From the NCBI GenBank assembly GCA_902563575.1, contig CACEXV010000001.1, forward strand, positions 1 through 64,000: DNA of 64,000 nt, given 5' to 3'. The stretch is from an uncultured Pelagibacteraceae bacterium. GTDB lineage: Bacteria > Pseudomonadota > Alphaproteobacteria > Pelagibacterales > Pelagibacteraceae. The notes beneath the pieces were generated by a model. The model did no database searches. It was not told where the DNA came from and was given only the letters and a program-made list of their open reading frames with translations. This document shows, piece by piece, positions 1-64,000 of the stretch. The translations under genes and the position numbers were made by a program. Within the stretch, counting starts at the first letter, position 1; every line of letters starts with the position of its first letter.

Positions 1-571
1 TTCTTGGCATGAATTGAAAATTGCCAAAAGCACCTGCCCATGATCCAAATAAAATCTTTTTATCAATAATATTTCTATCAACTAATCTAAGTAAAATTAA
101 AAGTTCATCAGTAAAAAATTGACTTCTTCTTTTGTCATAACTTAAAGTAGCTAGAGAGGACACAATATCCATTTTACCAAGATACAAACCAAAATTGGTT
201 TCAATGCCCATTAATGCTAACAATAATTCTTTTTCTACAAAAAATTTTTTTTCAATTTCGTCAATTATTGCTTTTTCCTTTTTGTAAAGTTTGCTACCTT
301 TTTTTACTTTCGATTTTCCAGATCGTTTTTTTATGTAAGTAAAAGTATCCTCGTAAAATTCAGGCTGATATCTGTCATACTCTATGACTTTTGGTAAAAA
401 TTTTGCATTTCCCATAACATCATCCACAACAGTTTGGGAAATACCGTTTTGCACAGCTCTTGTCTTAAATCCCTCAAGCCAAATATTGAAATTTTCCTGA
501 TTGGCATTAAGATTTGATGAAGCAAAAGTAAATATAATAATTAAATTTAATTTAATTAATATTTTTAGCAT
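1..571 (-). CDS. Lytic murein transglycosylase (MltB/SLT_2 type), partial
   Basis: Periplasmic enzyme that cleaves the glycan strand of peptidoglycan. The window edge cuts the gene, so only the first 190 codons are visible. Residues 1-24 form a signal peptide ending near NLNA. The SLT_2 core follows: GIETNFG holds the probable catalytic Glu124, and GSWAGAFGNFQFMPR near the cut matches the family block GSWAGAMGQxQFMP. The start is the ATG at 571, the only one that gives a signal peptide. A peptidoglycan-binding domain may lie beyond the edge. The family call is firm from these motifs; the exact MltB subclass is inference. Confidence 0.85.
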   Translation of the reverse strand, partial: MLKILIKLNLIIIFTFASSNLNANQENFNIWLEGFKTRAVQNGISQTVVDDVMGNAKFLPKVIEYDRYQPEFYEDTFTYIKKRSGKSKVKKGSKLYKKEKAIIDEIEKKFFVEKELLLALMGIETNFGLYLGKMDIVSSLATLSYDKRRSQFFTDELLILLRLVDRNIIDKKILFGSWAGAFGNFQFMPR

Positions 572-671
572 CTATTTTAATAACATATATCAAAATTAGG
601 AACTAGAGCCTGATAAAGATTTATCCATATTGTTATTTGTTCATATTAATAGTATTAAAGCATTCTAGTTT

Positions 672-761
672 GGAGAGGTGGCTGAGCGGTTGAAAGCACT
701 GGTCTTGAAAACCAGCAACGGGGCAACTCGTTCGTGGGTTCGAATCCCACCCTCTCCGCCA
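672..761 (+). tRNA. tRNA-Ser (anticodon TGA)
   Basis: The acceptor stem GGAGAGG pairs with CCTCTCC, followed by discriminator G and an encoded CCA. The anticodon loop reads CTTGAAA with anticodon TGA. A long variable arm, typical of tRNA-Ser, precedes the TTCGAATC T-loop. The CCA touches the stop codon of the opposing sdhE gene with no spacer. Confidence 0.97.
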
Positions 762-1016
762 TTATATTTTAAAATTTTTAAATATTTTAGAAATTGGATT
801 GTTAGAAATTTCTTCAGTAGTTTTGTTATTTAAATAAAAATTCGATAATTCATCATCACTTATATCTAAAAATTCGTTTAGTTTTTTTAAGTCATCTACT
901 GATAAACTGTTTATATATTTGTTAACAAAGCGACTTAAAAGTATATCCATTTCTTTAGTTCCGCGGTAATTTGATCTGTAAAGAACTTTTTTTTTTAAGT
1001 TTTCTAACTCAGTCAT
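762..1016 (-). CDS. sdhE: FAD assembly factor SdhE (succinate dehydrogenase assembly)
   Basis: Small cytoplasmic protein that assists covalent flavinylation of the SdhA subunit of succinate dehydrogenase. At 84 residues it has the usual family size. The hallmark RGxxE motif is present as RGTKEMD near residues 18-24, followed by the expected helices and a D-D-E-L segment. It is divergent from recG and convergent with tRNA-Ser, its stop touching the tRNA CCA. The family is recognised by motif and length. Confidence 0.85.
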   Translation of the reverse strand: MTELENLKKKVLYRSNYRGTKEMDILLSRFVNKYINSLSVDDLKKLNEFLDISDDELSNFYLNNKTTEEISNNPISKIFKNFKI

Positions 1017-1050
1017 CTGATAGTTTTATTATATATTAGAATCGAAAAAA

Positions 1051-3102
1051 ATGAAAAAAAAAGATTATATCTTTGAAAATATCAAAATTTTAAAAGGAGT
1101 TGGTAAAAATACTGCCAGGTATTTAAGAAATAAGAAAATTGAAACAATTAGAGATTTACTTTTAGATTTTCCATATGGGTACACGGACAGAACCAATCTT
1201 ATAACATTAGATAAATTGGAGGCAGGTAAGATTTCAACAATTAAACTGAAAGTTATAAAATATAATTTTCCAAGAGTTAGAAATTTGCCTAATAAAGTTA
1301 TTTGTGAAGATGAGCACAGTAAAATTGATATAGTATTCTTCAATAGCAGAGAGGGTTACATTCGAAAAGTTTTACCAATACAATCTAATGTATTTATAAG
1401 TGGTAAAGTTCAAACTTATAAGGGAAAATTTCAAATTAATAATCCTGAATACATATCAAAATTAGACGAATTAAACAAAGTTAACAAAATGATACCCAAA
1501 TACAATCTTACAGATGGAATTACGGAAAAAATATACAACAGGATAATAAGTCAAGTTTTAGAAAATATTCCTAATATCGAAGAATGGTATGATAAAAAAT
1601 TAATATCAAATTTAAACTTAATAGATTGGAATACATCAATAGCTAAACTACACGACCCTAATACAAATAAAAAAAATAAGGAAAAATATATAGAAAGATT
1701 AGCCTTTGATGAAATTTTCACAAATTTACTTTTAATGTCTAGTAATAGACAAAAGATCAACAGAATTAAAAAAAAACAAAAAGTTTTTGATGACACCATT
1801 TCTAAAAAGATTATTGAAAATTTTGGATTTAATTTAACAAATGATCAATTAAAGGTAATAGATGAAATTAAAAGAGATTTATCATCAAGAAAAAAAATGT
1901 TTCGTATTTTACAAGGTGACGTGGGATCAGGAAAAACTATTTGTGCCTTTATATCGATTTCAAATACAATTGAGTCTGGTTATCAATGTGCATTTATGGC
2001 ACCTACCGATATTTTAGCGAAACAACATTTTATTTCAGCGAATAAAACTTTTAAAAATACAAATATAAAAATTGCTTTTTTGTCTGGTAAAACTTTACCT
2101 AAAGATAGAAAAGTAATCCTTAACGATTTAAAAAATGGGCGTATAGATCTAATAATAGGCACACATGCTTTATTTCAAAAAAAAATATTATTTAAAAAGC
2201 TAGGTTTAGCAATTATTGATGAACAACATAAATTCGGTGTTAGACAAAGAATGAATCTATCGAAGAAAGGAGGCAACAATTGTGATTTATTAGTTATGTC
2301 AGCCACTCCTATTCCAAGAACAATGTTACTTGCAATATATGGTGACATGGATGTTTCCAGAATTAATGAAAAACCGAAAAATAGAAAAGAAATTCTAACC
2401 TATTCTAAGTCTGAAAAGAAAATTAATGAAATAATAGAAATTGTAAAAAAACAAATAAAATTAGGAAATCAAGTTTTCTGGATTTGTCCGTTAATTAAAG
2501 AATCAAGTTTTATTAATCATTCTTCAGTAGAAAAAAGATATCATGATTTAAAAAAAATATTTAAAGATGAAATGGAAATACTTCATGGAGGTATTGATGG
2601 TAATTTAAAAGAAAAAATATTAAATCAGTTTTTAGAGGGCAAAACTAAGATTATTATTTCAACTACTGTAATAGAAGTCGGTATAGATTTTCCAAATGCA
2701 AATTTAATAATAATTGAGAATGCGGATAAATTTGGACTTGCACAGCTCCATCAGTTGCGAGGTAGAGTTGGGAGAGGTAGTAAACAAGGCATATGCATAT
2801 TGCTATTTAAAGAAAGTCTTTCTCAAAAAAGTATTAAGAGAATAAGAATATTAAAAGAAAACAATGATGGTTTCAAAATTGCAGAAGAGGACTTAAAGCT
2901 TAGAGGATTTGGCGATTTAATTGGCTTTCAACAAAGTGGTGACAAATATTTTAAATTTGTAGATCCAAACAAACATAATAATTTATTTGAAGTAGCTGAA
3001 AGTTATATTAAACAAATTAATTATCAAGGTGGTAATATTAAAAATTATGAATTTTTGTTAAAACTTTATGATAAAGCTGAAGTTTTAAATTTTAATGAAT
3101 AG
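1051..3102 (+). CDS. recG: ATP-dependent DNA helicase RecG
   Basis: Helicase that remodels stalled replication forks and branched recombination intermediates. The 683 residues are the normal full length. The N-terminal wedge (OB-fold) covers roughly residues 1-250. Walker A GDVGSGKT is at 289-296, the Walker B/DEQH box at 390-393, and the ATPIPRT motif follows. The C-terminal helicase domain ends with the GRVGRG region and the RecG-type LKLRGFGDLIGFQQSG block. The ATG at 1051 lies 34 bases from sdhE on the other strand, so the two share a short divergent promoter region. The stop is directly followed by the stop of the convergent DUF502 gene. Confidence 0.98.
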   Translation: MKKKDYIFENIKILKGVGKNTARYLRNKKIETIRDLLLDFPYGYTDRTNLITLDKLEAGKISTIKLKVIKYNFPRVRNLPNKVICEDEHSKIDIVFFNSREGYIRKVLPIQSNVFISGKVQTYKGKFQINNPEYISKLDELNKVNKMIPKYNLTDGITEKIYNRIISQVLENIPNIEEWYDKKLISNLNLIDWNTSIAKLHDPNTNKKNKEKYIERLAFDEIFTNLLLMSSNRQKINRIKKKQKVFDDTISKKIIENFGFNLTNDQLKVIDEIKRDLSSRKKMFRILQGDVGSGKTICAFISISNTIESGYQCAFMAPTDILAKQHFISANKTFKNTNIKIAFLSGKTLPKDRKVILNDLKNGRIDLIIGTHALFQKKILFKKLGLAIIDEQHKFGVRQRMNLSKKGGNNCDLLVMSATPIPRTMLLAIYGDMDVSRINEKPKNRKEILTYSKSEKKINEIIEIVKKQIKLGNQVFWICPLIKESSFINHSSVEKRYHDLKKIFKDEMEILHGGIDGNLKEKILNQFLEGKTKIIISTTVIEVGIDFPNANLIIIENADKFGLAQLHQLRGRVGRGSKQGICILLFKESLSQKSIKRIRILKENNDGFKIAEEDLKLRGFGDLIGFQQSGDKYFKFVDPNKHNNLFEVAESYIKQINYQGGNIKNYEFLLKLYDKAEVLNFNE

Positions 3103-3717
3103 TTAATCTATGTTTGATGTACCTGCAGATACTATAAATTTCGAGGCTTGCTCAAATGAGATATCGAGATAAATAAGCTTATGTTTAGGAACCATTAAAA
3201 GGAAACCGCTCGTAGGATTTGGCGTTGTCGGAACAAATACATTAACTAGTTCTTCATTGACCTTTTCACTCATAATTGTTTTATTTGTTTTTGTTGCAAA
3301 TCCTATAGCCCATACATTTTCTTTAGGATACTCAAGTAGTACTACACTCTTTTGTTTGTTATCAGTTTTTGTAAAACTCTCAGTCATTTGACCGATTGCT
3401 GAATATATTGTTCTAAGTATAGGAATTTTTTTTAAAATTAAATTGATAATTTCAATAATTTTTTTTCCAAGAAAAGATAAAGATAGCCAACCAATAAATG
3501 TTATTATAATTACAGCAATGATTATTTCTATACCTGGTATATCAACTGGCAAATAATAGTTGGGATTTAACTCTTTAGGAATTATTTTAGATGATATCTT
3601 TATAATAAAAATTGTTAGGTATAGTGTTATACCTATTGGAATTAAAACAACGGCACCGGCGAAAAAGTAATTCCTTATTTTTACTAGTAATGATTTTTTT
3701 TTCTGTTCCTGAGACAT
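3103..3717 (-). CDS. DUF502 family membrane protein
   Basis: Inner-membrane protein of unknown molecular function, 204 residues. Two hydrophobic segments are visible, near residues 17-38 and 60-86. The second is followed by KIIEIINLILKKIPILRTIY and then the family signature TTPNPTSGFLLMVPKHK, typical of DUF502. It is convergent with recG with zero bases between the coding regions. The family assignment is confident; no role can be deduced from the neighbourhood. Confidence 0.85.
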   Translation of the reverse strand: MSQEQKKKSLLVKIRNYFFAGAVVLIPIGITLYLTIFIIKISSKIIPKELNPNYYLPVDIPGIEIIIAVIIITFIGWLSLSFLGKKIIEIINLILKKIPILRTIYSAIGQMTESFTKTDNKQKSVVLLEYPKENVWAIGFATKTNKTIMSEKVNEELVNVFVPTTPNPTSGFLLMVPKHKLIYLDISFEQASKFIVSAGTSNID

Positions 3718-3802
3718 TAGTAATAACTTGAGTAAATTATGAATAATATAATCAAGATAAAAATTGCAATTAATAATTTATTATCTAAAATCATGAATCT
3801 AT

Positions 3803-4645
3803 ATGAAATATATCATAAATAGAAGAAAATTTCTTGGTTTATTTGGATGTGGTTGCTGTTCGCTTATATTGCCATCTTGCACTACTGTTCCAATAACTGA
3901 AAGAAAACAATTATCTCTATTTTCTGAGACCAAAATGAATGCACAAGCGGCAAAAGTTTATGAAGAATTTAAAAGTAAAACTAAATTAATCACCAAAGGT
4001 GATGATCTAGACAATATAAGAAAAGTAGGTAAACGTATTGAAAGATCTGTGAGCGCTTATTTTACAGAAATCAAAAAACAAGATGACCCTACTAATAATT
4101 TTGAATGGGATTATGTTTTAGTAGACAATGACAAAGTTTTAAACGCATGGTGTATGCCTGGTGGTAAAATAGCTGTTTACACTGGTATTCTAAAAGTAAC
4201 TAAAAACATAAACGGTCTTTCAGTTTTGCTTGGTCATGAAATAGCCCATGCAGTAGCTAAACATTCCATGGAAAGGCAGAGCCAGGCTATGACATTACAG
4301 ATAGGATCTCAAGTGGCAGATATTTTTTTAAAAGGTGCTATTGGTAGAGCAAGACAAACAGTTGGTCAAAACACCGGGCTTGATATATTTAGATTAGGTA
4401 TAATGAATCCGTTTGGTAGAAAACAAGAAACGGAAGCTGATTATCTTGGTCTAATATTTTCATCACTTGCCGGATATGATGTAAGAGAGTCTGTAAAATT
4501 GTGGGAGCGAATGTCATCAATTAAAAAAGGTAAAGAAGTGCCGTTATTTTTAAGTACACATCCATCTAGCAAAAAAAGAATAGAAAATTTAAGTGGCTGG
4601 ATAAATGAAGTTATATTGGATTACCCACCAATAAAACTCAGTTAA
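3803..4645 (+). CDS. M48 family zinc metalloprotease, predicted Tat-exported lipoprotein
   Basis: Membrane-anchored periplasmic metallopeptidase related to the LoiP/BepA group, probably acting in envelope protein quality control. The N-terminus carries a twin-arginine motif NRRKFLG (residues 6-12), a hydrophobic stretch, then lipobox LPSC with acylated Cys26. The zinc site is HEIAH at 145-149 with the third ligand Glu211 in ETEADYLG. Length is 280 residues, with no TPR domain. The tatABC genes lie about 14 kb away in this window. The catalytic motif is certain; Tat export and the specific role are inferred. The last 8 bases overlap the convergent small gene at 4638-4802. Confidence 0.9.
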   Translation: MKYIINRRKFLGLFGCGCCSLILPSCTTVPITERKQLSLFSETKMNAQAAKVYEEFKSKTKLITKGDDLDNIRKVGKRIERSVSAYFTEIKKQDDPTNNFEWDYVLVDNDKVLNAWCMPGGKIAVYTGILKVTKNINGLSVLLGHEIAHAVAKHSMERQSQAMTLQIGSQVADIFLKGAIGRARQTVGQNTGLDIFRLGIMNPFGRKQETEADYLGLIFSSLAGYDVRESVKLWERMSSIKKGKEVPLFLSTHPSSKKRIENLSGWINEVILDYPPIKLS

Positions 4646-4802
4646 TTAATAAAATTACTATGCCAATCAATAAAACAATAAGAATTCCCAGTAGGAGTTT
4701 GACCAAATTAAAACCGAATTTTTCGTTTAAATAATTATCAATATTTGTCCAAAACAAAACTAACAAAAACAATATAAAAATTGGAATTAGGATTTTTAGC
4801 AT
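4638..4802 (-). CDS. Small hydrophobic membrane protein, 54 residues, unknown
   Basis: A short reading frame with ATG at 4802 and TGA at 4638-4640. It encodes a hydrophobic helix near residues 3-18, a polar linker containing DNYLNEKFGFN, and a second hydrophobic helix near 33-53. The composition is that of a two-helix membrane protein rather than random AT-rich sequence. It fills the gap between the M48 gene, which it overlaps by 8 bases tail to tail, and tRNA-Lys. I do not recognise a family. It could be a chance frame, but the hairpin-membrane pattern and the tight fit favour a real gene. Confidence 0.5.
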   Translation of the reverse strand: MLKILIPIFILFLLVLFWTNIDNYLNEKFGFNLVKLLLGILIVLLIGIVILLIN

Positions 4803-4809
4803 TTTTTTG

Positions 4810-4885
4810 TGGTGAGCCCTGATGGACTCGAACCATCGACACCCTCCTTAAAAGGGAGGTGCTCTACCAACTGAGCTAAGGGCCC
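4810..4885 (-). tRNA. tRNA-Lys (anticodon TTT)
   Basis: On the minus strand the acceptor stem GGGCCCT pairs with AGGGCTC, followed by A and encoded CCA. The D-arm is TAGCTCAGTTGGTAGAGCA, the anticodon loop CTTTTAA gives TTT, and the T-loop is TTCGAGT. The total is 76 bases. Confidence 0.97.
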
Positions 4886-4936
4886 CTTAAAGAAGAATTA
4901 TTTATATTTAAATTAAGAAAAGTTCAAATGAAATAT

Positions 4937-6049
4937 TTAAAATAAATCAATATATTTGTCATAGAATTTGGAAAAATTGCCACGTTTAATTTCTTCTCTC
5001 ATTTTTAGCATAAATTGTTGATAAAAATTAATATTATTCAGTGAAATAAGCATTGAAGCTAACAGTTCATTGGTTTTTATAAGGTGATTTAGATAACTTT
5101 TGGAATATTTATTTAAATTTCTCAATTTGCAATTTTCGTCTAAAGGTGATGTGTCTTTTTGATATTTTGAATTTTTAAGATTAATTGAGCCTGACCACGT
5201 AAAAGCAAGTCCTGTCCTGCCAGATCTAGTTGGCAGAACACAATCAAACATGTCTATGCCTTTAGACACCGCCCCTAATATATCTGAAGGTGTTCCGACG
5301 CCCATCAGATATCTTGGTTTGTTTTTTGGAAGATATCCAACGGTCTCCTCAAGTATCTTGAACATTTCTTTTTGGGACTCGCCGACAGCTAGTCCACCCA
5401 TTGCATAACCATCAAAATCATTTAAAATTAATTTTTCTAAACATTTTAATCTTAAATCTTTATACAATCCCCCTTGAACAATACCAAATAAACCTTTGGT
5501 TTTGTTGTTGCCATTTTCAATTTTACATCTTTTCGCCCAATCAAGAGATATATCAATTGCATTATTTAGGATTTTCCTGTCTTGAGTATATTTCGGACAT
5601 TCGTCAAGGACCATCATAATATCAGAGTTGATATTCTTTTGAATTTGAATGCTTTTTTCAGGGCTAAGAATTATTTTTTTACCATCGGTGTGAGACTTAA
5701 AAATTGCTCCTAAATCTTTATCTATTTTGTTTAATTTAGATAAAGACATTATTTGAAATCCACCGGAGTCTGTCAATATTGGTTTTTGCCAATTCATAAA
5801 ATCATGCAGACCATTAAATTTCTTAATTACTTCCATACCTGGTCTGATCATAAGATGGTAGGTATTTCCAAGAATAATTTGTGATTTTGTAAGATTTAAA
5901 TCTTCAACAAATATTCCCTTAACAGTTCCAAGTGTTCCCACGGGCATAAAGGCTGGTGTATCTATTATACCTCTTGGAGTAAAAATTTTTCCCAATCTAG
6001 ATTTTTGATCCTCAGCAACCAATTCAAAACGAAATTCGTTTTGTTGCAT
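4937..6049 (-). CDS. tgt: Queuine tRNA-ribosyltransferase (TGT) with degenerate zinc site
   Basis: Exchanges guanine-34 for preQ1 in the GUN anticodons of Asp, Asn, His and Tyr tRNAs. The 370 residues are full length. The catalytic region is intact: LTDSGGFQ (Asp94), VLDEC (about 148-151), VQGG, AMGGLAVGE, and the nucleophile block MFDCVLPTRSGRTG with Asp269. The C-terminal zinc motif, normally CxCxxC and a His 26 residues later, reads C307-K-L309-R-N-L312 with Asn338, so only one of four ligands remains. The surrounding fold signature (NKYSKSYLNHL) is well conserved, so this is substitution rather than frameshift. It sits 9 bases downstream of nothing else in its strand's order than the tRNA-Lys side, and follows the cyclophilin gene's 5' neighbour spacing of 9 bases. 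Confidence 0.95.
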   Translation of the reverse strand: MQQNEFRFELVAEDQKSRLGKIFTPRGIIDTPAFMPVGTLGTVKGIFVEDLNLTKSQIILGNTYHLMIRPGMEVIKKFNGLHDFMNWQKPILTDSGGFQIMSLSKLNKIDKDLGAIFKSHTDGKKIILSPEKSIQIQKNINSDIMMVLDECPKYTQDRKILNNAIDISLDWAKRCKIENGNNKTKGLFGIVQGGLYKDLRLKCLEKLILNDFDGYAMGGLAVGESQKEMFKILEETVGYLPKNKPRYLMGVGTPSDILGAVSKGIDMFDCVLPTRSGRTGLAFTWSGSINLKNSKYQKDTSPLDENCKLRNLNKYSKSYLNHLIKTNELLASMLISLNNINFYQQFMLKMREEIKRGNFSKFYDKYIDLF

Positions 6050-6058
6050 ATTTTTAAT

Positions 6059-6616
6059 TTATTTTAATTTAAGACTTACAATGTGATCTGGATCAGACAC
6101 CATTCCATTTGGCCCATCACCTTTTTTTATTTGATCAATATATTCCATGCCTTTTGTAACTTTTCCGAAAGCACTGTATTGACGGTCTAGATGTGGCGCC
6201 GAGTCCAAACATATGAAAAATTGACTATTAAAACTATTTGGATCTGATGATCGCGCAGCAGACAATACTCCTCTAACATGAGCCGTATCTGAAAATTCTG
6301 CATTGACATTAGGAAGATCAGATCCACCTGTGCCAGCTAATTGCAAATTGTAATCTTTATTATTTTTGTTACCGAATTTCACATCTCCTGTTTGAGCCAT
6401 AAAACCATCTATGACTCGATGAAATACAACACCGTTGTATAGACCTTTCTCTGCAAGATCTTTGAATCTTTTTACGTGATTTGGAGCTATTTTATCAAAT
6501 AGTTCGATCTCGACGTTTCCATGTTCTAATTTTAAAATCATCTTAATATCTTCGGCTTTAATTTCATTACTTAATAAACCAAAAATTACTATAAATAAAT
6601 AGATATATTTATTCAT
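6059..6616 (-). CDS. Cyclophilin-type peptidyl-prolyl cis-trans isomerase, exported
   Basis: Catalyses proline isomerisation during folding of periplasmic proteins. Residues 1-21 form a signal peptide ending near EIKA. The cyclophilin core follows, with FHRVIDGFMAQTGD (active-site Arg and the QTGD block), AAARSSDPNSFNSQFFIC and HLDRQYSAFGKVTKGM. Length is 185 residues. Its start overlaps the end of coaD by 8 bases, so the two are translationally linked, in the order gyrA-coaD-cyclophilin-tgt on the minus strand. Confidence 0.93.
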   Translation of the reverse strand: MNKYIYLFIVIFGLLSNEIKAEDIKMILKLEHGNVEIELFDKIAPNHVKRFKDLAEKGLYNGVVFHRVIDGFMAQTGDVKFGNKNNKDYNLQLAGTGGSDLPNVNAEFSDTAHVRGVLSAARSSDPNSFNSQFFICLDSAPHLDRQYSAFGKVTKGMEYIDQIKKGDGPNGMVSDPDHIVSLKLK

Positions 6617-7103
6617 TAATTTTTCTTTTTAGAGTTTTTACAGCTGATTTAGTTAAAAAATTATCTACTTTACCGCCAAGCTTAGCTATTTCTTTTACAA
6701 AATTTGACGAGATAATTTGATTTTCTATATCAGACATTAAAAAAACAGTTTCTATTTCATTACTTAGTTTTTTATTCATGCCCGCTAATTGAAATTCATA
6801 CTCAAAATCTGATACAGCTCTTAAACCTCTAATTATAATTTTTGCTTTATATTTTTTACAGAGGTTTATAGTAAGCGTATCAAAAGATATAATTTCAATC
6901 TTTTTCTTATTTAATTTTAAATCATTAAAAAGAGACTTCTTAATAATCTCAATACGCTCATCTATTGTAAAGAAATATTCTTTATTGATATTATAAGTGG
7001 TTGCTACTATGACTTTATCTACTAACTTTAAAGATTTTTTAATTACATCAATATGTCCTAAAGTAATTGGATCAAATGTGCCTGGATAAATTCCTATTCT
7101 CAT
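6609..7103 (-). CDS. coaD: Phosphopantetheine adenylyltransferase
   Basis: Penultimate step of coenzyme A synthesis: joins ATP and 4'-phosphopantetheine to give dephospho-CoA. The 164 residues carry the nucleotidyltransferase motif GTFDPITLGH (T/SxGH) at 8-17 and the RGLRAVSDFEYEFQLAGMN signature near 92-110. SSNFVKEIAKLGG matches the C-terminal family block. It overlaps gyrA by one base (stop/start TAATG) and the cyclophilin gene by 8 bases. Confidence 0.97.
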   Translation of the reverse strand: MRIGIYPGTFDPITLGHIDVIKKSLKLVDKVIVATTYNINKEYFFTIDERIEIIKKSLFNDLKLNKKKIEIISFDTLTINLCKKYKAKIIIRGLRAVSDFEYEFQLAGMNKKLSNEIETVFLMSDIENQIISSNFVKEIAKLGGKVDNFLTKSAVKTLKRKINE

Positions 7104-9676
7104 TAAGAAATATTATCTTCTATTTTTATAACAGAAACAACTTTTTCTTCACCTTTTACTTTTTTAATTCTTACGCCTTGAGTATTTCTTCCTGCTATTC
7201 TTATATCCTTTACTGCACATCTCATAATACTTCCCTTATCAGTAGATATAATTATTTCATCTTGTTCACCTACAACTAAACTTGATGCTATATCTCCATT
7301 TCTAGATGAATTAACAATACCAATAATACCCTTACCTCCTCTATTTGTAACCCGGAAATCTAAATACGATGTTCTTTTCCCATAGCCATTAACCGACACA
7401 GATAAAATAAATTTATTTAGCCCGTTTTTTATTTTTTCATTTTTTGAAACTTCTTTTTTATCAATTTTAAGCTTATCCAATACAGACATTGAGATAACTT
7501 TGTCATTTTCTGAGAGATTAATACCTCTGATGCCCTTAGAAGATCTTCCTTTAAAAAGTCTTAATTTAGATGACATAAATCTTATACACTTTCCATATTT
7601 TGTGCTTAAGAGTATATCTTGTTCATTTTTGCAAATTTTTACTGCAACTATTTTATCATTTTCTTGAAGTTTCATAGCTATTTTGCCACTTACATTAATA
7701 TTAATAAAATCTTCTAAAGAATTTTTTCTCACAAAACCATTTGCTGTAACAAAAATTACTAAAAGCTTTTTCCATTCAGACTCATCCTCTGGTAAGGGCA
7801 TTATTGAACTTATTGAATGATGACTTCTTAAAGGAAGCAAGTTAAATATAGATTTACCTTTTGAAGCTGCAGTGCCCTCCGGAATTTTATGTGCTTTAAT
7901 TTTATATACAAGTCCTTGAGTTGAAAAAAATAGTACTGGTGTTAAAGTATTAGCTGTAAATATTTGAACAACAAAATCCTCGTCTCTTGTTGTCATCCCA
8001 GTTTTACCTTTGCCTCCTCTTTTTTGAGCTTTCAATGAAGTTAAGGGGCTCCTTTTAATATAGCCTTGATTTGTAATATTAATAACAACTGACTCTTTTT
8101 TTATTGTTTCCTCAATATTATAATTCAAGACAGCGTCAATTATTTTTGTTCTTCTCGGTTGAGCATATTTATCTTTTATTTTTGATAGCTCTTCAGTGAT
8201 AAGTCTGTTTAATTCTTTTTTTGAATTTAAAATCTTATTGTAATAAACAATCAATTCTGAGAGTTTTTTTATTTCAGTTTCAATTTCATTAATCCCAAAA
8301 GCTGTCAATTTTTGTAATCTTAAATCTAGAATTGAAGAAACTTGAGACTCTGATAATGAATATGAAGTTAAATTTTTCTTTTTTTCTACGAGATGTATTA
8401 ATTTCGAACTTTTTTTTATTTTCCATTTTTTCGATAATAAGTTTTTTTTTGCTATGGCGGTATCTTTAGAGTTTTTTATAATCTTAATTACTTCATCGAT
8501 ATTTTCTACCGAGGTTGCAAGTCCAATTAAAATATGTGCCCTATGTTCTGCTTTTTTCAGATCAAATCTTATTTTCTTTATAACAGTGTCTTCTCGGAAT
8601 CTTAAAAATTCCGATATAAATTCTTTAAGATTTAATATTTTGGGTTTATTGTTTACTAGTGCTAGTGTGTTAAAACCGAACGAACTCTCTACGCTTGTGA
8701 ATTTGTAGAGCTGCCTTCTAATAGTTTCTGGTTCTACACCTTTTCTTAATTCTAACACAACACGTATACCCTCTCTATTAGACTCGTCTCTTATGTCGCT
8801 TATACCTTCAATCTTTTTATCTTTAGCCAATTGAGCAATTTTTTCTATTAGTGTTGATTTATTAATTTGGTAAGGAATCGATTTTATCAACAAAATGGAT
8901 CTTCCATTTTTTTTTTCCTCAAAATCAATTTCTCCACGTATTTTAAATGATCCTCTACCCTTATTGTAACCTTGTTTAATAATATCTTTTCCAATTATAA
9001 CGCCACCAGTTGGGAAGTCTGGCCCAGGTAAAAATTTCATAATTTGTGATATAGTAATGTCTTTGTTTTCAATCATTGCAATAGTTGCGTCTATAACCTC
9101 GCCTAAGTTATGCGGTGGAATACTAGTAGCCATACCTACTGCTATACCTCCTGCCCCATTAACTAAAAGGTTTGGAAACTGAGATGGAAGTACTGTTGGC
9201 TCTTTTTCAGTTTCATCATAGTTGTTTCTGTACTCAACAGTATTTTTTTCTAAATCCTCAGTTAAATGTTGTGAAATTTTTCCCAATTTAGTTTCAGTGT
9301 ACCTCATAGCAGCTGGTGGATCACCATCAATGGAACCGAAATTACCTTGTCCTTCAATTAAGGGAAGGCTCATGGAAAAATCTTGTACTAATCTAACTAA
9401 AGCATCATAGACTGCCTGATCACCGTGAGGGTGATATTTACCAATAACATCACCAACAATTCTTGCAGACTTTCTAAAAGATTTTGACCAATCGTAACCA
9501 CCTTTATACATTGCATAAATAATCCTTCTATGAACCGGCTTAAGACCATCTCTTACGTCCGGTAATGCCCGACTTACAATCACACTCATAGCGTAAGATA
9601 AATATGAAGAACTCATTTCATCTTGTACGAAGATAGGTTTGTATGAATTTTTAACCGCTAAATTGTTCTTTTCCAT
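7103..9676 (-). CDS. gyrA: DNA gyrase subunit A
   Basis: Breakage-reunion subunit of the type II topoisomerase that introduces negative supercoils. The 857 residues include the winged-helix domain with catalytic Tyr126 (AAMRYTE) and a six-bladed C-terminal domain. The GyrA-box QKRGGKG in the C-terminal domain separates it from ParC. The quinolone-determining region reads [10 protein letters not shown], so the position of E. coli Ser83 is Gln87, while the Asp87 equivalent is kept (Asp91). It lies 8 bases downstream of ssb on the same strand. Confidence 0.96.
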
Positions 9677-9684
9677 GTTAATTT

Positions 9685-10146
9685 TTAAAATGGAATCTCA
9701 TCATCCAATTCGGAAATATCTTGATTTAGGTTATCATTAGGTAAGCTGCTTTTATTTTCCGAAACTAAATTATTTGACTGATCGCTTTTATTTCTATTAT
9801 CTAGCATTGTCAGATTAGAATTATATCCTTGTAATATTACCTCGGTAGAATATTTATCCTGACCAGATGCCTCGTCTTTCCATTTTCTTGTACTTAATTG
9901 TCCTTCAACGTAAATGTTTGCTCCTTTTTTTAAATACTGTTGAACGACATTAACTAATCCTTCGTTAAAAATTACAATTCTGTGCCACTCAGTTTTTTCT
10001 TTTTTTTCACCACTATTTTTGTCTTTCCAAGATTGGCTTGTGGCAATACTAAGTCTTGCGACGTTTTTACCGTTTACCATTTGTTTGATTTCAGGATCAG
10101 CACCTAATCTGCCAATTAATTGTACTTTATTTAGACTTCCAGCCAT
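9685..10146 (-). CDS. ssb: Single-stranded DNA-binding protein
   Basis: Coats single-stranded DNA and recruits replication and repair enzymes. The 153 residues have an N-terminal OB-fold ([38 protein letters not shown]), a short disordered linker rich in Asn and Ser, and the acidic tail DDEIPF that binds partner proteins. It is divergent from uvrA, the same arrangement known in E. coli, with about 98 bases between the two starts. Confidence 0.97.
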
Positions 10147-10167
10147 AGTAATTTAATTATATAGAAA

Positions 10168-10190
10168 GTTATTAAATTTTGTTATTAAAT
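10168..10190. repeat. Direct repeat GTTATTAAAT x2 in the ssb-uvrA divergent promoter region
   Basis: GTTATTAAAT occurs at 10168-10177 and again at 10181-10190, separated by TTT, a period of 13 bases. It lies between two divergent repair genes that are LexA-controlled in E. coli. It does not match the usual alphaproteobacterial GTTC-N7-GTTC LexA site, so an operator role is only a possibility. Chance occurrence is not excluded in such AT-rich DNA. Confidence 0.3.
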
Positions 10191-10244
10191 ATATCATAAA
10201 TTGTCATTAATTATAAGCTGATTAATTAAATTGATTTAAAATAT

Positions 10245-13127
10245 ATGTTGAAAAACATCGTAATAAAGGGAGCAAAAGAGCATAATTTAAAAAATATTTC
10301 TCTTGAAGTTCCTAAAGAAAAATTAGTGGTTATTACTGGATTATCTGGATCTGGAAAATCCTCTTTAGCATTTGATACTATTTATGCTGAGGGACAAAGA
10401 AGATATGTTGAAAGTTTATCTGCATACGCAAGACAATTTTTAGATAAAATGAAGAAGCCTAATGTCGATATGATAGAAGGTTTAAGTCCAGCTATATCAA
10501 TTGAACAAAAGAATACTTCTAAAAATCCAAGGTCAACAGTTGCAACTGTTACAGAAATTTATGATTATATGAGAGTATTATATGCTAGAGTTGGAGTCCC
10601 ATATTCACCATTTACTGGCAAGCCAATAGTATCCCAATCAGTTTCAGAAATGGTCGATAAGGTTAGAAGTTTGCCAAAATCTAGCACGATATACCTTCTT
10701 GCGCCAATAGTAAGAGGAAGAAAAGGCGAGTATAAAAAAGAAATTGCCAATTACAAAAAAAGGGGTTTCCAGAAGGTTAAGGTCGACGGAAAATATATTA
10801 ACATTTCAGATTTTCCGGATTTAAATAAGAAAATTAAACATGATATTTCAATAGTTGTTGATAGAATAGTGTTGAATTCATCAATAGGAAACAGATTGGC
10901 AGATAGTATAGAAACAGCATTAAATCTATCAAATGGATTGCTTCTTGCTGAATATGAAAATGAAACTTTACCAAAAAAATACAGAAAAATGGAAAGTATA
11001 TTATTTTCTTCAAAATTCTCATGTCCAGAAAGTGGGTTTACCATTGAGGAAATCGAACCAAGGCTTTTTTCTTTTAATTCTCCTTATGGTGCATGTGAAG
11101 AATGTGAAGGAATAGGTAGTAATCTAAATGTTGATCCTAAACTTGTCGTTCAAGATGATAGCAAAAGTTTGCAAGATGGTGCAATAGTTCCTTGGTCTAA
11201 ATCAACCTCATTATATTATGCGCAAACTCTGTCATCTTTATCCAAACATTACAAATTTTCATTAAATATACCGTGGAAAAAATTACCAAAAAAAATACAA
11301 GATATAATTCTCTTTGGTTCAGATGATGAAGAAATTAAATTTTCTTATGATGATGGGTATGAAACTTATACAACAAGAAAAAGCTTCGAAGGTGTAGTAA
11401 ATAATTTAGAAAGAAGATATTTAGAAACTGAAAGTGAGTGGAAAAGAGAGGAAATCGCTCAATACCAAAGTGAGTCAAATTGTGAAAAATGTAAAGGTTT
11501 CAGACTTAAAGATGAGGCCTTGTGTGTCAAAATTAATTCAAAAAATATTAGCGAAATAACAAAAAAATCAATAGACGAAGCTAAAGAATGGTTTGATAAT
11601 TTACCAAATAAACTTAATGACAAAGAAAATAAGATTGCGCATCATATTCTTAAAGAAATTAATGAAAGATTAAATTTTTTAATTAATGTGGGTTTAAATT
11701 ATTTAACTTTATCACGGGAGTCTGGTACATTGTCTGGTGGAGAAGCCCAACGTATTAGATTAGCGTCTCAAATTGGCTCTGGGCTAACCGGTGTTCTTTA
11801 TGTTCTAGATGAACCTTCTATTGGATTACATCAGAGAGATAATAAAAAGCTTATAAAAGCTTTAAAGAAATTAAGAGACTTAGGAAACACTGTTATTGTT
11901 GTTGAGCATGACATTGAAACTATGGAAAATGCAGATCATATTATTGATATTGGACCTGAAGCTGGATCAAATGGTGGTCAAGTTGTTGTCCAAGGAGATG
12001 TCAAAGATATTATTAACGAGGTAAATAGCATTACTGGAAATTATTTATCTGGAAAAAAACAAATTTTTATTCCTAAAAAAAGAAGATTAGCAAGGAATGG
12101 TAGGTATTTAGAAATAAGTGGCGCTAGTGGTAATAATTTAAAAAGTGTCAATCTTAAGATTCCAATAGGAACGTTTACATGCGTAACTGGTGTATCTGGT
12201 AGTGGTAAATCGACTTTAATATTACATACATTGTATAATGCATTAAATTTAATGCTCAATAAAAACAAATCTAGAAAAATTCCTAAACCATTTAAAGGAT
12301 TTAAGGGAATGGAATTAATTGATAAGGTAATTGATATTGATCAATCTCCAATAGGTCGAACACCTCGATCTAATCCAGCAACATATACTGGAGCATTCGG
12401 TCCAATTAGGGATTGGTTTGCTAATTTACCAGAGTCAAAAGCGAGAGGTTATAAAGTTGGAAGGTTTTCTTTCAATGTTAAAGGAGGCAGATGTGAAACT
12501 TGTGAAGGAGACGGAGTTTTGACTTACGAAATGCATTTTCTTCCAGATGTATTTATTCCATGTGATACTTGCAAAGGAGCTCGTTACAACAGAGAAACTT
12601 TAGAAATTAAGTTTAAAGAAAAAAATATCGCTGATATTTTAGATATGACGGTTGATGAAGGGTGTGATTTTTTTGAAAATATACAAACAATAAGATCAAA
12701 ATTAATAACTTTAAGACACGTAGGTCTAGGATATATGAGAATAGGTCAACAGGCTACAACGTTATCAGGTGGTGAAGCACAAAGAATTAAACTTGCAAAA
12801 GAACTTTCAAAAAGATCGACGGGAAGAACGTTGTATATTCTTGATGAACCTACTACCGGTTTACACTCACATGATATAAAAAAATTATTAGATATTTTAC
12901 AGGCTTTTACAAACACAGGTAATACGGTTCTAGTTATAGAACATAATTTAGATGTAATTAAAACTGCAGACCATATTATTGATATGGGTCCTGAGGGAGG
13001 TATTGCTGGAGGAAATATCATTGCTGAGGGATCACCAGAGAAAGTTGCTAAAGAAAAAAATAGCTATACAGGCCAATTTTTAAATCAAATACTAAATGCA
13101 AGTAGCAAAATGAAAAAAACTGCTTAA
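10245..13127 (+). CDS. uvrA: UvrABC system protein A (excision nuclease ATPase)
   Basis: Damage-recognition ATPase of nucleotide excision repair; loads UvrB. The 960 residues are normal length, with two ABC ATPase halves: Walker A GLSGSGKS at 32-39 and GVSGSGKS near 650, and signatures [15 protein letters not shown] and [15 protein letters not shown]. Zinc-finger cysteines are intact ([29 protein letters not shown]). The ATG at 10245 is the first in frame and begins the conserved [10 protein letters not shown] segment. Confidence 0.98.
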
Positions 13128-13139
13128 TTACTGTCATTA

Positions 13140-13148
13140 TGCTATAAT
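13140..13148 (+). promoter_or_regulatory. Extended -10 promoter element (TGnTATAAT) for a probably leaderless mRNA
   Basis: TGCTATAAT is a perfect extended -10 element. It ends 8 bases before the ATG at 13157, which puts the predicted transcription start on or next to the start codon. No good -35 is visible, as is usual for extended -10 promoters. The whole promoter fits in the 29-base gap after uvrA. Confidence 0.55.
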
Positions 13149-13156
13149 CATCATCA

Positions 13157-13759
13157 ATGTTTAACATTCTACAATCGCTACCAAGAACAATTAATTTATC
13201 GGCCATATTAGCTCTACTTTTATTTCTTGGTTTATATTTAGCTAGTGATGGATTTACTTTTGATAGGTATTTTTTTAGCTGGTTGTTTAGATATTTTCAT
13301 GTTTTGTCTGGTGTTATGTGGATTGGATTATTATGGTATTTGAATTTTGTTCAAATTCCAAGTATGCCTAAAATATCCGATGAACAAAAACCCGCGATTA
13401 CAAAAGTCATAGCTCCAAAAGTATTATTTTGGTTTAGATGGGCGGCCATAGCTACTATATTAACTGGCTTATTAGTAGCATACCTTAACGGTTATTTGTA
13501 CCAATCAATAATTTTAGGAATCGGAAGTGATTACGGAAAAAATACCGCAATCGGTATTGGTATGTGGTTAGGGATTATTATGGCTTATAATGTATGGTTT
13601 ATTATCTGGCCAAATCAGAAAAAGGCTCTGGGTATTGTTGATTGTAATCCTGAAGAAAAGCAATTAGCTGCGAGAAAAGCATTGATAACTTCAAGAATAA
13701 ACACCTTATTGTCTCTCCCGATGTTACTTACGATGGTAGCGGCGCAAAATCTGTACTAA
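13157..13759 (+). CDS. PuuD-like (urate oxidase N-terminal type) integral membrane protein
   Basis: A 200-residue protein with about five hydrophobic helices. Conserved family features include WLFRYFHVLSGVMWIGLLWYLNF near residues 42-65, with His and Trp that could ligate heme, and MAYNVWFIIWPNQKKALG near 146-163. These match the membrane domain of urate hydroxylase PuuD (DUF989 / Urate_ox_N). The C-terminal cytochrome c domain of true PuuD is absent and no purine genes lie nearby, so urate oxidation should not be assumed. Its last 4 bases overlap the convergent secF. Confidence 0.7.
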   Translation: MFNILQSLPRTINLSAILALLLFLGLYLASDGFTFDRYFFSWLFRYFHVLSGVMWIGLLWYLNFVQIPSMPKISDEQKPAITKVIAPKVLFWFRWAAIATILTGLLVAYLNGYLYQSIILGIGSDYGKNTAIGIGMWLGIIMAYNVWFIIWPNQKKALGIVDCNPEEKQLAARKALITSRINTLLSLPMLLTMVAAQNLY

Positions 13760-14649
13760 GGAACTATATTTTCCTCTTTTTTCTCTAATGTTTTTGAAGT
13801 TACTTTCAGATATTTTAAAACTGGGGATGCTATAAATATTGATGAGTATGTTCCAATAAAAACTCCTACAATCATAGCAAATGAAAATCCCTTTAAAATT
13901 TCTCCGCCTAAAATAAATATTGAAAATAATGCAAGCAATGTTGTTACTGATGTGATCAATGTTCTTGAAAGTGTCTCGTTAATCGAAATATCGGAAACTT
14001 CAGTTATATTGATTCTATTATACTTGGATAAATTTTCACGTATTCTATCATATATAACCACAGTATCATTCATAGAGTAACCCACTATAGTTAATACAGC
14101 CGCTACAATCGATAAATTAATTTCAATAGAAAATAAAGAAAATATACCAAGTGTGATAACTACGTCATGAAACAAAGCTACTATAGATCCTAAACTAAAT
14201 TGCCATTCAAATCTTATCCATATATAAAATAGCATTGCAAAAAGAGCCAAGCATATGGAGATGATACCTGATTTAAGTAATTCTGAACTAACTTTAGGAC
14301 CTACCTTTTCGACTCTTCTAAAGTTTATTTCATTTGATAAATTTTCCAGCAAAGTTTTTTTTATTAGAGGTATAGATTCTTTATTATTCGATTGCTCTAC
14401 TTTTATTAAAAAATTACCTTTATCGCCAAAATTTTTAACATTAACATCTCCTAACTGAAGATTTTTCAAAGTATCTCTAATGTTTAAAGTAGATATATCT
14501 TTATTTGTTTTGATTTCAAAAAGAGTTCCTCCTTTAAAATCTATTCCATAATTTAAACCTTTAAAAAAAATAAATAATATACTAATTGTGAAAATTAAAG
14601 CTGATAAAATATTGCTTATCTTAAAATAATTTGAAAAATTTATCTTCAT
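13756..14649 (-). CDS. secF: Protein translocase subunit SecF
   Basis: Inner-membrane RND-type subunit that with SecD uses the proton-motive force to pull proteins across the membrane late in Sec export. The 297 residues have one N-terminal helix, a periplasmic domain starting at GLNYGIDFKGGTLFEIK, and five C-terminal helices with AVLTIVGYSMNDTVVIYDRIREN. The start overlaps the end of secD by 4 bases (ATGA-type overlap), continuing yajC-secD-secF. Confidence 0.97.
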   Translation of the reverse strand: MKINFSNYFKISNILSALIFTISILFIFFKGLNYGIDFKGGTLFEIKTNKDISTLNIRDTLKNLQLGDVNVKNFGDKGNFLIKVEQSNNKESIPLIKKTLLENLSNEINFRRVEKVGPKVSSELLKSGIISICLALFAMLFYIWIRFEWQFSLGSIVALFHDVVITLGIFSLFSIEINLSIVAAVLTIVGYSMNDTVVIYDRIRENLSKYNRINITEVSDISINETLSRTLITSVTTLLALFSIFILGGEILKGFSFAMIVGVFIGTYSSIFIASPVLKYLKVTSKTLEKKEENIVP

Positions 14650-16196
14650 AATTTAATATTTTGACCTTTATTTCTTAACACAATCCAAGAGCTTAAATGC
14701 CTTGCTATATAGTATGCAGAAAACAAAGTTGTTATGATTCCAATACCTAACGTAACGGCGAAGCCTTTTACAGGTCCTGATCCAAAAAAGAACAATATTG
14801 TGGCTGCAATAAGTGTAGTAATATTGGCATCTAACACTGTAATTTTAGCTTTGTTGTAACCTGAATCAAAAGCGTGAATGCTCGATTTCTCAGTTTTTAA
14901 TTCTTCCCGAATTCTTTCAAAAATTAGAACATTTGCATCAACAGCCATACCGACTGTTAATATAATCCCGGCTATTCCTGGTAGTGTAAGTGTTGCTTCT
15001 AGCAAAGTTAAAATACCTATCAGCATAATCAAATTTGCAACCAAGGAAAAATTAGCGATTAATCCGAAGATCCTATATTTGTAAAACATATAAAAGATCA
15101 CTAAAATAAAACCTACAATTAGTGAAATTTTTCCAGAATTAATCGAGTCTTCTCCCAAATCAGGGCCAACAGTTCTTTCTTCAACAATATTGATAGGTGC
15201 TGGCAAAGCACCTGATCTAAGCAATAACGCTAAATCTGTTGCATCCTGAAACGAAAAGTCTCCTGAAATAGAACCACTACCGCCTGTGATTGGTTCTCTT
15301 ACATTAGGCGCACTAATTACTTTATCATCTAAAACAATAGCTATCCTAGCCCCAACATTTTCAGTAGTTGTCTTTCCAAATTTTTGTGCACCTACTCTAT
15401 CTAAAGAAAAATATACAGTTGGCTGATTAGATTGACTGTCGTATCTTGGTTGTGCATCAATTAAATTGTCTCCACTAATAATTATTCTTTTGCTAATTTT
15501 TAATTCTTCACCTAAGTCACTCTTCAAAATTTCTACTCCAAATTCATTTTCTTCGCTTGAGACTAATCTGAAGTTTAATTGAGCTGTTTTTCCTAATAAT
15601 TTTTTAATTCTCTCAGGATCCTTTAAACCTGGTAATTCAACTAAAATCCTTTTGTCTCCTCTTTGAAGGATGGTGGGCTCTTTTGTTCCAACGTCATCTA
15701 TTCTTCTTCTAACTATCTCTATAGATTGGTTCAATGCTGAATTATTTATTGTTAGTTTTCCGTATTTTGAAAAAGAAATTTGCAAAGAATTATTATTTAT
15801 TAAATACTTTAATTCATGAGTATTATATCTTTGTATATACGGATTGATATTGTTTTTTTCTTTTTTATTAAACAATGATTCAAATTTGGATAATTTATCA
15901 TCTTTGATGTCAAATGATATAATCTCTTCTTTAATATTAAAGTTTGAATATTCAATGTTATTGTCTGTAAGAAATTTTTTTAAAGGAATAATTTTTTCTT
16001 GTAACCTTTCTTTTAATAATGGTTTAGTATCAATTTCGAGCAATAAATAAGAACCGCCTTGTAAATCAAGGCCAAGATTCACTTTTTTTTCGATAATTGA
16101 AAAGTTTTCATTTTGTAAATTAAGTAGTGAAAATGATGAAAGTATCAATAGAATTAAATATATAGTAAAGATTTTTATTTTAGAGAAATTTAACAC
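14646..16196 (-). CDS. secD: Protein translocase subunit SecD
   Basis: Partner of SecF in the SecDF translocation motor. The 516 residues have an N-terminal helix, the LGLDLQGGSYLLLEID start of the periplasmic region, a P1 domain, and a C-terminal six-helix block containing GIAGIILTVGMAVDANVLIFERIREE, whose Asp is the conserved proton-path residue. It lies 9 bases downstream of yajC. Confidence 0.97.
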   Translation of the reverse strand: MLNFSKIKIFTIYLILLILSSFSLLNLQNENFSIIEKKVNLGLDLQGGSYLLLEIDTKPLLKERLQEKIIPLKKFLTDNNIEYSNFNIKEEIISFDIKDDKLSKFESLFNKKEKNNINPYIQRYNTHELKYLINNNSLQISFSKYGKLTINNSALNQSIEIVRRRIDDVGTKEPTILQRGDKRILVELPGLKDPERIKKLLGKTAQLNFRLVSSEENEFGVEILKSDLGEELKISKRIIISGDNLIDAQPRYDSQSNQPTVYFSLDRVGAQKFGKTTTENVGARIAIVLDDKVISAPNVREPITGGSGSISGDFSFQDATDLALLLRSGALPAPINIVEERTVGPDLGEDSINSGKISLIVGFILVIFYMFYKYRIFGLIANFSLVANLIMLIGILTLLEATLTLPGIAGIILTVGMAVDANVLIFERIREELKTEKSSIHAFDSGYNKAKITVLDANITTLIAATILFFFGSGPVKGFAVTLGIGIITTLFSAYYIARHLSSWIVLRNKGQNIKL

Positions 16197-16205
16197 GAGT
16201 TAAAA

Positions 16206-16490
16206 TTATTTTTTTACTTCTTCTTTTTTTAGTAAACTCGTAATAGTAGATTTAATTACTTGTACTTTTATATCGCTATTTATTAGCACTTCTATTCTGT
16301 CGTCTTCTAAAACACGATCAACTGTACCAATAATGCCGCCTGATGTAATTACCTCATCACCTCTTTTTAAACTTTCAACCATGGCCTTATGATCTTTAAC
16401 TCTTTTTTGTTGAGGTCTAATCAAGAAGAAATAAAAAATTACAAATATTAAAATTAATGGGATAAATTGTGCAAATCCTTGAGCTTCCAT
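16206..16490 (-). CDS. yajC: Preprotein translocase accessory subunit YajC
   Basis: Small single-pass protein associated with SecDF and the Sec translocon. The 94 residues have one helix (about 8-25) followed by IRPQQKRVKDHKAM and GDEVITSGGIIGTV, both family hallmarks. It is first in the yajC-secD-secF operon and 46 bases from the serS end on the same strand. Confidence 0.96.
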   Translation of the reverse strand: MEAQGFAQFIPLILIFVIFYFFLIRPQQKRVKDHKAMVESLKRGDEVITSGGIIGTVDRVLEDDRIEVLINSDIKVQVIKSTITSLLKKEEVKK

Positions 16491-16536
16491 AACAAATAAC
16501 TATAATAAATGAGTTATTTAAACAAGCTAATAATAA

Positions 16537-17784
16537 TTAGATTTTGTCTAAATTATTCATGTATTTTTTTAAAACATCAGGAATTATAACTTTTCCATCT
16601 AAGTTTTGATAATTTTCAATGAGCGCAATCATAAGACGACCAACTGCCAAACCTGAGCCATTAAGAGTGCCTAGAAATTTTTTATTATTTCCATCTTTAT
16701 ATTTGGCCATCATTCTTTTAGCCTGAAAAGTGCCACATGATGAACAGCTGGATATTTCTCTATATTGTTTTTCAAATGGGATCCATACTTCAATATCATA
16801 TGTTTTTTCTGCACTAAATCCCATGTCACCTGTGCATAGCAATACAATACGATATGGCAATTCCAATAGTTTCAATACTTCTTCTGCACAATTAAGCATT
16901 CTTTCTAATTCTTTATTTGTTTGCTCGGGTTCAACAATTGAGACCAATTCAACTTTATAAAATTGATGCTGTCTCATCATTCCAATAGTGTCTTTGCCAT
17001 AACTACCTGCTTCTTTTCTAAAACAAGGTGTCGATGCAACATATCTAAGCGGTAAATCCTCTTTTTTGGCAAACGATTCCCTCACAAGATTAGTTAGTAC
17101 TACTTCAGCGGTAGGAATTAAATATTTTTTTACATTAGAGTCCTCAATATTTAATTCGAATTGATCATCTTTAAATTTAGGAAGTTGTCCTGTGCCATAC
17201 ATGACTTCTTCATTAACAATTAACGGGGGAGATATCTCTTTGTAGCCAAACTTAATTGTGTGTAAATCAAGCATAAAGTTTATTAATGCTCTTTCTAATA
17301 GTGCATACTTTTCTTGTAATACCACAAATCGAGAACCGGATAATTTAGCTGATGTTTCAAAGTCTAAATTGTTATTCTTTTTTCCTAATTCTATGTGTGA
17401 TTTTATCTTAAAATCAAATTTTTTTATATCTCCGTGCTTTTTAATTATCTCGTTATTTTTTTCATCTTGACCTTTTGGTACATCCTCTAAGGCAATATTG
17501 GGAATAGTTTCTAAAATGCTATTAATGTTTTTTTGTAATTTTATCTGTTCCTGTTCAATTATTAAGATATCTTTAGATATTTTTTTTGATAATTCAAAAT
17601 TTTTAGGGTCTTTATTTTTAGAAATTTTTTTCTTTTCTTGTTCGAGGGACTCTTTTTTTGTAATAAGCTCTCTATTTTTTTTATCAAGCTTGATTAAACT
17701 ATCAAGATCTAAATTATAATTTCGCTCCATGAGCTTATCTTTATAAAAATCGGGATTTTGTCTTATGTCTTTAATATTATGCAT
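16537..17784 (-). CDS. serS: Serine--tRNA ligase
   Basis: Class II synthetase that charges tRNA-Ser. The 415 residues have the N-terminal coiled-coil arm (about 25-110, Lys/Glu rich) and the catalytic core, with motif 2 TPCFRKEAGSYGKDTIGMMRQHQF and motif 3 NGSGLAVGRLMIALIEN. Its start overlaps tatC by 8 bases. A tRNA-Ser gene is at 672-761. Confidence 0.98.
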   Translation of the reverse strand: MHNIKDIRQNPDFYKDKLMERNYNLDLDSLIKLDKKNRELITKKESLEQEKKKISKNKDPKNFELSKKISKDILIIEQEQIKLQKNINSILETIPNIALEDVPKGQDEKNNEIIKKHGDIKKFDFKIKSHIELGKKNNNLDFETSAKLSGSRFVVLQEKYALLERALINFMLDLHTIKFGYKEISPPLIVNEEVMYGTGQLPKFKDDQFELNIEDSNVKKYLIPTAEVVLTNLVRESFAKKEDLPLRYVASTPCFRKEAGSYGKDTIGMMRQHQFYKVELVSIVEPEQTNKELERMLNCAEEVLKLLELPYRIVLLCTGDMGFSAEKTYDIEVWIPFEKQYREISSCSSCGTFQAKRMMAKYKDGNNKKFLGTLNGSGLAVGRLMIALIENYQNLDGKVIIPDVLKKYMNNLDKI

Positions 17785-18544
17785 CTTGTTTTTTTTCTAT
17801 TAATTTTACTGTAACTATAGATATTTCGTATAACAATAATAACGGTAAAGCTAAACCAATTTGTGTAATTGGGTCTGGAGGCGTAAGCAGTGCAGCAAAT
17901 GCAAACATTATAACAATTACATATTTTCTTCTCTTTTTTAAATAAATTGAGTCAATTAAACCAACACGTGCAAGCAAACTTAAGACAACAGGCAATTGAA
18001 AACTTATACCAAACGCAAAAATAAGTCTCATTATAAGTGATAGATATTCATTTACTTTAGCCTCAAGTTCTATAGCTATTTGATTTTGACTTGCTACGGT
18101 CTCAAATCCTAAAAAAAATTTGATAGCTAACGGCATAATTAAATAATATACAAGAAGCGCTCCAATAATAAATAATATCGGAGTTGAAATTAAGTATGGT
18201 AAAAAAGCTTTTTTTTCATTTTGGTAAAGACCTGGAGCAATAAATTTCCAAATTTGTGTTAATAGTATTGGACTACTAATTAGCAGTGAACTAAAAAACG
18301 CAACTTTAAGGTATGTTAAGAAAGCTTCATGTAATGCAGTAAAGATAAGTCTTCTCTCTAGTCCACTTTGAATAACGGCTTCTGAATAAGGTTTCACCAA
18401 AAAACCATATATATATTCAGCGAAATAATAACTAATTAAAAAAAAAATAATAAAAAAAACAAAAGTTTTAATTAATCTGGATCTAAGTTCTGTTAAATGA
18501 GAGGTAAAAGTATTTTCAGTATCAATTTTTTTATTTCTGATCAT
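17777..18544 (-). CDS. tatC: Sec-independent protein translocase TatC
   Basis: Six-helix inner-membrane receptor for twin-arginine signal peptides. The 255 residues include the N-terminal block FTSHLTELRSRLIK, the conserved FLTYLKVAFFSSLLISSPILLTQIWKFIAPGLYQNEKKAF loop region, and FQLPVVLSLLARVGL. Its start overlaps tatB by 14 bases. A likely substrate in this window is the RR-motif M48 lipoprotein at 3803. Confidence 0.97.
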   Translation of the reverse strand: MIRNKKIDTENTFTSHLTELRSRLIKTFVFFIIFFLISYYFAEYIYGFLVKPYSEAVIQSGLERRLIFTALHEAFLTYLKVAFFSSLLISSPILLTQIWKFIAPGLYQNEKKAFLPYLISTPILFIIGALLVYYLIMPLAIKFFLGFETVASQNQIAIELEAKVNEYLSLIMRLIFAFGISFQLPVVLSLLARVGLIDSIYLKKRRKYVIVIMFAFAALLTPPDPITQIGLALPLLLLYEISIVTVKLIEKKQDA

Positions 18545-18743
18545 CTGATTTCTTATCTTTTTTTGTATTATCTTCTAATGATGTAATTTCATTCATGTTT
18601 TTTTGAACATCAGTGAAATATCTCTTTATAGATCCAATCCAAGATCCTAATTTATTTAGGACAACTGGAAATTCTTTAGGACCAATAACTAATATGGCAA
18701 CAATTATTATGATTAATATTTCAAACCATCCAATTTGAGGCAT
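18531..18743 (-). CDS. tatB: Sec-independent protein translocase TatB
   Basis: Single-pass partner of TatC in substrate recognition. The 70 residues have an N-terminal helix with Glu8, then the GPKEFPVVLNKLGSWIGSIKRY amphipathic segment and a charged tail. It is shorter than E. coli TatB (171) because the tail is reduced. The order tatA-tatB-tatC is conserved, with 5 bases from tatA. Confidence 0.93.
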   Translation of the reverse strand: MPQIGWFEILIIIIVAILVIGPKEFPVVLNKLGSWIGSIKRYFTDVQKNMNEITSLEDNTKKDKKSDDQK

Positions 18744-18748
18744 TAGAA

Positions 18749-18937
18749 TTAATTACTATTTGGATTGTTTTTATCTTCTGAGTCTTTTTGAGAATCTTCT
18801 GGATTATCAGACATTCCTTTCTTGAAACTTTTAATACCTTTGGCCACATCACCCATAAGATCTGAGATTTTTCCTCTTCCAAATAAAAGGACTACTAAAA
18901 CTACTACTATTGCAATTTGCCAAAATCCTATACTCAT
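18749..18937 (-). CDS. tatA: Sec-independent protein translocase TatA
   Basis: Pore-forming subunit of the Tat system. The 62 residues have the N-terminal helix ([18 protein letters not shown]), then the [23 protein letters not shown] amphipathic helix typical of TatA, and a short acidic tail. It lies 40 bases downstream of scpB. Confidence 0.95.
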
Positions 18938-18977
18938 AAGTTAATTATATACAATATTTAACTTTAAATAAATGAAA

Positions 18978-19667
18978 TTATTCATCAGATTTCTTTGTTT
19001 GCTCTAAAGTTTGATCAATCTCAGTGTAAATATTATCATTTTTTAAATTTGCTTGTTCTTTAAAGAATTTTCCTGTCCCAAATATGGAAGAGTCTATAGA
19101 TGAAGTGTCTATCATCCCAGCTGAGCTTAATTCATCAATTGTTGGAAGATCGGAGAGTTTTTGAATATTGAAATGATTTAGAAAGTTCTCAGTCGTAACA
19201 TATTGAATGGGTTTTCCTGGAACGTCTTTCCTGCCTGCTGGTCGTACCCAGTCAAGTTCTAATAATATTTCAATCGTGTTTGTTGCAAAAGCTACGCCCC
19301 TTATTTCCTCAATTTCAGATCTAGTAACCGGCTGATGGTAGACAATAATAGCTAAAGTTTCAATAGTTGCTTTGGAAAGTTTTCTAAAAGTTGATTTTTG
19401 TAGCGCCATTGTTTTAGATAAATCTTCCGAAGTTCTAAAAGACCATTTGTCTCTTTTCCGAACTAAGTTTATACCTCTGTTTTTATAGTCTATTTGCAGT
19501 TTTTCCAAAATTTTTATTAAGTTTGTTTTAGTATTAAGTCTTTTTTCGATAGTTTCTATATCAAGTGGTTCGGAAGCAGAAAAAAGTATTGCCTCAACTT
19601 TTCTTTCTATCTTTGAAGTATTATTTGGAAAATTTATAATATTATTTTTTTTTGTATCTTTTTTCAT
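18978..19667 (-). CDS. scpB: Segregation and condensation protein B
   Basis: Kleisin-interacting subunit of the SMC condensin complex. The 229 residues contain two winged-helix domains: VEAILFSASEPLDIETIEKRL near 24-44 and the strongly conserved LSKATIETLAIIVYHQPVTRSEIEEIRGV near 100-128. It follows scpA by 2 bases. Confidence 0.96.
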   Translation of the reverse strand: MKKDTKKNNIINFPNNTSKIERKVEAILFSASEPLDIETIEKRLNTKTNLIKILEKLQIDYKNRGINLVRKRDKWSFRTSEDLSKTMALQKSTFRKLSKATIETLAIIVYHQPVTRSEIEEIRGVAFATNTIEILLELDWVRPAGRKDVPGKPIQYVTTENFLNHFNIQKLSDLPTIDELSSAGMIDTSSIDSSIFGTGKFFKEQANLKNDNIYTEIDQTLEQTKKSDE

Positions 19668-19669
19668 AA

Positions 19670-20410
19670 TTAATTATTTTTTTTAACAAATATTTTTTCA
19701 AATGATTTCTCCTGCATTACTTTTAAAATGCCTTCTTTTGTCAATTCTAGTGTAGCCGCAAATATACCTGCTAATCCTGATCTTTTCATTTTATGGTTAT
19801 TTAATATATCCTCTGGTATTAATTTGTTAAAATCTGTCCAATCATTTAATTTGTGTAAATTTTCTTTTATTTCTTTAATTCCAGCTTCTGTTGTTAGAAC
19901 TGGTAATTTTGGAATGTTCATAACTTTAAACGATTTTTGGATATTGATTTCAGCGTAACATTTTAATAAATCATATAATGATACATCATACGTAGGTGTA
20001 TAAATTGATCGTATGCCGCCTTTCATTCCTCGATAAAAAATGTCACGTCCAATTCTTTTTTTCTTAAGAAGCTGGTCGGATAATAAACGTATTAACTCAA
20101 GTTTTTTAAGTTGAACTTTAAGTTTTTCTGCTACTTCATGTGCTTTAAAATCATCATCTTCATCTTCAGGTAAAAGTAATTTAGATTTTAAGTAAGCTAA
20201 CCATGTAGCCATCAATAAATATTCGGATGCCTCCTCTAAGTTTAAATCACGATTATCCTTGATGTATTGTAAAAATTGGTCTGCTAGCTTTGTTATTGAA
20301 ATGCTAGCTAAATCAACTTTTTGAGTTTTAGCTAAATCTAAAAGAACTTCTAAAGGTCCTTGATAATTTGGTATCTCTATTGAAAGAGATTTTTTCTTTG
20401 CTGATTCCAT
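19670..20410 (-). CDS. scpA: Segregation and condensation protein A
   Basis: Kleisin subunit that closes the SMC ring in chromosome organisation. The 246 residues carry the N-terminal block NYQGPLEVLLDLAKTQKVDL, EYLLMATWLAYLKSKLLLP, and a C-terminal winged helix. It is 8 bases downstream of nagZ and directly upstream of scpB. Confidence 0.96.
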   Translation of the reverse strand: MESAKKKSLSIEIPNYQGPLEVLLDLAKTQKVDLASISITKLADQFLQYIKDNRDLNLEEASEYLLMATWLAYLKSKLLLPEDEDDDFKAHEVAEKLKVQLKKLELIRLLSDQLLKKKRIGRDIFYRGMKGGIRSIYTPTYDVSLYDLLKCYAEINIQKSFKVMNIPKLPVLTTEAGIKEIKENLHKLNDWTDFNKLIPEDILNNHKMKRSGLAGIFAATLELTKEGILKVMQEKSFEKIFVKKNN

Positions 20411-20418
20411 AAATAATA

Positions 20419-21363
20419 TTAACTTAAAAACTTATAAAATTGCGAAGTTTTTTTTTCAGTAAAATGATCAATATTAGGTACGTTTTTAAGTATCTTAATA
20501 GTTTCCTTTGAGTCGCCTTTACAGTATAAAACAAGATTACAGCCTGCGTCTAAGGATCTTTTAGCGTTAGCAACTAAATCATGGCTTAAAGCTTTCATGG
20601 ATAGATCATCTGACATCAATATTCCCTTGAAACCAATTTGCTTTCGAATTGTTTCTGAAATTATCTTTTTTGAGAAAGTGGCACAATTTTTTTTATCAAT
20701 TTTCTGATACTTAACGTGTGCTGTCATGGCAAAAAAACTTTTTGAATGCTTAAAACAGTTAAAATCATTCTTTTTTAATTTTTCATTTTTTAATAAGACT
20801 GAAGGTAATATTTTATGACTATCTAGATTTGCATATCCATGACCAGGAATATGCTTAATGACGGTTCCCATCTTAAGTTTTTTATATGTACTAACGCAAA
20901 TATCTCCAAGCGTTTTAATTGTTTTTACATTGTTAGAGTAGCATCTATTAATCAAAAATTTGTGAGTATTTTTGTATATTTTATCTAACACCGGAACTGT
21001 ATTAATATTTATGCCTAAGCGCTTTATATTTTCTATTAAACTACTCAAGTAATTTATGTAAAGTTTTTTTCCTATATTTAAATTTTTTTCGTAAATTTTA
21101 CCAAAAAATATCTGTGAATATGGATTTTCAATTATATTGGCTAGTCTAGTGACTGTTCCTCCCTCCTCATCAACCATAATAGGATATTTCCTATCTGACA
21201 TTAATGTTCTAATCTCTTTAGTTAATCTTCTCAATTGATCGCTGCTTTTAATATTTCTGCTAAATAGAATAATACCCCACGGTTTGTACTTTTTAAGAAT
21301 TTTCTTTTCAATTATACTTAACCTAGTTTTCGAAATACTCACTATTGCAGATTTTCTAATCAT
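20419..21363 (-). CDS. nagZ: Beta-N-acetylglucosaminidase NagZ (GH3)
   Basis: Cytoplasmic glycoside hydrolase that removes GlcNAc from recycled muropeptides. The 314 residues show the GH3 core with VDEEGGTVTRL near 64-74, the KHIPGHG motif near 167-173 whose His is the acid/base, and the nucleophile Asp in ILMSDDLSMKAL near 242-253. It starts with a 4-base ATGA overlap with the small gene upstream. The position between argS and scpA is the standard alphaproteobacterial one. Confidence 0.94.
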   Translation of the reverse strand: MIRKSAIVSISKTRLSIIEKKILKKYKPWGIILFSRNIKSSDQLRRLTKEIRTLMSDRKYPIMVDEEGGTVTRLANIIENPYSQIFFGKIYEKNLNIGKKLYINYLSSLIENIKRLGININTVPVLDKIYKNTHKFLINRCYSNNVKTIKTLGDICVSTYKKLKMGTVIKHIPGHGYANLDSHKILPSVLLKNEKLKKNDFNCFKHSKSFFAMTAHVKYQKIDKKNCATFSKKIISETIRKQIGFKGILMSDDLSMKALSHDLVANAKRSLDAGCNLVLYCKGDSKETIKILKNVPNIDHFTEKKTSQFYKFLS

Positions 21364-21620
21364 TTATCAAACAATCTCCAAAAAAATCTTTTTTTTTCAA
21401 ATTTTTCCTCCTCAAAACCAGAATTAAATTGGATAACGTCATATGTGTCATTTTTTAGTAAAGGTAGATCTACGTCAATAATATAACTCATATTGTTAAA
21501 ATTTTTTCTCTTATCTTTAATGTTTGCGATATTTTTGTCTGATTTATAAAAATCAATAGTATTGTAAAAAAAAATGATACTTATAATTAATAAAATTGAT
21601 TTGATTAAATAATTTATCAT
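21360..21620 (-). CDS. Short single-pass membrane protein in the SPOR-protein slot, unknown
   Basis: An 86-residue protein with one N-terminal hydrophobic helix (about 4-20) and a charged C-terminal part ending in FEKKRFFWRLFDK. In many alphaproteobacteria the gene between argS and nagZ encodes a larger SPOR-domain protein with a similar N-terminal membrane anchor. No SPOR domain is visible here, so this may be a reduced relic that keeps only the anchor. It overlaps argS by 1 base and nagZ by 4, which argues that it is translated. Function unknown. Confidence 0.7.
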   Translation of the reverse strand: MINYLIKSILLIISIIFFYNTIDFYKSDKNIANIKDKRKNFNNMSYIIDVDLPLLKNDTYDVIQFNSGFEEEKFEKKRFFWRLFDK

Positions 21621-23341
21621 TACATTTTTTCTGGTAAGCTAACACCTAAGATCTGCATTCCATTTCTGATTACAGAAGATAAAAGTTGTAAGATTAATAA
21701 AGATTCTGATCTATTTAATTTACCATCTATTATTATCCTATATTTTTCTTCTTCATTTCCTTTGCTCCAAAAAGAATGAAATAAAGTTGACAACTCATAT
21801 AAGTAAAAAGTTATTCTGTGAGGCTCAAGCTTATTAGATGAATTTTCAACAATTTTTGGCCATTCGAAACTTTTTCTTAAAATTTTTTTTTCAATTTCAT
21901 TGAAATTAATAGTACCATCTGAAAGTTGAATCTTTTTATCTTTGTTTTTTTTTAATGATCTAAATATTGAATTAATTCTTGCATTAGCATACTGAACATA
22001 AAATATTGGGTTTTCTTTTGTTTTTTCAATTACCTTTGCAAAATCAAATTCTAATTCAACGTCGCTACTTCTATTCAACATCATAAATCTTATTGCGTCT
22101 TTATCAACCTCGTTCAAAAATTCATTCAGCGTTACGAAGTCGCCAGCTCTTTTTGACATCTTAAATGGTTTTCCATCTTTAAAAAGTTTTACTAATTGAC
22201 TAACCTTACAATTTAATTTTGTTTTACCATTTGATATTGCCTCTACCGCAGCTGTAATTCTTTTGATATATCCGGTGTGATCCGCGCCTAAAATATTTAT
22301 TAGAAGATCGTATTTTTTTGAAATCTTAAAATTATGATAGCCGACATCATTTGCAAAATATGTCCAGGAACCATCATTCTTTTGCAAAGCTCTATCATTA
22401 TCATCACCAAATTTTGTAGATTTAAAGATTAATCTCTTAATTTTTTTCCAATTCTTATTTTCTGTGCCTTTTGGTGGTTGTAAAAAACCTTCTTCAATAT
22501 GACTCCCTTTTTTAAGCAAATTAATTGTTTTGCTTACAAAATCCTCATTAACAAGATAAGTTTCTGAAACAAAATTATTATGTACGATTCCTAAACTTTT
22601 CAAATCTTTTTTAATGCTATCCAATGATAATTTTAAAGATTTATTTTTTAACTCATTAAAACAGTTTTCATAATTATCTACATTTAGTTTTGGATGACTT
22701 TTTAAAATATTTTTAGCAATATCAATTATATAATCTCCTGGATATAAATCAGGACTATTTTGAAAACTCTCTTTATATTTAATTTCTCTTATTCTTAAAT
22801 AAACAGATTTGACAAAATTATTAATTTGCACACCATAATCATTTACATAATATTCTTTGATTACCTTATTCCCATTGAATAAAAATAGATTGCTAATTAC
22901 ATCGCCTAAAACTGCCCCCCTGCAATGACCAACATGCATTGGACCTGTAGGATTTGCTGAAACAAATTCAATATTTATTTTTTTGTTTTGCTTTAGTGAA
23001 CCGTACTTATCCTTATTCTTTAAAATTTGTTCAATTATTTTAAGTAAAGATTTTTCTTTTAAGGTTATATTGAGAAATCCCGAACCAGCAATTTCAATAT
23101 TTTGAAAATCTTTTATTTGTTTAATCAATAAATTTTTTAAATCATGAGCAAATGTTTGAAGATCTTTTTTGTATCGTTTTGTAAGTAGCATTACAATATT
23201 AGTTGAAATATCGCAATTAAACTTTTCTGGAGCGAGCTCAACTTGCATTCCATTAAAATTAACTTCACTAATTTTAAGAGATCTTTTATTTTTTTTTATA
23301 GTTTCAATAATTTTTTTTTGATAAAAATTGAATATATTCAT
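21620..23341 (-). CDS. argS: Arginine--tRNA ligase
   Basis: Class I synthetase that charges tRNA-Arg. The 573 residues include the HIGH-type motif HVGHCRGAV near 140-148 within EFVSANPTGPMHVGH, the KMSKS-equivalent FKMSKRAGDF, and a C-terminal DALR helical domain (VQYANARINSIFR). Its start overlaps dgt by 4 bases. Confidence 0.98.
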   Translation of the reverse strand: MNIFNFYQKKIIETIKKNKRSLKISEVNFNGMQVELAPEKFNCDISTNIVMLLTKRYKKDLQTFAHDLKNLLIKQIKDFQNIEIAGSGFLNITLKEKSLLKIIEQILKNKDKYGSLKQNKKINIEFVSANPTGPMHVGHCRGAVLGDVISNLFLFNGNKVIKEYYVNDYGVQINNFVKSVYLRIREIKYKESFQNSPDLYPGDYIIDIAKNILKSHPKLNVDNYENCFNELKNKSLKLSLDSIKKDLKSLGIVHNNFVSETYLVNEDFVSKTINLLKKGSHIEEGFLQPPKGTENKNWKKIKRLIFKSTKFGDDNDRALQKNDGSWTYFANDVGYHNFKISKKYDLLINILGADHTGYIKRITAAVEAISNGKTKLNCKVSQLVKLFKDGKPFKMSKRAGDFVTLNEFLNEVDKDAIRFMMLNRSSDVELEFDFAKVIEKTKENPIFYVQYANARINSIFRSLKKNKDKKIQLSDGTINFNEIEKKILRKSFEWPKIVENSSNKLEPHRITFYLYELSTLFHSFWSKGNEEEKYRIIIDGKLNRSESLLILQLLSSVIRNGMQILGVSLPEKM

Positions 23342-24471
23342 GTTAATTTTTTATATAATCTTAAAGCATACCTATCAGTCATACCTGCAATAAAATCACT
23401 GACCTGACGATAAATATTTTGTTTTTTATTTATTTTTATTTCTTTAATTTTGTTTGGTGACTTTATTATCTTTTTAAATAGCAAAGCAATAACTTTTTTA
23501 CCTTTATTTGTTCGCCTCAAGACTTCTGGTGAATAGTACATTTTTCTTTGTAAAAAGTTTTTAATTTGAGAGTCTAATACCTTTACTTCAGAAGAAAAAT
23601 TAACCACATTAATATTTGAATTATATATGGAATTTAAATTTTTAATTTTATGTTTTTTGAGAGTGCTTTTTGTATTTTTAATAACATCTATAACTAAGTA
23701 ATTTATAAGCTCTCTTGAAATAATTCTTTTAATCAATTCATCAGTAATCATTTTGGATTTATATTTTTTTATAAATAATTTAATAATATCAATTTCTTGT
23801 AAATCTTTAACTTTAAATAATCCAGCTTTCAATCCATCCTCTAAATCGTGAGAATTGTAAGCTATATCATCAGAAATAGCTGCAAGCTGTGCTTCAAATG
23901 ATGGACGATTTTGAAAAATTATCTTTTTTTTAAAATATTTTAACCCAATCATATTTTCTAATTTTTTAGTATTTCTTAATGGTCCATTATGTTTTAACAA
24001 ACCATCAAGTGTTTCAACGGTAAGATTTAACCCTTTAAATTTTAAATATTTGTTTTCTAATAAAGTTACTACTCTTATAGTTTGTAAATTATGATCAAAA
24101 CCACCATGATGAATCATGCATTCATTTAAAGTTTCTTCACCAGCATGGCCAAAAGGAGTATGGCCAAGATCATGCGCCAGACTCAGTGTTTCACAAAGAT
24201 CTTCGTTTAAGTTAAAATGTTTGGCTAATGTTCTGGCTATTTGAGAAACTTCTAGTGAGTGAGTAATTCTAGTTCGATAATGATCATCTGTAGTGTTAAC
24301 AAATACTTGGGTTTTGTGCTTTAGCCTTCTAAAGGCTGTTGAATGTATGACGCGATCTCTATCTCTTTGAAATTCAGTTCTTAAATCATGAGAAGCCTCT
24401 TTAGTTAAGCGACCAGAAGATTTGATAGGTGTGGCTAAATTTGAATAGTGATCTTTGATTTTTTTTTGCAT
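23338..24471 (-). CDS. dgt: Deoxyguanosinetriphosphate triphosphohydrolase-like protein
   Basis: HD-domain dNTP triphosphohydrolase that removes tripolyphosphate from dGTP or other dNTPs. The 377 residues contain FRRLKHKTQVF, TRITHSLEVSQIAR (His of the metal site), and the HD pair in AHDLGHTPFGHAGE. The class lacking the long E. coli insert is typical of alphaproteobacteria. It is divergent from erpA, and its start is only 38 bases from the erpA ATG. Confidence 0.94.
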   Translation of the reverse strand: MQKKIKDHYSNLATPIKSSGRLTKEASHDLRTEFQRDRDRVIHSTAFRRLKHKTQVFVNTTDDHYRTRITHSLEVSQIARTLAKHFNLNEDLCETLSLAHDLGHTPFGHAGEETLNECMIHHGGFDHNLQTIRVVTLLENKYLKFKGLNLTVETLDGLLKHNGPLRNTKKLENMIGLKYFKKKIIFQNRPSFEAQLAAISDDIAYNSHDLEDGLKAGLFKVKDLQEIDIIKLFIKKYKSKMITDELIKRIISRELINYLVIDVIKNTKSTLKKHKIKNLNSIYNSNINVVNFSSEVKVLDSQIKNFLQRKMYYSPEVLRRTNKGKKVIALLFKKIIKSPNKIKEIKINKKQNIYRQVSDFIAGMTDRYALRLYKKLT

Positions 24472-24509
24472 ATAACGTATTAAAATTGTATACTATATTT
24501 TTTGGAATT

Positions 24510-24827
24510 ATGATTGAAAAAGTTACTTTTACAAACAATGCTGAGAATCAAATAAATAAGATTACTGGTGATACAAAAAACAAAAGCTTTTTTAGAATAT
24601 CGGTTAAAGGTGGTGGCTGTTCTGGTTTCAAATACAACTTTTCAATAGATAATAAAATCAATGAAAATGATGTTAAATTTAATAATGCTGTAATTGATAA
24701 AGACTCTTTAAAATTATTAAACGGCTCGATTGTTGATTTCAAATCGCAAATGATCGGTGAAAGTTTTGTAATAGAAAATCCTAAAGCAAAATCTTCTTGT
24801 GGCTGTGGTTTATCTTTTTCTGCTTAA
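24510..24827 (+). CDS. erpA: Iron-sulfur cluster insertion protein ErpA/IscA-type
   Basis: A-type carrier that hands Fe-S clusters to apoproteins. The three ligand cysteines are Cys37 (GGGCSG), Cys97 and Cys99 (SSCGCGLSF). I start it at ATG 24510, preceded by GGA, giving 105 residues. A longer frame from TTG 24486 would add eight residues with no family match. The stop overlaps the xthA ATG (TAATG). Assignment to ErpA rather than another A-type carrier rests on the dgt-erpA-xthA order seen in alphaproteobacteria. Confidence 0.9.
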   Translation: MIEKVTFTNNAENQINKITGDTKNKSFFRISVKGGGCSGFKYNFSIDNKINENDVKFNNAVIDKDSLKLLNGSIVDFKSQMIGESFVIENPKAKSSCGCGLSFSA

Positions 24828-25603
24828 TGCGTATCTCTTCATGGAATGTTAACTCAGTAAGAGCTAGGATTGAAAATATTTTAGACTACTTAACGAAAGA
24901 GAAGCCAGATATTTTAATGTTACAGGAGATTAAAACACAAGAAATAAATTTTCCTAAAGAAAGTTTTGAAAAGATTGGATACAAAACTTATGTGTTTGGT
25001 CAAAAAAGCTACAACGGAGTTGCTTTTTTATCGAAGATCGATATTTCAAATGTAAATACAAAATTCATTAGTGATCCTTTAAGTCAAGCAAGAATTATTT
25101 GCGGTAGTATATCTTTAAAAGAAAAGGAAATTCTACTCATAAATATTTATGTTCCAAATGGCAACCCTGTAGAAAGCGAAAAATATGACTATAAAAAAAA
25201 ATGGTTAAATTTATTTACAAATAAAATTGCAGAAACTTTAAAGAAAAATAAAAATTTAATTATTTCCGGAGATTTTAATATAATCCCTGATGAAATTGAT
25301 GTTTATGATTATAAAAGATATGAAAATGACGCTCTATTTAAAATAGAGATTAGAAAGAAATTTAGAGAATTAATAAATTTGGGTTTGACAGATGTTTATA
25401 GATATTTTTTTAAGAATAAAATTGAATATACCTTTTGGGATTATTTTGCTGGATCTTGGCAAAAAAATTATGGGATGAGAATTGATCATTTTCTTGCTTC
25501 AAATAACGTGCTTAAAAACATTAAATCTATAAAAATTAATAAAACCCCAAGAGGAAAATTAAAGCCCTCTGATCACACACCTATCGAAATTAATATTACT
25601 TAA
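24827..25603 (+). CDS. xthA: Exodeoxyribonuclease III (AP endonuclease)
   Basis: Base-excision-repair nuclease that cuts at abasic sites. From ATG 24827, which overlaps the erpA stop by one base, it has 258 residues. Motifs: RISSWNVNSVRAR, LQEIKTQ (metal-binding Glu), SGDFNI (catalytic Asp/Asn), and the C-terminal SDHTPI His. Starting further upstream would put ten non-homologous residues before the conserved N-terminus. It is convergent with the ManC-type gene, with an 8-base overlap. Confidence 0.96.
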   Translation: MRISSWNVNSVRARIENILDYLTKEKPDILMLQEIKTQEINFPKESFEKIGYKTYVFGQKSYNGVAFLSKIDISNVNTKFISDPLSQARIICGSISLKEKEILLINIYVPNGNPVESEKYDYKKKWLNLFTNKIAETLKKNKNLIISGDFNIIPDEIDVYDYKRYENDALFKIEIRKKFRELINLGLTDVYRYFFKNKIEYTFWDYFAGSWQKNYGMRIDHFLASNNVLKNIKSIKINKTPRGKLKPSDHTPIEINIT

Positions 25604-26798
25604 CACGACCATAAACATCCTGATATCTTACAATATCTGATTCTTTTAGTATTCTACCTATTTGAGCCTCAATAATTTTAACAGGCTTTTTAAACGGATT
25701 GTGTATTCTATGTTTAGCGCCCCTAGGAATATAAATCGATTCATTTGGTTTTTTTACAAAAGATCTTTTATTTAATGTTATCATTGGTTTGCCATCAATT
25801 ATTAGCCAATGCTCAGATCTATGAAAATGTTTTTGTAAACTTAAAATACCTTTTGGTTTAATAATCAATTCTTTTATTAAAAATTTATTCCCTTTAAATA
25901 AATTAATATATTTACCCCAAGGTTTATAAAAAATGTTCTTACTTTTAAAATATCTATTTTTATTTTTATTAAACATTAGGCAAATTTCTTTCCAGCTACC
26001 AAGATCTGACCAAGGAATATTTAGTTTTATAGCATTTACCTTTTTAGATTTTTCCAAAATTGCTTGATCAAAAGGAATTGATTTATTCTTTTTAAATTCT
26101 TTTGTATCTAAATATAAAATATTATTCTTGTACTTTGCTTTATCGACTGCTTTTTTACAATTTAGATATATTTGCTTTTCATATCTTTTAAAATTATTTA
26201 TCAATGAATCTTTTCTTAATAAGAAAATCCCAGAATTCCAAAATCCATTTTGTTTTATTATCTTTTTAGCAATTGATATTTTTGGTTTTTCAATAAATTT
26301 GTAAACTGTGTTAATATTTTTTTTTTTCCTCGTCAAAAAATATCCAAATTGATCTGTTGCATTTTTTGGTTTAATCCCAAAAACAAATATATTTTTCTTA
26401 TCAAGATTAGGAATGGATTTCTTGATAGATTTGTTAAATAAAGCTGTCTTATCTATTAAATGATCTGATGACAAAAATACTATTGCTTGTTCGTTTGGTA
26501 TTTCTTTTATTAGAGATGTGGCTAACATAGCGGGTCCTGTATTTTTTCTCACTGGCTCAACAATTATTTTGAATTTACCTATTTTATGTTTTTTAAGGTA
26601 TTTTCTTACGAGTTTTATATATTTTTTATTGGTACTTATGATTGGCGAGTCAAATACTTGATTATTAACTCTGTCTAGGGTTTTTCCGAATAAAGTCCAA
26701 TTCCCAAAATCAATAAATTGCTTAATTGGATTTTTTTTGGGATCTTCCCACAATCTTGTTCCAGCTCCACCGCATAAAATAACTGGTTTAATTTTCAT
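25596..26798 (-). CDS. manC: Mannose-1-phosphate guanylyltransferase / mannose-6-phosphate isomerase type (ManC-like)
   Basis: Would make GDP-mannose from mannose-1-phosphate and GTP for envelope polysaccharide. Of 400 residues, 1-280 form a nucleotidyltransferase domain (LCGGAGTRLWEDPKKNPIKQF, FLSSDHLI, FGYFL, FIEKPK, WNSGIFLL) and the rest is a cupin-type isomerase domain (LSLQKHFHRSEHW, YIPRGAKHRIHNP, YQDVYGR). It is about 70 residues shorter than typical ManC, and the usual LWPLSRxxxPKQF loop reads LWEDPKKNPIKQF, so another hexose phosphate is possible. The start overlaps the ilvD stop by one base. Confidence 0.82.
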   Translation of the reverse strand: MKIKPVILCGGAGTRLWEDPKKNPIKQFIDFGNWTLFGKTLDRVNNQVFDSPIISTNKKYIKLVRKYLKKHKIGKFKIIVEPVRKNTGPAMLATSLIKEIPNEQAIVFLSSDHLIDKTALFNKSIKKSIPNLDKKNIFVFGIKPKNATDQFGYFLTRKKKNINTVYKFIEKPKISIAKKIIKQNGFWNSGIFLLRKDSLINNFKRYEKQIYLNCKKAVDKAKYKNNILYLDTKEFKKNKSIPFDQAILEKSKKVNAIKLNIPWSDLGSWKEICLMFNKNKNRYFKSKNIFYKPWGKYINLFKGNKFLIKELIIKPKGILSLQKHFHRSEHWLIIDGKPMITLNKRSFVKKPNESIYIPRGAKHRIHNPFKKPVKIIEAQIGRILKESDIVRYQDVYGRVK

Positions 26799-28516
26799 TA
26801 AATTTTAGAATATTCTTTAACTTCTTTTTTTTTACCCGGGTGTGTTGGTGCACCTAAATAAGCTGGACCCACAGTTTGTGCATATTTCCAGAGTGTGCCG
26901 GAACCAAAATCTGTTTTTCTCGCTTTCCACTTTTTCTTTCTTGATGCCAATTGTGATTTAGTTAATCTTACATTTATAGAACCCTTTTTTGCATCAATAT
27001 CAATTAAATCTCCATTTTTTAATAACGCTATAGGTCCACCAAGTGCTGCTTCAGGTCCAACATGTCCTACACAAAATCCTCTTGTGGCTCCAGAGAACCT
27101 TCCATCTGTTATCAGGGCAACCTTTTCTCCTTTTCCCTGACCGTATATCGCTCCAGTTGTTGATAGCATTTCTCTCATTCCAGGACCTCCTCTAGGACCC
27201 TCGTACCTTATTATAATAACATCTCCATCTTTATATTTCTTTTTTTGAACAGCTTTCATTGCATCTTCTTCATTATCAAAACACCTAGCTTTACCAGTAA
27301 ATTGTAATTTTTTTAAACCTGCAATTTTAACTATCGCTCCGTCTGGAGCTAAATTTCCTTTCAATCCAACTACACCGCCGTCAGGTGACAATGGATTATT
27401 ATACTCTCGTAAAACTTTTTGATTAGGATTAAATTTTATATCCTTTAAATTTTCCTTCATTGTTTTACCTGTAACAGTCATACATTCACCATGAATAAAG
27501 CCGCCTTCATATAAAGTTTTAAGTAGCATAGGAACGCCTCCTGCTTCCCACATATCTTTTGCAACATATTTCCCACCTGGTTTTAAGTCTGCCAAGTAAG
27601 GTGTTTTCTTAAAAATCTTAGCTACGTCCATTAAATCAAACTTTACTCCTATTTCGTTAGCAAGAGCTGGTAGGTGTAAAGCAGCATTGGTTGAACCACC
27701 TGTCGCAGCAACAATAGTAGCCGCATTTTCTAAAGATTTTTTTGTAACTATGTCCCTAGGTTTAATATTTTTTTCTAATAAAAACATAACAGTTTTACCG
27801 CTCTCCTGTGCATATTTATCTCGTTCTTCATAGGGAGCTGGAGTACCCGCAGAATACGGTAATGCAAGTCCTATAGCTTCTGAAACACAGGCCATAGTAT
27901 TAGCAGTGAATTGACCACCGCAAGCACCAGCGCTTGGACAAGCGACTAATTCTAATTCTCTAAGTTCTTCAGCGGTCATTGAACCTGATGAGTGTTTTCC
28001 AACTGCTTCGAATACGTCAACTACTGTAACATCTTTGCCTTTGTATTTTCCTGGAAGAATTGAACCACCATAAATAAAAACACTTGGTACGTTTAATCTT
28101 AGCATTGACATCATCAATCCAGGTAAAGATTTGTCACAACCAGCAATACCTACTAAAGCATCATAGCAATGACCTCGTACGGTTAATTCAGCCGAGTCAG
28201 CAATAATCTCTCTCGAAATTAATGATGATTTCATACCTTCATGACCCATTGCTATGCCATCTGTCACAGTTATTGTGCAGAATTCTCTCGGTGTACCCCC
28301 AGTTTCTTTAACACCTTTCTTTACCGACTGTGCCTGTCTCATAAGAGCTGTATTACATGGTGCGGCTTCGTTCCAAGTTGATACTACTCCTACAAAAGGT
28401 TTAGCAACGTCTTGTTCTGTTTCGCCCATTGCATAGTAAAAAGATCTATGAGGTGCTCTATCTGCACCTAAAGATGTATGACGACTAGGTAGTTTTTTTT
28501 TATCTATTTTAGACAT
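26798..28516 (-). CDS. ilvD: Dihydroxy-acid dehydratase
   Basis: Fe-S lyase that makes 2-keto acids in valine, isoleucine and pantothenate synthesis. The 572 residues carry the three cluster-cysteine segments [21 protein letters not shown] and [17 protein letters not shown], plus GHVGPEA and the GRFSGATRG block. It lies 2 bases downstream of valS, a functional pairing around branched-chain amino acids. Confidence 0.98.
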
Positions 28517-28518
28517 AT

Positions 28519-31167
28519 TTAATTAATACTGGATACAATACTTCTTAATTTTTCATCTTCAACTATTAAATCTTTTACTAATTTTTTATCATTTTGTACA
28601 ATTTCTTTAGGAGCATTCTTTAAATAAGCCTTATTTTTAAGCTTATTATTTAATTGGTTAATTTGACTATTTAAATTCTCAATCTTTTTGGAAATTCGCT
28701 CCTTTTGTGAAATTAAATCCACATCTTCAGAAAATTCCAAGGATATTTTTTCCTTTAAGACTAATATTTCTAATGAGTTTTTATTATTTCTTATTTTTTG
28801 AATAACATTATTTACTCTTCCGACTTGCTTAAATAAATTAAGGTTATTCTCAGTCAATTTCTTAATTTTAGAAGATTTTTCATCAAATAGAATATTGCAG
28901 AAGAGTTTAGGAGTTATTTTTAATTCAGCTTTTGCTGACCTAATACCCGAAATTAATTCTATCAAATTATTTATATCATTTTGTTTTTTTTTATATTTGT
29001 TTAATCTTTGATAATTTGGCCAGTCTGATGTGATTAAATCTTTTTTAAAAAAAGATTTATAATTATTCTTATTCCAAACAGCTTCTGTAAAAAAAGGAAT
29101 GAATGGGTGCAATAATCTAAGAATATTAGCCATCATAAAAGAAGCAAAAAGTTTAGACTCATTAATCTGTGCTTTGTTTTTTGAATTAAATATTGGTTTT
29201 AAAAATTCCAAATACCAATCACAATATAAATGCCAAACAAATTGATAGACCTGTTTTGCTGCTTCATCAAAGCGAAAAGACTCAATATTTTTTGATACAT
29301 TGTTTTGAGTTTCAATATATTCATTAAATATCCATTGATTTATTGGTGTCTTAATTAATTTGATATTTATCTTTTTATTTAATTTACAACTATTTAATTT
29401 AAGAAAATTATTTGCACTCCAAATCTTTGTAATAAAATTCCTATTTCCTGTTACCCTATTTTTGGATAATTTTACGTCTCTACCTGGTGATGCCATTGAA
29501 ATTAGGGTAAATCTCAAACTATCGGCTCCAAATTCTTTAATTAATTCTAATGGATCAATAACATTACCTTTTGATTTGGACATTTTTTGTCCCTTTTCAT
29601 CTCTTACTAAAGCATGAACATAAACTTTTTTAAAAGGTGTGTTCTTATTAAAGAAATTTCCCATCATTAACATTCTGGCTACCCAAAAAAATATTATATC
29701 AAAGCCCGTAACCAATACTGAAGTAGGATAAAATTTTTTAAGCTCTGCAGTCTTACTTGGCCAACCTAAAGTAGCAAATGGCCACAAAGCAGATGAGAAC
29801 CATGTATCTAAAACATCTGTTTCTTGTCTTAGCTTAAATTGTTTTTTCTTATTTTTTTTCTTAGCTAGTGCTAGTGCATTTTTTTCATTTTCAGCTACAA
29901 AAATATTTCCTTTTTCATCATACCAAGCAGGTATTCTGTGACCCCACCAAATTTGTCGTGATATACACCAAGGTTCGATATTATTCATCCATTGGAAAAA
30001 TGTTTTTGACCAGGTGCTTGGAAAAAAGGAAGTTTTTCCCTCTCTAACTATCTTAATTGGTTTTTTTGATAAACTTTTTGCATCAACAAACCATTGCTCA
30101 GTTAAAAGAGGTTCTATTACAGTGTTTGATCTGTCTCCATATGGAACTTTATTTTTAATATTTTCAATTTTTAAAAGAGACCCTTTTTCCTTTAATTTTT
30201 CTAACAATAGCTTTCTTGCTGCAAATCTATCTAAACCATGAAATTCCTTAATTCCGTTTTTGTTTATTGTTCCATTTTTTTCGAAGATATTAATTATTTC
30301 TAGTTTATTTCTCACACCGACTTGGTAGTCGTTAAAATCATGTGCTGGTGTAATTTTGACAGCTCCTGATCCTTGTTCTGGATCAGCGTAATGATCAGAA
30401 ATAATTTTTATTGATCTATTTACTATAGGTATTAGTACGTTTTTTCCAATTAAACTTTTATATCTCGAGTCCTTAGGATTTACTGCAATTGCGGTGTCTC
30501 CCATCATAGTTTCAGGCCTGGTTGTAGCAATGGTGATTTCTTGGTTAGAATTTTCTATTGAATAGTTAATATAATATAATTGAGATTGGACATCTTTTTG
30601 AATAACTTCTAAGTCAGAAATAGCGGTTTGAAGTTTAGTATCCCAATTAACTAATTTTTTATCTTTGTAAATTAAATTATTATTATAAAGATCAACAAAA
30701 ACTTTAATTACTGCTTCGGACAAATCTTTATCCATAGTAAACCTGGTTCTCGACCAATCACATGAGCAACCTAGTTTTTTAAGTTGATCTAAAATTATAC
30801 CACCAGACTCTTCTTTCCAATCCCAAACTTTTTTTATAAATTTTTCTCTACCCAAGTCATTTTTTTTTAATCCTTCTTTATGTAAATTATTTTCAACTAC
30901 AGCTTGGGTTGCGATTCCAGCATGATCAGTTCCTGGCTGCCATAGAGTTTCCAAGCCTTTCATTCTATTAAATCTCACTAGAACATCTTGCAGGCTATTA
31001 TTTAATGCATGTCCCATATGTAATCTCCCAGTAACATTAGGGGGTGGAATTACAACAGAAAATTTTTTGTTTGAGTTATTTTTTCTTGGTTTAAACAATC
31101 CTTTTTTAATCCAGAAATCTGAGATTTTTTTTTCTTCTTTGGTATGGTTGTATTTTTTAAATTCCAT
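28519..31167 (-). CDS. valS: Valine--tRNA ligase
   Basis: Class I synthetase for valine with an editing domain. The 882 residues include [14 protein letters not shown] (HIGH), the editing domain [17 protein letters not shown], the [16 protein letters not shown] motif, and a C-terminal coiled coil rich in Lys, Glu and Asn (about 810-880). It is followed 2 bases later by ilvD. Confidence 0.98.
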
Positions 31168-31205
31168 TTTTTTTGATATCTAGAGATATATATCAGATTT
31201 CAAGA

Positions 31206-32462
31206 TCAATTAAGTATAAAATCTAAATATAAAGCAGCAGACCAAGAAAAATTTTTTGCACCCATTCCTTGACCTGACTTACAGCTATAATATTCACGAA
31301 ATTTTTTTTTTTCGACCAAATTAATGGTTCTTTTTCTTACCATTTCTGCGAACTTTTTATCTTTATTTTTAAGACCCTGGTAAATAATCCAATTACAATT
31401 GATCCAAACCGGCCCTCTCCAATACCTTTTTTCCTCAAATGATTTGTGATCTGGGCTTATAGAGGGAAATAGATATTTTTCTTTTTTGCAATATTTTTTT
31501 AAACTTTTTATCAAATTTCTATTCACTGTTTTGTTTTTTAAATCGGAATATAACATAAAAAAATTCGTAATTGACGGTATTTTTGTAAAAGTATTATTTT
31601 TGAGATCTTTATTTTTAAAGATCATTTTTTTTGTGTTAAATAATTTGATAAGGTTTTTTTCATTCAAGGCAATATATCTTTTTATAAATGAACTACTTTC
31701 ATCAATACAATCAAGTAAAAAATCTAAATCTTTTAAAGCTTTTAAAAAAATTGAATTAAATCCAACATCAACAACATTAAATTTAGATTTGTAATATAGT
31801 TTTTTTGGATCATAATTCATTTCTCTTAAATGATTTTTGATTGTTACATATCTATCATAGTCTATTTTCAAAGGCCTTTGACTTGAATCTACAATTTTGT
31901 TGTCTTTTCTCTTATATTTAAGTTTCATATCTATTTTGATGTTACTCATCGGCTTGTCCCATAATGGTGAATTATCATAACCACTTTCCCATGGATGTAA
32001 TATGGAAATCAATCCAGTTTTTTTAGGATCTCTATATTTAATAAACCATTCTAAACATTTTTTAATTTTAAAAATAAAAGAGTAATATTTTTTTATCTTT
32101 TTCTTAGAAAGTTTTTGTCTCTCAATTATTAGTCGCAAAACACTTGCTAATATTGGGGGTTGTGTAATTCCAGAGGAGGATACTTTTTTACCACAATTCC
32201 AAGCTTTGAAATTAGGTGTATAGTTTAAGTCTTTAATATGAAAAAGAATATGAGGTATCATGCCATCTTCCCATTGACCTGAAAGCAAAGTTTCAATTTC
32301 TTTAAAAGAATAATTTAAATTGAAATTAGAATAGCCTAATGCGATAAATGCAGAGTCCCAATTCCATTGTGCGGGATAAAGTTTTGTATTTGTAGGTAAT
32401 GTATATTTTGATCTTCTATTATTGAATAAAGTTTTTTTTGCGAGTTTAATTGTATTCTTCAT
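31206..32462 (-). CDS. Glycoside hydrolase of the GH63 / MGH1 (glucosyl- or mannosylglycerate hydrolase) type
   Basis: An (alpha/alpha)6-barrel glycosidase of 418 residues with no signal peptide, so cytoplasmic. Family landmarks are YPAQWNWDSAFIALGY near 28-43 (a catalytic Asp candidate), WEDGMIPHI, a WHPWESGYDNSP-like block (LHPWESGYDNSPLWD), YWRGPVWINCNW, and the terminal GMGAKNFSWSAALYLDF. These match the MGH1-type family that hydrolyses glucosylglycerate or mannosylglycerate. Near the C-terminus SGQGMG stands where I recall Glu in many relatives, to be checked. It is last in the sugar ABC operon, overlapping the permease gene by one base, so it probably cleaves the imported substrate. Confidence 0.78.
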   Translation of the reverse strand: MKNTIKLAKKTLFNNRRSKYTLPTNTKLYPAQWNWDSAFIALGYSNFNLNYSFKEIETLLSGQWEDGMIPHILFHIKDLNYTPNFKAWNCGKKVSSSGITQPPILASVLRLIIERQKLSKKKIKKYYSFIFKIKKCLEWFIKYRDPKKTGLISILHPWESGYDNSPLWDKPMSNIKIDMKLKYKRKDNKIVDSSQRPLKIDYDRYVTIKNHLREMNYDPKKLYYKSKFNVVDVGFNSIFLKALKDLDFLLDCIDESSSFIKRYIALNEKNLIKLFNTKKMIFKNKDLKNNTFTKIPSITNFFMLYSDLKNKTVNRNLIKSLKKYCKKEKYLFPSISPDHKSFEEKRYWRGPVWINCNWIIYQGLKNKDKKFAEMVRKRTINLVEKKKFREYYSCKSGQGMGAKNFSWSAALYLDFILN

Positions 32463-33655
32463 TAACCTTTGACACTTCCGGCTGTCAAACCGCTTACTAA
32501 ATATTTCTCAAAATATACAAAGATTAAAAGTATTGGTAAAGTAACTATCACTGATCCAGCCATAAGATATTGCCTTGGTGTCTCTGCATCGCCAGTTAAA
32601 TGATTTATAGCTCTAGATAGAGTAAATACTTTTGGATTATCTAAAAACATTAATGAAAATAAAAACTCATTCCAGGCTATCATAAACACATATAATGAAA
32701 CTGACGCAATTGCAGGTAAACTCAGGGGAATGATTATTTTAATGATTATACCAAACCAGTTTTGTCCATCTATCAAACCTGCTTCCTCAATTTCTCTAGG
32801 TATGCTTTTAAAATATCCCTGTAACATGTAAATAGCCACTGGCAATGTAGTAGCTGTATAAACAATTAACAATCCCTCAATAGAGTTTCTCAATCCCAAC
32901 TGACTAAAAACAGTATAAAGTGGTATGACCAACACTATAGCTGGAAACATATAAATAATAAGTATTGATGTTGATAAAAAAGTTTTCCCAAAGAAATTTA
33001 ATCTTGCGACAGCATACGCTGCTGGAATAGCAAACAATAAAGTTATCAAAACTGTACCAACTGATACATAAGAGCTTGTAAGAATATATCTACCAAAATC
33101 ATAAGTTTTGAAAACAATTAAGTATGATTTAAATATTTCAAGAATATTTTTTGAAAAATCGATACTTAGATCAAGAGGATTCATTAATAAGGCGGTTTGA
33201 GTTTTAAAACTTGTTACAAACATTATATAAAACGGAAATAATATAACTAATGCAAAAAAAACAATTGCAAATAAAGACAAAAACTCAAATATAATTTTTT
33301 CTGATATAAAATCTTGTTTTAGATATATTATGTCATATTTATTAAATTTATTAGTAAAAAATAAAATTATTAAAAATATACCAATAGAAAACCACAGGGG
33401 AGAGCTCTCATTTAAAAAAGTGTATATGATAGTAAATAATATAGATAATATTGAAATTTTATAAATAGGCTTAAATTTATTACCAAGTATAATAGAGACA
33501 GTAATCAATCCCAGTGCTAATAAAAAATTAAGATTAAAATTAAGAGTTGTAAAACTTAAACCTTGTAAAGTTGCCATTATTTTCCATACACAAGTTATTA
33601 TTGATAAAAAAATTGAAGATAGAAGTAATGTTATTATTAAAGATCTATATTTCAC
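32462..33655 (-). CDS. Sugar ABC transporter permease (MalG type) with N-terminal extension
   Basis: Inner-membrane permease of 397 residues, about 110 longer than usual. Residues 1-130 contribute roughly four extra hydrophobic helices not found in a standard MalG. The canonical permease domain follows from about LFPFYIMFVTSFKTQ and contains the ATPase-coupling EAA loop REIEEAGLIDGQNWFGIIIKIIIPLSLPAI and the MalG-like terminus SGLTAGSVKG. Its start overlaps the upstream permease by 11 bases. Confidence 0.9.
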   Translation of the reverse strand: MKYRSLIITLLLSSIFLSIITCVWKIMATLQGLSFTTLNFNLNFLLALGLITVSIILGNKFKPIYKISILSILFTIIYTFLNESSPLWFSIGIFLIILFFTNKFNKYDIIYLKQDFISEKIIFEFLSLFAIVFFALVILFPFYIMFVTSFKTQTALLMNPLDLSIDFSKNILEIFKSYLIVFKTYDFGRYILTSSYVSVGTVLITLLFAIPAAYAVARLNFFGKTFLSTSILIIYMFPAIVLVIPLYTVFSQLGLRNSIEGLLIVYTATTLPVAIYMLQGYFKSIPREIEEAGLIDGQNWFGIIIKIIIPLSLPAIASVSLYVFMIAWNEFLFSLMFLDNPKVFTLSRAINHLTGDAETPRQYLMAGSVIVTLPILLIFVYFEKYLVSGLTAGSVKG

Positions 33656-34904
33656 TTGCCCTCTTTCCTATTAATCTAAAATAAATAAGCATAAATATAA
33701 TTAATAATAACACTATTACTATTGAAATTGCTGATCCCATACCAATATTTGATATGGCAAATCCTTGTTGATAAACGCTTATAGGTAAAGTTAGAGTACC
33801 TGAGGCACCCCCAGTAAGTAAAAAAATATCCTCAAATTTATTAAAATTCCAAATAAATCTAATCATAAACAGAATTGATATTATTGCCGTAATTTGTGGA
33901 AGTGTTATAGCAATAAATTTTCTAAAAGGCCCAGCTCCATCAACATCTGCAGCCTCATAAAGGTCTTTGGGGATAGCTTGTAATCTTGCTAAGATGAATA
34001 AAAAAGCCAAAGGAAAATATCGCCATATCTCAAAAAATATAACTGTTGTTAATGCTAATCTAAGTTTTAATTCAAAACCTAAGATACTTATTATTAAATA
34101 CTTTTGGCCAAGGAGGTTTATAGGTTTATCAATTATTCCAAAACTTACTAGAAGTGAATTTAAAGTACCGCTATTTGGATCTAAGAGCAAAGTCCATGTA
34201 TAAGCCAAAGCCACCACAGGCCCAACATACGGAAATAGTAATATACTTCTCATAAATGATCGTCCATAAAATTTTTGATTTACCAATTGCGCAGCAAATA
34301 TACCCAACAAAATAGCGCCTAGGGTACCAAAAAAAGTAAAATAAAAAGTCGTCATTAAAAGCTCAAAAAAATTGTTGTTTAAGAAAACTTTTTCAAAATT
34401 TTTTAAAGTAAAATCTGTGGTTAATAAAATATTATCTGATTTTCCGCTCAACTTTGGCTTAAAATATTCTAAATCTTTTTTATTAATATCTTTGATATTT
34501 AGAACCTTGATCAAAATTTCAAAATTTTCGCGGTATCCAGCCTCCCATATTCCAAATGAACATTTGATTTTTTGTGATTTAAATTCACATCTTTTATCTA
34601 AATTAATAGGTTCAAAATTTTTTGGAAATTTGTCTGAAAATTTAACTTCCCTTATCTCTTGAATTAAAGAGCTATTTCTAAATTTATAAACTATTTTCAA
34701 TTCAGAATTATTATCTTTAGAGTATTTAACGATTTTTTTTGCTCTGGGCTCTGGAATTCTTATATCTTTTAGGCCTACTTCTTTAAAACTAATCCATACA
34801 TTTGCTAAAATAGGAAATAATACAATTGCAAATACCAAACATACTGCTGGTAACAGAAGCGTGTATGCTGTTCTTTTTTCTATTTTAGATAATGTTGTGC
34901 TCAT
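33645..34904 (-). CDS. Sugar ABC transporter permease (MalF type) with periplasmic insertion
   Basis: Inner-membrane permease, 419 residues. After the first helix (about 13-35) a hydrophilic region of about 120 residues precedes the second helix, comparable in position to the MalF P2 loop that contacts the binding protein. The permease core has the EAA loop DLYEAADVDGAGPFRKFIAITLPQI. The ATG directly abuts a 16-bp stem-loop (34905-34939), so no free ribosome-binding site is visible and its translation is probably limited. Confidence 0.9.
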   Translation of the reverse strand: MSTTLSKIEKRTAYTLLLPAVCLVFAIVLFPILANVWISFKEVGLKDIRIPEPRAKKIVKYSKDNNSELKIVYKFRNSSLIQEIREVKFSDKFPKNFEPINLDKRCEFKSQKIKCSFGIWEAGYRENFEILIKVLNIKDINKKDLEYFKPKLSGKSDNILLTTDFTLKNFEKVFLNNNFFELLMTTFYFTFFGTLGAILLGIFAAQLVNQKFYGRSFMRSILLFPYVGPVVALAYTWTLLLDPNSGTLNSLLVSFGIIDKPINLLGQKYLIISILGFELKLRLALTTVIFFEIWRYFPLAFLFILARLQAIPKDLYEAADVDGAGPFRKFIAITLPQITAIISILFMIRFIWNFNKFEDIFLLTGGASGTLTLPISVYQQGFAISNIGMGSAISIVIVLLLIIFMLIYFRLIGKRASEI

Positions 34905-34939
34905 TTAAAAGCGGATAATATCTTATTATCCGCTTTTAA
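34905..34939 (-). terminator. Perfect 16-bp stem-loop between binding protein and MalF-type permease genes
   Basis: The arms 34905-34920 and 34924-34939 are perfect complements (TTAAAAGCGGATAATA and its partner) with a 3-base loop. The mRNA has no U-tract because the permease ATG follows at once. It may act as a 3' stabiliser of the binding-protein message, a partial terminator and a block on permease translation. Confidence 0.75.
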
Positions 34940-34951
34940 TAAATATGTTTG

Positions 34952-36274
34952 CTAAAATTTCGCCAATTCAGCATTAATTTTTTTAACCGCTTCATCGACA
35001 GTTATCTGATCATCAATGTATTCTCTAGTAATTCTATTCAAGAATTGTGCATTGATAATTTTAGATGCTCTGGAAAGTTCACCTTCTTTTACACCCCATC
35101 TATTTGCCGTATCTAATCCGGCCACAATATTGTTGATTACATCTGAGGAGTAAAGTTCAGTTAAAGGTTTTTTTCTATCTACACCAACTGGTAATTTACT
35201 CCAAGCTTTTGTAAATGCTGCAGGGTCCGAGGAGTTTCCTCTTCTTACTGGGAATTTACCTTCAGGAGCTATTGCTAAAGTACTTGTGTATCCCTCATCC
35301 ATTGAGTACTCAACAAATTTTTTAGCTTCATCAACATCTGCATCAGCTGTAATACCAAAATATCTAACGTCTGCCCAAGCGGCACCTTTTTTGTTATTAG
35401 GACCACTAAAATTAGTTATGAAACCAGTTTTAGACGCAAGCTCAGGTGAAGTTGGGTCGCTGTTGATTGTTGGAGGAGCCGAGTCTCTTAATCCGGCTAA
35501 TTCATCCATAATAAAAGGAGACCAAATTATCATTGGAGTTTTTCCTGCAAAGTATAATTCTCTGGATTGTTTCCAAAATAATTCTCCTGGTGGGCTTGCT
35601 TTTGCAATAACTTTATAAAATTCTAAAGAATTTTTTAGAGCTTTACCCTGTTTTTTTGTTCCACCTTTTTTAACAAAATTAACACCATTTGCTAAAAGTA
35701 CATGTTCAAGAACTTGACTCATAAAGTTTTCATCAGTTTTAGTCGCGGCGACAAAACCAAACATATCTCCACTAGATAAAACCTTCACAGCTTTAGTGAT
35801 ATTTTCGTAACTAGTTGGCGGCTCTAAGCCTGCTTGCTTGAATAAATCTTTTCTGTAAACAACCATTTGTGTCCAACCGTCAACTGGGACAGCTGCGATT
35901 TTTCCACCCTTCTTTGCCATGTTTAATGCTCCGGGTGCGAAAGTTTTTTTACCTAAAGATTTTACAACATCATTATTAGCGTTAACATCTAGTATACCTG
36001 CTTCTGCCCACGGTAAGACGTATTGAAGAGTATGATAAATTACATCAGGCAAGTTACCTGCAGCTGCTGCTGCTGTTGCTCTTGAACCTAAATCTTTTTC
36101 TTCAACAGGTATTACCTCAACTTTAATACCAGTCTTAGCTTCAAAAGACTTAGCCATATCCATCTGTTTTTCCATTCTTGCTGGCTGAACTTCTGTCGTC
36201 CAAAAAGTTATATCTGAATAACTATTAGTAGCTATAAAAGTAAAAGCAAAAATGAATGCAATTATTTTTCGCAT
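34952..36274 (-). CDS. Sugar ABC transporter substrate-binding protein
   Basis: Periplasmic binding protein of the MalE/UgpB cluster, 440 residues. Residues 1-20 are a signal peptide (RKIIAFIFAFTFIATNSYS). The mature part begins DITFWTTEVQPARMEKQMDMAKSFEAKTGIKVEV, the classic family opening, and has the YRKDLFKQAGLEPPTSYEN hinge block. A strong Shine-Dalgarno AGGAGG lies just before the ATG at 36274. It is first in the operon binding protein-permease-permease-hydrolase. The substrate is likely a glycoside, given the hydrolase. Confidence 0.92.
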   Translation of the reverse strand: MRKIIAFIFAFTFIATNSYSDITFWTTEVQPARMEKQMDMAKSFEAKTGIKVEVIPVEEKDLGSRATAAAAAGNLPDVIYHTLQYVLPWAEAGILDVNANNDVVKSLGKKTFAPGALNMAKKGGKIAAVPVDGWTQMVVYRKDLFKQAGLEPPTSYENITKAVKVLSSGDMFGFVAATKTDENFMSQVLEHVLLANGVNFVKKGGTKKQGKALKNSLEFYKVIAKASPPGELFWKQSRELYFAGKTPMIIWSPFIMDELAGLRDSAPPTINSDPTSPELASKTGFITNFSGPNNKKGAAWADVRYFGITADADVDEAKKFVEYSMDEGYTSTLAIAPEGKFPVRRGNSSDPAAFTKAWSKLPVGVDRKKPLTELYSSDVINNIVAGLDTANRWGVKEGELSRASKIINAQFLNRITREYIDDQITVDEAVKKINAELAKF

Positions 36275-36337
36275 TTTTCCTCCTATTAATTAATAAAATA
36301 ATGATTTAAGTTTATATAATTTAGTAGAAATATTATT

Positions 36338-36397
36338 ATGATTAAAATGCATAAGAGGCTTGTAAGAAACGAAAAAAGCAATTTTTGGGAAAAATGA
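36338..36397 (+). other. Possible 19-codon upstream ORF overlapping the ATPase start
   Basis: ATG at 36338 opens a frame of 19 codons that stops at TGA 36395-36397, overlapping the ATPase ATG at 36394 as ATGA. The encoded peptide is basic (MIKMHKRLVRNEK then SNFWEK). The overlap could couple translation of the ATPase to this frame. It may be chance. Confidence 0.3.
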
Positions 36398-37449
36398 CGT
36401 ATTTAGAGTTTGAAGATATAGACAAATCATACGATGATAATATCGTAATTAGTAAATTTAATCTTAAGGTTGAAAAAGGTAAACTGCTAGTTTTATTAGG
36501 CCCCTCTGGATGCGGAAAATCAACCTTACTAAGGATGATAGCCGGGTTGGAAAAAATAGATAATGGAAAAATTATTTTAGACGACAAAATACTAAATGAT
36601 CTCCTGCCCTCTAAAAGAAAAATTTCAATGGTTTTTCAATCCTATGCCTTGTATCCCCACATGAATGTTTATCAAAACATCTCTTTTGGACTAGTTACAG
36701 AAAAAATACCAAAAACTGAGATAAAGAAAAAAGTTACCGAGGTCTCTAAAATTCTAAAAATTGAAAATCTTTTAGAGAGAAAACCTATTCAGTTGTCTGG
36801 AGGTCAAAGACAAAGGGTTGCAATTGGAAGGGCTATTGTAAGAAACCCAAAATTGTTTTTATTTGATGAACCTTTATCCAATCTTGATGCAGCACTTAGG
36901 TCAGAAATGAGAGTTGAAATTTCAAAGTTACACAGAAAGTTGAAAAGCAATATTGTTTACGTAACCCATGATCAAGTAGAGGCAATGACTTTAGCCGACA
37001 AAATTGTTATAATGAATAAGGGTAAAATTGAACAATATGGGAGTCCAGATGAGATATACAATAACCCTCAAAATATATTTGTAGCTGAGTTTATTGGAAG
37101 TCCCAAAATGAATATTTTAAAAATTTTATCTAAGGATATAGTTGATAGTAATACAGTAAATTTGTTTGGTAAAAAAATTCGATTTGAAAATACGAAATTT
37201 GAAGAGGAGTTTTTTGTAGGCTTTAGACCAGAGGACATTTCTTTAGTTGATAATAGTGAAATTTCTACAAAAATCGACATAGATTTAGTAGAAAATTTAG
37301 GCTCTGAAAAAATTATATATGGCAACTTAGATGGCAAGGAAATTAGAGTAAAAAGTGCTCTAAATATTAAAGATAAAAAAATTACAATTTACTTACCAAA
37401 AAATAAGATATATTTATTTAATAAAGATAGAAATAGATTAAATAAATGA
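36394..37449 (+). CDS. Sugar ABC transporter ATP-binding protein (MalK/UgpC type)
   Basis: Cytoplasmic ATPase driving carbohydrate import. I start at ATG 36394 (351 residues), since the longer frame begins with TTG. Walker A is GPSGCGKST, the signature LSGGQRQRVAIGRAI, Walker B LFLFDEPLSNLDA, and there is a C-terminal TOBE-like regulatory domain (about 235-351) with VGFRPEDISL. It is divergent from the binding-protein/permease operon and 119 bases from its start, so the two halves of the transporter probably share a control region. Confidence 0.92.
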   Translation: MTYLEFEDIDKSYDDNIVISKFNLKVEKGKLLVLLGPSGCGKSTLLRMIAGLEKIDNGKIILDDKILNDLLPSKRKISMVFQSYALYPHMNVYQNISFGLVTEKIPKTEIKKKVTEVSKILKIENLLERKPIQLSGGQRQRVAIGRAIVRNPKLFLFDEPLSNLDAALRSEMRVEISKLHRKLKSNIVYVTHDQVEAMTLADKIVIMNKGKIEQYGSPDEIYNNPQNIFVAEFIGSPKMNILKILSKDIVDSNTVNLFGKKIRFENTKFEEEFFVGFRPEDISLVDNSEISTKIDIDLVENLGSEKIIYGNLDGKEIRVKSALNIKDKKITIYLPKNKIYLFNKDRNRLNK

Positions 37450-37476
37450 GTCATTACATTATTTATCTATATGATT

Positions 37477-37550
37477 GGCCACGTGGCGGAATGGTTACGC
37501 AGAGGATTGCAAATCCTTTTATCCCAGTTCGATTCTGGGCGTGGCCTCCA
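37477..37550 (+). tRNA. tRNA-Cys (anticodon GCA)
   Basis: The acceptor GGCCACG pairs with CGTGGCC, then T and encoded CCA. The anticodon loop TTGCAAA carries GCA and the T-loop is TTCGATT. The gene is 74 bases, 46 bases before tRNA-Asn. Confidence 0.97.
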
Positions 37551-37596
37551 AAAAACTAGTTGTTTTATTATTTTAAAAAAAGTATGTTCAACTAAT

Positions 37597-37672
37597 TCCT
37601 CGGTAGCTCAGTTGGTAGAGCAGTTGACTGTTAATCAATTGGTCGCAGGTTCGAGTCCTGCCCGAGGAGCCA
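37597..37672 (+). tRNA. tRNA-Asn (anticodon GTT)
   Basis: The acceptor TCCTCGG pairs with CCGAGGA, then G and encoded CCA. The anticodon loop CTGTTAA carries GTT and the T-loop is TTCGAGT. The gene is 76 bases and ends one base from the stop codon of the opposing regulator gene. Confidence 0.97.
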
Positions 37673-37673
37673 A

Positions 37674-38039
37674 TCAACCAAGTCTCTCGTAAGCTACTGT
37701 ATTTTTAAGAACTTGTAGGATTTTTTCTTTTTGTGATCTTGAAAGAGAAGAAAAAGTTTTACTTAGAAACGAATAATTCAGATCATCTCCCTCTACTCTA
37801 GTTTGATTATTAGCATTAAAATCTCTGAAATCCTCGAAAAAATAAGTAATAGGCACTTTTAGAAATGATGAAAGCTGCATAAGCCTGCTAGAGCTTACTC
37901 CATTTGTGCCTTTTTCATATTTTTGAATTTGTTGGAAGGTAACGTTGATTGCTTGAGCTACTTTTGTTTGGGTTAATCCTAAAGATAGTCTTCTCATTCG
38001 TAATTTTTTACCCAAATGTATGTTAAAATTTTCTTCCAT
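37674..38039 (-). CDS. Xre-family helix-turn-helix transcriptional regulator
   Basis: DNA-binding regulator of 121 residues. The HTH occupies about residues 9-65 (LGKKLRMRRLSLGLTQTKVA, VTFQQIQKYEKGTNGVSSSRL), followed by FLKVPITYFFED. This pattern is close to the alphaproteobacterial PraR-like regulators. I start at ATG 38039, 3-9 bases after the Shine-Dalgarno GGGGAGA; the frame could extend four codons to a TTG, which would place that site inside the gene. It is convergent with tRNA-Asn. Targets unknown. Confidence 0.87.
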   Translation of the reverse strand: MEENFNIHLGKKLRMRRLSLGLTQTKVAQAINVTFQQIQKYEKGTNGVSSSRLMQLSSFLKVPITYFFEDFRDFNANNQTRVEGDDLNYSFLSKTFSSLSRSQKEKILQVLKNTVAYERLG

Positions 38040-38072
38040 TAATCTCCCCAAAAATCAAATTGAACATTAAAT

Positions 38073-38100
38073 TTTATAGTTTGGCAATGAAAAAGTTCAA
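38073..38100 (-). promoter_or_regulatory. Predicted sigma-70 promoter of the Xre regulator gene
   Basis: On the minus strand TTGAAC (38095-38100) is followed by a 16-base spacer and TATAAA (38073-38078). It lies about 34 bases upstream of the regulator ATG. Matches are 4/6 and 5/6 to consensus. The gap to 38202 otherwise holds only a weak 9-bp inverted repeat at 38124-38149. Confidence 0.45.
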
Positions 38101-38202
38101 GATGGGTCCACTTTTTTTTTTAATTTTTAAGGGCTAAAAACCTTAAAAAAAAAGATAATAGGTATTGACTTTATTTAATAATATGCCTGTTTTTTAATAA
38201 AA

Positions 38203-38889
38203 TTACCTAACTTCTTTTAGCCTGTACTCCCAATAACCTCTTTTGTCAAAAGAAGCTTTTAGCCATAAAAATGTTTTTTCTTCATACCATATGTCAGTGT
38301 TTAATTTTTTGTTATCGGGTAATGTCTCGTCAGACGATTTAAAATTAAAATGTAATGAATTGTATTCTTTTCCACCAATAGTAATTTGTTTTTTTCCTAA
38401 AAATGTTACTTTTTGACCAATTATTCTGCCAGATATTGCACTTATTTGAGCTTTTGCCTTTACAATTTCGTGATTCCACCAGGTTCCAATAATAGTATCT
38501 ATGCTGGCTGGGCCCTTGTAGGATGAGCCATCTATAATTAATTGCTTTTGACTATTGTCGACTGTAATATTTACATATTTATTTTTTTTATTTTGTTTAG
38601 TTTTCGAACTAAATGACAAAAATTTACCATTTTTATATTTTTCACTACTGGAAGCGAAATATTTATATAGATTTACTCCTAATTTTGAAATTTTAAACTC
38701 CACGATACTATTTACCGTCAAATTATTGTTATTTCTGTCAAATTCATATTTGTGATAACCTATGGGCTGATTATTTCTGAAAAGTTCATATTCTAAATAA
38801 TCATAATTTTTGTAATGGTCAACATGACCTAATATAAATGTGAACGATATTAAAAAGTAAAAAGTAATTGAAAGGATTATTTTTTTCAT
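38203..38889 (-). CDS. DUF6134-type exported protein, unknown
   Basis: A 228-residue protein with an N-terminal signal peptide (about 1-20). The rest is a beta-rich domain: YLEYELFRNNQPIGYHKYEF near 30-49, then GTWWNHEIV and DIWYEEKTFLWLKASFDKRGYWEYRL at the end. This pattern resembles DUF6134, whose members are predicted periplasmic beta-sandwich proteins. No function can be inferred. It is divergent from cysK with 12 bases between. Confidence 0.7.
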   Translation of the reverse strand: MKKIILSITFYFLISFTFILGHVDHYKNYDYLEYELFRNNQPIGYHKYEFDRNNNNLTVNSIVEFKISKLGVNLYKYFASSSEKYKNGKFLSFSSKTKQNKKNKYVNITVDNSQKQLIIDGSSYKGPASIDTIIGTWWNHEIVKAKAQISAISGRIIGQKVTFLGKKQITIGGKEYNSLHFNFKSSDETLPDNKKLNTDIWYEEKTFLWLKASFDKRGYWEYRLKEVR

Positions 38890-38901
38890 TTATTTTGGTA
38901 T

Positions 38902-39897
38902 ATGGTTAATAATAATTTAATTGCTAGAATTGGAAATACACCATTAATTCGGTTAAAACAAGCCTCTGAAATAACTGGTTGTAACATTTATGGAAAAGCC
39001 GAATATTTTAACCCTGGTCAATCTGTTAAAGATAGAGCTGCATTGTTTATTATAAACGATGCAATAAAAAAAGGTAAAATCAAAAAAGGTGGAACAATTG
39101 TGGAGGGCACAGCAGGGAATACAGGTATTGGACTTGCGGTAATTTCTAGAGAATTAGGTATTAATCTAAAGATAGTAATTCCAAATACACAATCAATTGA
39201 AAAAAAAAATACATTAAAAGATTTAGGTGCTGAACTTATTGAGGTTGAAGCTGTTCCTTACGCTAATCCTGAAAATTATATCAAAAAATCAAAAAAAATA
39301 GCTGACGAATTATCTAAAAAAAATAAAAATGGTGTTTTATGGGCTAATCAATTTGATAATACAGTTAATACTGAAGCACACATTGAAACAACTTCTCAAG
39401 AAATATGGTGTCAGACAGGAGGAAATATAGATGGATTTATATGTGCGGTAGGAACAGGTGGGACTTTAGCTGGTGTTTCAATAGGATTAAAAGAAAAAAA
39501 CAAGAATATTAAAATAGGATTATCTGATCCAATGGGATCTTCGTTATACTCATACTTTAAAGATAAGGAATTGAAAAGTCAGGGAAATTCTATAACGGAA
39601 GGTATAGGTACTGGTAGAATTACGAAAAACTATGAAAAAGCAATTGTCGATGAAGCTTTTCAAACTTCCGATGTAGAAGCTTTAAATATAGTTTATGATT
39701 TGATAATTAGTCAAAAAATAGTACTTGGCGGTTCATCAGGTATTAATATAGCTGGTGCAATTAAACTAGCAAAAAAATTAGGACCAAACAAAAACATAGT
39801 TACTATTTTGTGCGATGATGGAAGAAGGTATGCAAGTAAAATATTTAATAAGAAATTTTTGAAAGAAAAGAATTTACCTATTCCAAAGTGGCTATAA
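38902..39897 (+). CDS. cysK: Cysteine synthase (O-acetylserine sulfhydrylase)
   Basis: PLP enzyme that makes cysteine from O-acetylserine and sulfide. The 331 residues include [10 protein letters not shown], the PLP lysine block [12 protein letters not shown] (Lys near 43), [12 protein letters not shown], and the phosphate loop [16 protein letters not shown] is also present. It is slightly longer than E. coli CysK. It is convergent with aapP, overlapping by 6 bases. Glutathione synthesis genes that use cysteine lie about 5 kb away. Confidence 0.93.
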
Positions 39898-40623
39898 AAT
39901 TTGACTTAAAAATAATTTAGTTCTATCAGATTTGGGATTATCGAAGAATTCTTTTGTTTTTGCTTTTTCAACAATTTTTCCCTCATCCATAAAGATCATG
40001 TTGTCAGCAACCTCTTTTGCAAAACCCATTTCATGCGTTACCACTATCATTGTCATTCCGCCTTTAGCTAAATCTACCATAGAGTCTAGCACCTCTTTAA
40101 TCATTTCAGGATCTAAGGCAGAAGTAGGCTCATCAAATAACATAATTTTTGGCTCCATGCATAATGCTCTTGCAATTGCAGAACGTTGTTGCTGTCCTCC
40201 AGATAATTGACCAGGAAATTTTTTAGCTTGATCAGCAATTTGAACTCTTTCTAAATTTTGCATAGCGATTTCCTCTGCTTGTTTCTTGGGCATTTTTTTA
40301 ACCCAAATAGGTGCAAGAGTACAATTATCTAAAATTGACAAATGCGGAAATAAATTAAACTGTTGAAAAACCATTCCAACTTCTGCCCTTATTTTTTCTA
40401 TATCTTTTGTATTTTCAGAAATTTCGTTACCATCTACAATTATTTGCCCGTCTTGATGTTCTTCAAGTCTATTAATACATCTTATTAACGTAGATTTGCC
40501 AGAACCTGATGGTCCACATATAACAATTTTTTCTTGCTGATTAACTTCTAAACTTACATCTTTCAAAGCTTGAAATTTATCAAACCACTTATTAACATTT
40601 TTTAGTTCAATTATTTTTGTCAT
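39892..40623 (-). CDS. aapP: General L-amino-acid ABC transporter ATP-binding protein
   Basis: ATPase of a polar amino-acid importer, 243 residues. Walker [11 protein letters not shown]-loop FQQFNLFPH, signature [15 protein letters not shown], Walker [16 protein letters not shown], and H-loop VTHEMGFA. It is last in aapJ-aapQ-aapM-aapP, overlapping aapM by 4 bases. Confidence 0.94.
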
Positions 40624-41879
40624 TGTCTTTCAGTACTCAATTTTCTCTCTAAATTTTGACTATATCTGCTCATAGCATAACAAATTACCCAGAAAACTAA
40701 ACCTGCAAAAACATACCCTTCCATTGCCATTCCTAGCCATTTAGGATTAGTTTTTGCTAAATTTACCATTCCAGCAAGCTCTAACAAGCCTACAACAAAT
40801 ATAAGTGGTGTATCTTTAACTAAAGCTAAAAAAGTGTTCGCTATACCAGGTATAACTAGTTTCAACGCTTGTGGTAAAACAATTAGAAAATGCATTCTCC
40901 AATATCCCATTCCCAATGATTTAGCAGCTTCATATTGCCCCTTAGGTAAAGCTTGGAGGCCACCTCTGATAACTTCAGCCATATAAGCAGCTTCAAATAA
41001 AGTTATAGCGATTAAAACTCTTATTAATTTATCTACATAAGTTCCATCTGGTAAAAACATAGGAAACATTACAGCTGACATAAACAAAACTGTTATTAAA
41101 GGAACTCCCCTCCATAATTCAATAAATCCTATAGATGAATATCTTATTGCAGGAAGATTTGACCTTCTACCTAGCGCTAATAACATTCCAATTGGAAAAC
41201 ACAAAATTAGGGCAAATGCTGAAACAATGAATGTTAGAGATAGTCCACCCCAAGCTCCAGTTTCAACGTATTTTAATCCAAAATCTCCACCAGATATTAA
41301 TTTAAGCCCAATAATTGGATAGACAAAAACCAAAAAAATAAGAAGGTATTTTTTATATTTTGATGGAACAAAAAACGATGCCCCAACAAGTAAAAAAAGC
41401 ATAATAAATGCTGAATTTATTCTCCACTGTTCAGCATCCGGATACATGCCATATACAAATCTGTTGAACCAAACCTTAACAAACACCCAGCAAGCACCGC
41501 CACTTGTACAATCCTCTTTCTTATTTCCAATAAAATCAGCATCAAATATAAACCAATTCAAAAGTGGAGGCACATATTTTATTAAAGCAAAAATTACCAA
41601 AAGTGTTAAAATGGCATTAAAACTACTTGAGTTAAAATTTTTATTTATTTTATCTAATAATTTATTTCCGCTAAATTCAATTCTGATTAAATATAAACCT
41701 ATTGCACCAAATATAAGTGGTGCAATAAAGCTTATTTTTTCAGGTAAAAAAGAGGTCAAATTGAAATTCAATAAGCTATTTAAAATAATATCAATTAAAC
41801 CAATTGAGATCAAAAATATACCAATAGGTAATGTGCTTTTTAAGTTGTCTTTATTTGGTTTAAAATTAACAATATTCAT
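40620..41879 (-). CDS. aapM: General L-amino-acid ABC transporter permease AapM
   Basis: Inner-membrane permease, 419 residues from ATG 41879, which overlaps the aapQ stop (TAATG) and has AAGGAAA in front. A longer frame begins with a non-ATG codon and adds 12 residues encoded by the end of aapQ. Several N-terminal helices precede the core with [14 protein letters not shown] and the EAA loop [30 protein letters not shown]. The extended N-terminal region is typical of AapM. Confidence 0.93.
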
Positions 41880-43057
41880 TATTTTTCCTTTATAGCCATT
41901 TTTTTGTTGTACCAATTCATAAATACAGAAATCGATAAACTTAATGATAAATACGTAAGCATAGTAATTGATATAATTTCAATCGCCCTACCAGTTTGCA
42001 TTAAGGCTGTTCCTGCAAAAACTAAAACAATATCAGGATAAGCTATAGCAGCTGCTAGTGAAGAATTTTTTGTTAAATTAAGATATTGATTGGTAGTTGG
42101 TGGAATAATTATTCTTAAAGCTTGAGGCATGACAACAAGTTTTAAAATTTGACCTTTGGTCAAACCGATGGATGCTGCCGCTTCTTTTTGCCCTTTACTC
42201 ACCCCTAATATGCCGGCTCTTACATTCTCTGCAATGAACGTTGCTGTGTACATTGAAAGTGCTAGTGCTAAAGCAATAAGTTCGGGGATTATACTAACAC
42301 CTCCTTTATAAACATAAACCGTTTTAGATAATTGTGTAAGCTCAGGTATTTCAAAGGTTAGTGATACTCCACCGATTAAAAAGGTTAATGTTGGCAAAAC
42401 AAAAAGTATTGCTACAGATATATAAAATGTTGGAAATTGTTTTCCAAATTCATCTCTTTGTTGTTTAGCATACCTCAAGAAAAAGATTATTGCTATAATT
42501 GAAAATATTATTGAATATAAAAATAGTGAAAAATTTGTCCACAAAAATTTAGGTACATACCAGCCTTTAACATTTAAAAAACTTATATCGTAAAAATTTA
42601 TTGAGTCTATTGTTAATGGCAATGCCCTTAATGCTGCAAAGTACCAAAAAAAGATTTGTAAAATTAAAGGAATATTTCTAAATATCTCTACATACCATTC
42701 AGCTGTTTTTGCTATCAGGTAGTTTTGAGATAATCTTGAAATACCTACGGTGACACCTAATATTGTAGCGAAAAATATACCTATTACAGAAACTAAGATT
42801 GTATTTAATAATCCTACTAAGAAGGCTCTAGCATAAGAATGTGAGCCATCATAATCGATTAATGAAAAGGTTATATCAAATGATGACTCTTGAGATAAAA
42901 AACCAAATCCAAAAGAAATACCTCGATTTCCCATATTATTTTGGGCATTAATCGTAAAATAGATAATCAACAAAAGAATGAATAATACTGTAAGTACCTG
43001 AGGTATTAAATTTTTGTTTTTATTAGAAAGATCGAATTTAAAATTTTTAAAGTTCAT
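41879..43057 (-). CDS. aapQ: General L-amino-acid ABC transporter permease AapQ
   Basis: Inner-membrane permease, 392 residues. Motifs: VEIFRNIPLILQIFFWYFA, the inserted segment between helices typical of AapQ, and the EAA loop GVSKGQKEAAASIGLTKGQILKLVVMPQALRI. It pairs with AapM as a heterodimer. It is separated from aapJ by 58 bases that contain a terminator-like hairpin. Confidence 0.94.
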   Translation of the reverse strand: MNFKNFKFDLSNKNKNLIPQVLTVLFILLLIIYFTINAQNNMGNRGISFGFGFLSQESSFDITFSLIDYDGSHSYARAFLVGLLNTILVSVIGIFFATILGVTVGISRLSQNYLIAKTAEWYVEIFRNIPLILQIFFWYFAALRALPLTIDSINFYDISFLNVKGWYVPKFLWTNFSLFLYSIIFSIIAIIFFLRYAKQQRDEFGKQFPTFYISVAILFVLPTLTFLIGGVSLTFEIPELTQLSKTVYVYKGGVSIIPELIALALALSMYTATFIAENVRAGILGVSKGQKEAAASIGLTKGQILKLVVMPQALRIIIPPTTNQYLNLTKNSSLAAAIAYPDIVLVFAGTALMQTGRAIEIISITMLTYLSLSLSISVFMNWYNKKMAIKEK

Positions 43058-43070
43058 TTTTTAAAGAATA

Positions 43071-43103
43071 AAAAAAAGGGCCGGATAAATCCAGCCCTTT
43101 TTA
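43071..43103 (-). terminator. Rho-independent terminator-like hairpin between aapJ and aapQ
   Basis: AAAAAGGGC (43073-43081) pairs with GCCCTTTTT (43094-43102), extended by GGA/TCC inside a C-A mismatch. In the minus-strand transcript the stem is followed by a run of U. This is the form of an intrinsic terminator, placed 13 bases after the aapJ stop, so most transcripts should end here and only some read into the permeases. Confidence 0.8.
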
Positions 43104-43115
43104 ATTAATTAGCAA

Positions 43116-44159
43116 TTATCTTGCTGGTGGTACATAAAGTATTCCGCCTTTTGTCCATAATTGATTTGGACCTCTGTTAGGCAAGATACCTGTGTCAGCT
43201 ATATGTTTTTTATAACTTTCTCCGTAATTACCAACTTGCTCGATAATTCTTAAGCTCCACTCGTTATCTAGACCAAAAGCTGCGCCTAATTCACCCTCCG
43301 AACCAACTAATCTTTTGATTGCTGGATTCTCTGAGTCTTTAAGACTAGAAGCGTTGGATGAATTAACACCATACTCTTCCGCTTCGATCATAGTATTTAG
43401 AGACCATCTTACGATATCTTCCCATACAGAATCCCCTTGTCTTACTACAGGACCTAATGGTTCTTTAGAAATCGTCTCTGGTAATACTTTATGTTCATCT
43501 GGATTAGACATCTTAGTTCTTTGTGCCGCTAAACCAGATTTATCAGTCGTATAAGTATCACATCTTCCAGCATCATAAGCTTGAACAACTTCGTCTGCTT
43601 TTTCAAACGCTATTGGTTCATACTGAATGTTTTTGGAATTAAAGAAGTCTCTCATGTTAAGCTCGGTAGTTGTACCTGTATTTGTACAAGCAGAAATACC
43701 ATTTTTGAAATCATTCACAGAATTAATTCCAGAATTTTTTCTTACCATGAAACCTTGTCCATCATAAAAGTTAACACCAACAAAAGTTAAACCAATGTCA
43801 GCATCTCTAGATAATGTCCAAGTTGTGTTTCGTGCTAATACATCGATTTCACCAGAAGTTAATGCTGTAAATCTTTCTTTAGCACTTAATGGTGTATATT
43901 TTACTTTGTCAGCATCACCTAAAACAGCAGCTGCAACAGCTCTACATACATCCACGTCTATGCCGGTCCAATTTCCTGATGCATCAGCATTAGAAAATCC
44001 TGGAAGTCCTTGAGAAACTCCACATTTTACAAAACCAGCTTTTTTAGTATTTTCAAGTGTCTTTGATTTTTTTGAACCACTTCCTCCCCCTTGGCCACAA
44101 GCCACTAAAAGAATTGAAGCAAATCCAATTAAAATCCAAGTCTTAATTGATTTAATCAT
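43116..44159 (-). CDS. aapJ: General L-amino-acid-binding protein, predicted lipoprotein
   Basis: Periplasmic binding protein for a broad range of amino acids, 347 residues. The signal peptide ends in lipobox LVAC with Cys21, so it may be membrane-tethered, unlike the soluble AapJ of rhizobia. Mature motifs: KCGVSQGLPGFS, WTGIDVDVCRAVAAAVLGD, RFTALTSGEIDVLARNTTWT, and a C-terminal GPNQLWTKGGILYVPPAR. A Shine-Dalgarno GAGAGGAAA precedes the ATG. First gene of aapJQMP. Confidence 0.94.
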   Translation of the reverse strand: MIKSIKTWILIGFASILLVACGQGGGSGSKKSKTLENTKKAGFVKCGVSQGLPGFSNADASGNWTGIDVDVCRAVAAAVLGDADKVKYTPLSAKERFTALTSGEIDVLARNTTWTLSRDADIGLTFVGVNFYDGQGFMVRKNSGINSVNDFKNGISACTNTGTTTELNMRDFFNSKNIQYEPIAFEKADEVVQAYDAGRCDTYTTDKSGLAAQRTKMSNPDEHKVLPETISKEPLGPVVRQGDSVWEDIVRWSLNTMIEAEEYGVNSSNASSLKDSENPAIKRLVGSEGELGAAFGLDNEWSLRIIEQVGNYGESYKKHIADTGILPNRGPNQLWTKGGILYVPPAR

Positions 44160-44192
44160 ATCTATGATTTCCTCTCTTATATTGTTAACAAT

Positions 44193-44215
44193 ATTTTGAA
44201 ACTTAATTTCAAAAT
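44193..44215. repeat. Inverted repeat in the aapJ / tautomerase divergent region
   Basis: ATTTTGAAA (44193-44201) and TTTCAAAAT (44207-44215) are perfect 9-base arms with a 5-base spacer. A palindrome TTGTTAACAA lies next to it at 44183-44192. The position, about 35-55 bases upstream of the aapJ ATG, suits an operator or promoter element. The remaining gap to 44342 is AT-rich with nothing else recognised. Confidence 0.4.
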
Positions 44216-44342
44216 TTTCTTATTATGATTTAATTAATTCTGAATTTCAACGTCGCGCTTTTACAACATTATATATGGTATAAACTCATGTATATACTAA
44301 ATATATGAATTTACACCTGTACAAAATCTAATTTTTCTAAAG

Positions 44343-44348
44343 TATAAT
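44343..44348 (+). promoter_or_regulatory. Consensus -10 (TATAAT) next to the tautomerase start
   Basis: A perfect TATAAT ends 7 bases before the ATG at 44356, which predicts transcription starting at or beside the start codon, so a leaderless mRNA. No strong -35 is visible and no Shine-Dalgarno precedes the ATG. Confidence 0.45.
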
Positions 44349-44355
44349 TGTCTTT

Positions 44356-44796
44356 ATGCCAACATATACAATTAGATATTCAAATTTCAATATTACAAAA
44401 AAGGACATGGAAAAGATAGCAAGAGGAGTGACAAAAGCACATAACATTGCAACAGGGGCTAATTCTTTTTTTGCTCAGGTAATTTTTGAAAAAAATTTAA
44501 AAGGGTCGCATTTTATGGGTGGTAAAACTGTAAATAGTAAAGAGATATTTTTAAATGGTCAGATCCGATCAGGTAGAAGAAATGAAACAAAACAAAATCT
44601 GCTTAAAGAGCTAATGAAATCTTTAATTCAAAACAGCAAAGTAAAAAAAGATAACATATGGATTTATCTTGAAGAACTATTACCAGAGCAAATGATTGAA
44701 TATGGAAATGTTTTGCCTAAATCTGGGAAGGAAAAAGAATGGTTCAACAATTTATCAGAACCATTAAAAAAAAGACTAATTAAAATAGATAATTAA
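44356..44796 (+). CDS. Tautomerase-superfamily protein, cis-3-chloroacrylate dehalogenase (cis-CaaD)-like
   Basis: A 146-residue protein that starts Met-Pro, exposing the catalytic N-terminal proline of the 4-oxalocrotonate tautomerase superfamily. Numbering from that Pro1, it has His28, Arg70, Arg73, Tyr103 and Glu114, the same residues at the same numbers as in cis-CaaD. Matching blocks include FFAQVIFE, IRSGRR, NIWIYLEE, QMIEYGNVLP and KEWFNNL. Cg10062, a poor dehalogenase, shares these residues, so the natural substrate is open: a haloacrylate, an acetylene carboxylate or another unsaturated acid. It stands alone, divergent from aapJ and convergent with trmB. Confidence 0.88.
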   Translation: MPTYTIRYSNFNITKKDMEKIARGVTKAHNIATGANSFFAQVIFEKNLKGSHFMGGKTVNSKEIFLNGQIRSGRRNETKQNLLKELMKSLIQNSKVKKDNIWIYLEELLPEQMIEYGNVLPKSGKEKEWFNNLSEPLKKRLIKIDN

Positions 44797-44799
44797 GTT

Positions 44800-45453
44800 T
44801 TAATTATTTTCGATGATTAATGAATAAATTTTGCTCTCATTTTTGATTGCCTTTTGATGATATTTTGTTTTAATTTTTGTATTAAGATTATGATAGAAAT
44901 CTCTAATTAATTCTCTTTTTTTAAATTCATTAGCAATATTATAAACTTGGTCGTAATAATTATAATTGTCCGTTTTGAAGAAGATTTTACTATTTTTTCT
45001 TCCTTTTTTTGATATTAATCTTAAAAAATTTTCATCGAATAGACGTCTTTTTTGATGTCTTTTTTTAGGCCATGGATCTGGAAATAGAATGTACAAGTCA
45101 TCGTAAATGTAATTTTGATATTTTTTATGAAATTTTTCAAAAACATAAGGAAATATGTATAAATTTTTAATATTATTTTGGATGCAATATTTTGCTACTT
45201 TGGCTAATCCATTTTGAAAGGGATCAATTCCAATAATTATTTTTTTTGTGAATTTTTTTGATAAATAAACCAAATGTTCCCCATGGCCAAAGCCAATTTC
45301 AATTACAATTTTATGTTTCCTAAATAATGAATTTTTTATTTTTCTTGTTTTAAGAAATATAGATGAGTTTTTTTTTTGTAAATCAGTTAAAATTCTAGAC
45401 TTTACTCTGCCAAAAAATAGTTTTTTTCTCACTTTCTTTTTAATTGACTCCAA
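44800..45453 (-). CDS. trmB: tRNA (guanine-N7-)-methyltransferase
   Basis: Makes m7G46 in the tRNA variable loop using SAM. The 217 residues have the SAM motif VIEIGFGHGEHLVYL near 50-64, GIDPFQNGLA, and the family signature LFPDPWPKKRHQKRRL near 125-140. It overlaps gshB by 25 bases at its start, so it is translationally tied to glutathione synthesis, probably by packing rather than function. Confidence 0.95.
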   Translation of the reverse strand: MESIKKKVRKKLFFGRVKSRILTDLQKKNSSIFLKTRKIKNSLFRKHKIVIEIGFGHGEHLVYLSKKFTKKIIIGIDPFQNGLAKVAKYCIQNNIKNLYIFPYVFEKFHKKYQNYIYDDLYILFPDPWPKKRHQKRRLFDENFLRLISKKGRKNSKIFFKTDNYNYYDQVYNIANEFKKRELIRDFYHNLNTKIKTKYHQKAIKNESKIYSLIIENN

Positions 45454-46352
45454 AAGAATTTACTTAAATTTAATCCTGACAAATCCATAAATGTTTTTAA
45501 GCCAGTGGGAGAAGTAACGTTTATATCTCCAGATAAATAATTATCTATAATATCAATACCGGCAAAATAAATATTATTCTTCTTAAGATCTTTTGCTATT
45601 GTCTTTGATATTTTAATTTCCCTAGAATTTAATTTTGTTAAATAAGCCCTTCCACCTTGGGAGATATTACTAAGGATTGAATTCTTTTTGGGAACCCTTT
45701 TAATAGCTCCACAAATTTTACCATTAATTATAAATACTCTTTTATCACCGTATTTTACCCCATTTAAATATTTCTGCACCATTACATGTTTGTATCTTTT
45801 TAAAAAATTTTCTAATTCAATTTTTTTTATAGTATTTTTAATAAATTTAATATGTTTTCCCCCGTAACCATGTGTTGCTTTTATTACGATCTTTTTGTGT
45901 TTTTTTTTAAATTTAATTATTTCAGAGTAACTTTGAGTAAAAATTGTCTCAGGCATAAATTTCTTATATCTTATTGAAAATAACTTTTCATGAGTTTTGA
46001 TAATACCAATGGGAGAATTAATTATTTTTACTTTATTAGACAATGATATTAATGGGTATAGTGATGTAATATAATCGATGTTGAATGGAGGGTTTTGTCT
46101 AATAAGAATAAATTTTACATAGGATAAATCTACATCTTTTTTTTTTGAAATTTTTTTTATAGGCTCAATTTTATAGTACTCTCCCTTGGCTATAATTTTT
46201 CCATTTTTTATACTCAAATTTTTACTTTGATAAAAGAAAATTTTATACCCCATTCTTTGTGCTTCATTGGCTAACAACAAAGTGGTGTCTGTATTCACAT
46301 CTAAAGTGTTTATTGGATCAGATTGTATTGCAACAATATTTTTAATTTTCAT
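45429..46352 (-). CDS. gshB: Glutathione synthetase
   Basis: ATP-grasp ligase that adds glycine to gamma-glutamylcysteine. The 307 residues include QSDPINTLDVNTDTTLLLANEAQ, a Lys/Gly loop KATHGYGGKHIKF, IINGKICGAIKRVPKKN, GGRAYLTKL and INVTSPTGLKTFMDLSG. It overlaps gshA by 11 bases, forming a two-gene glutathione unit. Confidence 0.95.
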   Translation of the reverse strand: MKIKNIVAIQSDPINTLDVNTDTTLLLANEAQRMGYKIFFYQSKNLSIKNGKIIAKGEYYKIEPIKKISKKKDVDLSYVKFILIRQNPPFNIDYITSLYPLISLSNKVKIINSPIGIIKTHEKLFSIRYKKFMPETIFTQSYSEIIKFKKKHKKIVIKATHGYGGKHIKFIKNTIKKIELENFLKRYKHVMVQKYLNGVKYGDKRVFIINGKICGAIKRVPKKNSILSNISQGGRAYLTKLNSREIKISKTIAKDLKKNNIYFAGIDIIDNYLSGDINVTSPTGLKTFMDLSGLNLSKFFWSQLKRK

Positions 46353-47634
46353 TAAACAAAATTTTACCAGATTTGTTATAATTTTTTATATTTATTTCTG
46401 CTTTGGTTAATCCGTTTTCTAAAATATTTTTTATATTTCCTAAATAGATACTCTCGTTATTATTTTTTGAATTATTTATATTTCTTTTTTTTAAGCCTTC
46501 ATCTGATAGTTTGAGAAGTATTTCACTCCAACTCTTGATTGTTTTTTTTCCAATTACCGTTTTGAGACCTTTTTTGGGTGCATCATAATATGCATTCATT
46601 ATATCATTCGATTTCCAATTTTTTACTAATTCCAAAGCCTCATCTAAATTTTCATAAATTAAACCAAGAAAAAAGGCAGGACCTGAACAATGACAATCCC
46701 ACTCACAAGTATCTAAAGATCGTATTTCTAAATATTTTTTAAGTCTTATTTCAGTAAATATTGTCGCCAAATGTGTTGATAAATCATGTGAGGTTATCTC
46801 TCTTTTAATTGAAGAAAATTTTTTTAGAAGTAAATCTTTAAAAGTGTATCCCTCAGATTTGATATAATTTTCTTTATCAATAATGAAAAGCAATGGGTAA
46901 TTAATTATAAAGTCAGCGTATTTCTCAAAATCCATTTTTTCAAGAAATAACTCAGGCAATCCACCTCTCGCTGTATTCTGCCATACATAAGATCTGTAGG
47001 ATAAAAATTTACTCAAACTATTTTCATAAAATGGAGAATTTGCAAATAGTGAAATTGAGAGAGGTGTAAGTTTTGCCAATAAATTAAATTTTTTTGAAAA
47101 ATCTTCCTCAGATATATAATCTAAGTTTATTTGCGTCCCAGAAGTCATGTACATCATGTTTAGACTTAACTTTCCACTTTTTGGCATAACATCAGTCATG
47201 ATTTGATATCTTTTTTTGGGATTATTTGGCCTGTCTTTTAACTTAGATATGGGATCATAACTTAAAGAAACAGACTTATATTCAAGTTTTTTGCACACAT
47301 CATTTAATTCATTCAAAAAACTATGGGACTCTGCGCACACCTCGTGAAGTGTGTCTTTTTGTGATCCTGATAATTCAATTTGATTTCCCGGTTCTAGAGT
47401 AATTGTTTGGTTATTTCTTTTTAAAGCTACTACTTGATTGTCCTCTTTAATTTCTTGCCAAGAATATCTTTTAAGATATTCAAAAAGTTTTTTAATTTCT
47501 GTGAATTGAAGTCTAGAGTTTTTATTATTATATAAAAATCTTTCATGCTCAACTCCAATTTTTAATTTTGTTTTGTCTTTTGATCCATTTTTAAAATAAT
47601 CTATGATTTCTTCTTTTGATTTAATTATTTGCAT
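46342..47634 (-). CDS. gshA: Glutamate--cysteine ligase (GCS2 / plant-type)
   Basis: First and limiting step of glutathione synthesis. The 430 residues match the proteobacterial-plant class: KIGVEHERFLYN near 25-36, TLEPGNQIELSGSQKDTLHEV, MMYMTSGTQINLDYIS, and LEIRSLDTCEWDC. This class is redox-regulated in plants through cysteines, which was not examined here. Two bases separate it from the sugar dehydrogenase gene. Confidence 0.93.
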   Translation of the reverse strand: MQIIKSKEEIIDYFKNGSKDKTKLKIGVEHERFLYNNKNSRLQFTEIKKLFEYLKRYSWQEIKEDNQVVALKRNNQTITLEPGNQIELSGSQKDTLHEVCAESHSFLNELNDVCKKLEYKSVSLSYDPISKLKDRPNNPKKRYQIMTDVMPKSGKLSLNMMYMTSGTQINLDYISEEDFSKKFNLLAKLTPLSISLFANSPFYENSLSKFLSYRSYVWQNTARGGLPELFLEKMDFEKYADFIINYPLLFIIDKENYIKSEGYTFKDLLLKKFSSIKREITSHDLSTHLATIFTEIRLKKYLEIRSLDTCEWDCHCSGPAFFLGLIYENLDEALELVKNWKSNDIMNAYYDAPKKGLKTVIGKKTIKSWSEILLKLSDEGLKKRNINNSKNNNESIYLGNIKNILENGLTKAEINIKNYNKSGKILFNEN

Positions 47635-47635
47635 T

Positions 47636-48697
47636 CTAATTTTTACTTAATTCCCATAACCCGCCCTGATCTGTTAATATTAGAATCTTGCCTTTACTTC
47701 CAATCTTAATATCTCTTAGTCTGCCTATTTTATCTTTAAATATTATATCCTCTGATTTAAAATTATTCTTTTTAAATAAGACTTTTCTTAATGATTGATC
47801 TTTAAGAGCCGCTATTAAAGCACTTCCATTCCATTCTTGAAATTCTTCTCCTTTATAAATTTGACAAGCTGAGATAGCTATTGATGGAACGTAATATTTT
47901 ATTGGTTTATCGTAACCTGGAAGCCATTTAGGTCCACCTTTAAGACCAGAATATTTAGTTCCACCCCAATACAATTTGTCCCATCCGTAATTTCCTCCAT
48001 AATTAACTTTACCAAACCAATCTCCTCCTTTAGCTCCGTGATTAGTCATATAAACTTCATTATTAAAAGGAGATAAACACATTCCCTGAACGTTTCTTAT
48101 ACCTATTTGGTAAATTTCTGGTAACCATTCGCTTTTACCCTTAAATTTAGGATTATCTTTAGGAATCGATCCGTCTAAATTTATTCTAATAATACTTCCT
48201 GGATGCTTGTCAGCCTCTTGACCAATTTGTTTTCCTCCACGCTCACCTGATGAGACAAATAAATTATCATCTTTTATAACAATTCTTGATCCAAAATGAT
48301 AACCACTTCGTATAGGTGGTTGCGATTGAAAAATATTTTGAAAATTCATTTTATCTTCATTAAAATTAGCCACTGCTACCGATGTGCTTGACTTCATGTT
48401 ATCATCTCTCTCCTCTGAATACGAAACATAAACTTTGCCTTTATGATAATAAATATCTAATAGTCCGCCTTGGCCGTGCTCTAAAACTTTTAAATTATGT
48501 TTGATTTTTTTTACTGTGTTTTTTGATCTATCAAATATTTTTATGTTTCCAGATTTTTCATTAATTAAATAAGTATTTTTTTTAACAATGGTAATTGACC
48601 ATGGAGATCGTAAATCATTAATTAAATTGGTTAATTTGAATTCCGCATACAAATTTCCAGTTAAAATAAATATAAAAATAAAGACTTTTCTAAACAT
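47636..48697 (-). CDS. PQQ-dependent sugar dehydrogenase family (GSDH / aldose sugar dehydrogenase)
   Basis: Exported beta-propeller enzyme of 353 residues that, with PQQ and calcium, would oxidise a sugar in the periplasm. Residues 1-18 are a signal peptide. Landmarks: LRSPWSITI, GQGGLLDIYYH, SGYHFGSRIVI with the probable catalytic His, PEIYQIGIRNVQGM, and GGNYGWDKLYWGG. No PQQ synthesis gene is in the window, so the cofactor may be scavenged. The substrate cannot be deduced. It lies 2 bases from gshA and 4 from the DUF4396-like gene. Confidence 0.85.
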   Translation of the reverse strand: MFRKVFIFIFILTGNLYAEFKLTNLINDLRSPWSITIVKKNTYLINEKSGNIKIFDRSKNTVKKIKHNLKVLEHGQGGLLDIYYHKGKVYVSYSEERDDNMKSSTSVAVANFNEDKMNFQNIFQSQPPIRSGYHFGSRIVIKDDNLFVSSGERGGKQIGQEADKHPGSIIRINLDGSIPKDNPKFKGKSEWLPEIYQIGIRNVQGMCLSPFNNEVYMTNHGAKGGDWFGKVNYGGNYGWDKLYWGGTKYSGLKGGPKWLPGYDKPIKYYVPSIAISACQIYKGEEFQEWNGSALIAALKDQSLRKVLFKKNNFKSEDIIFKDKIGRLRDIKIGSKGKILILTDQGGLWELSKN

Positions 48698-48700
48698 AGC

Positions 48701-49144
48701 TTAATGACATGAAATATTATATTTTTTTAATCTCCAGTAGTTATAAGGCCAAGGAGTTAAAAATCCAACTGATAGCATTATTGGTACTACCCACCAATTT
48801 AAAATAGCTCCGCCTGTTAAAATTACATCTGTGAGGTTCATGGCTATTTCCATACTGACCATTGATATAAAGCTCATACCAAGTGCAGTCTTTAAGGCTT
48901 TGGAAAAATCAAGTTTTTGTCTTAGTAAAATTATAGTTTCTAAAATAATACTTGTAATCAAACCATTGATAATTGCTAAAGTCATGATGGCTAAAACAGG
49001 CCAAGGAATACCTGTTATCTGAAAATACAATATAGTTCCAAAGTCACCAATTGCACAGCCTAGTAAACACCAAGCAGTATTTTTTGCGCTTCTTTTCCAT
49101 GTATTTTTGCAGGACCAATCAAAATTCTGCTCCAAATAACTCAT
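48701..49144 (-). CDS. DUF4396-like small integral membrane protein
   Basis: A 147-residue membrane protein with about four hydrophobic helices. NTAWCLLGCAIGDFGTILYF near 22-41 and SMVSMEIAMNLTDVILTGG near 94-112 resemble the conserved core of DUF4396, which keeps a Cys-x-x-Gly-Asp/Glu and acidic residues within helices. Function unknown; metal or proton movement has been guessed for such proteins but is not shown here. It is the first gene of the run leading to gshA. Confidence 0.65.
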   Translation of the reverse strand: MSYLEQNFDWSCKNTWKRSAKNTAWCLLGCAIGDFGTILYFQITGIPWPVLAIMTLAIINGLITSIILETIILLRQKLDFSKALKTALGMSFISMVSMEIAMNLTDVILTGGAILNWWVVPIMLSVGFLTPWPYNYWRLKKYNISCH

Positions 49145-49187
49145 AGGATTATTTTATACGATTTTGATTTCATTTAAATGAGAATAG

Positions 49188-49264
49188 TGGCGCGCCCTGA
49201 AGGATTCGAACCTACGACCCTCGGTTTAGAAAACCGATGCTCTATCCAACTGAGCTAAGGGCGC
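49188..49264 (-). tRNA. tRNA-Arg (anticodon TCT)
   Basis: On the minus strand the acceptor GCGCCCT pairs with AGGGCGC, then G and encoded CCA. The anticodon loop TTCTAAA carries TCT, and the T-loop is TTCGAAT. The gene is 77 bases. It reads AGA, the dominant Arg codon in this AT-rich genome. Confidence 0.97.
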
Positions 49265-49339
49265 AATGGAGGGTTTAATATACATAAGTTTTTCTAAATT
49301 TATATTATTATTTTATCAACTTGTGATTTAGTTTTTTGG

Positions 49340-50410
49340 CTAAAAACAAACTAAATGGTCTATATAAATTGGTGATTGAACTCCAAATTTTTCAGATTTT
49401 TCATGTTGATGAATATGATGAGAATGAACAAATACAGGTAGCATTTCCCCATTTTTAGTTTTGAGTGTATAGATAAAATTTGTTCCTCTAAATTTTCTGT
49501 CAATTACTTCTAATTTAAGTTTACTTTGGTCGTCATGAATTAAATCCTCAGGCTGTAAAAGTAGTTTTACTTTTGAACCGGATGGAAAATTATTAGATAA
49601 TTTTCCTCGAATTTCACCCAATTCGTCATGCTGTAGCCTATGAACTGCACACTCGCTATCTATAACCTTAACGTTGATAAAAACGCCTTTGTTTAAAAAT
49701 TTAGCAACTTCAACCGAGTTTGGTTCATGGTGAACATTATACGGAACATCATATTGCTTTAATTCTTGATTTAGAATTATTCCGCATTTATCAGCTATAG
49801 AGAAAGCCTCGTACGAATCATGAGTTACTATTATTGTAGTTAAATTAATTTTTTTTAATAGATTTTTTACAGATACTTGTATTTCCTCTTTTAAATTTTG
49901 ATCGATATTTGAAAAAGGTTCATCTAATAGCAAAAGATCAGGTTTAGACATTAAAGATCGAGCAAGTGAAACACGTTGGGCCTCTCCTGCGCTTATCTGA
50001 TGAGGATATTTATTAAGTATAGGCTCTATATGAAGTAGTTTAATAATATCTTCAGTGTTATAATCAAATCCATTTCCATTTGATCTTTTTTTTCCAAAAT
50101 TAATATTATCTATGACTTTATAGTTAGGAAATAGTGAATTATCTTGAAATGATAAAGCAATATTTCTTTCTTCAGGTTCTAAATGAATATCGTTTGAAGA
50201 AATTAACTTATTTTTTAAAAATATTTCTCCAGTATTTAATTTCTGTAATCCCGCGATAGTTCTAAGAATAGTTGTTTTACCTACGCCAGAAGGCCCCAAT
50301 AAAGATACGATTTCACCTTGCTTTTCGATTTTTAGGTTTACATTGTTTACTTTATTTTTTTCGCTGGCAATAAAATTACCATTTTTAATCTCAAAATATA
50401 ATTGAGTCAT
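49340..50410 (-). CDS. fbpC: Fe(III) ABC transporter ATP-binding protein
   Basis: ATPase of a ferric-iron importer, 356 residues. Walker A GPSGVGKTT, Walker B LLLLDEPFSNIDQ, H-loop VTHDSYEAF. The ABC signature is HQISAGEAQRVSLARSL, with Ala in place of the first Gly of LSGGQ. A C-terminal domain (about 235-356) carries LLQPEDLIHD. It is last in the binding protein-small ORF-permease-ATPase operon, 12 bases after the permease. Confidence 0.9.
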   Translation of the reverse strand: MTQLYFEIKNGNFIASEKNKVNNVNLKIEKQGEIVSLLGPSGVGKTTILRTIAGLQKLNTGEIFLKNKLISSNDIHLEPEERNIALSFQDNSLFPNYKVIDNINFGKKRSNGNGFDYNTEDIIKLLHIEPILNKYPHQISAGEAQRVSLARSLMSKPDLLLLDEPFSNIDQNLKEEIQVSVKNLLKKINLTTIIVTHDSYEAFSIADKCGIILNQELKQYDVPYNVHHEPNSVEVAKFLNKGVFINVKVIDSECAVHRLQHDELGEIRGKLSNNFPSGSKVKLLLQPEDLIHDDQSKLKLEVIDRKFRGTNFIYTLKTKNGEMLPVFVHSHHIHQHEKSEKFGVQSPIYIDHLVCF

Positions 50411-50422
50411 GGACAGATTATA

Positions 50423-52039
50423 TTAATTTTTTTTGGAAAGTATATATTTTGATGAAAATAAAATTAAAACTGTAGACCAAAATATGAGAAATAGTGATGG
50501 TAATGCTGCAGCCTCAAGTAAATCCTGTGAGGCATATATATAAGCTTGTGTTGCAAAAGTTTCAAAATTAAAAGGTCTTAGTATCATAGTTATAGGCAAC
50601 TCTTTAATAACTTCTAAAGAAATTAATAATATAATAAGTACAATACTTGGACTCAAATAAGGAATGTGAATTTTTAAAAATGTATTTATTTTTGAATAAC
50701 CTAGCAAATAAGCACTTTCATCAATCGAATTATTAATTTTTTCGTAACTTGATTTGATCCCATTAAATGATAAAGAAAAAAATCTGATAAAATACGCTAA
50801 AATTAATCCAAAAATAGAACCGATAAATAAAGTTTTTGTACTTTCAATATTGAAGTTTCGAGTTAGAAAATCACTCAAATTTGAGAAAAAAGTAATAAAG
50901 GCAACCGCTAAAATTATTCCTGGTATTGCATAACCAGATATTGAAAAATTAGTAAGAGAATTAAGAATTTTACTTTTAGAAACTCTACTTCCATAGTTTA
51001 TAAATAAAGAAATTGTGACTATAAATAAACTGGCTAATCCAACTAGTAATAAGGTATTTAAATTTATTTTAAAAATATCAATATCCTGAATATATTTAGG
51101 AAATTTGATAGTCCAGTAAATCATTTGAGATACTGGAAAAATAAAACTTATAAAAAATATCAATGTGCAAATTAAGCATGGAATAATTGATTTTTTTCCC
51201 GATAATTGAATTTTGATTATGGGTTTAAATCCTCTACCTGGTTGATGATATTTGGCTTCATTTCTAGAATAAATTTCAATAAAAAAGAGAAGTAAAATAA
51301 ATAATAACAATATAAAAGAAATCTGATTGGCGCTATTTAGGTCATCAAACGCCAACCATGAATTATAAATACCTGTTGTTAAAGTATTAACACTAAAAAA
51401 AGATACAGTTCCAAAATCTGATAGACACTCCATTGAAACCAACGCTAATCCTGCAATTATCGCTGGTCTAGCAGAAGGTAATATGATCTTGAACAGGGTT
51501 TCCTTTGAAGATAAACCGAGATTTTTTCCAACTTCGATATAATTGCTTGATTGATAGTAAAATGATGCTCTAGTTAAAACATATACATAAGGAAATAATG
51601 AGAAAGAAATTGCAAGAACGGCACCAAAAGCTCCATCAATTTTAGGTATGAATAAGTTGTAATTATTTTCTCCAAAAAAATAAGTTAACATTGTAAACGC
51701 TGTTCCGTAATTTTCAAAAAATGCGATTATAGAAAATGCGTAGATATATCCTGGTACAGCAAAAGCTAAGATTAATGCCCAGCTAAAAAAATTGGAAAAA
51801 GGAAATTTGTAAAATGATATATAATATGCTGAAAATGCCCCTAAAAAAAAAGTTAATAATATAACAAAGAATAAAATTGAAAAAGAATTAACTATATATT
51901 CAATTAAAAAAGTTTCTTTTAACAAATTTAAATAATTACTTGTTTCATTAAAAAAACTAAAAAAAACTGTTATTATTGGTAAAGCAACGATTGTTGCTAT
52001 TATTGCGGAGCCAAAAAACCATATATTATATTTTGTCAT
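50423..52039 (-). CDS. fbpB: Fe(III) ABC transporter permease (two-domain)
   Basis: Fused permease of 538 residues with about twelve helices in two homologous halves. Each half carries an EAA-type loop: NLGLSSKETLFKIILPSARPAI in the first and LLGYSKINTFLKIHIPYLSP in the second. This is the usual FbpB/SfuB architecture. The start overlaps the end of the small gene at 52026-52205 by 14 bases, which suggests coupled translation. Confidence 0.92.
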   Translation of the reverse strand: MTKYNIWFFGSAIIATIVALPIITVFFSFFNETSNYLNLLKETFLIEYIVNSFSILFFVILLTFFLGAFSAYYISFYKFPFSNFFSWALILAFAVPGYIYAFSIIAFFENYGTAFTMLTYFFGENNYNLFIPKIDGAFGAVLAISFSLFPYVYVLTRASFYYQSSNYIEVGKNLGLSSKETLFKIILPSARPAIIAGLALVSMECLSDFGTVSFFSVNTLTTGIYNSWLAFDDLNSANQISFILLLFILLLFFIEIYSRNEAKYHQPGRGFKPIIKIQLSGKKSIIPCLICTLIFFISFIFPVSQMIYWTIKFPKYIQDIDIFKINLNTLLLVGLASLFIVTISLFINYGSRVSKSKILNSLTNFSISGYAIPGIILAVAFITFFSNLSDFLTRNFNIESTKTLFIGSIFGLILAYFIRFFSLSFNGIKSSYEKINNSIDESAYLLGYSKINTFLKIHIPYLSPSIVLIILLISLEVIKELPITMILRPFNFETFATQAYIYASQDLLEAAALPSLFLIFWSTVLILFSSKYILSKKN

Positions 52040-52205
52040 TTTTAATAAACATCGATGAAATGATGTTTTTTACTTCTTCAATTTTTATTTCAGAAATTTT
52101 CCTATCAGATATTTTACTGTCCATCTTACTTGCTTCCGCCATACAAGGCGAACAACCCTTTTTCAACTTATTAAGATTTACTTGTTTTTTTATTGTTCGC
52201 TTCAT
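52026..52205 (-). CDS. Small CxxC peptide (59 residues) within the iron transporter operon, unknown
   Basis: A frame with ATG 52205 and TAA 52026-52028 fills the gap between the binding-protein gene and the permease gene. It starts 7 bases after the binding-protein stop and overlaps the permease start by 14 bases. The peptide is basic at the N-terminus (MKRTIKKQVNLNKLKKG), has a CSPC (CxxC) motif at residues 18-21, and a charged, probably helical C-terminal half. No signal peptide is seen. I do not recognise it. A cytoplasmic iron or Fe-S binding role is a guess. Confidence 0.55.
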   Translation of the reverse strand: MKRTIKKQVNLNKLKKGCSPCMAEASKMDSKISDRKISEIKIEEVKNIISSMFIKNDKI

Positions 52206-52212
52206 AAAATTA

Positions 52213-53232
52213 TTATTTCCATCCAGCAGCTGTCATTACTTCTAAAGCATCTGCTTGCCTTTTTCCGTAATTTACAACCTTAGTTTTTAGATCTTGATTA
52301 AAATCTAATCCCATTCCCACAACAAGTGGATGAGGTGAAACACCTTTGATCATTGGATATTCAAAAGTATTATTGACTATATGATTTTGAGCTTCTTCAC
52401 TCAGTAAGAATTCAACCAACTTAATAGCGTTATCTTTATTCGGTGCCCCTTTAACAAGTCCTGCACCACTGATATTCATATGAGTTCCTCTTCCGTCTTG
52501 ATTGGGAAAGAAAGGTTTAACTTTTTTTGCCGCAGCTTGTTGTTCAGCGCCTTTTTTTCCTGAAAGCATTAAAGCTAGATAATAGGTGTTGGCCACCGCA
52601 ATATCAGCTTCCCCAGCAGCTACCGCAAGTATCTGAGCTCTATCGTTTCCTTTAGGAGGTCTAGCCATATTCGCTACCATTCCTTTAGACCAATCTGCTA
52701 CTTTAGCTTTACCATTATTTTTTATTAATGATGCAACCAAAGATTGGTTGTAAATATTATTTGAGGCTCTTATTACTAATCTACCTTTCCATTTTGGATC
52801 GGCTAAACTCTCGTATGTTAGACCTGATAGTTCTGCACCAGTTACTCTCTCTGGAGCAAAATAAACTATTCTAGCTCTTTTTGCTATCCCAACCCATTTA
52901 GAAGTTCTAAAATTACTTGGTACCGCTGCTTTAATAGCTGCGTTTGAAAGACCACCTTGCAAGTTTGACTCAAATGCACCCAACCTTCCAGCGTCCGCAG
53001 TGATGTACAAGTCAGCTTTGCTATCTGCCCCCTCTTCAACTATTCTTTTTTCTAACGCTCCAGATTTACCTGATACAACGTTTACTTTTATACCTGTTTT
53101 AGAAGTAAATTTTTCATAGAGTTGTACGTCTGAATCATAATGCCTAGCGCTAAATATATTAACTTCATTTGCTAACAAGCTGCTCGTTAAAGTAAAAAGA
53201 AACAAATAAGTTATTAAGGTTATTTTCCTCAT
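52213..53232 (-). CDS. fbpA: Fe(III) ABC transporter substrate-binding protein
   Basis: Periplasmic ferric-binding protein, 339 residues. Signal peptide 1-21 (ends SLLA), then EVNIFSARHYDSDVQLYEKFTSKTGIKVNVV, typical of the FbpA/FutA class, and the iron-ligating tyrosine pair in NTYYLALML. Shine-Dalgarno AGGGGG precedes the ATG. A Fur box (53253-53271) overlaps its predicted promoter, so it should be induced by iron limitation. Confidence 0.94.
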   Translation of the reverse strand: MRKITLITYLFLFTLTSSLLANEVNIFSARHYDSDVQLYEKFTSKTGIKVNVVSGKSGALEKRIVEEGADSKADLYITADAGRLGAFESNLQGGLSNAAIKAAVPSNFRTSKWVGIAKRARIVYFAPERVTGAELSGLTYESLADPKWKGRLVIRASNNIYNQSLVASLIKNNGKAKVADWSKGMVANMARPPKGNDRAQILAVAAGEADIAVANTYYLALMLSGKKGAEQQAAAKKVKPFFPNQDGRGTHMNISGAGLVKGAPNKDNAIKLVEFLLSEEAQNHIVNNTFEYPMIKGVSPHPLVVGMGLDFNQDLKTKVVNYGKRQADALEVMTAAGWK

Positions 53233-53252
53233 TATTCCCCCTATTAATTGAT

Positions 53253-53271
53253 AATGATAATGATTATCATT
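53253..53271. promoter_or_regulatory. Fur box upstream of the Fe(III) transporter
   Basis: AATGATAATGATTATCATT is a perfect 9-1-9 inverted repeat and contains the 7-1-7 Fur core TGATAAT-g-ATTATCA at 53255-53269. It lies 21-39 bases upstream of the binding-protein ATG, across the predicted transcription start. Confidence 0.9.
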
Positions 53272-53274
53272 TAC

Positions 53275-53303
53275 ATCTTATTGCAATTGATTATTAATTG
53301 CAA
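53275..53303 (-). promoter_or_regulatory. Predicted promoter of the Fe(III) transporter operon
   Basis: On the minus strand TTGCAA (53298-53303), a 17-base spacer and TAAGAT (53275-53280), each 4/6 to consensus. The predicted start of transcription falls inside the Fur box. The spacer is flanked by a TTGCAATT / AATTGCAA inverted repeat (53281-53303), which may be a second operator. Confidence 0.5.
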
Positions 53304-53313
53304 TAGTGTCGCA

Positions 53314-54240
53314 TCAGTCTTTTTTTATAGGAATAGTTGGGTGTCTGGCGGTTGAAGTTACAATATTCTTTTTTAATTTCATTTCTCTCATTACTATATA
53401 AAGACCTGAGGCTATAATGATTGAATTTCCTATATAATTATTGATTGTTGGGATTTCACCGAATACCAAGTAGCCAATGATAACCCCTGCAAAGATTTGA
53501 ACATATATTATGGATCCAAATATAGCCCCTGGTAGATGCCTTGCGGCATTGATTACCAATATCATTGCTGTCCCTCTACAAATTCCTGAAATAGCATTTA
53601 ATACTAGGTCATTAAAATCCATAACTTTGAAGGAAAAAATAATAAATACGCCCGAAAATAAAATCATTAATATTTTTCCATAAATGATAAATGAAAAAAT
53701 GCTTTCTTGATGACCATATTTTCTTACAATTAGGTAACTAGCGGCTGCACAAACAGGACATAAAAGAGCTATAAATGTATAAGGATCAATACTCGCACCA
53801 AAAGGGTTTATTGAAATTAATGTGCCAATTAAACCAAAAATAATTGCTGAAAATCTTTTCCATCTTACTACTTCATTTAAAAAGAAAACTGATCCTATCG
53901 TTATGAGTAAAGGTGTTAAAAAAACAATGCTATACATTGTTACCATTGGCATTAAGTAAAAACCTGTGTAGGCAAAGAAAACTGCTAATGCCATAGTCAA
54001 AGATCTAAAAAAATGAACTTTAAAGTTGGCACCTTTCAACTTTTTCCAACCGTTTAAAGTTTGCGTATATAATATGATTGGAATTAAAGCGAACCAGGAA
54101 TTAACAAAGATGATTTGAGTAATTTGGTAATCCTCTGCAATATATTTTACTATTGCATCTTGAGAAACGAACAAAAAATAACCTAAACAGGCAAGAAAAA
54201 ACTCCGGGAGATAATTTTTCTCCGATGTGGATGAACTCAT
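53314..54240 (-). CDS. DMT-superfamily (EamA) transporter
   Basis: Ten-helix inner-membrane transporter of 308 residues, made of two EamA repeats. The second repeat holds SGICRGTAMILVINAARHLPGAIFGSIIYVQIFAGVIIGYLVFGE, the classic EamA pattern. Members usually export metabolites or take them up. Its start overlaps the PhyH gene by one base, so it is probably co-transcribed with it and with livJMG. The substrate is unknown. Confidence 0.85.
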   Translation of the reverse strand: MSSSTSEKNYLPEFFLACLGYFLFVSQDAIVKYIAEDYQITQIIFVNSWFALIPIILYTQTLNGWKKLKGANFKVHFFRSLTMALAVFFAYTGFYLMPMVTMYSIVFLTPLLITIGSVFFLNEVVRWKRFSAIIFGLIGTLISINPFGASIDPYTFIALLCPVCAAASYLIVRKYGHQESIFSFIIYGKILMILFSGVFIIFSFKVMDFNDLVLNAISGICRGTAMILVINAARHLPGAIFGSIIYVQIFAGVIIGYLVFGEIPTINNYIGNSIIIASGLYIVMREMKLKKNIVTSTARHPTIPIKKD

Positions 54241-55223
54241 TAAATAATGTTTGCTAAATCTCTTTTAGTTCCTTTGAAAGTAGGAAGAGGATATTTATAA
54301 GACCATTTTCTTGGAATGCATTTTACTTTAGCTTTTTCCCATAAAGCAATCCATTGTTTGTAATTTTGTACTTTTATTTTGTTTTTGTTTTTACTTTTAA
54401 CAATAAAATTAGGCAATGGATCCCTTCCTGAAGGCTGACCTGCTTTATTATATCTCAAATCCATACTTATTCTAAAATTTTTTGATTTATTTGGTAGTGA
54501 ACAATGAAGTAGATATCTATTTAATAATATTATATCGCCGATATCAGCTTCAAGAGGTATGGTTGACAACTTATCAATTATTTCCTTGCCTCTGACTTCT
54601 ACTTGTCCCTTACTTCCAAAATCATGGTTAACAAGTCCAAATTTATGACTTTCTTTTACAGCAAGCATACAACCATTTTCTATTCTTGTTTTAGTAAAAG
54701 GTATCCAACAAGTTACTAATTCAGTACCCTTCTGTCCTTTTTTATTCATAACGCCAGCATCTTGATGCCAAGGTGTTCTTCCAACTAGGCCGTCATTTAA
54801 ATTCCTTTTTGCAACACCTTTTTCAGGTTGTTTAATTCTTGAATTCTGACAAGGATTAGAAGCTATTTCAGATCCTAGAATTTTTTCGATCTTATCTAAA
54901 ATCTTTTTATTACTTATTAAATTCCATATTGATTGGCTTGCAAAAAAGTCGCTATTTGCGTTAATGTTTTTTTCAGGAAGCCTTATGTTAAAATATTGAT
55001 CAAGCTCAGGAATGTTTAAAGAAACTAAGTGTGAGTATTTTTTCTTAAAGCTATAATTTAATACCTTTAATTTACTGCTTTTTGGCACAAATCTATGAAC
55101 AAGCCTATCCATGATAAAAGCCATATCATTCAAGACTGGTTCTAAATCCTCTTTATAATCTAAAACCTTTTTAAGTCTTACGAAACCTTGTTTTTCGAAA
55201 ATTTTTTTTATATTTGAGCTCAT
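54240..55223 (-). CDS. Phytanoyl-CoA dioxygenase (PhyH) family protein
   Basis: Probable Fe(II)/2-oxoglutarate dioxygenase of 327 residues. The metal triad is His153-x-Asp155 (TPWHQDAGVM) and His240 (LLHCSLPN), with Arg251 (NFRISMDLRY) to bind 2-oxoglutarate. WIPFTKTRIENGCMLAVKESHK is the family block. Such enzymes hydroxylate small carboxylic acids or amines. It lies between livG (39 bases) and the DMT transporter, so it may act on a compound imported by this Liv-type system. Confidence 0.86.
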   Translation of the reverse strand: MSSNIKKIFEKQGFVRLKKVLDYKEDLEPVLNDMAFIMDRLVHRFVPKSSKLKVLNYSFKKKYSHLVSLNIPELDQYFNIRLPEKNINANSDFFASQSIWNLISNKKILDKIEKILGSEIASNPCQNSRIKQPEKGVAKRNLNDGLVGRTPWHQDAGVMNKKGQKGTELVTCWIPFTKTRIENGCMLAVKESHKFGLVNHDFGSKGQVEVRGKEIIDKLSTIPLEADIGDIILLNRYLLHCSLPNKSKNFRISMDLRYNKAGQPSGRDPLPNFIVKSKNKNKIKVQNYKQWIALWEKAKVKCIPRKWSYKYPLPTFKGTKRDLANII

Positions 55224-55262
55224 TAAATCGAAATTTAATATAAAAATATTACCAAATTTATT

Positions 55263-56060
55263 TTATACTGCAAGTGCTTTTCTCATCTCTTCGTCATTCA
55301 TCTTTTTGCCTAAATAGGCTTCTATTACCGCATTATCATCTTTAACCTGACTAGGTGTTCCCTCGGCAATTTTCTGTCCATGATCAAGAACTGTAACAGT
55401 ATTACAAGTATCCATTACTACTTTAAGAATATGCTCTATAATAATTAGAGTTAATCCGTACTTATCTTTCAATTGCATAATTATCTTCATAAGATTATCA
55501 ACATTAACTGGAGATAGTCCTGCTGCAGGTTCATCCAACATCAATAATTTTGGTTTCATGGCTATTGCTCTAGCTAAAACTAATAAACGTCTTTGGCCTC
55601 CAGATAATTCACTCGCATTTAATTCTGCATAATCAGCAAGGCCTACAAATGATAATAGTTCCATCATTTCATCTTTGATCTCTTTTTCTTGATCCCATAT
55701 TTTTTTCCTTCCAATTACAGCTTCAAAAAATTTATATTTTACTCTAGTGTGATAACCAGACATTACATTATTTATTACTGACATATCTTGATAAAGTCTC
55801 AAAAGTTGGAAAGTTCTAGATAAACCTAATGCTCCAATTTTATGTGGCGGTTCATTAGTAATATCGTGACCATCAAACTCAATGTAACTACCAGGATCTG
55901 GATCATAAACCCCAGACACTAAATTAAAAAAAGTACTTTTTCCTGAACCATTAGGACCGATTATTCCTCTGATTTCTCCGGCTGGTAACTCAAAATCAAC
56001 TTTATCAATAGCTTTTAAACCACCGAAAGCTTTCATCAAATTTTTTGTTTTAAGCAACAT
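55263..56060 (-). CDS. livG: Branched-chain-amino-acid-type ABC transporter ATP-binding protein LivG
   Basis: One of the two ATPases of a HAAT-family importer, 265 residues. Walker A GPNGSGKST, signature ELSGGQRRLLVLARAI, Walker B LLMLDEPAAGLSPVNV, plus the LivG-type RTFQLLRLYQDMSVINNVM. Its start overlaps the end of livM by one base. The partner LivF is encoded on the other strand at 58434. Confidence 0.93.
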   Translation of the reverse strand: MLLKTKNLMKAFGGLKAIDKVDFELPAGEIRGIIGPNGSGKSTFFNLVSGVYDPDPGSYIEFDGHDITNEPPHKIGALGLSRTFQLLRLYQDMSVINNVMSGYHTRVKYKFFEAVIGRKKIWDQEKEIKDEMMELLSFVGLADYAELNASELSGGQRRLLVLARAIAMKPKLLMLDEPAAGLSPVNVDNLMKIIMQLKDKYGLTLIIIEHILKVVMDTCNTVTVLDHGQKIAEGTPSQVKDDNAVIEAYLGKKMNDEEMRKALAV

Positions 56061-57049
56061 TACTTAACTTCCTCAACTTTCTTTTTTTTAAATCTTTTAT
56101 CTATGAATATCTTGTCTATAAATCCACCAATTCCTTTAGGCATGAATAAAATTGTTAAAACAATTGTTAAGCCAAATATAAATAGTTGATACTCATAAAG
56201 AGGACGAGTTAAATCATAGACAATTGTAATTATTATTGCTCCTATTATTCCTCCCCAAATATGACCTAGACCTCCGAAAACAACCATTGCTAAAAAAGTA
56301 ACCATCTCAATTACTGTATAGTTATTTGGATGGATATATCCTGGTGGAAGGTGTGCGTAGACAGCTCCGGCAGCTCCTGCAAACATTGCACTTAATATAA
56401 ATGCTAAAATTTTGTATTTTTTTATATCTATTCCGGATGCAGCTGCAGAAATTGGATCTTCTCTTACAGACATAAATGCTCGGCCAATAGAGGATTTTAA
56501 AATACTATAAGAAAAGTAAACTGCAATTATCATAACTGGTAGAGATATATAATAATATTTGTCAGGGGTATCAAAAGGTACTCCAAAAATTACGGGCTGA
56601 GAAATACTTGAAATTCCATATGTCGAACCAAAAAATTCTCCGTTCTCTATAAATAATCTTATGGCCTCTCCCCCTCCTAATGTTGCCAAGGCTAAATAAG
56701 GACCTTCAAGTCTAAAAGACGGAATTCCAAAAGCTATTCCAAATAACCCTGTTATTATGATCGCTGCTGGTAAAGTCATCCATAAGTCAGAACCTAAATA
56801 CATAAACATACATCCAGCCGTGTAAGAACCAACCGCATATAGACCGACATGTCCAACAGTAACTTGACCGCAATAGCCTTTAACAATATTTAGTCCCGCC
56901 GCAACTATTATATTTATAAATATTAAGCTTGATAAATGTGATTGATATAAGTCTGTAAAAAATATTGTTGGTACACATAAAAGAACTAAATAAGCAATGA
57001 TAAATCCAAGAAATGGATACTGACTGATTAATTTTTTAAATTTTTCCAT
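56060..57049 (-). CDS. livM: Branched-chain-amino-acid-type ABC transporter permease LivM
   Basis: Inner-membrane permease. I start at ATG 57049 (329 residues); the longer frame begins with GTG inside the hairpin after livJ and is unlikely. Core motifs: NIVKGYCGQVTVGHVGLYAVGSYTA, SIGRAFMSVREDPISAAASGID (EAA-like), and MVVFGGLGHIWGG. It pairs with LivH. Confidence 0.93.
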   Translation of the reverse strand: MEKFKKLISQYPFLGFIIAYLVLLCVPTIFFTDLYQSHLSSLIFINIIVAAGLNIVKGYCGQVTVGHVGLYAVGSYTAGCMFMYLGSDLWMTLPAAIIITGLFGIAFGIPSFRLEGPYLALATLGGGEAIRLFIENGEFFGSTYGISSISQPVIFGVPFDTPDKYYYISLPVMIIAVYFSYSILKSSIGRAFMSVREDPISAAASGIDIKKYKILAFILSAMFAGAAGAVYAHLPPGYIHPNNYTVIEMVTFLAMVVFGGLGHIWGGIIGAIIITIVYDLTRPLYEYQLFIFGLTIVLTILFMPKGIGGFIDKIFIDKRFKKKKVEEVK

Positions 57050-57086
57050 TTTCTTGTTCTTTAATTTAAATTTATTAAGACTATAA

Positions 57087-57113
57087 ATGAGCGGTGTTTT
57101 ATACACCGCTCAT
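57087..57113 (-). terminator. 11-bp stem-loop between livJ and livM
   Basis: ATGAGCGGTGT (57087-57097) pairs with ACACCGCTCAT (57103-57113) around a 5-base loop. It starts 13 bases beyond the livJ stop and ends 37 bases before the livM ATG. The downstream U-run is weak (TTTATAG), so it is better seen as a partial terminator or mRNA 3'-end stabiliser. Confidence 0.75.
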
Positions 57114-57126
57114 CAATTTTTAAAAA

Positions 57127-58323
57127 TTATAGACCGTCACTCGGGTTGAATGTAACTGTACCAGCAACTGCTGTTTTCCAGTTTTTTCCACCTTTTGAGT
57201 ATTTGATCATAACTGGTGTTTTATTACCATCTCTACACTCTGGTGAACCATTCGCACAAAAACTAATTGGTCCTGAAGCTAGTCCAGTAAAATTAGTTAT
57301 GCCAGCGATAGCATCTCTGACAGCATTTCTGTCAGCAGCTAAATCACCTGTGAATTTAGCAGATGCTTTTGTTAATGCTGGTTTAAGCATATCTAAAAGA
57401 TCTTGCATTTGTGAAAAGTCGTGACCAGGCACTACGCCGTAATTTTTCTTGATTTTCTTCACAAATTGTTTAGCGATTGGTCTTGTGTCTGAAGCAGCAA
57501 AAGCAGCTGAGTAAACAACTCCAACTGCAGCTTTACCTGCGTTTGTTGGCACTTCTACTTTTGAAGCTACTGAGTTTGCTACTCTATGTACGCTTTTTGG
57601 TATTCCTACTTCATATGATTGAACAAGCATACGAACTGTTTCGTCAACTAGACCAGATAAAACTATTACATCTGGATTAGTAGCTTTAGCTTTCATTAAG
57701 TAAGATCTAAAGTCAGTTTCTTTTTCACCGGCTTGAACTGCATAAGTTGGTTCAACTCCGTACTCGTCTTTCATAAATTGAATCATCTCTTTAGCAAATA
57801 CCATGCTGGCTTGATCCGGCACATAGATATACGCTATCTTCTTACCTTGTTGCTCAGCAGTGAATTTACCCTGTACAAGTTTGTAAAATCTAGATGAAAC
57901 AGGAACTCTGAATATATATTCACTTCCTTGCATTGTGATTTTAGAACTTGTTGAGTGAGGTATAATTTGCGGAACTTTTGCTTTAGTTACAACTGGAACC
58001 ATTGGTAATGTTACAGAACTACAGCTTGATCCGATTATTACGTGAACTTTATCTTGGTAGGCAAGTTTAGTAGCATTTGCTACTCCTTTTTCTGATTTAC
58101 ACTCATCGTTATAGAGTGTTAAATCAATTTTTCTACCATTGATACCGCCTTCTTTATTCCACATGTCTACAGTATCAGTTATTAATTCACCGTGCTTATA
58201 TCCAACATCTGATAACATTCTAAATGAAACACCAATTTTGATGTCATTTGCCTGTGCTATTGATGATAGGGCTAATCCAGCAGTGAACACTAGTGTTGAA
58301 AAAACAATTTTTAATTTTTTCAT
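57127..58323 (-). CDS. livJ: Branched-chain-amino-acid-type ABC transporter binding protein LivJ
   Basis: Periplasmic type I binding protein, 398 residues from ATG 58323, which has a strong GAGGGG Shine-Dalgarno. A longer TTG frame adds a basic stretch before the signal peptide and is rejected. Signal peptide 1-25 (ends SIAQA). Mature: IKIGVSFRMLSDVGYKHGELITDTVDMWNKEGGINGRKI, GSSCSSVTLPMVP, IPHSTSSK. The substrate could be any small carboxylate; the neighbours suggest a catabolised acid rather than leucine. Confidence 0.92.
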   Translation of the reverse strand: MKKLKIVFSTLVFTAGLALSSIAQANDIKIGVSFRMLSDVGYKHGELITDTVDMWNKEGGINGRKIDLTLYNDECKSEKGVANATKLAYQDKVHVIIGSSCSSVTLPMVPVVTKAKVPQIIPHSTSSKITMQGSEYIFRVPVSSRFYKLVQGKFTAEQQGKKIAYIYVPDQASMVFAKEMIQFMKDEYGVEPTYAVQAGEKETDFRSYLMKAKATNPDVIVLSGLVDETVRMLVQSYEVGIPKSVHRVANSVASKVEVPTNAGKAAVGVVYSAAFAASDTRPIAKQFVKKIKKNYGVVPGHDFSQMQDLLDMLKPALTKASAKFTGDLAADRNAVRDAIAGITNFTGLASGPISFCANGSPECRDGNKTPVMIKYSKGGKNWKTAVAGTVTFNPSDGL

Positions 58324-58351
58324 ATTCCCCTCTTTCTTTTTATTTATGATC

Positions 58352-58378
58352 CTTCGGCGTTTTTTATTGACGGCGAAG
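58352..58378 (-). other. Imperfect inverted repeat in the livJ 5' region
   Basis: CTTCG-n-CGT and ACG-n-CGAAG arms (58352-58360 and 58370-58378) form an 8-bp stem with one mismatch around a 9-base loop. It lies 29 bases upstream of the livJ ATG in the 110-base divergent region. It could be a leader structure or a regulator site shared with livF. Confidence 0.35.
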
Positions 58379-58433
58379 AACAAATTTAATTAAATACATT
58401 AAATAAAATATAGAATTTTAAATCAAGTATTAT

Positions 58434-59159
58434 ATGCTTAAAATTAATGGTCTGATTTCTGGGTACGGCTCTGTGCAAATATTAAATGGCGCAAACATGA
58501 AAGTAGAGGCTCAATCTATAGTTGCATTACTGGGTGGAAATGGCACAGGTAAATCTACAATTCTTAAAGCTTGTTCAGGATTAATTAGATCATGGAGGGG
58601 AAGTATAAGTTTCAACGGTGAAGAAATTCAAAACAATCCACCTCACAAAATCGTAGAGAAAGGTTTAGTTCAGGTAACTCAAGGTAAAGATGTATTTCCG
58701 GCTATGTCAGTTATAGAAAATTTGAGATTGGGTGGTTTTGTTTTAAATTCAAAAAAAAAATTAGAAGATAATCTTCAAAAAGTATTTAATTATTTTCCAA
58801 GATTAGATGAAAGAAAAAATCAACTAGCAGCAACGCTATCAGGTGGTGAATTGCAAATGCTTTGTATTGGTAGAGGGCTAATGTCTAATCCAAAGATGAT
58901 AATGTTAGATGAGCCAAGTGCAGCTTTAGCACCTCAAATAGTTTTGGATATTTTTAAGAACATAAATAGAATTAGAAAAGACGGTCTTACAGTATTAGTA
59001 GTAGAACAAAATGTAAGAATGGCATTATTGTTAGCTGATTATGGTTATGTAATCAAAGATGGTGTTATAAAAGTTGAGGGCGATTCTAAAAAACTAATGT
59101 ACGATGATACTGTAAAAGACTCTTATCTAGGAGGCGGAGGAACTACTGCTAATGTTTAA
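58434..59159 (+). CDS. livF: Branched-chain-amino-acid-type ABC transporter ATP-binding protein LivF
   Basis: Second ATPase of the HAAT importer, 241 residues. Walker A GGNGTGKST, signature LSGGELQMLCIGRGL, Walker B MIMLDEPSAALAPQIV. The LivF-type GLVQVTQGKDVFPAMSVIENL is present. It opens the plus-strand operon livF-livH-reductase-ligase-crotonase-enolase, overlapping livH by 8 bases. Confidence 0.94.
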   Translation: MLKINGLISGYGSVQILNGANMKVEAQSIVALLGGNGTGKSTILKACSGLIRSWRGSISFNGEEIQNNPPHKIVEKGLVQVTQGKDVFPAMSVIENLRLGGFVLNSKKKLEDNLQKVFNYFPRLDERKNQLAATLSGGELQMLCIGRGLMSNPKMIMLDEPSAALAPQIVLDIFKNINRIRKDGLTVLVVEQNVRMALLLADYGYVIKDGVIKVEGDSKKLMYDDTVKDSYLGGGGTTANV

Positions 59160-60189
59160 AACATTTAAATTTACAAGAAAAGTTGAAAATATTTTAATGT
59201 TATTATTTACGGCTATCTTCTTAGTTTATATTAGCTTAAGCCCTGACATGAACATTGACTCATTGAAAGGAGTTTTAATAATTGGTGTTACTGTTGGAAT
59301 TATCTACGGCTTAGTAGCAGTGGGTATATCTCTCATTTATACCGGTTTAGATGTTGTAAATTTTTCTCACGGAGAATTTTTTATGATAGGTGCCTTTACT
59401 GGCTTAACAGTTTACAACTTTCTTGTAGATGGTGAGTTAATTTACGCAATTTTTCCTGAAGCTTACGGAGTTGTTGGTTACGTAATTGGATTATTTTTTG
59501 CCTTTGTATTAATGGGTCTCTTTGGAGTTTTAATAGAGAGGGTATTTTTAAGACCCTTAACTAAAAAAGGTGGTGGATATACAGTAGCTGGTATGGGTAT
59601 TATTATTTGTGGGTTCGGTCTTTCAGTAATATTACAAAATGTTGCCTATTTAATTTGGAATCCGACTGCTCACCCTTTCCACGCTGACTTAGGATTACCC
59701 ATCAATATTGCTGGAATAACTTTACCGATGACTTATTTATGGATGTTGGTGACTGGATTTGTAGTAGCAGGCGCTCTCTACTTTTTTCTTAATAAAACTA
59801 AAATGGGATTGGGAGTTAGAGCTGTTGCATTCTCAAAGGATATTTCAAATTTAGTTGGAATTAACGTTCCTCTATATATTTCTATTATATTTGGTATTGC
59901 ATGCGCACTTGCTGGAATAGCAGGAACCCTGGTTGGTCCAACTTATCAAGTGGTTGTTTATATGGGTTACATTATTCTTCTAAAGGCATTTGCGTCTGCT
60001 GTGGTAGGTGGTTTTGGTAGTCTTCCTGGTGCAATTGTAGGAGGTTTTACCGTAGGGTTATTTGAAACTGCTTGTTCATTTTTTATATCAGGAAGTCACA
60101 AGGATGCTTATGCATTTTTACTAATGGTAGTCGTCTTATTGATTAAGCCCACAGGTTTCTTTGGTGTTCAAGTCAAAATGAAAGCATAA
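59152..60189 (+). CDS. livH: Branched-chain-amino-acid-type ABC transporter permease LivH
   Basis: Inner-membrane permease, 345 residues, partner of LivM. Motifs: IYGLVAVGISLIYTGLDVVNFSHGEFFMIGAF, TKMGLGVRAVAFSKDISNLVGI, and AFASAVVGGFGSLPGAIVGGF. Its stop overlaps the next start by one base, tying the permease to the enzymes downstream. Confidence 0.94.
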   Translation: MFKTFKFTRKVENILMLLFTAIFLVYISLSPDMNIDSLKGVLIIGVTVGIIYGLVAVGISLIYTGLDVVNFSHGEFFMIGAFTGLTVYNFLVDGELIYAIFPEAYGVVGYVIGLFFAFVLMGLFGVLIERVFLRPLTKKGGGYTVAGMGIIICGFGLSVILQNVAYLIWNPTAHPFHADLGLPINIAGITLPMTYLWMLVTGFVVAGALYFFLNKTKMGLGVRAVAFSKDISNLVGINVPLYISIIFGIACALAGIAGTLVGPTYQVVVYMGYIILLKAFASAVVGGFGSLPGAIVGGFTVGLFETACSFFISGSHKDAYAFLLMVVVLLIKPTGFFGVQVKMKA

Positions 60190-61133
60190 TGATAAAAAAA
60201 GATACAAAAGTAGCAGTGCTAGGAGCCGGCGCCATGGGATGCTTATTTGGAGGTTTACTTGCTGAAAAAGGCCTAGACGTAGTTCTTATAGATGTTTGGA
60301 AAGAACATGTTAATGAAATTAATAACAAAGGTTTAAAAATGATGGGTCATGGTGGAGATCGAACCATTAAAATTAAAGCTACCACAGAACCACAAACATT
60401 AAAGCCGGTTGATGCAATAATTATAATGTGCAAGGCAACAGCTTTGGAGCAGGCTTTAACTAACTCAAAAAATATTATTGGTGAAAAAACAATGCTTATG
60501 TCTTTTCAAAATGGAATAGGTCATGAAGAAATAATGCAAAATATTGCAGGTAAAGATAAAGTATTGGGAGGATCAACAACCCAAGCTTCAAGTATACAAG
60601 GACCTGGGATTATTCAAAATCATGCTAGCTTACCGTCATGGATTGGGGAGTACGGTGGTGGTCATAGTCAAAGAGTGAAAGATTTAGCTGAAACTTTTAC
60701 TGCATACGGTTTAGAAACAATAGCTGAGGGGGATATTAAAAGAAGAAAATGGATGAAATTATTTGCATTAACTGCCATAGGTCCGTTGTCAGCTATATTT
60801 GACCTTCACCATACTGATTTATACATTTCAAACAAAAATCAAAAAATGTCAAGAAATCTTGGTAAGAATATTATTTTAGAAACTAGAGAGGTTGCTAAAG
60901 CTGATGGAGTTGAAGTGAGTGAAAATGACTGTCTTGAAATGTTTAATAGAATAGTTGACTCAAGACAAACTAATAAATCTTCAATGGCTTTTGATGTGTT
61001 AAAAAGTAGAAAAACAGAAATCGATTTCATAAGCGGTGCTGTTTCAAAAATTGGGAAAAAACACGGTATTAAAACACCGTTAAATGATCTCATGTATAAT
61101 ATAATTAAAATTAAAGAAGGAAATTACCTCTAG
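60189..61133 (+). CDS. Ketopantoate reductase (ApbA/PanE) family oxidoreductase
   Basis: NADPH-dependent reductase fold of 314 residues. The Rossmann motif LGAGAMGCLFGG is at 11-22, CKATALEQAL near 81-90, SFQNGIGHEE near 105-114, and the catalytic Lys190 in WMKLF. Its place in a catabolic operon suggests it acts on a 2-keto or 2-hydroxy acid made from the imported substrate rather than in pantothenate synthesis. Confidence 0.85.
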   Translation: MIKKDTKVAVLGAGAMGCLFGGLLAEKGLDVVLIDVWKEHVNEINNKGLKMMGHGGDRTIKIKATTEPQTLKPVDAIIIMCKATALEQALTNSKNIIGEKTMLMSFQNGIGHEEIMQNIAGKDKVLGGSTTQASSIQGPGIIQNHASLPSWIGEYGGGHSQRVKDLAETFTAYGLETIAEGDIKRRKWMKLFALTAIGPLSAIFDLHHTDLYISNKNQKMSRNLGKNIILETREVAKADGVEVSENDCLEMFNRIVDSRQTNKSSMAFDVLKSRKTEIDFISGAVSKIGKKHGIKTPLNDLMYNIIKIKEGNYL

Positions 61134-61137
61134 ACCT

Positions 61138-63054
61138 GTGTCTAAAGAAATAATTTGGAAACCAACTAAAGATCTCATAGATAACTCAAAACTCTCTAAA
61201 TTTATAAAGTTTTGTGAGGTAAAAAACTATGATGAACTTGAAAATAAAAGCCTAAAGGAGCCAGGTTGGCTTTGGGACAATGTTATCAAATTTTCTCAAT
61301 TAAGTTTTTATAAACCTTACACAAAAATTATGGATGAAAGCAAAGGCGCTCCATGGACAAAATGGTGTGTTGATGGAAAAACTAATATTGTTCAAAATTG
61401 TATTGATCGGCATAAAGAAAAAGATTTTTTTAAGAAAATATTTATTTTTGCTGAAAGAGAAGATGGAAAAGAAAGCACAATAACTTATCAAGATTTTGAT
61501 AAGCAAATATCAAAAGTTGGGAATACCATGAAGATCAATGGTTTTAAAAAAGGTGATGTCATTGCATTATATATGCCTCAATTTATTGAAACCTATATAG
61601 CTTACTTCGCTATCTTAAAGATTGGGTGTATAGTTTTACCTCTTTTCTCTGGGTATGGCTCTAAAGCTGTTGTTGAAAGACTTAAAATAGCAAAAGCAAA
61701 AGGAATTTTTACGGTAGAAAAAACTTTCCGAAAAGCTAAAGAAATTAGAATGTTCGACCAAATAAAAGAGGATTTAGGCCAGGTGAAAACTTTAGAAAAG
61801 ATTTTTTTGCTAGGAAAAGATAAGGGGAAAAAGATTTTCAATTGGGAAAATTTTGAAAATGTTTCTGACAATCTTAAAACAGAGGAAATGAATGCAGAAG
61901 ATCCAGCTATAATTCATTTCACATCTGGCACAACAGGAAAACCAAAAGGATGTGTTTATACTCATATTGGTTTGGTAACTAAAATGGCCTTCGATGAGGG
62001 CATACTTGCTGATTTTAAACAATCAGATATACATTTGTGTATGGCTGACATGGGCTGGATGGTTGGATCTAAATCAGCAACCATTGCCTCTTTGCATGGT
62101 GCCCAAATGGTAATTGCTGAGGGTGTGCCAGATTTTCCTGATGAAATCAGGTTTTGGAAACTTATTGCAAAATATAAAGTTTCATGGACAGAATTATCTC
62201 CTGCGTTGATAAGAAATCAAATGATCAAAGACAAAAAACTTTTTGAAAATTTAGATTTAAGTTCATTAAGAATTATATGTACTGGCGGTGAACCTTGGAC
62301 AGAAAAACCTTGGAAATGGTTATTTGAATTTATTGGTAAATCTAAAGTACCGATTATGAATTCGGCTGGAGGAACAGAAGTTTCTGGATCAATTTTGCAC
62401 TGTTGCTTGCATAGACCTTTCAAAGTTGGGTCATTCAATGCTCCGATCCCAGGTATGAGTGCTGATATTGTAGACTATAACGGCAAGAAAGTAACTCAAG
62501 ATCAATTAGGTGAGTTAGTTATGAGAAAATCTTCAATTGGTCTTACAAAAAGTCTTTGGGAAGATGATAAAAGATATTTAGAAAATTATTGGAAAGTTAT
62601 AAATGGCATATGGGTGCATGGCGATCTTGCAAGTAAAGATAAAGATGGTCATTGGTATCTACACGGAAGATCTGATGACACTATAAAAGTTTCTGGAAAA
62701 AGAATAGGACCCTCAGAGATAGAGAGCGTAGTTGTGAAAAGTGGAAAAGCAAAAGAAGTTGCTGCAGTTGGAATACCAGATGAAAATAAAGGATCTAAAA
62801 TCATTCTCTCGATTGTGCCATTAGAAAGTGAAAAAAACCTTAAAGAGAGTCTCTTTATTGATTTAATAACTAAAGATTTAGGAAAATCCTTTAAACCTGA
62901 TAGAGTAATTTTTTTAAAAGATTTACCTAAGACTAGAAATATGAAAATAATGAGAAGAGTTATTAAGTCTTGTTTAATAAAAGAGGACCCTGGTGATATC
63001 TCAACTTTATTGAATCCAGAGTCTGTTGAGGAGATAAAAGAATATGCAATTTAA
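61138..63054 (+). CDS. AMP-forming acyl-CoA synthetase (acetyl/acetoacetyl-CoA ligase type)
   Basis: Activates a carboxylic acid to its CoA thioester. The 638 residues start at GTG 61138, four bases after the reductase stop; no ATG fits. An ACAS-like N-terminal segment precedes the A3 loop HFTSGTTGKPKG at 260-271; MNSAGGTEVSGS is the A5 block, HGRSDDTIKVSGKRIGPSEIE the hinge, and Lys603 (TRNMKIMRR) the catalytic lysine. The A5 block differs from WWQTET of acetyl-CoA synthetase, so the acyl group is probably different. It overlaps the crotonase gene by 11 bases. Confidence 0.85.
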   Translation: MSKEIIWKPTKDLIDNSKLSKFIKFCEVKNYDELENKSLKEPGWLWDNVIKFSQLSFYKPYTKIMDESKGAPWTKWCVDGKTNIVQNCIDRHKEKDFFKKIFIFAEREDGKESTITYQDFDKQISKVGNTMKINGFKKGDVIALYMPQFIETYIAYFAILKIGCIVLPLFSGYGSKAVVERLKIAKAKGIFTVEKTFRKAKEIRMFDQIKEDLGQVKTLEKIFLLGKDKGKKIFNWENFENVSDNLKTEEMNAEDPAIIHFTSGTTGKPKGCVYTHIGLVTKMAFDEGILADFKQSDIHLCMADMGWMVGSKSATIASLHGAQMVIAEGVPDFPDEIRFWKLIAKYKVSWTELSPALIRNQMIKDKKLFENLDLSSLRIICTGGEPWTEKPWKWLFEFIGKSKVPIMNSAGGTEVSGSILHCCLHRPFKVGSFNAPIPGMSADIVDYNGKKVTQDQLGELVMRKSSIGLTKSLWEDDKRYLENYWKVINGIWVHGDLASKDKDGHWYLHGRSDDTIKVSGKRIGPSEIESVVVKSGKAKEVAAVGIPDENKGSKIILSIVPLESEKNLKESLFIDLITKDLGKSFKPDRVIFLKDLPKTRNMKIMRRVIKSCLIKEDPGDISTLLNPESVEEIKEYAI

Positions 63055-63814
63055 AGATATACTTTATGAAGTTAAAGGTGATTATGCCTCTGTCACTATA
63101 AATAGACCTAAAGTATTAAATGCTTTTACGCCATTAACTCTTCAAGAACTTAAGACAGCTCTTGACGCTGCAGAAAAAGATAAAGAAGTTGGAGTAATAG
63201 TTTTATCAGGTGCAGGAGATAGAGCATTTTGTTCAGGTGGAGATATGAATTGGGAAAGCTCTAAAGAATTTCAAGATCATGAATATGAATTTCACATTCA
63301 CTTAACAAAATGCAGTAAACCAATCATAGCTAAAGTTGATGGATACGCGATTGGTGGTGGAAATCATATGGCTTATTTTTGTGATTTAACTATAGCAAGT
63401 GAGAATTCTATATTTGGACAAAATGGTCCCCGAGTTGGTTCTCCTGCGGGAGGAGCTATCGTTGCCCATTCTGCTAATATTTTAGGACATAAACGTGCAA
63501 GAGAGATGTGGATGACTTGTAAAAGGTACTCAGCAAAAGAGATGATGAATTGGGGCTTGGTAAATTCAGTAGTAAAAAAAGATAAATTAGACGAGGAAGT
63601 TAAAAAGTATGGCGATGAAATATTAAAAGCTGCACCAACTTGTTTAAAGATATTAAAGGCTAGTTTTCGAAAACAGTTTGAAGAAATTTTAAAAATTACA
63701 CAAAAAGGTATGGTCGAGGAAGTAGCTCCAGATTATTTCAAAACTGGAGAGCAGGCCGAAGGTGCTAAGGCCTTCCTAGAAAAAAGGAAGCCAAATTTCA
63801 AAAAATTTAGATAA
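63044..63814 (+). CDS. Enoyl-CoA hydratase/isomerase family protein, MenB/BadI-like
   Basis: Crotonase-fold enzyme of 256 residues acting on a CoA thioester. Oxyanion-hole blocks AFCSGGD (61-67) and GYAIGGG (100-106) are intact. DLTIASENSIFGQNGPRVGS and the ending AKAFLEKRKPNFKKF are specific to the MenB/BadI clade (DHNA-CoA synthase and 2-ketocyclohexanecarboxyl-CoA hydrolase). The Asp of their GSFD motif is Ala135 here (GSPA), so neither reaction can be assumed. Its stop overlaps the next ATG (TAATG). Confidence 0.82.
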   Translation: MQFKDILYEVKGDYASVTINRPKVLNAFTPLTLQELKTALDAAEKDKEVGVIVLSGAGDRAFCSGGDMNWESSKEFQDHEYEFHIHLTKCSKPIIAKVDGYAIGGGNHMAYFCDLTIASENSIFGQNGPRVGSPAGGAIVAHSANILGHKRAREMWMTCKRYSAKEMMNWGLVNSVVKKDKLDEEVKKYGDEILKAAPTCLKILKASFRKQFEEILKITQKGMVEEVAPDYFKTGEQAEGAKAFLEKRKPNFKKFR

Positions 63815-64000
63815 TGAAAATAAAGTCAATCAAAGCAATTACTTTGGGTATGCCATTTAGCCATGGTGGAAAAAAAGTTATTTTTCACGGTAAAGAATGG
63901 AAAAGATTAGAGTTTAATTTGGTTAAAATTGAAACAGACAAAGGTATCACTGGTTGGGGTGAAGCCTTTGGTTATACGAGTTGGAAGGCTGTAAAAATTG
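63814..64000 (+). CDS. Enolase-superfamily (mandelate racemase/muconate-lactonizing type) enzyme, partial
   Basis: Only the first 62 codons lie in the window. The visible part has the N-terminal capping-domain pattern of the family: KIKSIKAITLGMPF, then EFNLVKIETDKGITGWGEAFGY near 33-54, where VxIxTDxGxxGWGE is characteristic. These enzymes abstract a proton next to a carboxylate. The catalytic residues lie past the edge. It is co-transcribed with the crotonase gene. Confidence 0.8.
   Translation, partial: MKIKSIKAITLGMPFSHGGKKVIFHGKEWKRLEFNLVKIETDKGITGWGEAFGYTSWKAVKI

Follow-up and report, generated by a model that had tools for sequence, protein, structure and literature searches.

A tRNA-guanine transglycosylase that lacks its zinc ligands yet is apparently functional in Pelagibacteraceae, and recurs in other Alphaproteobacteria

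The best described relatives of the enzyme discussed here are the tRNA-guanine transglycosylases (TGTs) of Z. mobilis (structures 1pud and 1efz) and E. coli, both covered by TIGR00430. The zinc site CxCxxC...H is usual in bacterial TGT but lies outside the curated score definition of TIGR00430. Excerpts of PMC6165067 treat it as a TGT hallmark and state that the eukaryotic TGT (QTRT1/QTRT2), a member of the same superfamily, keeps the site in the non-catalytic subunit as well; in the part available, PMC9508795 lists the E. coli TGT as zinc-requiring. With respect to gene content, the nearest described case is Bartonella henselae. According to the accessible passages of PMC11570991 it has tgt and the importer QPTR but no queA or queG, its bTGT carries a preQ1-type pocket and was shown to work in E. 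coli, and Pelagibacter is named as the same case. The main text of that paper contains the word zinc 0 times. Cys-free alternative ribosomal proteins L31 and L36 also hold their place without the zinc of their relatives, and are described in excerpts of PMC13343924 and PMC5912738 as alternative copies made under zinc scarcity.

The TGT of the window (the whole 64,000-nucleotide stretch of Pelagibacteraceae DNA analyzed here, from a SAR11 (Pelagibacterales) genome) is approximately 50% identical to Z. mobilis TGT and shares the fold, the catalytic Asp pair, the preQ1 pocket and the dimer-interface residues of the Z. mobilis and E. coli enzymes. Three of the four zinc ligands are, however, replaced. 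Hence, it differs from QTRT1/QTRT2, which keep the site, and from alternative L31 and L36 in that the zinc-free form is the only copy found; activity, shown in E. coli for B. henselae bTGT, is predicted for the window enzyme. The minus strand encodes the gene, with a product of 370 aa in the list of open reading frames, the plus strand across the same interval being riddled with stops. The product matches TIGR00430, the bacterial TGT equivalog, over its full length (residues 8-367) with 470.1 bits relative to a cut-off of 306.75. Another complete tgt elsewhere would have refuted the proposal made in the initial annotation; a profile search of the window's own genome (970 kb, 83.7% complete) found no second TGT-family match. 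Among the best 80 of 265 relatives, the closest named loci are from uncultured Pelagibacteraceae and "Candidatus Pelagibacter ubique" HIMB058, with a TGT identity of about 75%. The features referred to below are as follows.

4937..6049, minus strand: tgt, the 370-aa bacterial tRNA-guanine(34) transglycosylase that has lost its zinc ligands (TIGR00430)
5129..5131, minus strand: codon 307, Cys, the sole ligand of CxCxxC left (alignment, codons)
5123..5125, minus strand: codon 309, Leu for the second ligand Cys (alignment, codons)
5114..5116, minus strand: codon 312, Leu for the third ligand Cys (alignment, codons)
5036..5038, minus strand: codon 338, Asn for the ligand His (alignment, codons)
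5768..5770, minus strand: codon 94, a conserved catalytic Asp equivalent to Z. mobilis D102 (D in 62/62 SAR11 rows)
5243..5245, minus strand: codon 269, a conserved nucleophilic Asp equivalent to Z. mobilis D280 (D in 62/62 SAR11 rows)
6050..6058, no strand: ppiB/tgt gap, 9 bases, where queA sits in the sister-family genome G037 (neighbourhood comparison)
6059..6616, minus strand: peptidyl-prolyl isomerase gene directly upstream of tgt (named by resemblance)
37597..37672, plus strand: tRNA-Asn(GUU), anticodon loop C-U33-G34-U35-U-A-A with the UGU target of TGT (sequence)

In the window TGT, the ligand set C-C-C-H has become C307, L309, L312 and N338, and the structural site CxCxxC...H is absent. 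The initial annotation had read Cys307-x-Leu309-x2-Leu312 and Asn338, which is correct judging from the codons (TGC AAA TTG AGA AAT TTA for 307-312 and AAT for 338) and from the alignment to Z. mobilis TGT, where these positions correspond to residues 318, 320, 323 and 349. We take the latter to be the zinc ligands, in agreement with C-C-C-H at these positions in 159 of 281 aligned TGT rows. These 281 rows include duplicates, since L004/L035, L021/L047 and L070/L123, for example, each represent one genome in two collections. Sequencing error as the cause of the missing ligands was rejected because numerous SAR11 genomes independently show the motif CxIxxL or CxLxxL.

Collectively, the data are best explained by a functional, zinc-free TGT whose product most likely is preQ1-tRNA, a reading to which we assign a probability of roughly 75%. 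The features expected of a working enzyme are present. Residues Y319, H322 and E328, which lie in the subdomain of the zinc site, are unchanged in 62/62 SAR11 rows and K44 in 61/61, and the corresponding Z. mobilis residues presumably form the dimer interface. Moreover, D94, D149, Q192, G219, V222, D269, R275 and R278 are identical in all 62 SAR11 rows; among these, D94, D149, Q192, G219, V222 and D269 we take to be the catalytic Asp pair and base-binding residues. Support for these roles comes from the TGT literature, including excerpts of PMC6165067. The median dN/dS is 0.066 over 27 close pairs, which overlap, and the zinc region has a dN of approximately 0.5 to 2.7 times the whole-gene value, being somewhat faster in several pairs. 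In the window's family all 28 TGT matches are open frames without stops. They come from 28 of 37 genomes, and tgt is probably general in the family because the nine genomes without a match are only 59-75% complete. The AlphaFold model of the window TGT has a pLDDT of 92.9, reaching 93-96 for the blocks that span residues 291-340, and superimposes on Z. mobilis TGT 1efz with TM scores of 0.96/0.95 and an rmsd of 1.4 Å, as expected for the TIM-barrel TGT fold; AlphaFold gives the fold whether the metal is needed or not, and the model does not imply metal-free stability. An enzyme that looks intact and under selection despite lost ligands suggests that zinc is replaceable.

The zinc site is absent from all TGTs read from the window's order. 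It is lost in 27/27 loci of the same genus, of which 14 read C-I-L-H, and in every one of the 33 Pelagibacteraceae loci from the named collection. In the sister family of the same order, 22 of 23 TGT matches could be read and 22/22 read S-N-C-H. The named collection, which comprises the best 80 of 265 relatives and therefore leans to close relatives, has 39 loci with C-C-C-H and 41 that read otherwise, the latter being the 33 Pelagibacteraceae and eight others. Outside the order, S-C-S/T-N is found in Rhizobiaceae C8_MAG_00041, Neorhizobium, Salaquimonas and Pseudohoeflea, S-C-A-N in IMCC14465, L-C-S-H in Rickettsiales AH-716-M15, L-N-S-H in Rhodospirillaceae SP279 and I-C-S-H in AG-895-B20. 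The two named Rhizobiaceae TGTs read are L072 and L073, both without the site.

A sample of the class Alphaproteobacteria extends this picture. It holds 149 TGT sequences among the matches listed, of 164 genomes with a TGT match (G085 gave two sequences and the window is uncounted). C-C-C-H is present in 120/149 and at least one ligand is missing in 29/149, such that the initial annotation's description of the zinc site as nearly universal fails for Alphaproteobacteria. Two or more ligands are missing in 26 of the 29 and one only in two (L162 and L174), while the reading of the last (L258, C-G-C-H) varies with the alignment, so that three Cys may be retained there. In the sample of the phylum, C-C-C-H is found in 61 of 62 TGTs from outside the Alphaproteobacteria, a figure that leans on one family (f143, 20 genomes), and the exception is a broken gene; nine additional alphaproteobacterial TGTs, five of them from one family, are all site-less. 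Within the phylum sample these sequences thus point to ligand loss as an alphaproteobacterial habit, not a SAR11 oddity. The 1.5-Mb genome G308, which has the same family code as genomes of 6-7 Mb and might be Bartonella-like, also has a TGT without the zinc site, and no queA beside tgt. Three side observations were made in these collections. The broken gene (L411, G282:C1:689572-690647) is interrupted near the zinc region by a frameshift or an assembly error. The alphaproteobacterial genome bin G085 has two full TGTs, L145 and L201, with the zinc site intact in both. In the alphaproteobacterial L408, L410 and L238 all four ligands are replaced (S-W-T-I, S-V-A-V), the His by Ile or Val.

Is the loss an adaptation to zinc scarcity, with SAR11 and some other Alphaproteobacteria shedding structural zinc from several proteins? 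We consider this doubtful, although other zinc proteins of the order lend it some support. The CHCC zinc ribbon of DnaG reads S-K-C-S/T in 12/12 loci of the window's order (L319-L330, seven from the window's family and five from the sister family; own-genome locus G000:C2:36338-36610), and ribosomal protein L36 is Cys-free in 11/11 loci, three of them seen in part (own-genome locus L331, G000:C1:282819-282941, is of this type). The DnaG ribbon is also lost in 4/29 class-sample loci (41 genomes matched, 30 loci, 26 aligned and three read by pattern; L354 was left out). In the 18 class genomes that could be compared, the TGT site is lost in 3/3 with DnaG loss vs 2/15 with the DnaG site (Fisher p 0.012, kinship not removed); G081, the fourth genome with DnaG loss, falls outside the 18 as it has no TGT sequence. 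Against zinc scarcity, G087 and G090 have lost the TGT site but keep that of DnaG. In addition, the window UvrA (10245-13127, plus strand) reads CPES (CxxS) in its first zinc module, where E. coli UvrA has a Cys at the changed position. However, this module reads CPxS in 30/30 alphaproteobacterial loci (window included, of 58 genomes matched) and the second module is intact in 30/30; the UvrA change is therefore not special to SAR11.

The distribution of the TGT site also speaks against scarcity, and in particular against low zinc in the open ocean, a cause suggested in the initial annotation. Neorhizobium galegae and a pond Rhizobiaceae genome have lost the site, and Marivita, Sulfitobacter, Cycloclasticus and Catenovulum have kept it; in view of these habitats, the open ocean finds no support as the specific cause. 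An adaptation confined to the open ocean was rejected from the distribution across the named, class and phylum samples. In a weaker form of the idea, whole lineages may economize on structural zinc, which would fit the DnaG and L36 losses. Literature searches that paired DnaG or SAR11 with zinc gave nothing relevant among the matches listed.

The proposed product rests on the gene content of the window's family. queA and queG were found in 0/25 of its genomes (the window's own, 83.7% complete, and two at 94% included), in other words, the full de novo queuosine pathway, gauged by queA plus queG, was not found, vs 15/16 (queA) and 14/16 (queG) in the sister family. The gene order is coaD-ppiB-queA-tgt in the sister-family genome G037 (L278, queA at 1397-2419) and coaD-ppiB-tgt in the window and in G148. 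The ppiB-tgt spacing is 10 bases or less in 32/32 named Pelagibacteraceae loci with both genes (the 33rd is cut off) relative to about 1,020 in L278. In these loci queA has been lost from between ppiB and tgt, with tgt retained. A QPTR-family importer (PF02592) is present in 23/25 genomes of the family, the own-genome match scoring 94.7 bits. At the gene level, an importer of this kind together with a preQ1-type TGT corresponds to what preQ1 salvage would need. Moreover, the tRNA-Asn of the window carries the U33-G34-U35 target, where base exchange is predicted to occur. Since queA and queG are missing and the importer is kept, preQ1-tRNA rather than queuosine is likely to be the end product in the SAR11 family of the window. 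The initial annotation had counted a lack of queuosine against its proposal. Given that neither queA nor queG was found in the family, queuosine is indeed probably lacking, yet the enzyme most likely uses preQ1. Loss of the zinc site cannot be tied to loss of queA, as the sister family has queA and nevertheless lacks the site.

Salvage of preQ1 in Pelagibacter is known as a proposal and is not new: excerpts of PMC11570991 already put it forward. In these excerpts the paper is inconsistent, as Pelagibacter is given as lacking the later genes while tgt, queA and queG are ascribed to all analyzed alphaproteobacteria except Bartonella. As an aside, the Pfam search for QueF returned mostly weak matches of 21-28 bits in frames around 200 aa long, interpreted here as FolE. 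Of the 41 genomes searched, a single one, the same-genus G023, has a clear QueF (L114, G023:C53:20007-20231, 66.9 bits).

Changed specificity, with queuine or preQ0 inserted rather than preQ1, would account for the missing post-TGT steps, which according to excerpts of PMC11570991 are also missing in the queuine-salvaging Chlamydia. We regard this as improbable: the pocket is of the preQ1 type, with V222 and C151 in 62/62 and L220 in 61/62 SAR11 rows, and the same excerpts read the Pelagibacter pocket in the same way.

A metal could also be bound through other ligands, e.g., C307 together with residues elsewhere in the chain or in the partner subunit. C307 is kept in 48/62 and His338 in 51/62 SAR11 rows; still, both are often replaced themselves, and C307 and H322 are the only Cys or His among window residues 285-370. 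H322 is present in 122/122 zinc-less and 152/159 zinc-bearing rows, and hence the sequence shows no other set of ligands nearby. The mean number of extra Cys per row is 0.05 in SAR11, 0.09 in the sister family and 0.26 in other zinc-less rows vs 0.31 in C-C-C-H rows. With only C307 and H322 available and no Cys excess in zinc-less rows, substitute Cys/His ligands inside the subdomain were rejected. On the whole, retention of a metal through other ligands is quite improbable. Alternative ligands had been raised as a point to check at the outset; none are apparent within the C-terminal subdomain, residues 285-370. Finally, a decaying, useless TGT left behind after loss of the queuosine pathway, to which the lack of queA and queG in the family might point, is highly improbable given the median dN/dS of 0.066, the stop-free frames of all 28 family matches, the unchanged active site (observations that rule out a pseudogene) and the fact that the sister family, with queA and queG, also lacks the zinc site. 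The zinc-independent TGT of the initial annotation, taken as an otherwise normal enzyme, is, by comparison of sequences, well supported by the lineage-wide loss, the intact active site, purifying selection and the lack of alternative ligands.

How often the site was lost was addressed with trees, as the initial annotation had proposed. The mapping upholds a lineage-wide loss in SAR11 and adds losses in other Alphaproteobacteria, with the zinc-site state changing repeatedly, about 9 to 17 times. On trees of 190 TGTs selected from the 281 rows, with the zinc region excluded, 15 (FastTree) and 17 (IQ-TREE quick) state changes were counted, at least six of them forced by starred branches, the stars of the quick tree being less trustworthy. 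A mixture-model tree of 57 rows hand-picked from the 190 gave nine changes (bootstrap range 8-10) and, among 200 bootstrap trees, none (0%) with a single origin; its starred branches, however, force only two changes. The placement of the SAR11 rows is insecure because of their unusual composition. Loss and regain are not told apart by these counts; a lineage seems unlikely to have recovered several ligands, and transfer may be part of the pattern.

The form of the loss is regular. Across the 281 rows, His is never missing where all three Cys are present, and a lost His is replaced by Asn in 23/25; nine His/Asn changes are seen on the 190-row tree, and in the nine further alphaproteobacterial rows six have Asn at this position, while Ile, Val and the original His occur once each. 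In SAR11, position 309 is Ile or Leu in 50/62 rows and 312 is Leu in 57/62. Outside the window's order, 307 has mainly become Ser and 312 Ser, Ala or Thr, with 309 still Cys in 26/38. This pattern could be read as packing or hydrogen bonding standing in for the metal cluster.

Hence, we suggest the following model. In SAR11 two Cys of the site have changed, mostly to Ile or Leu (L309 and L312 in the window), and the His is kept or has become Asn. The C-terminal subdomain, which Zn2+ holds together in other TGTs, would keep its fold by ordinary packing. The zinc-free enzyme would still dimerize and would exchange G34 of GUN tRNAs; in a family without queA and queG and with a QPTR-type importer, imported preQ1 would be inserted as the end product. 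Data from other Alphaproteobacteria may bear on the activity of zinc-less TGTs. In the available part of PMC3568095, an insertion mutant in tgt of Sinorhizobium meliloti has lost the ability to deform HeLa cells and shows a defect in symbiosis, the complementation in that work being of queF and not of tgt. When supplied with preQ1, an E. coli queDF tgt strain regains Q-tRNA in part with the TGT of B. henselae (PMC11570991, in excerpts). Both organisms are Hyphomicrobiales, and by analogy these results might extend to zinc-less TGTs through the site-less Rhizobiaceae relatives L072 and L073, as opposed to the two organisms' own sequences.

Tentatively, and with the odds somewhat against it, the data can be read more widely: Alphaproteobacteria may, time and again, have turned nucleic-acid enzymes that depend on zinc into metal-free ones. 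For TGT this reading involves two routes, a hydrophobic one (C-I/L-L-H/N, SAR11) and a small polar one (S-C-S/A/T-H/N, Rhizobiaceae and others), with convergent His-to-Asn replacement, and to these the primase ribbon is added, in part in the same lineages. If true, wobble modification and priming in SAR11 run without zinc in sites held to be essential.

No report of zinc-site loss in TGT was found in the titles, abstracts or passages of the literature covered, mostly excluding subscription journals, and zinc terms are absent from the E. coli cryo-EM paper PMC13416341. The window TGT represents a real and recurrent form of a known enzyme, zinc-free and apparently functional. Natural zinc-free TGTs in bacteria that rank among the most abundant in the ocean, and in rhizobia, would make zinc a replaceable scaffold of this enzyme, and zinc-free and zinc-bearing TGTs would provide ready comparison pairs for the role of the metal. 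Estimates of zinc demand that count TGT as a zinc protein would need correcting. Moreover, the parallel loss in DnaG makes it testable whether some lineages systematically shed structural zinc.
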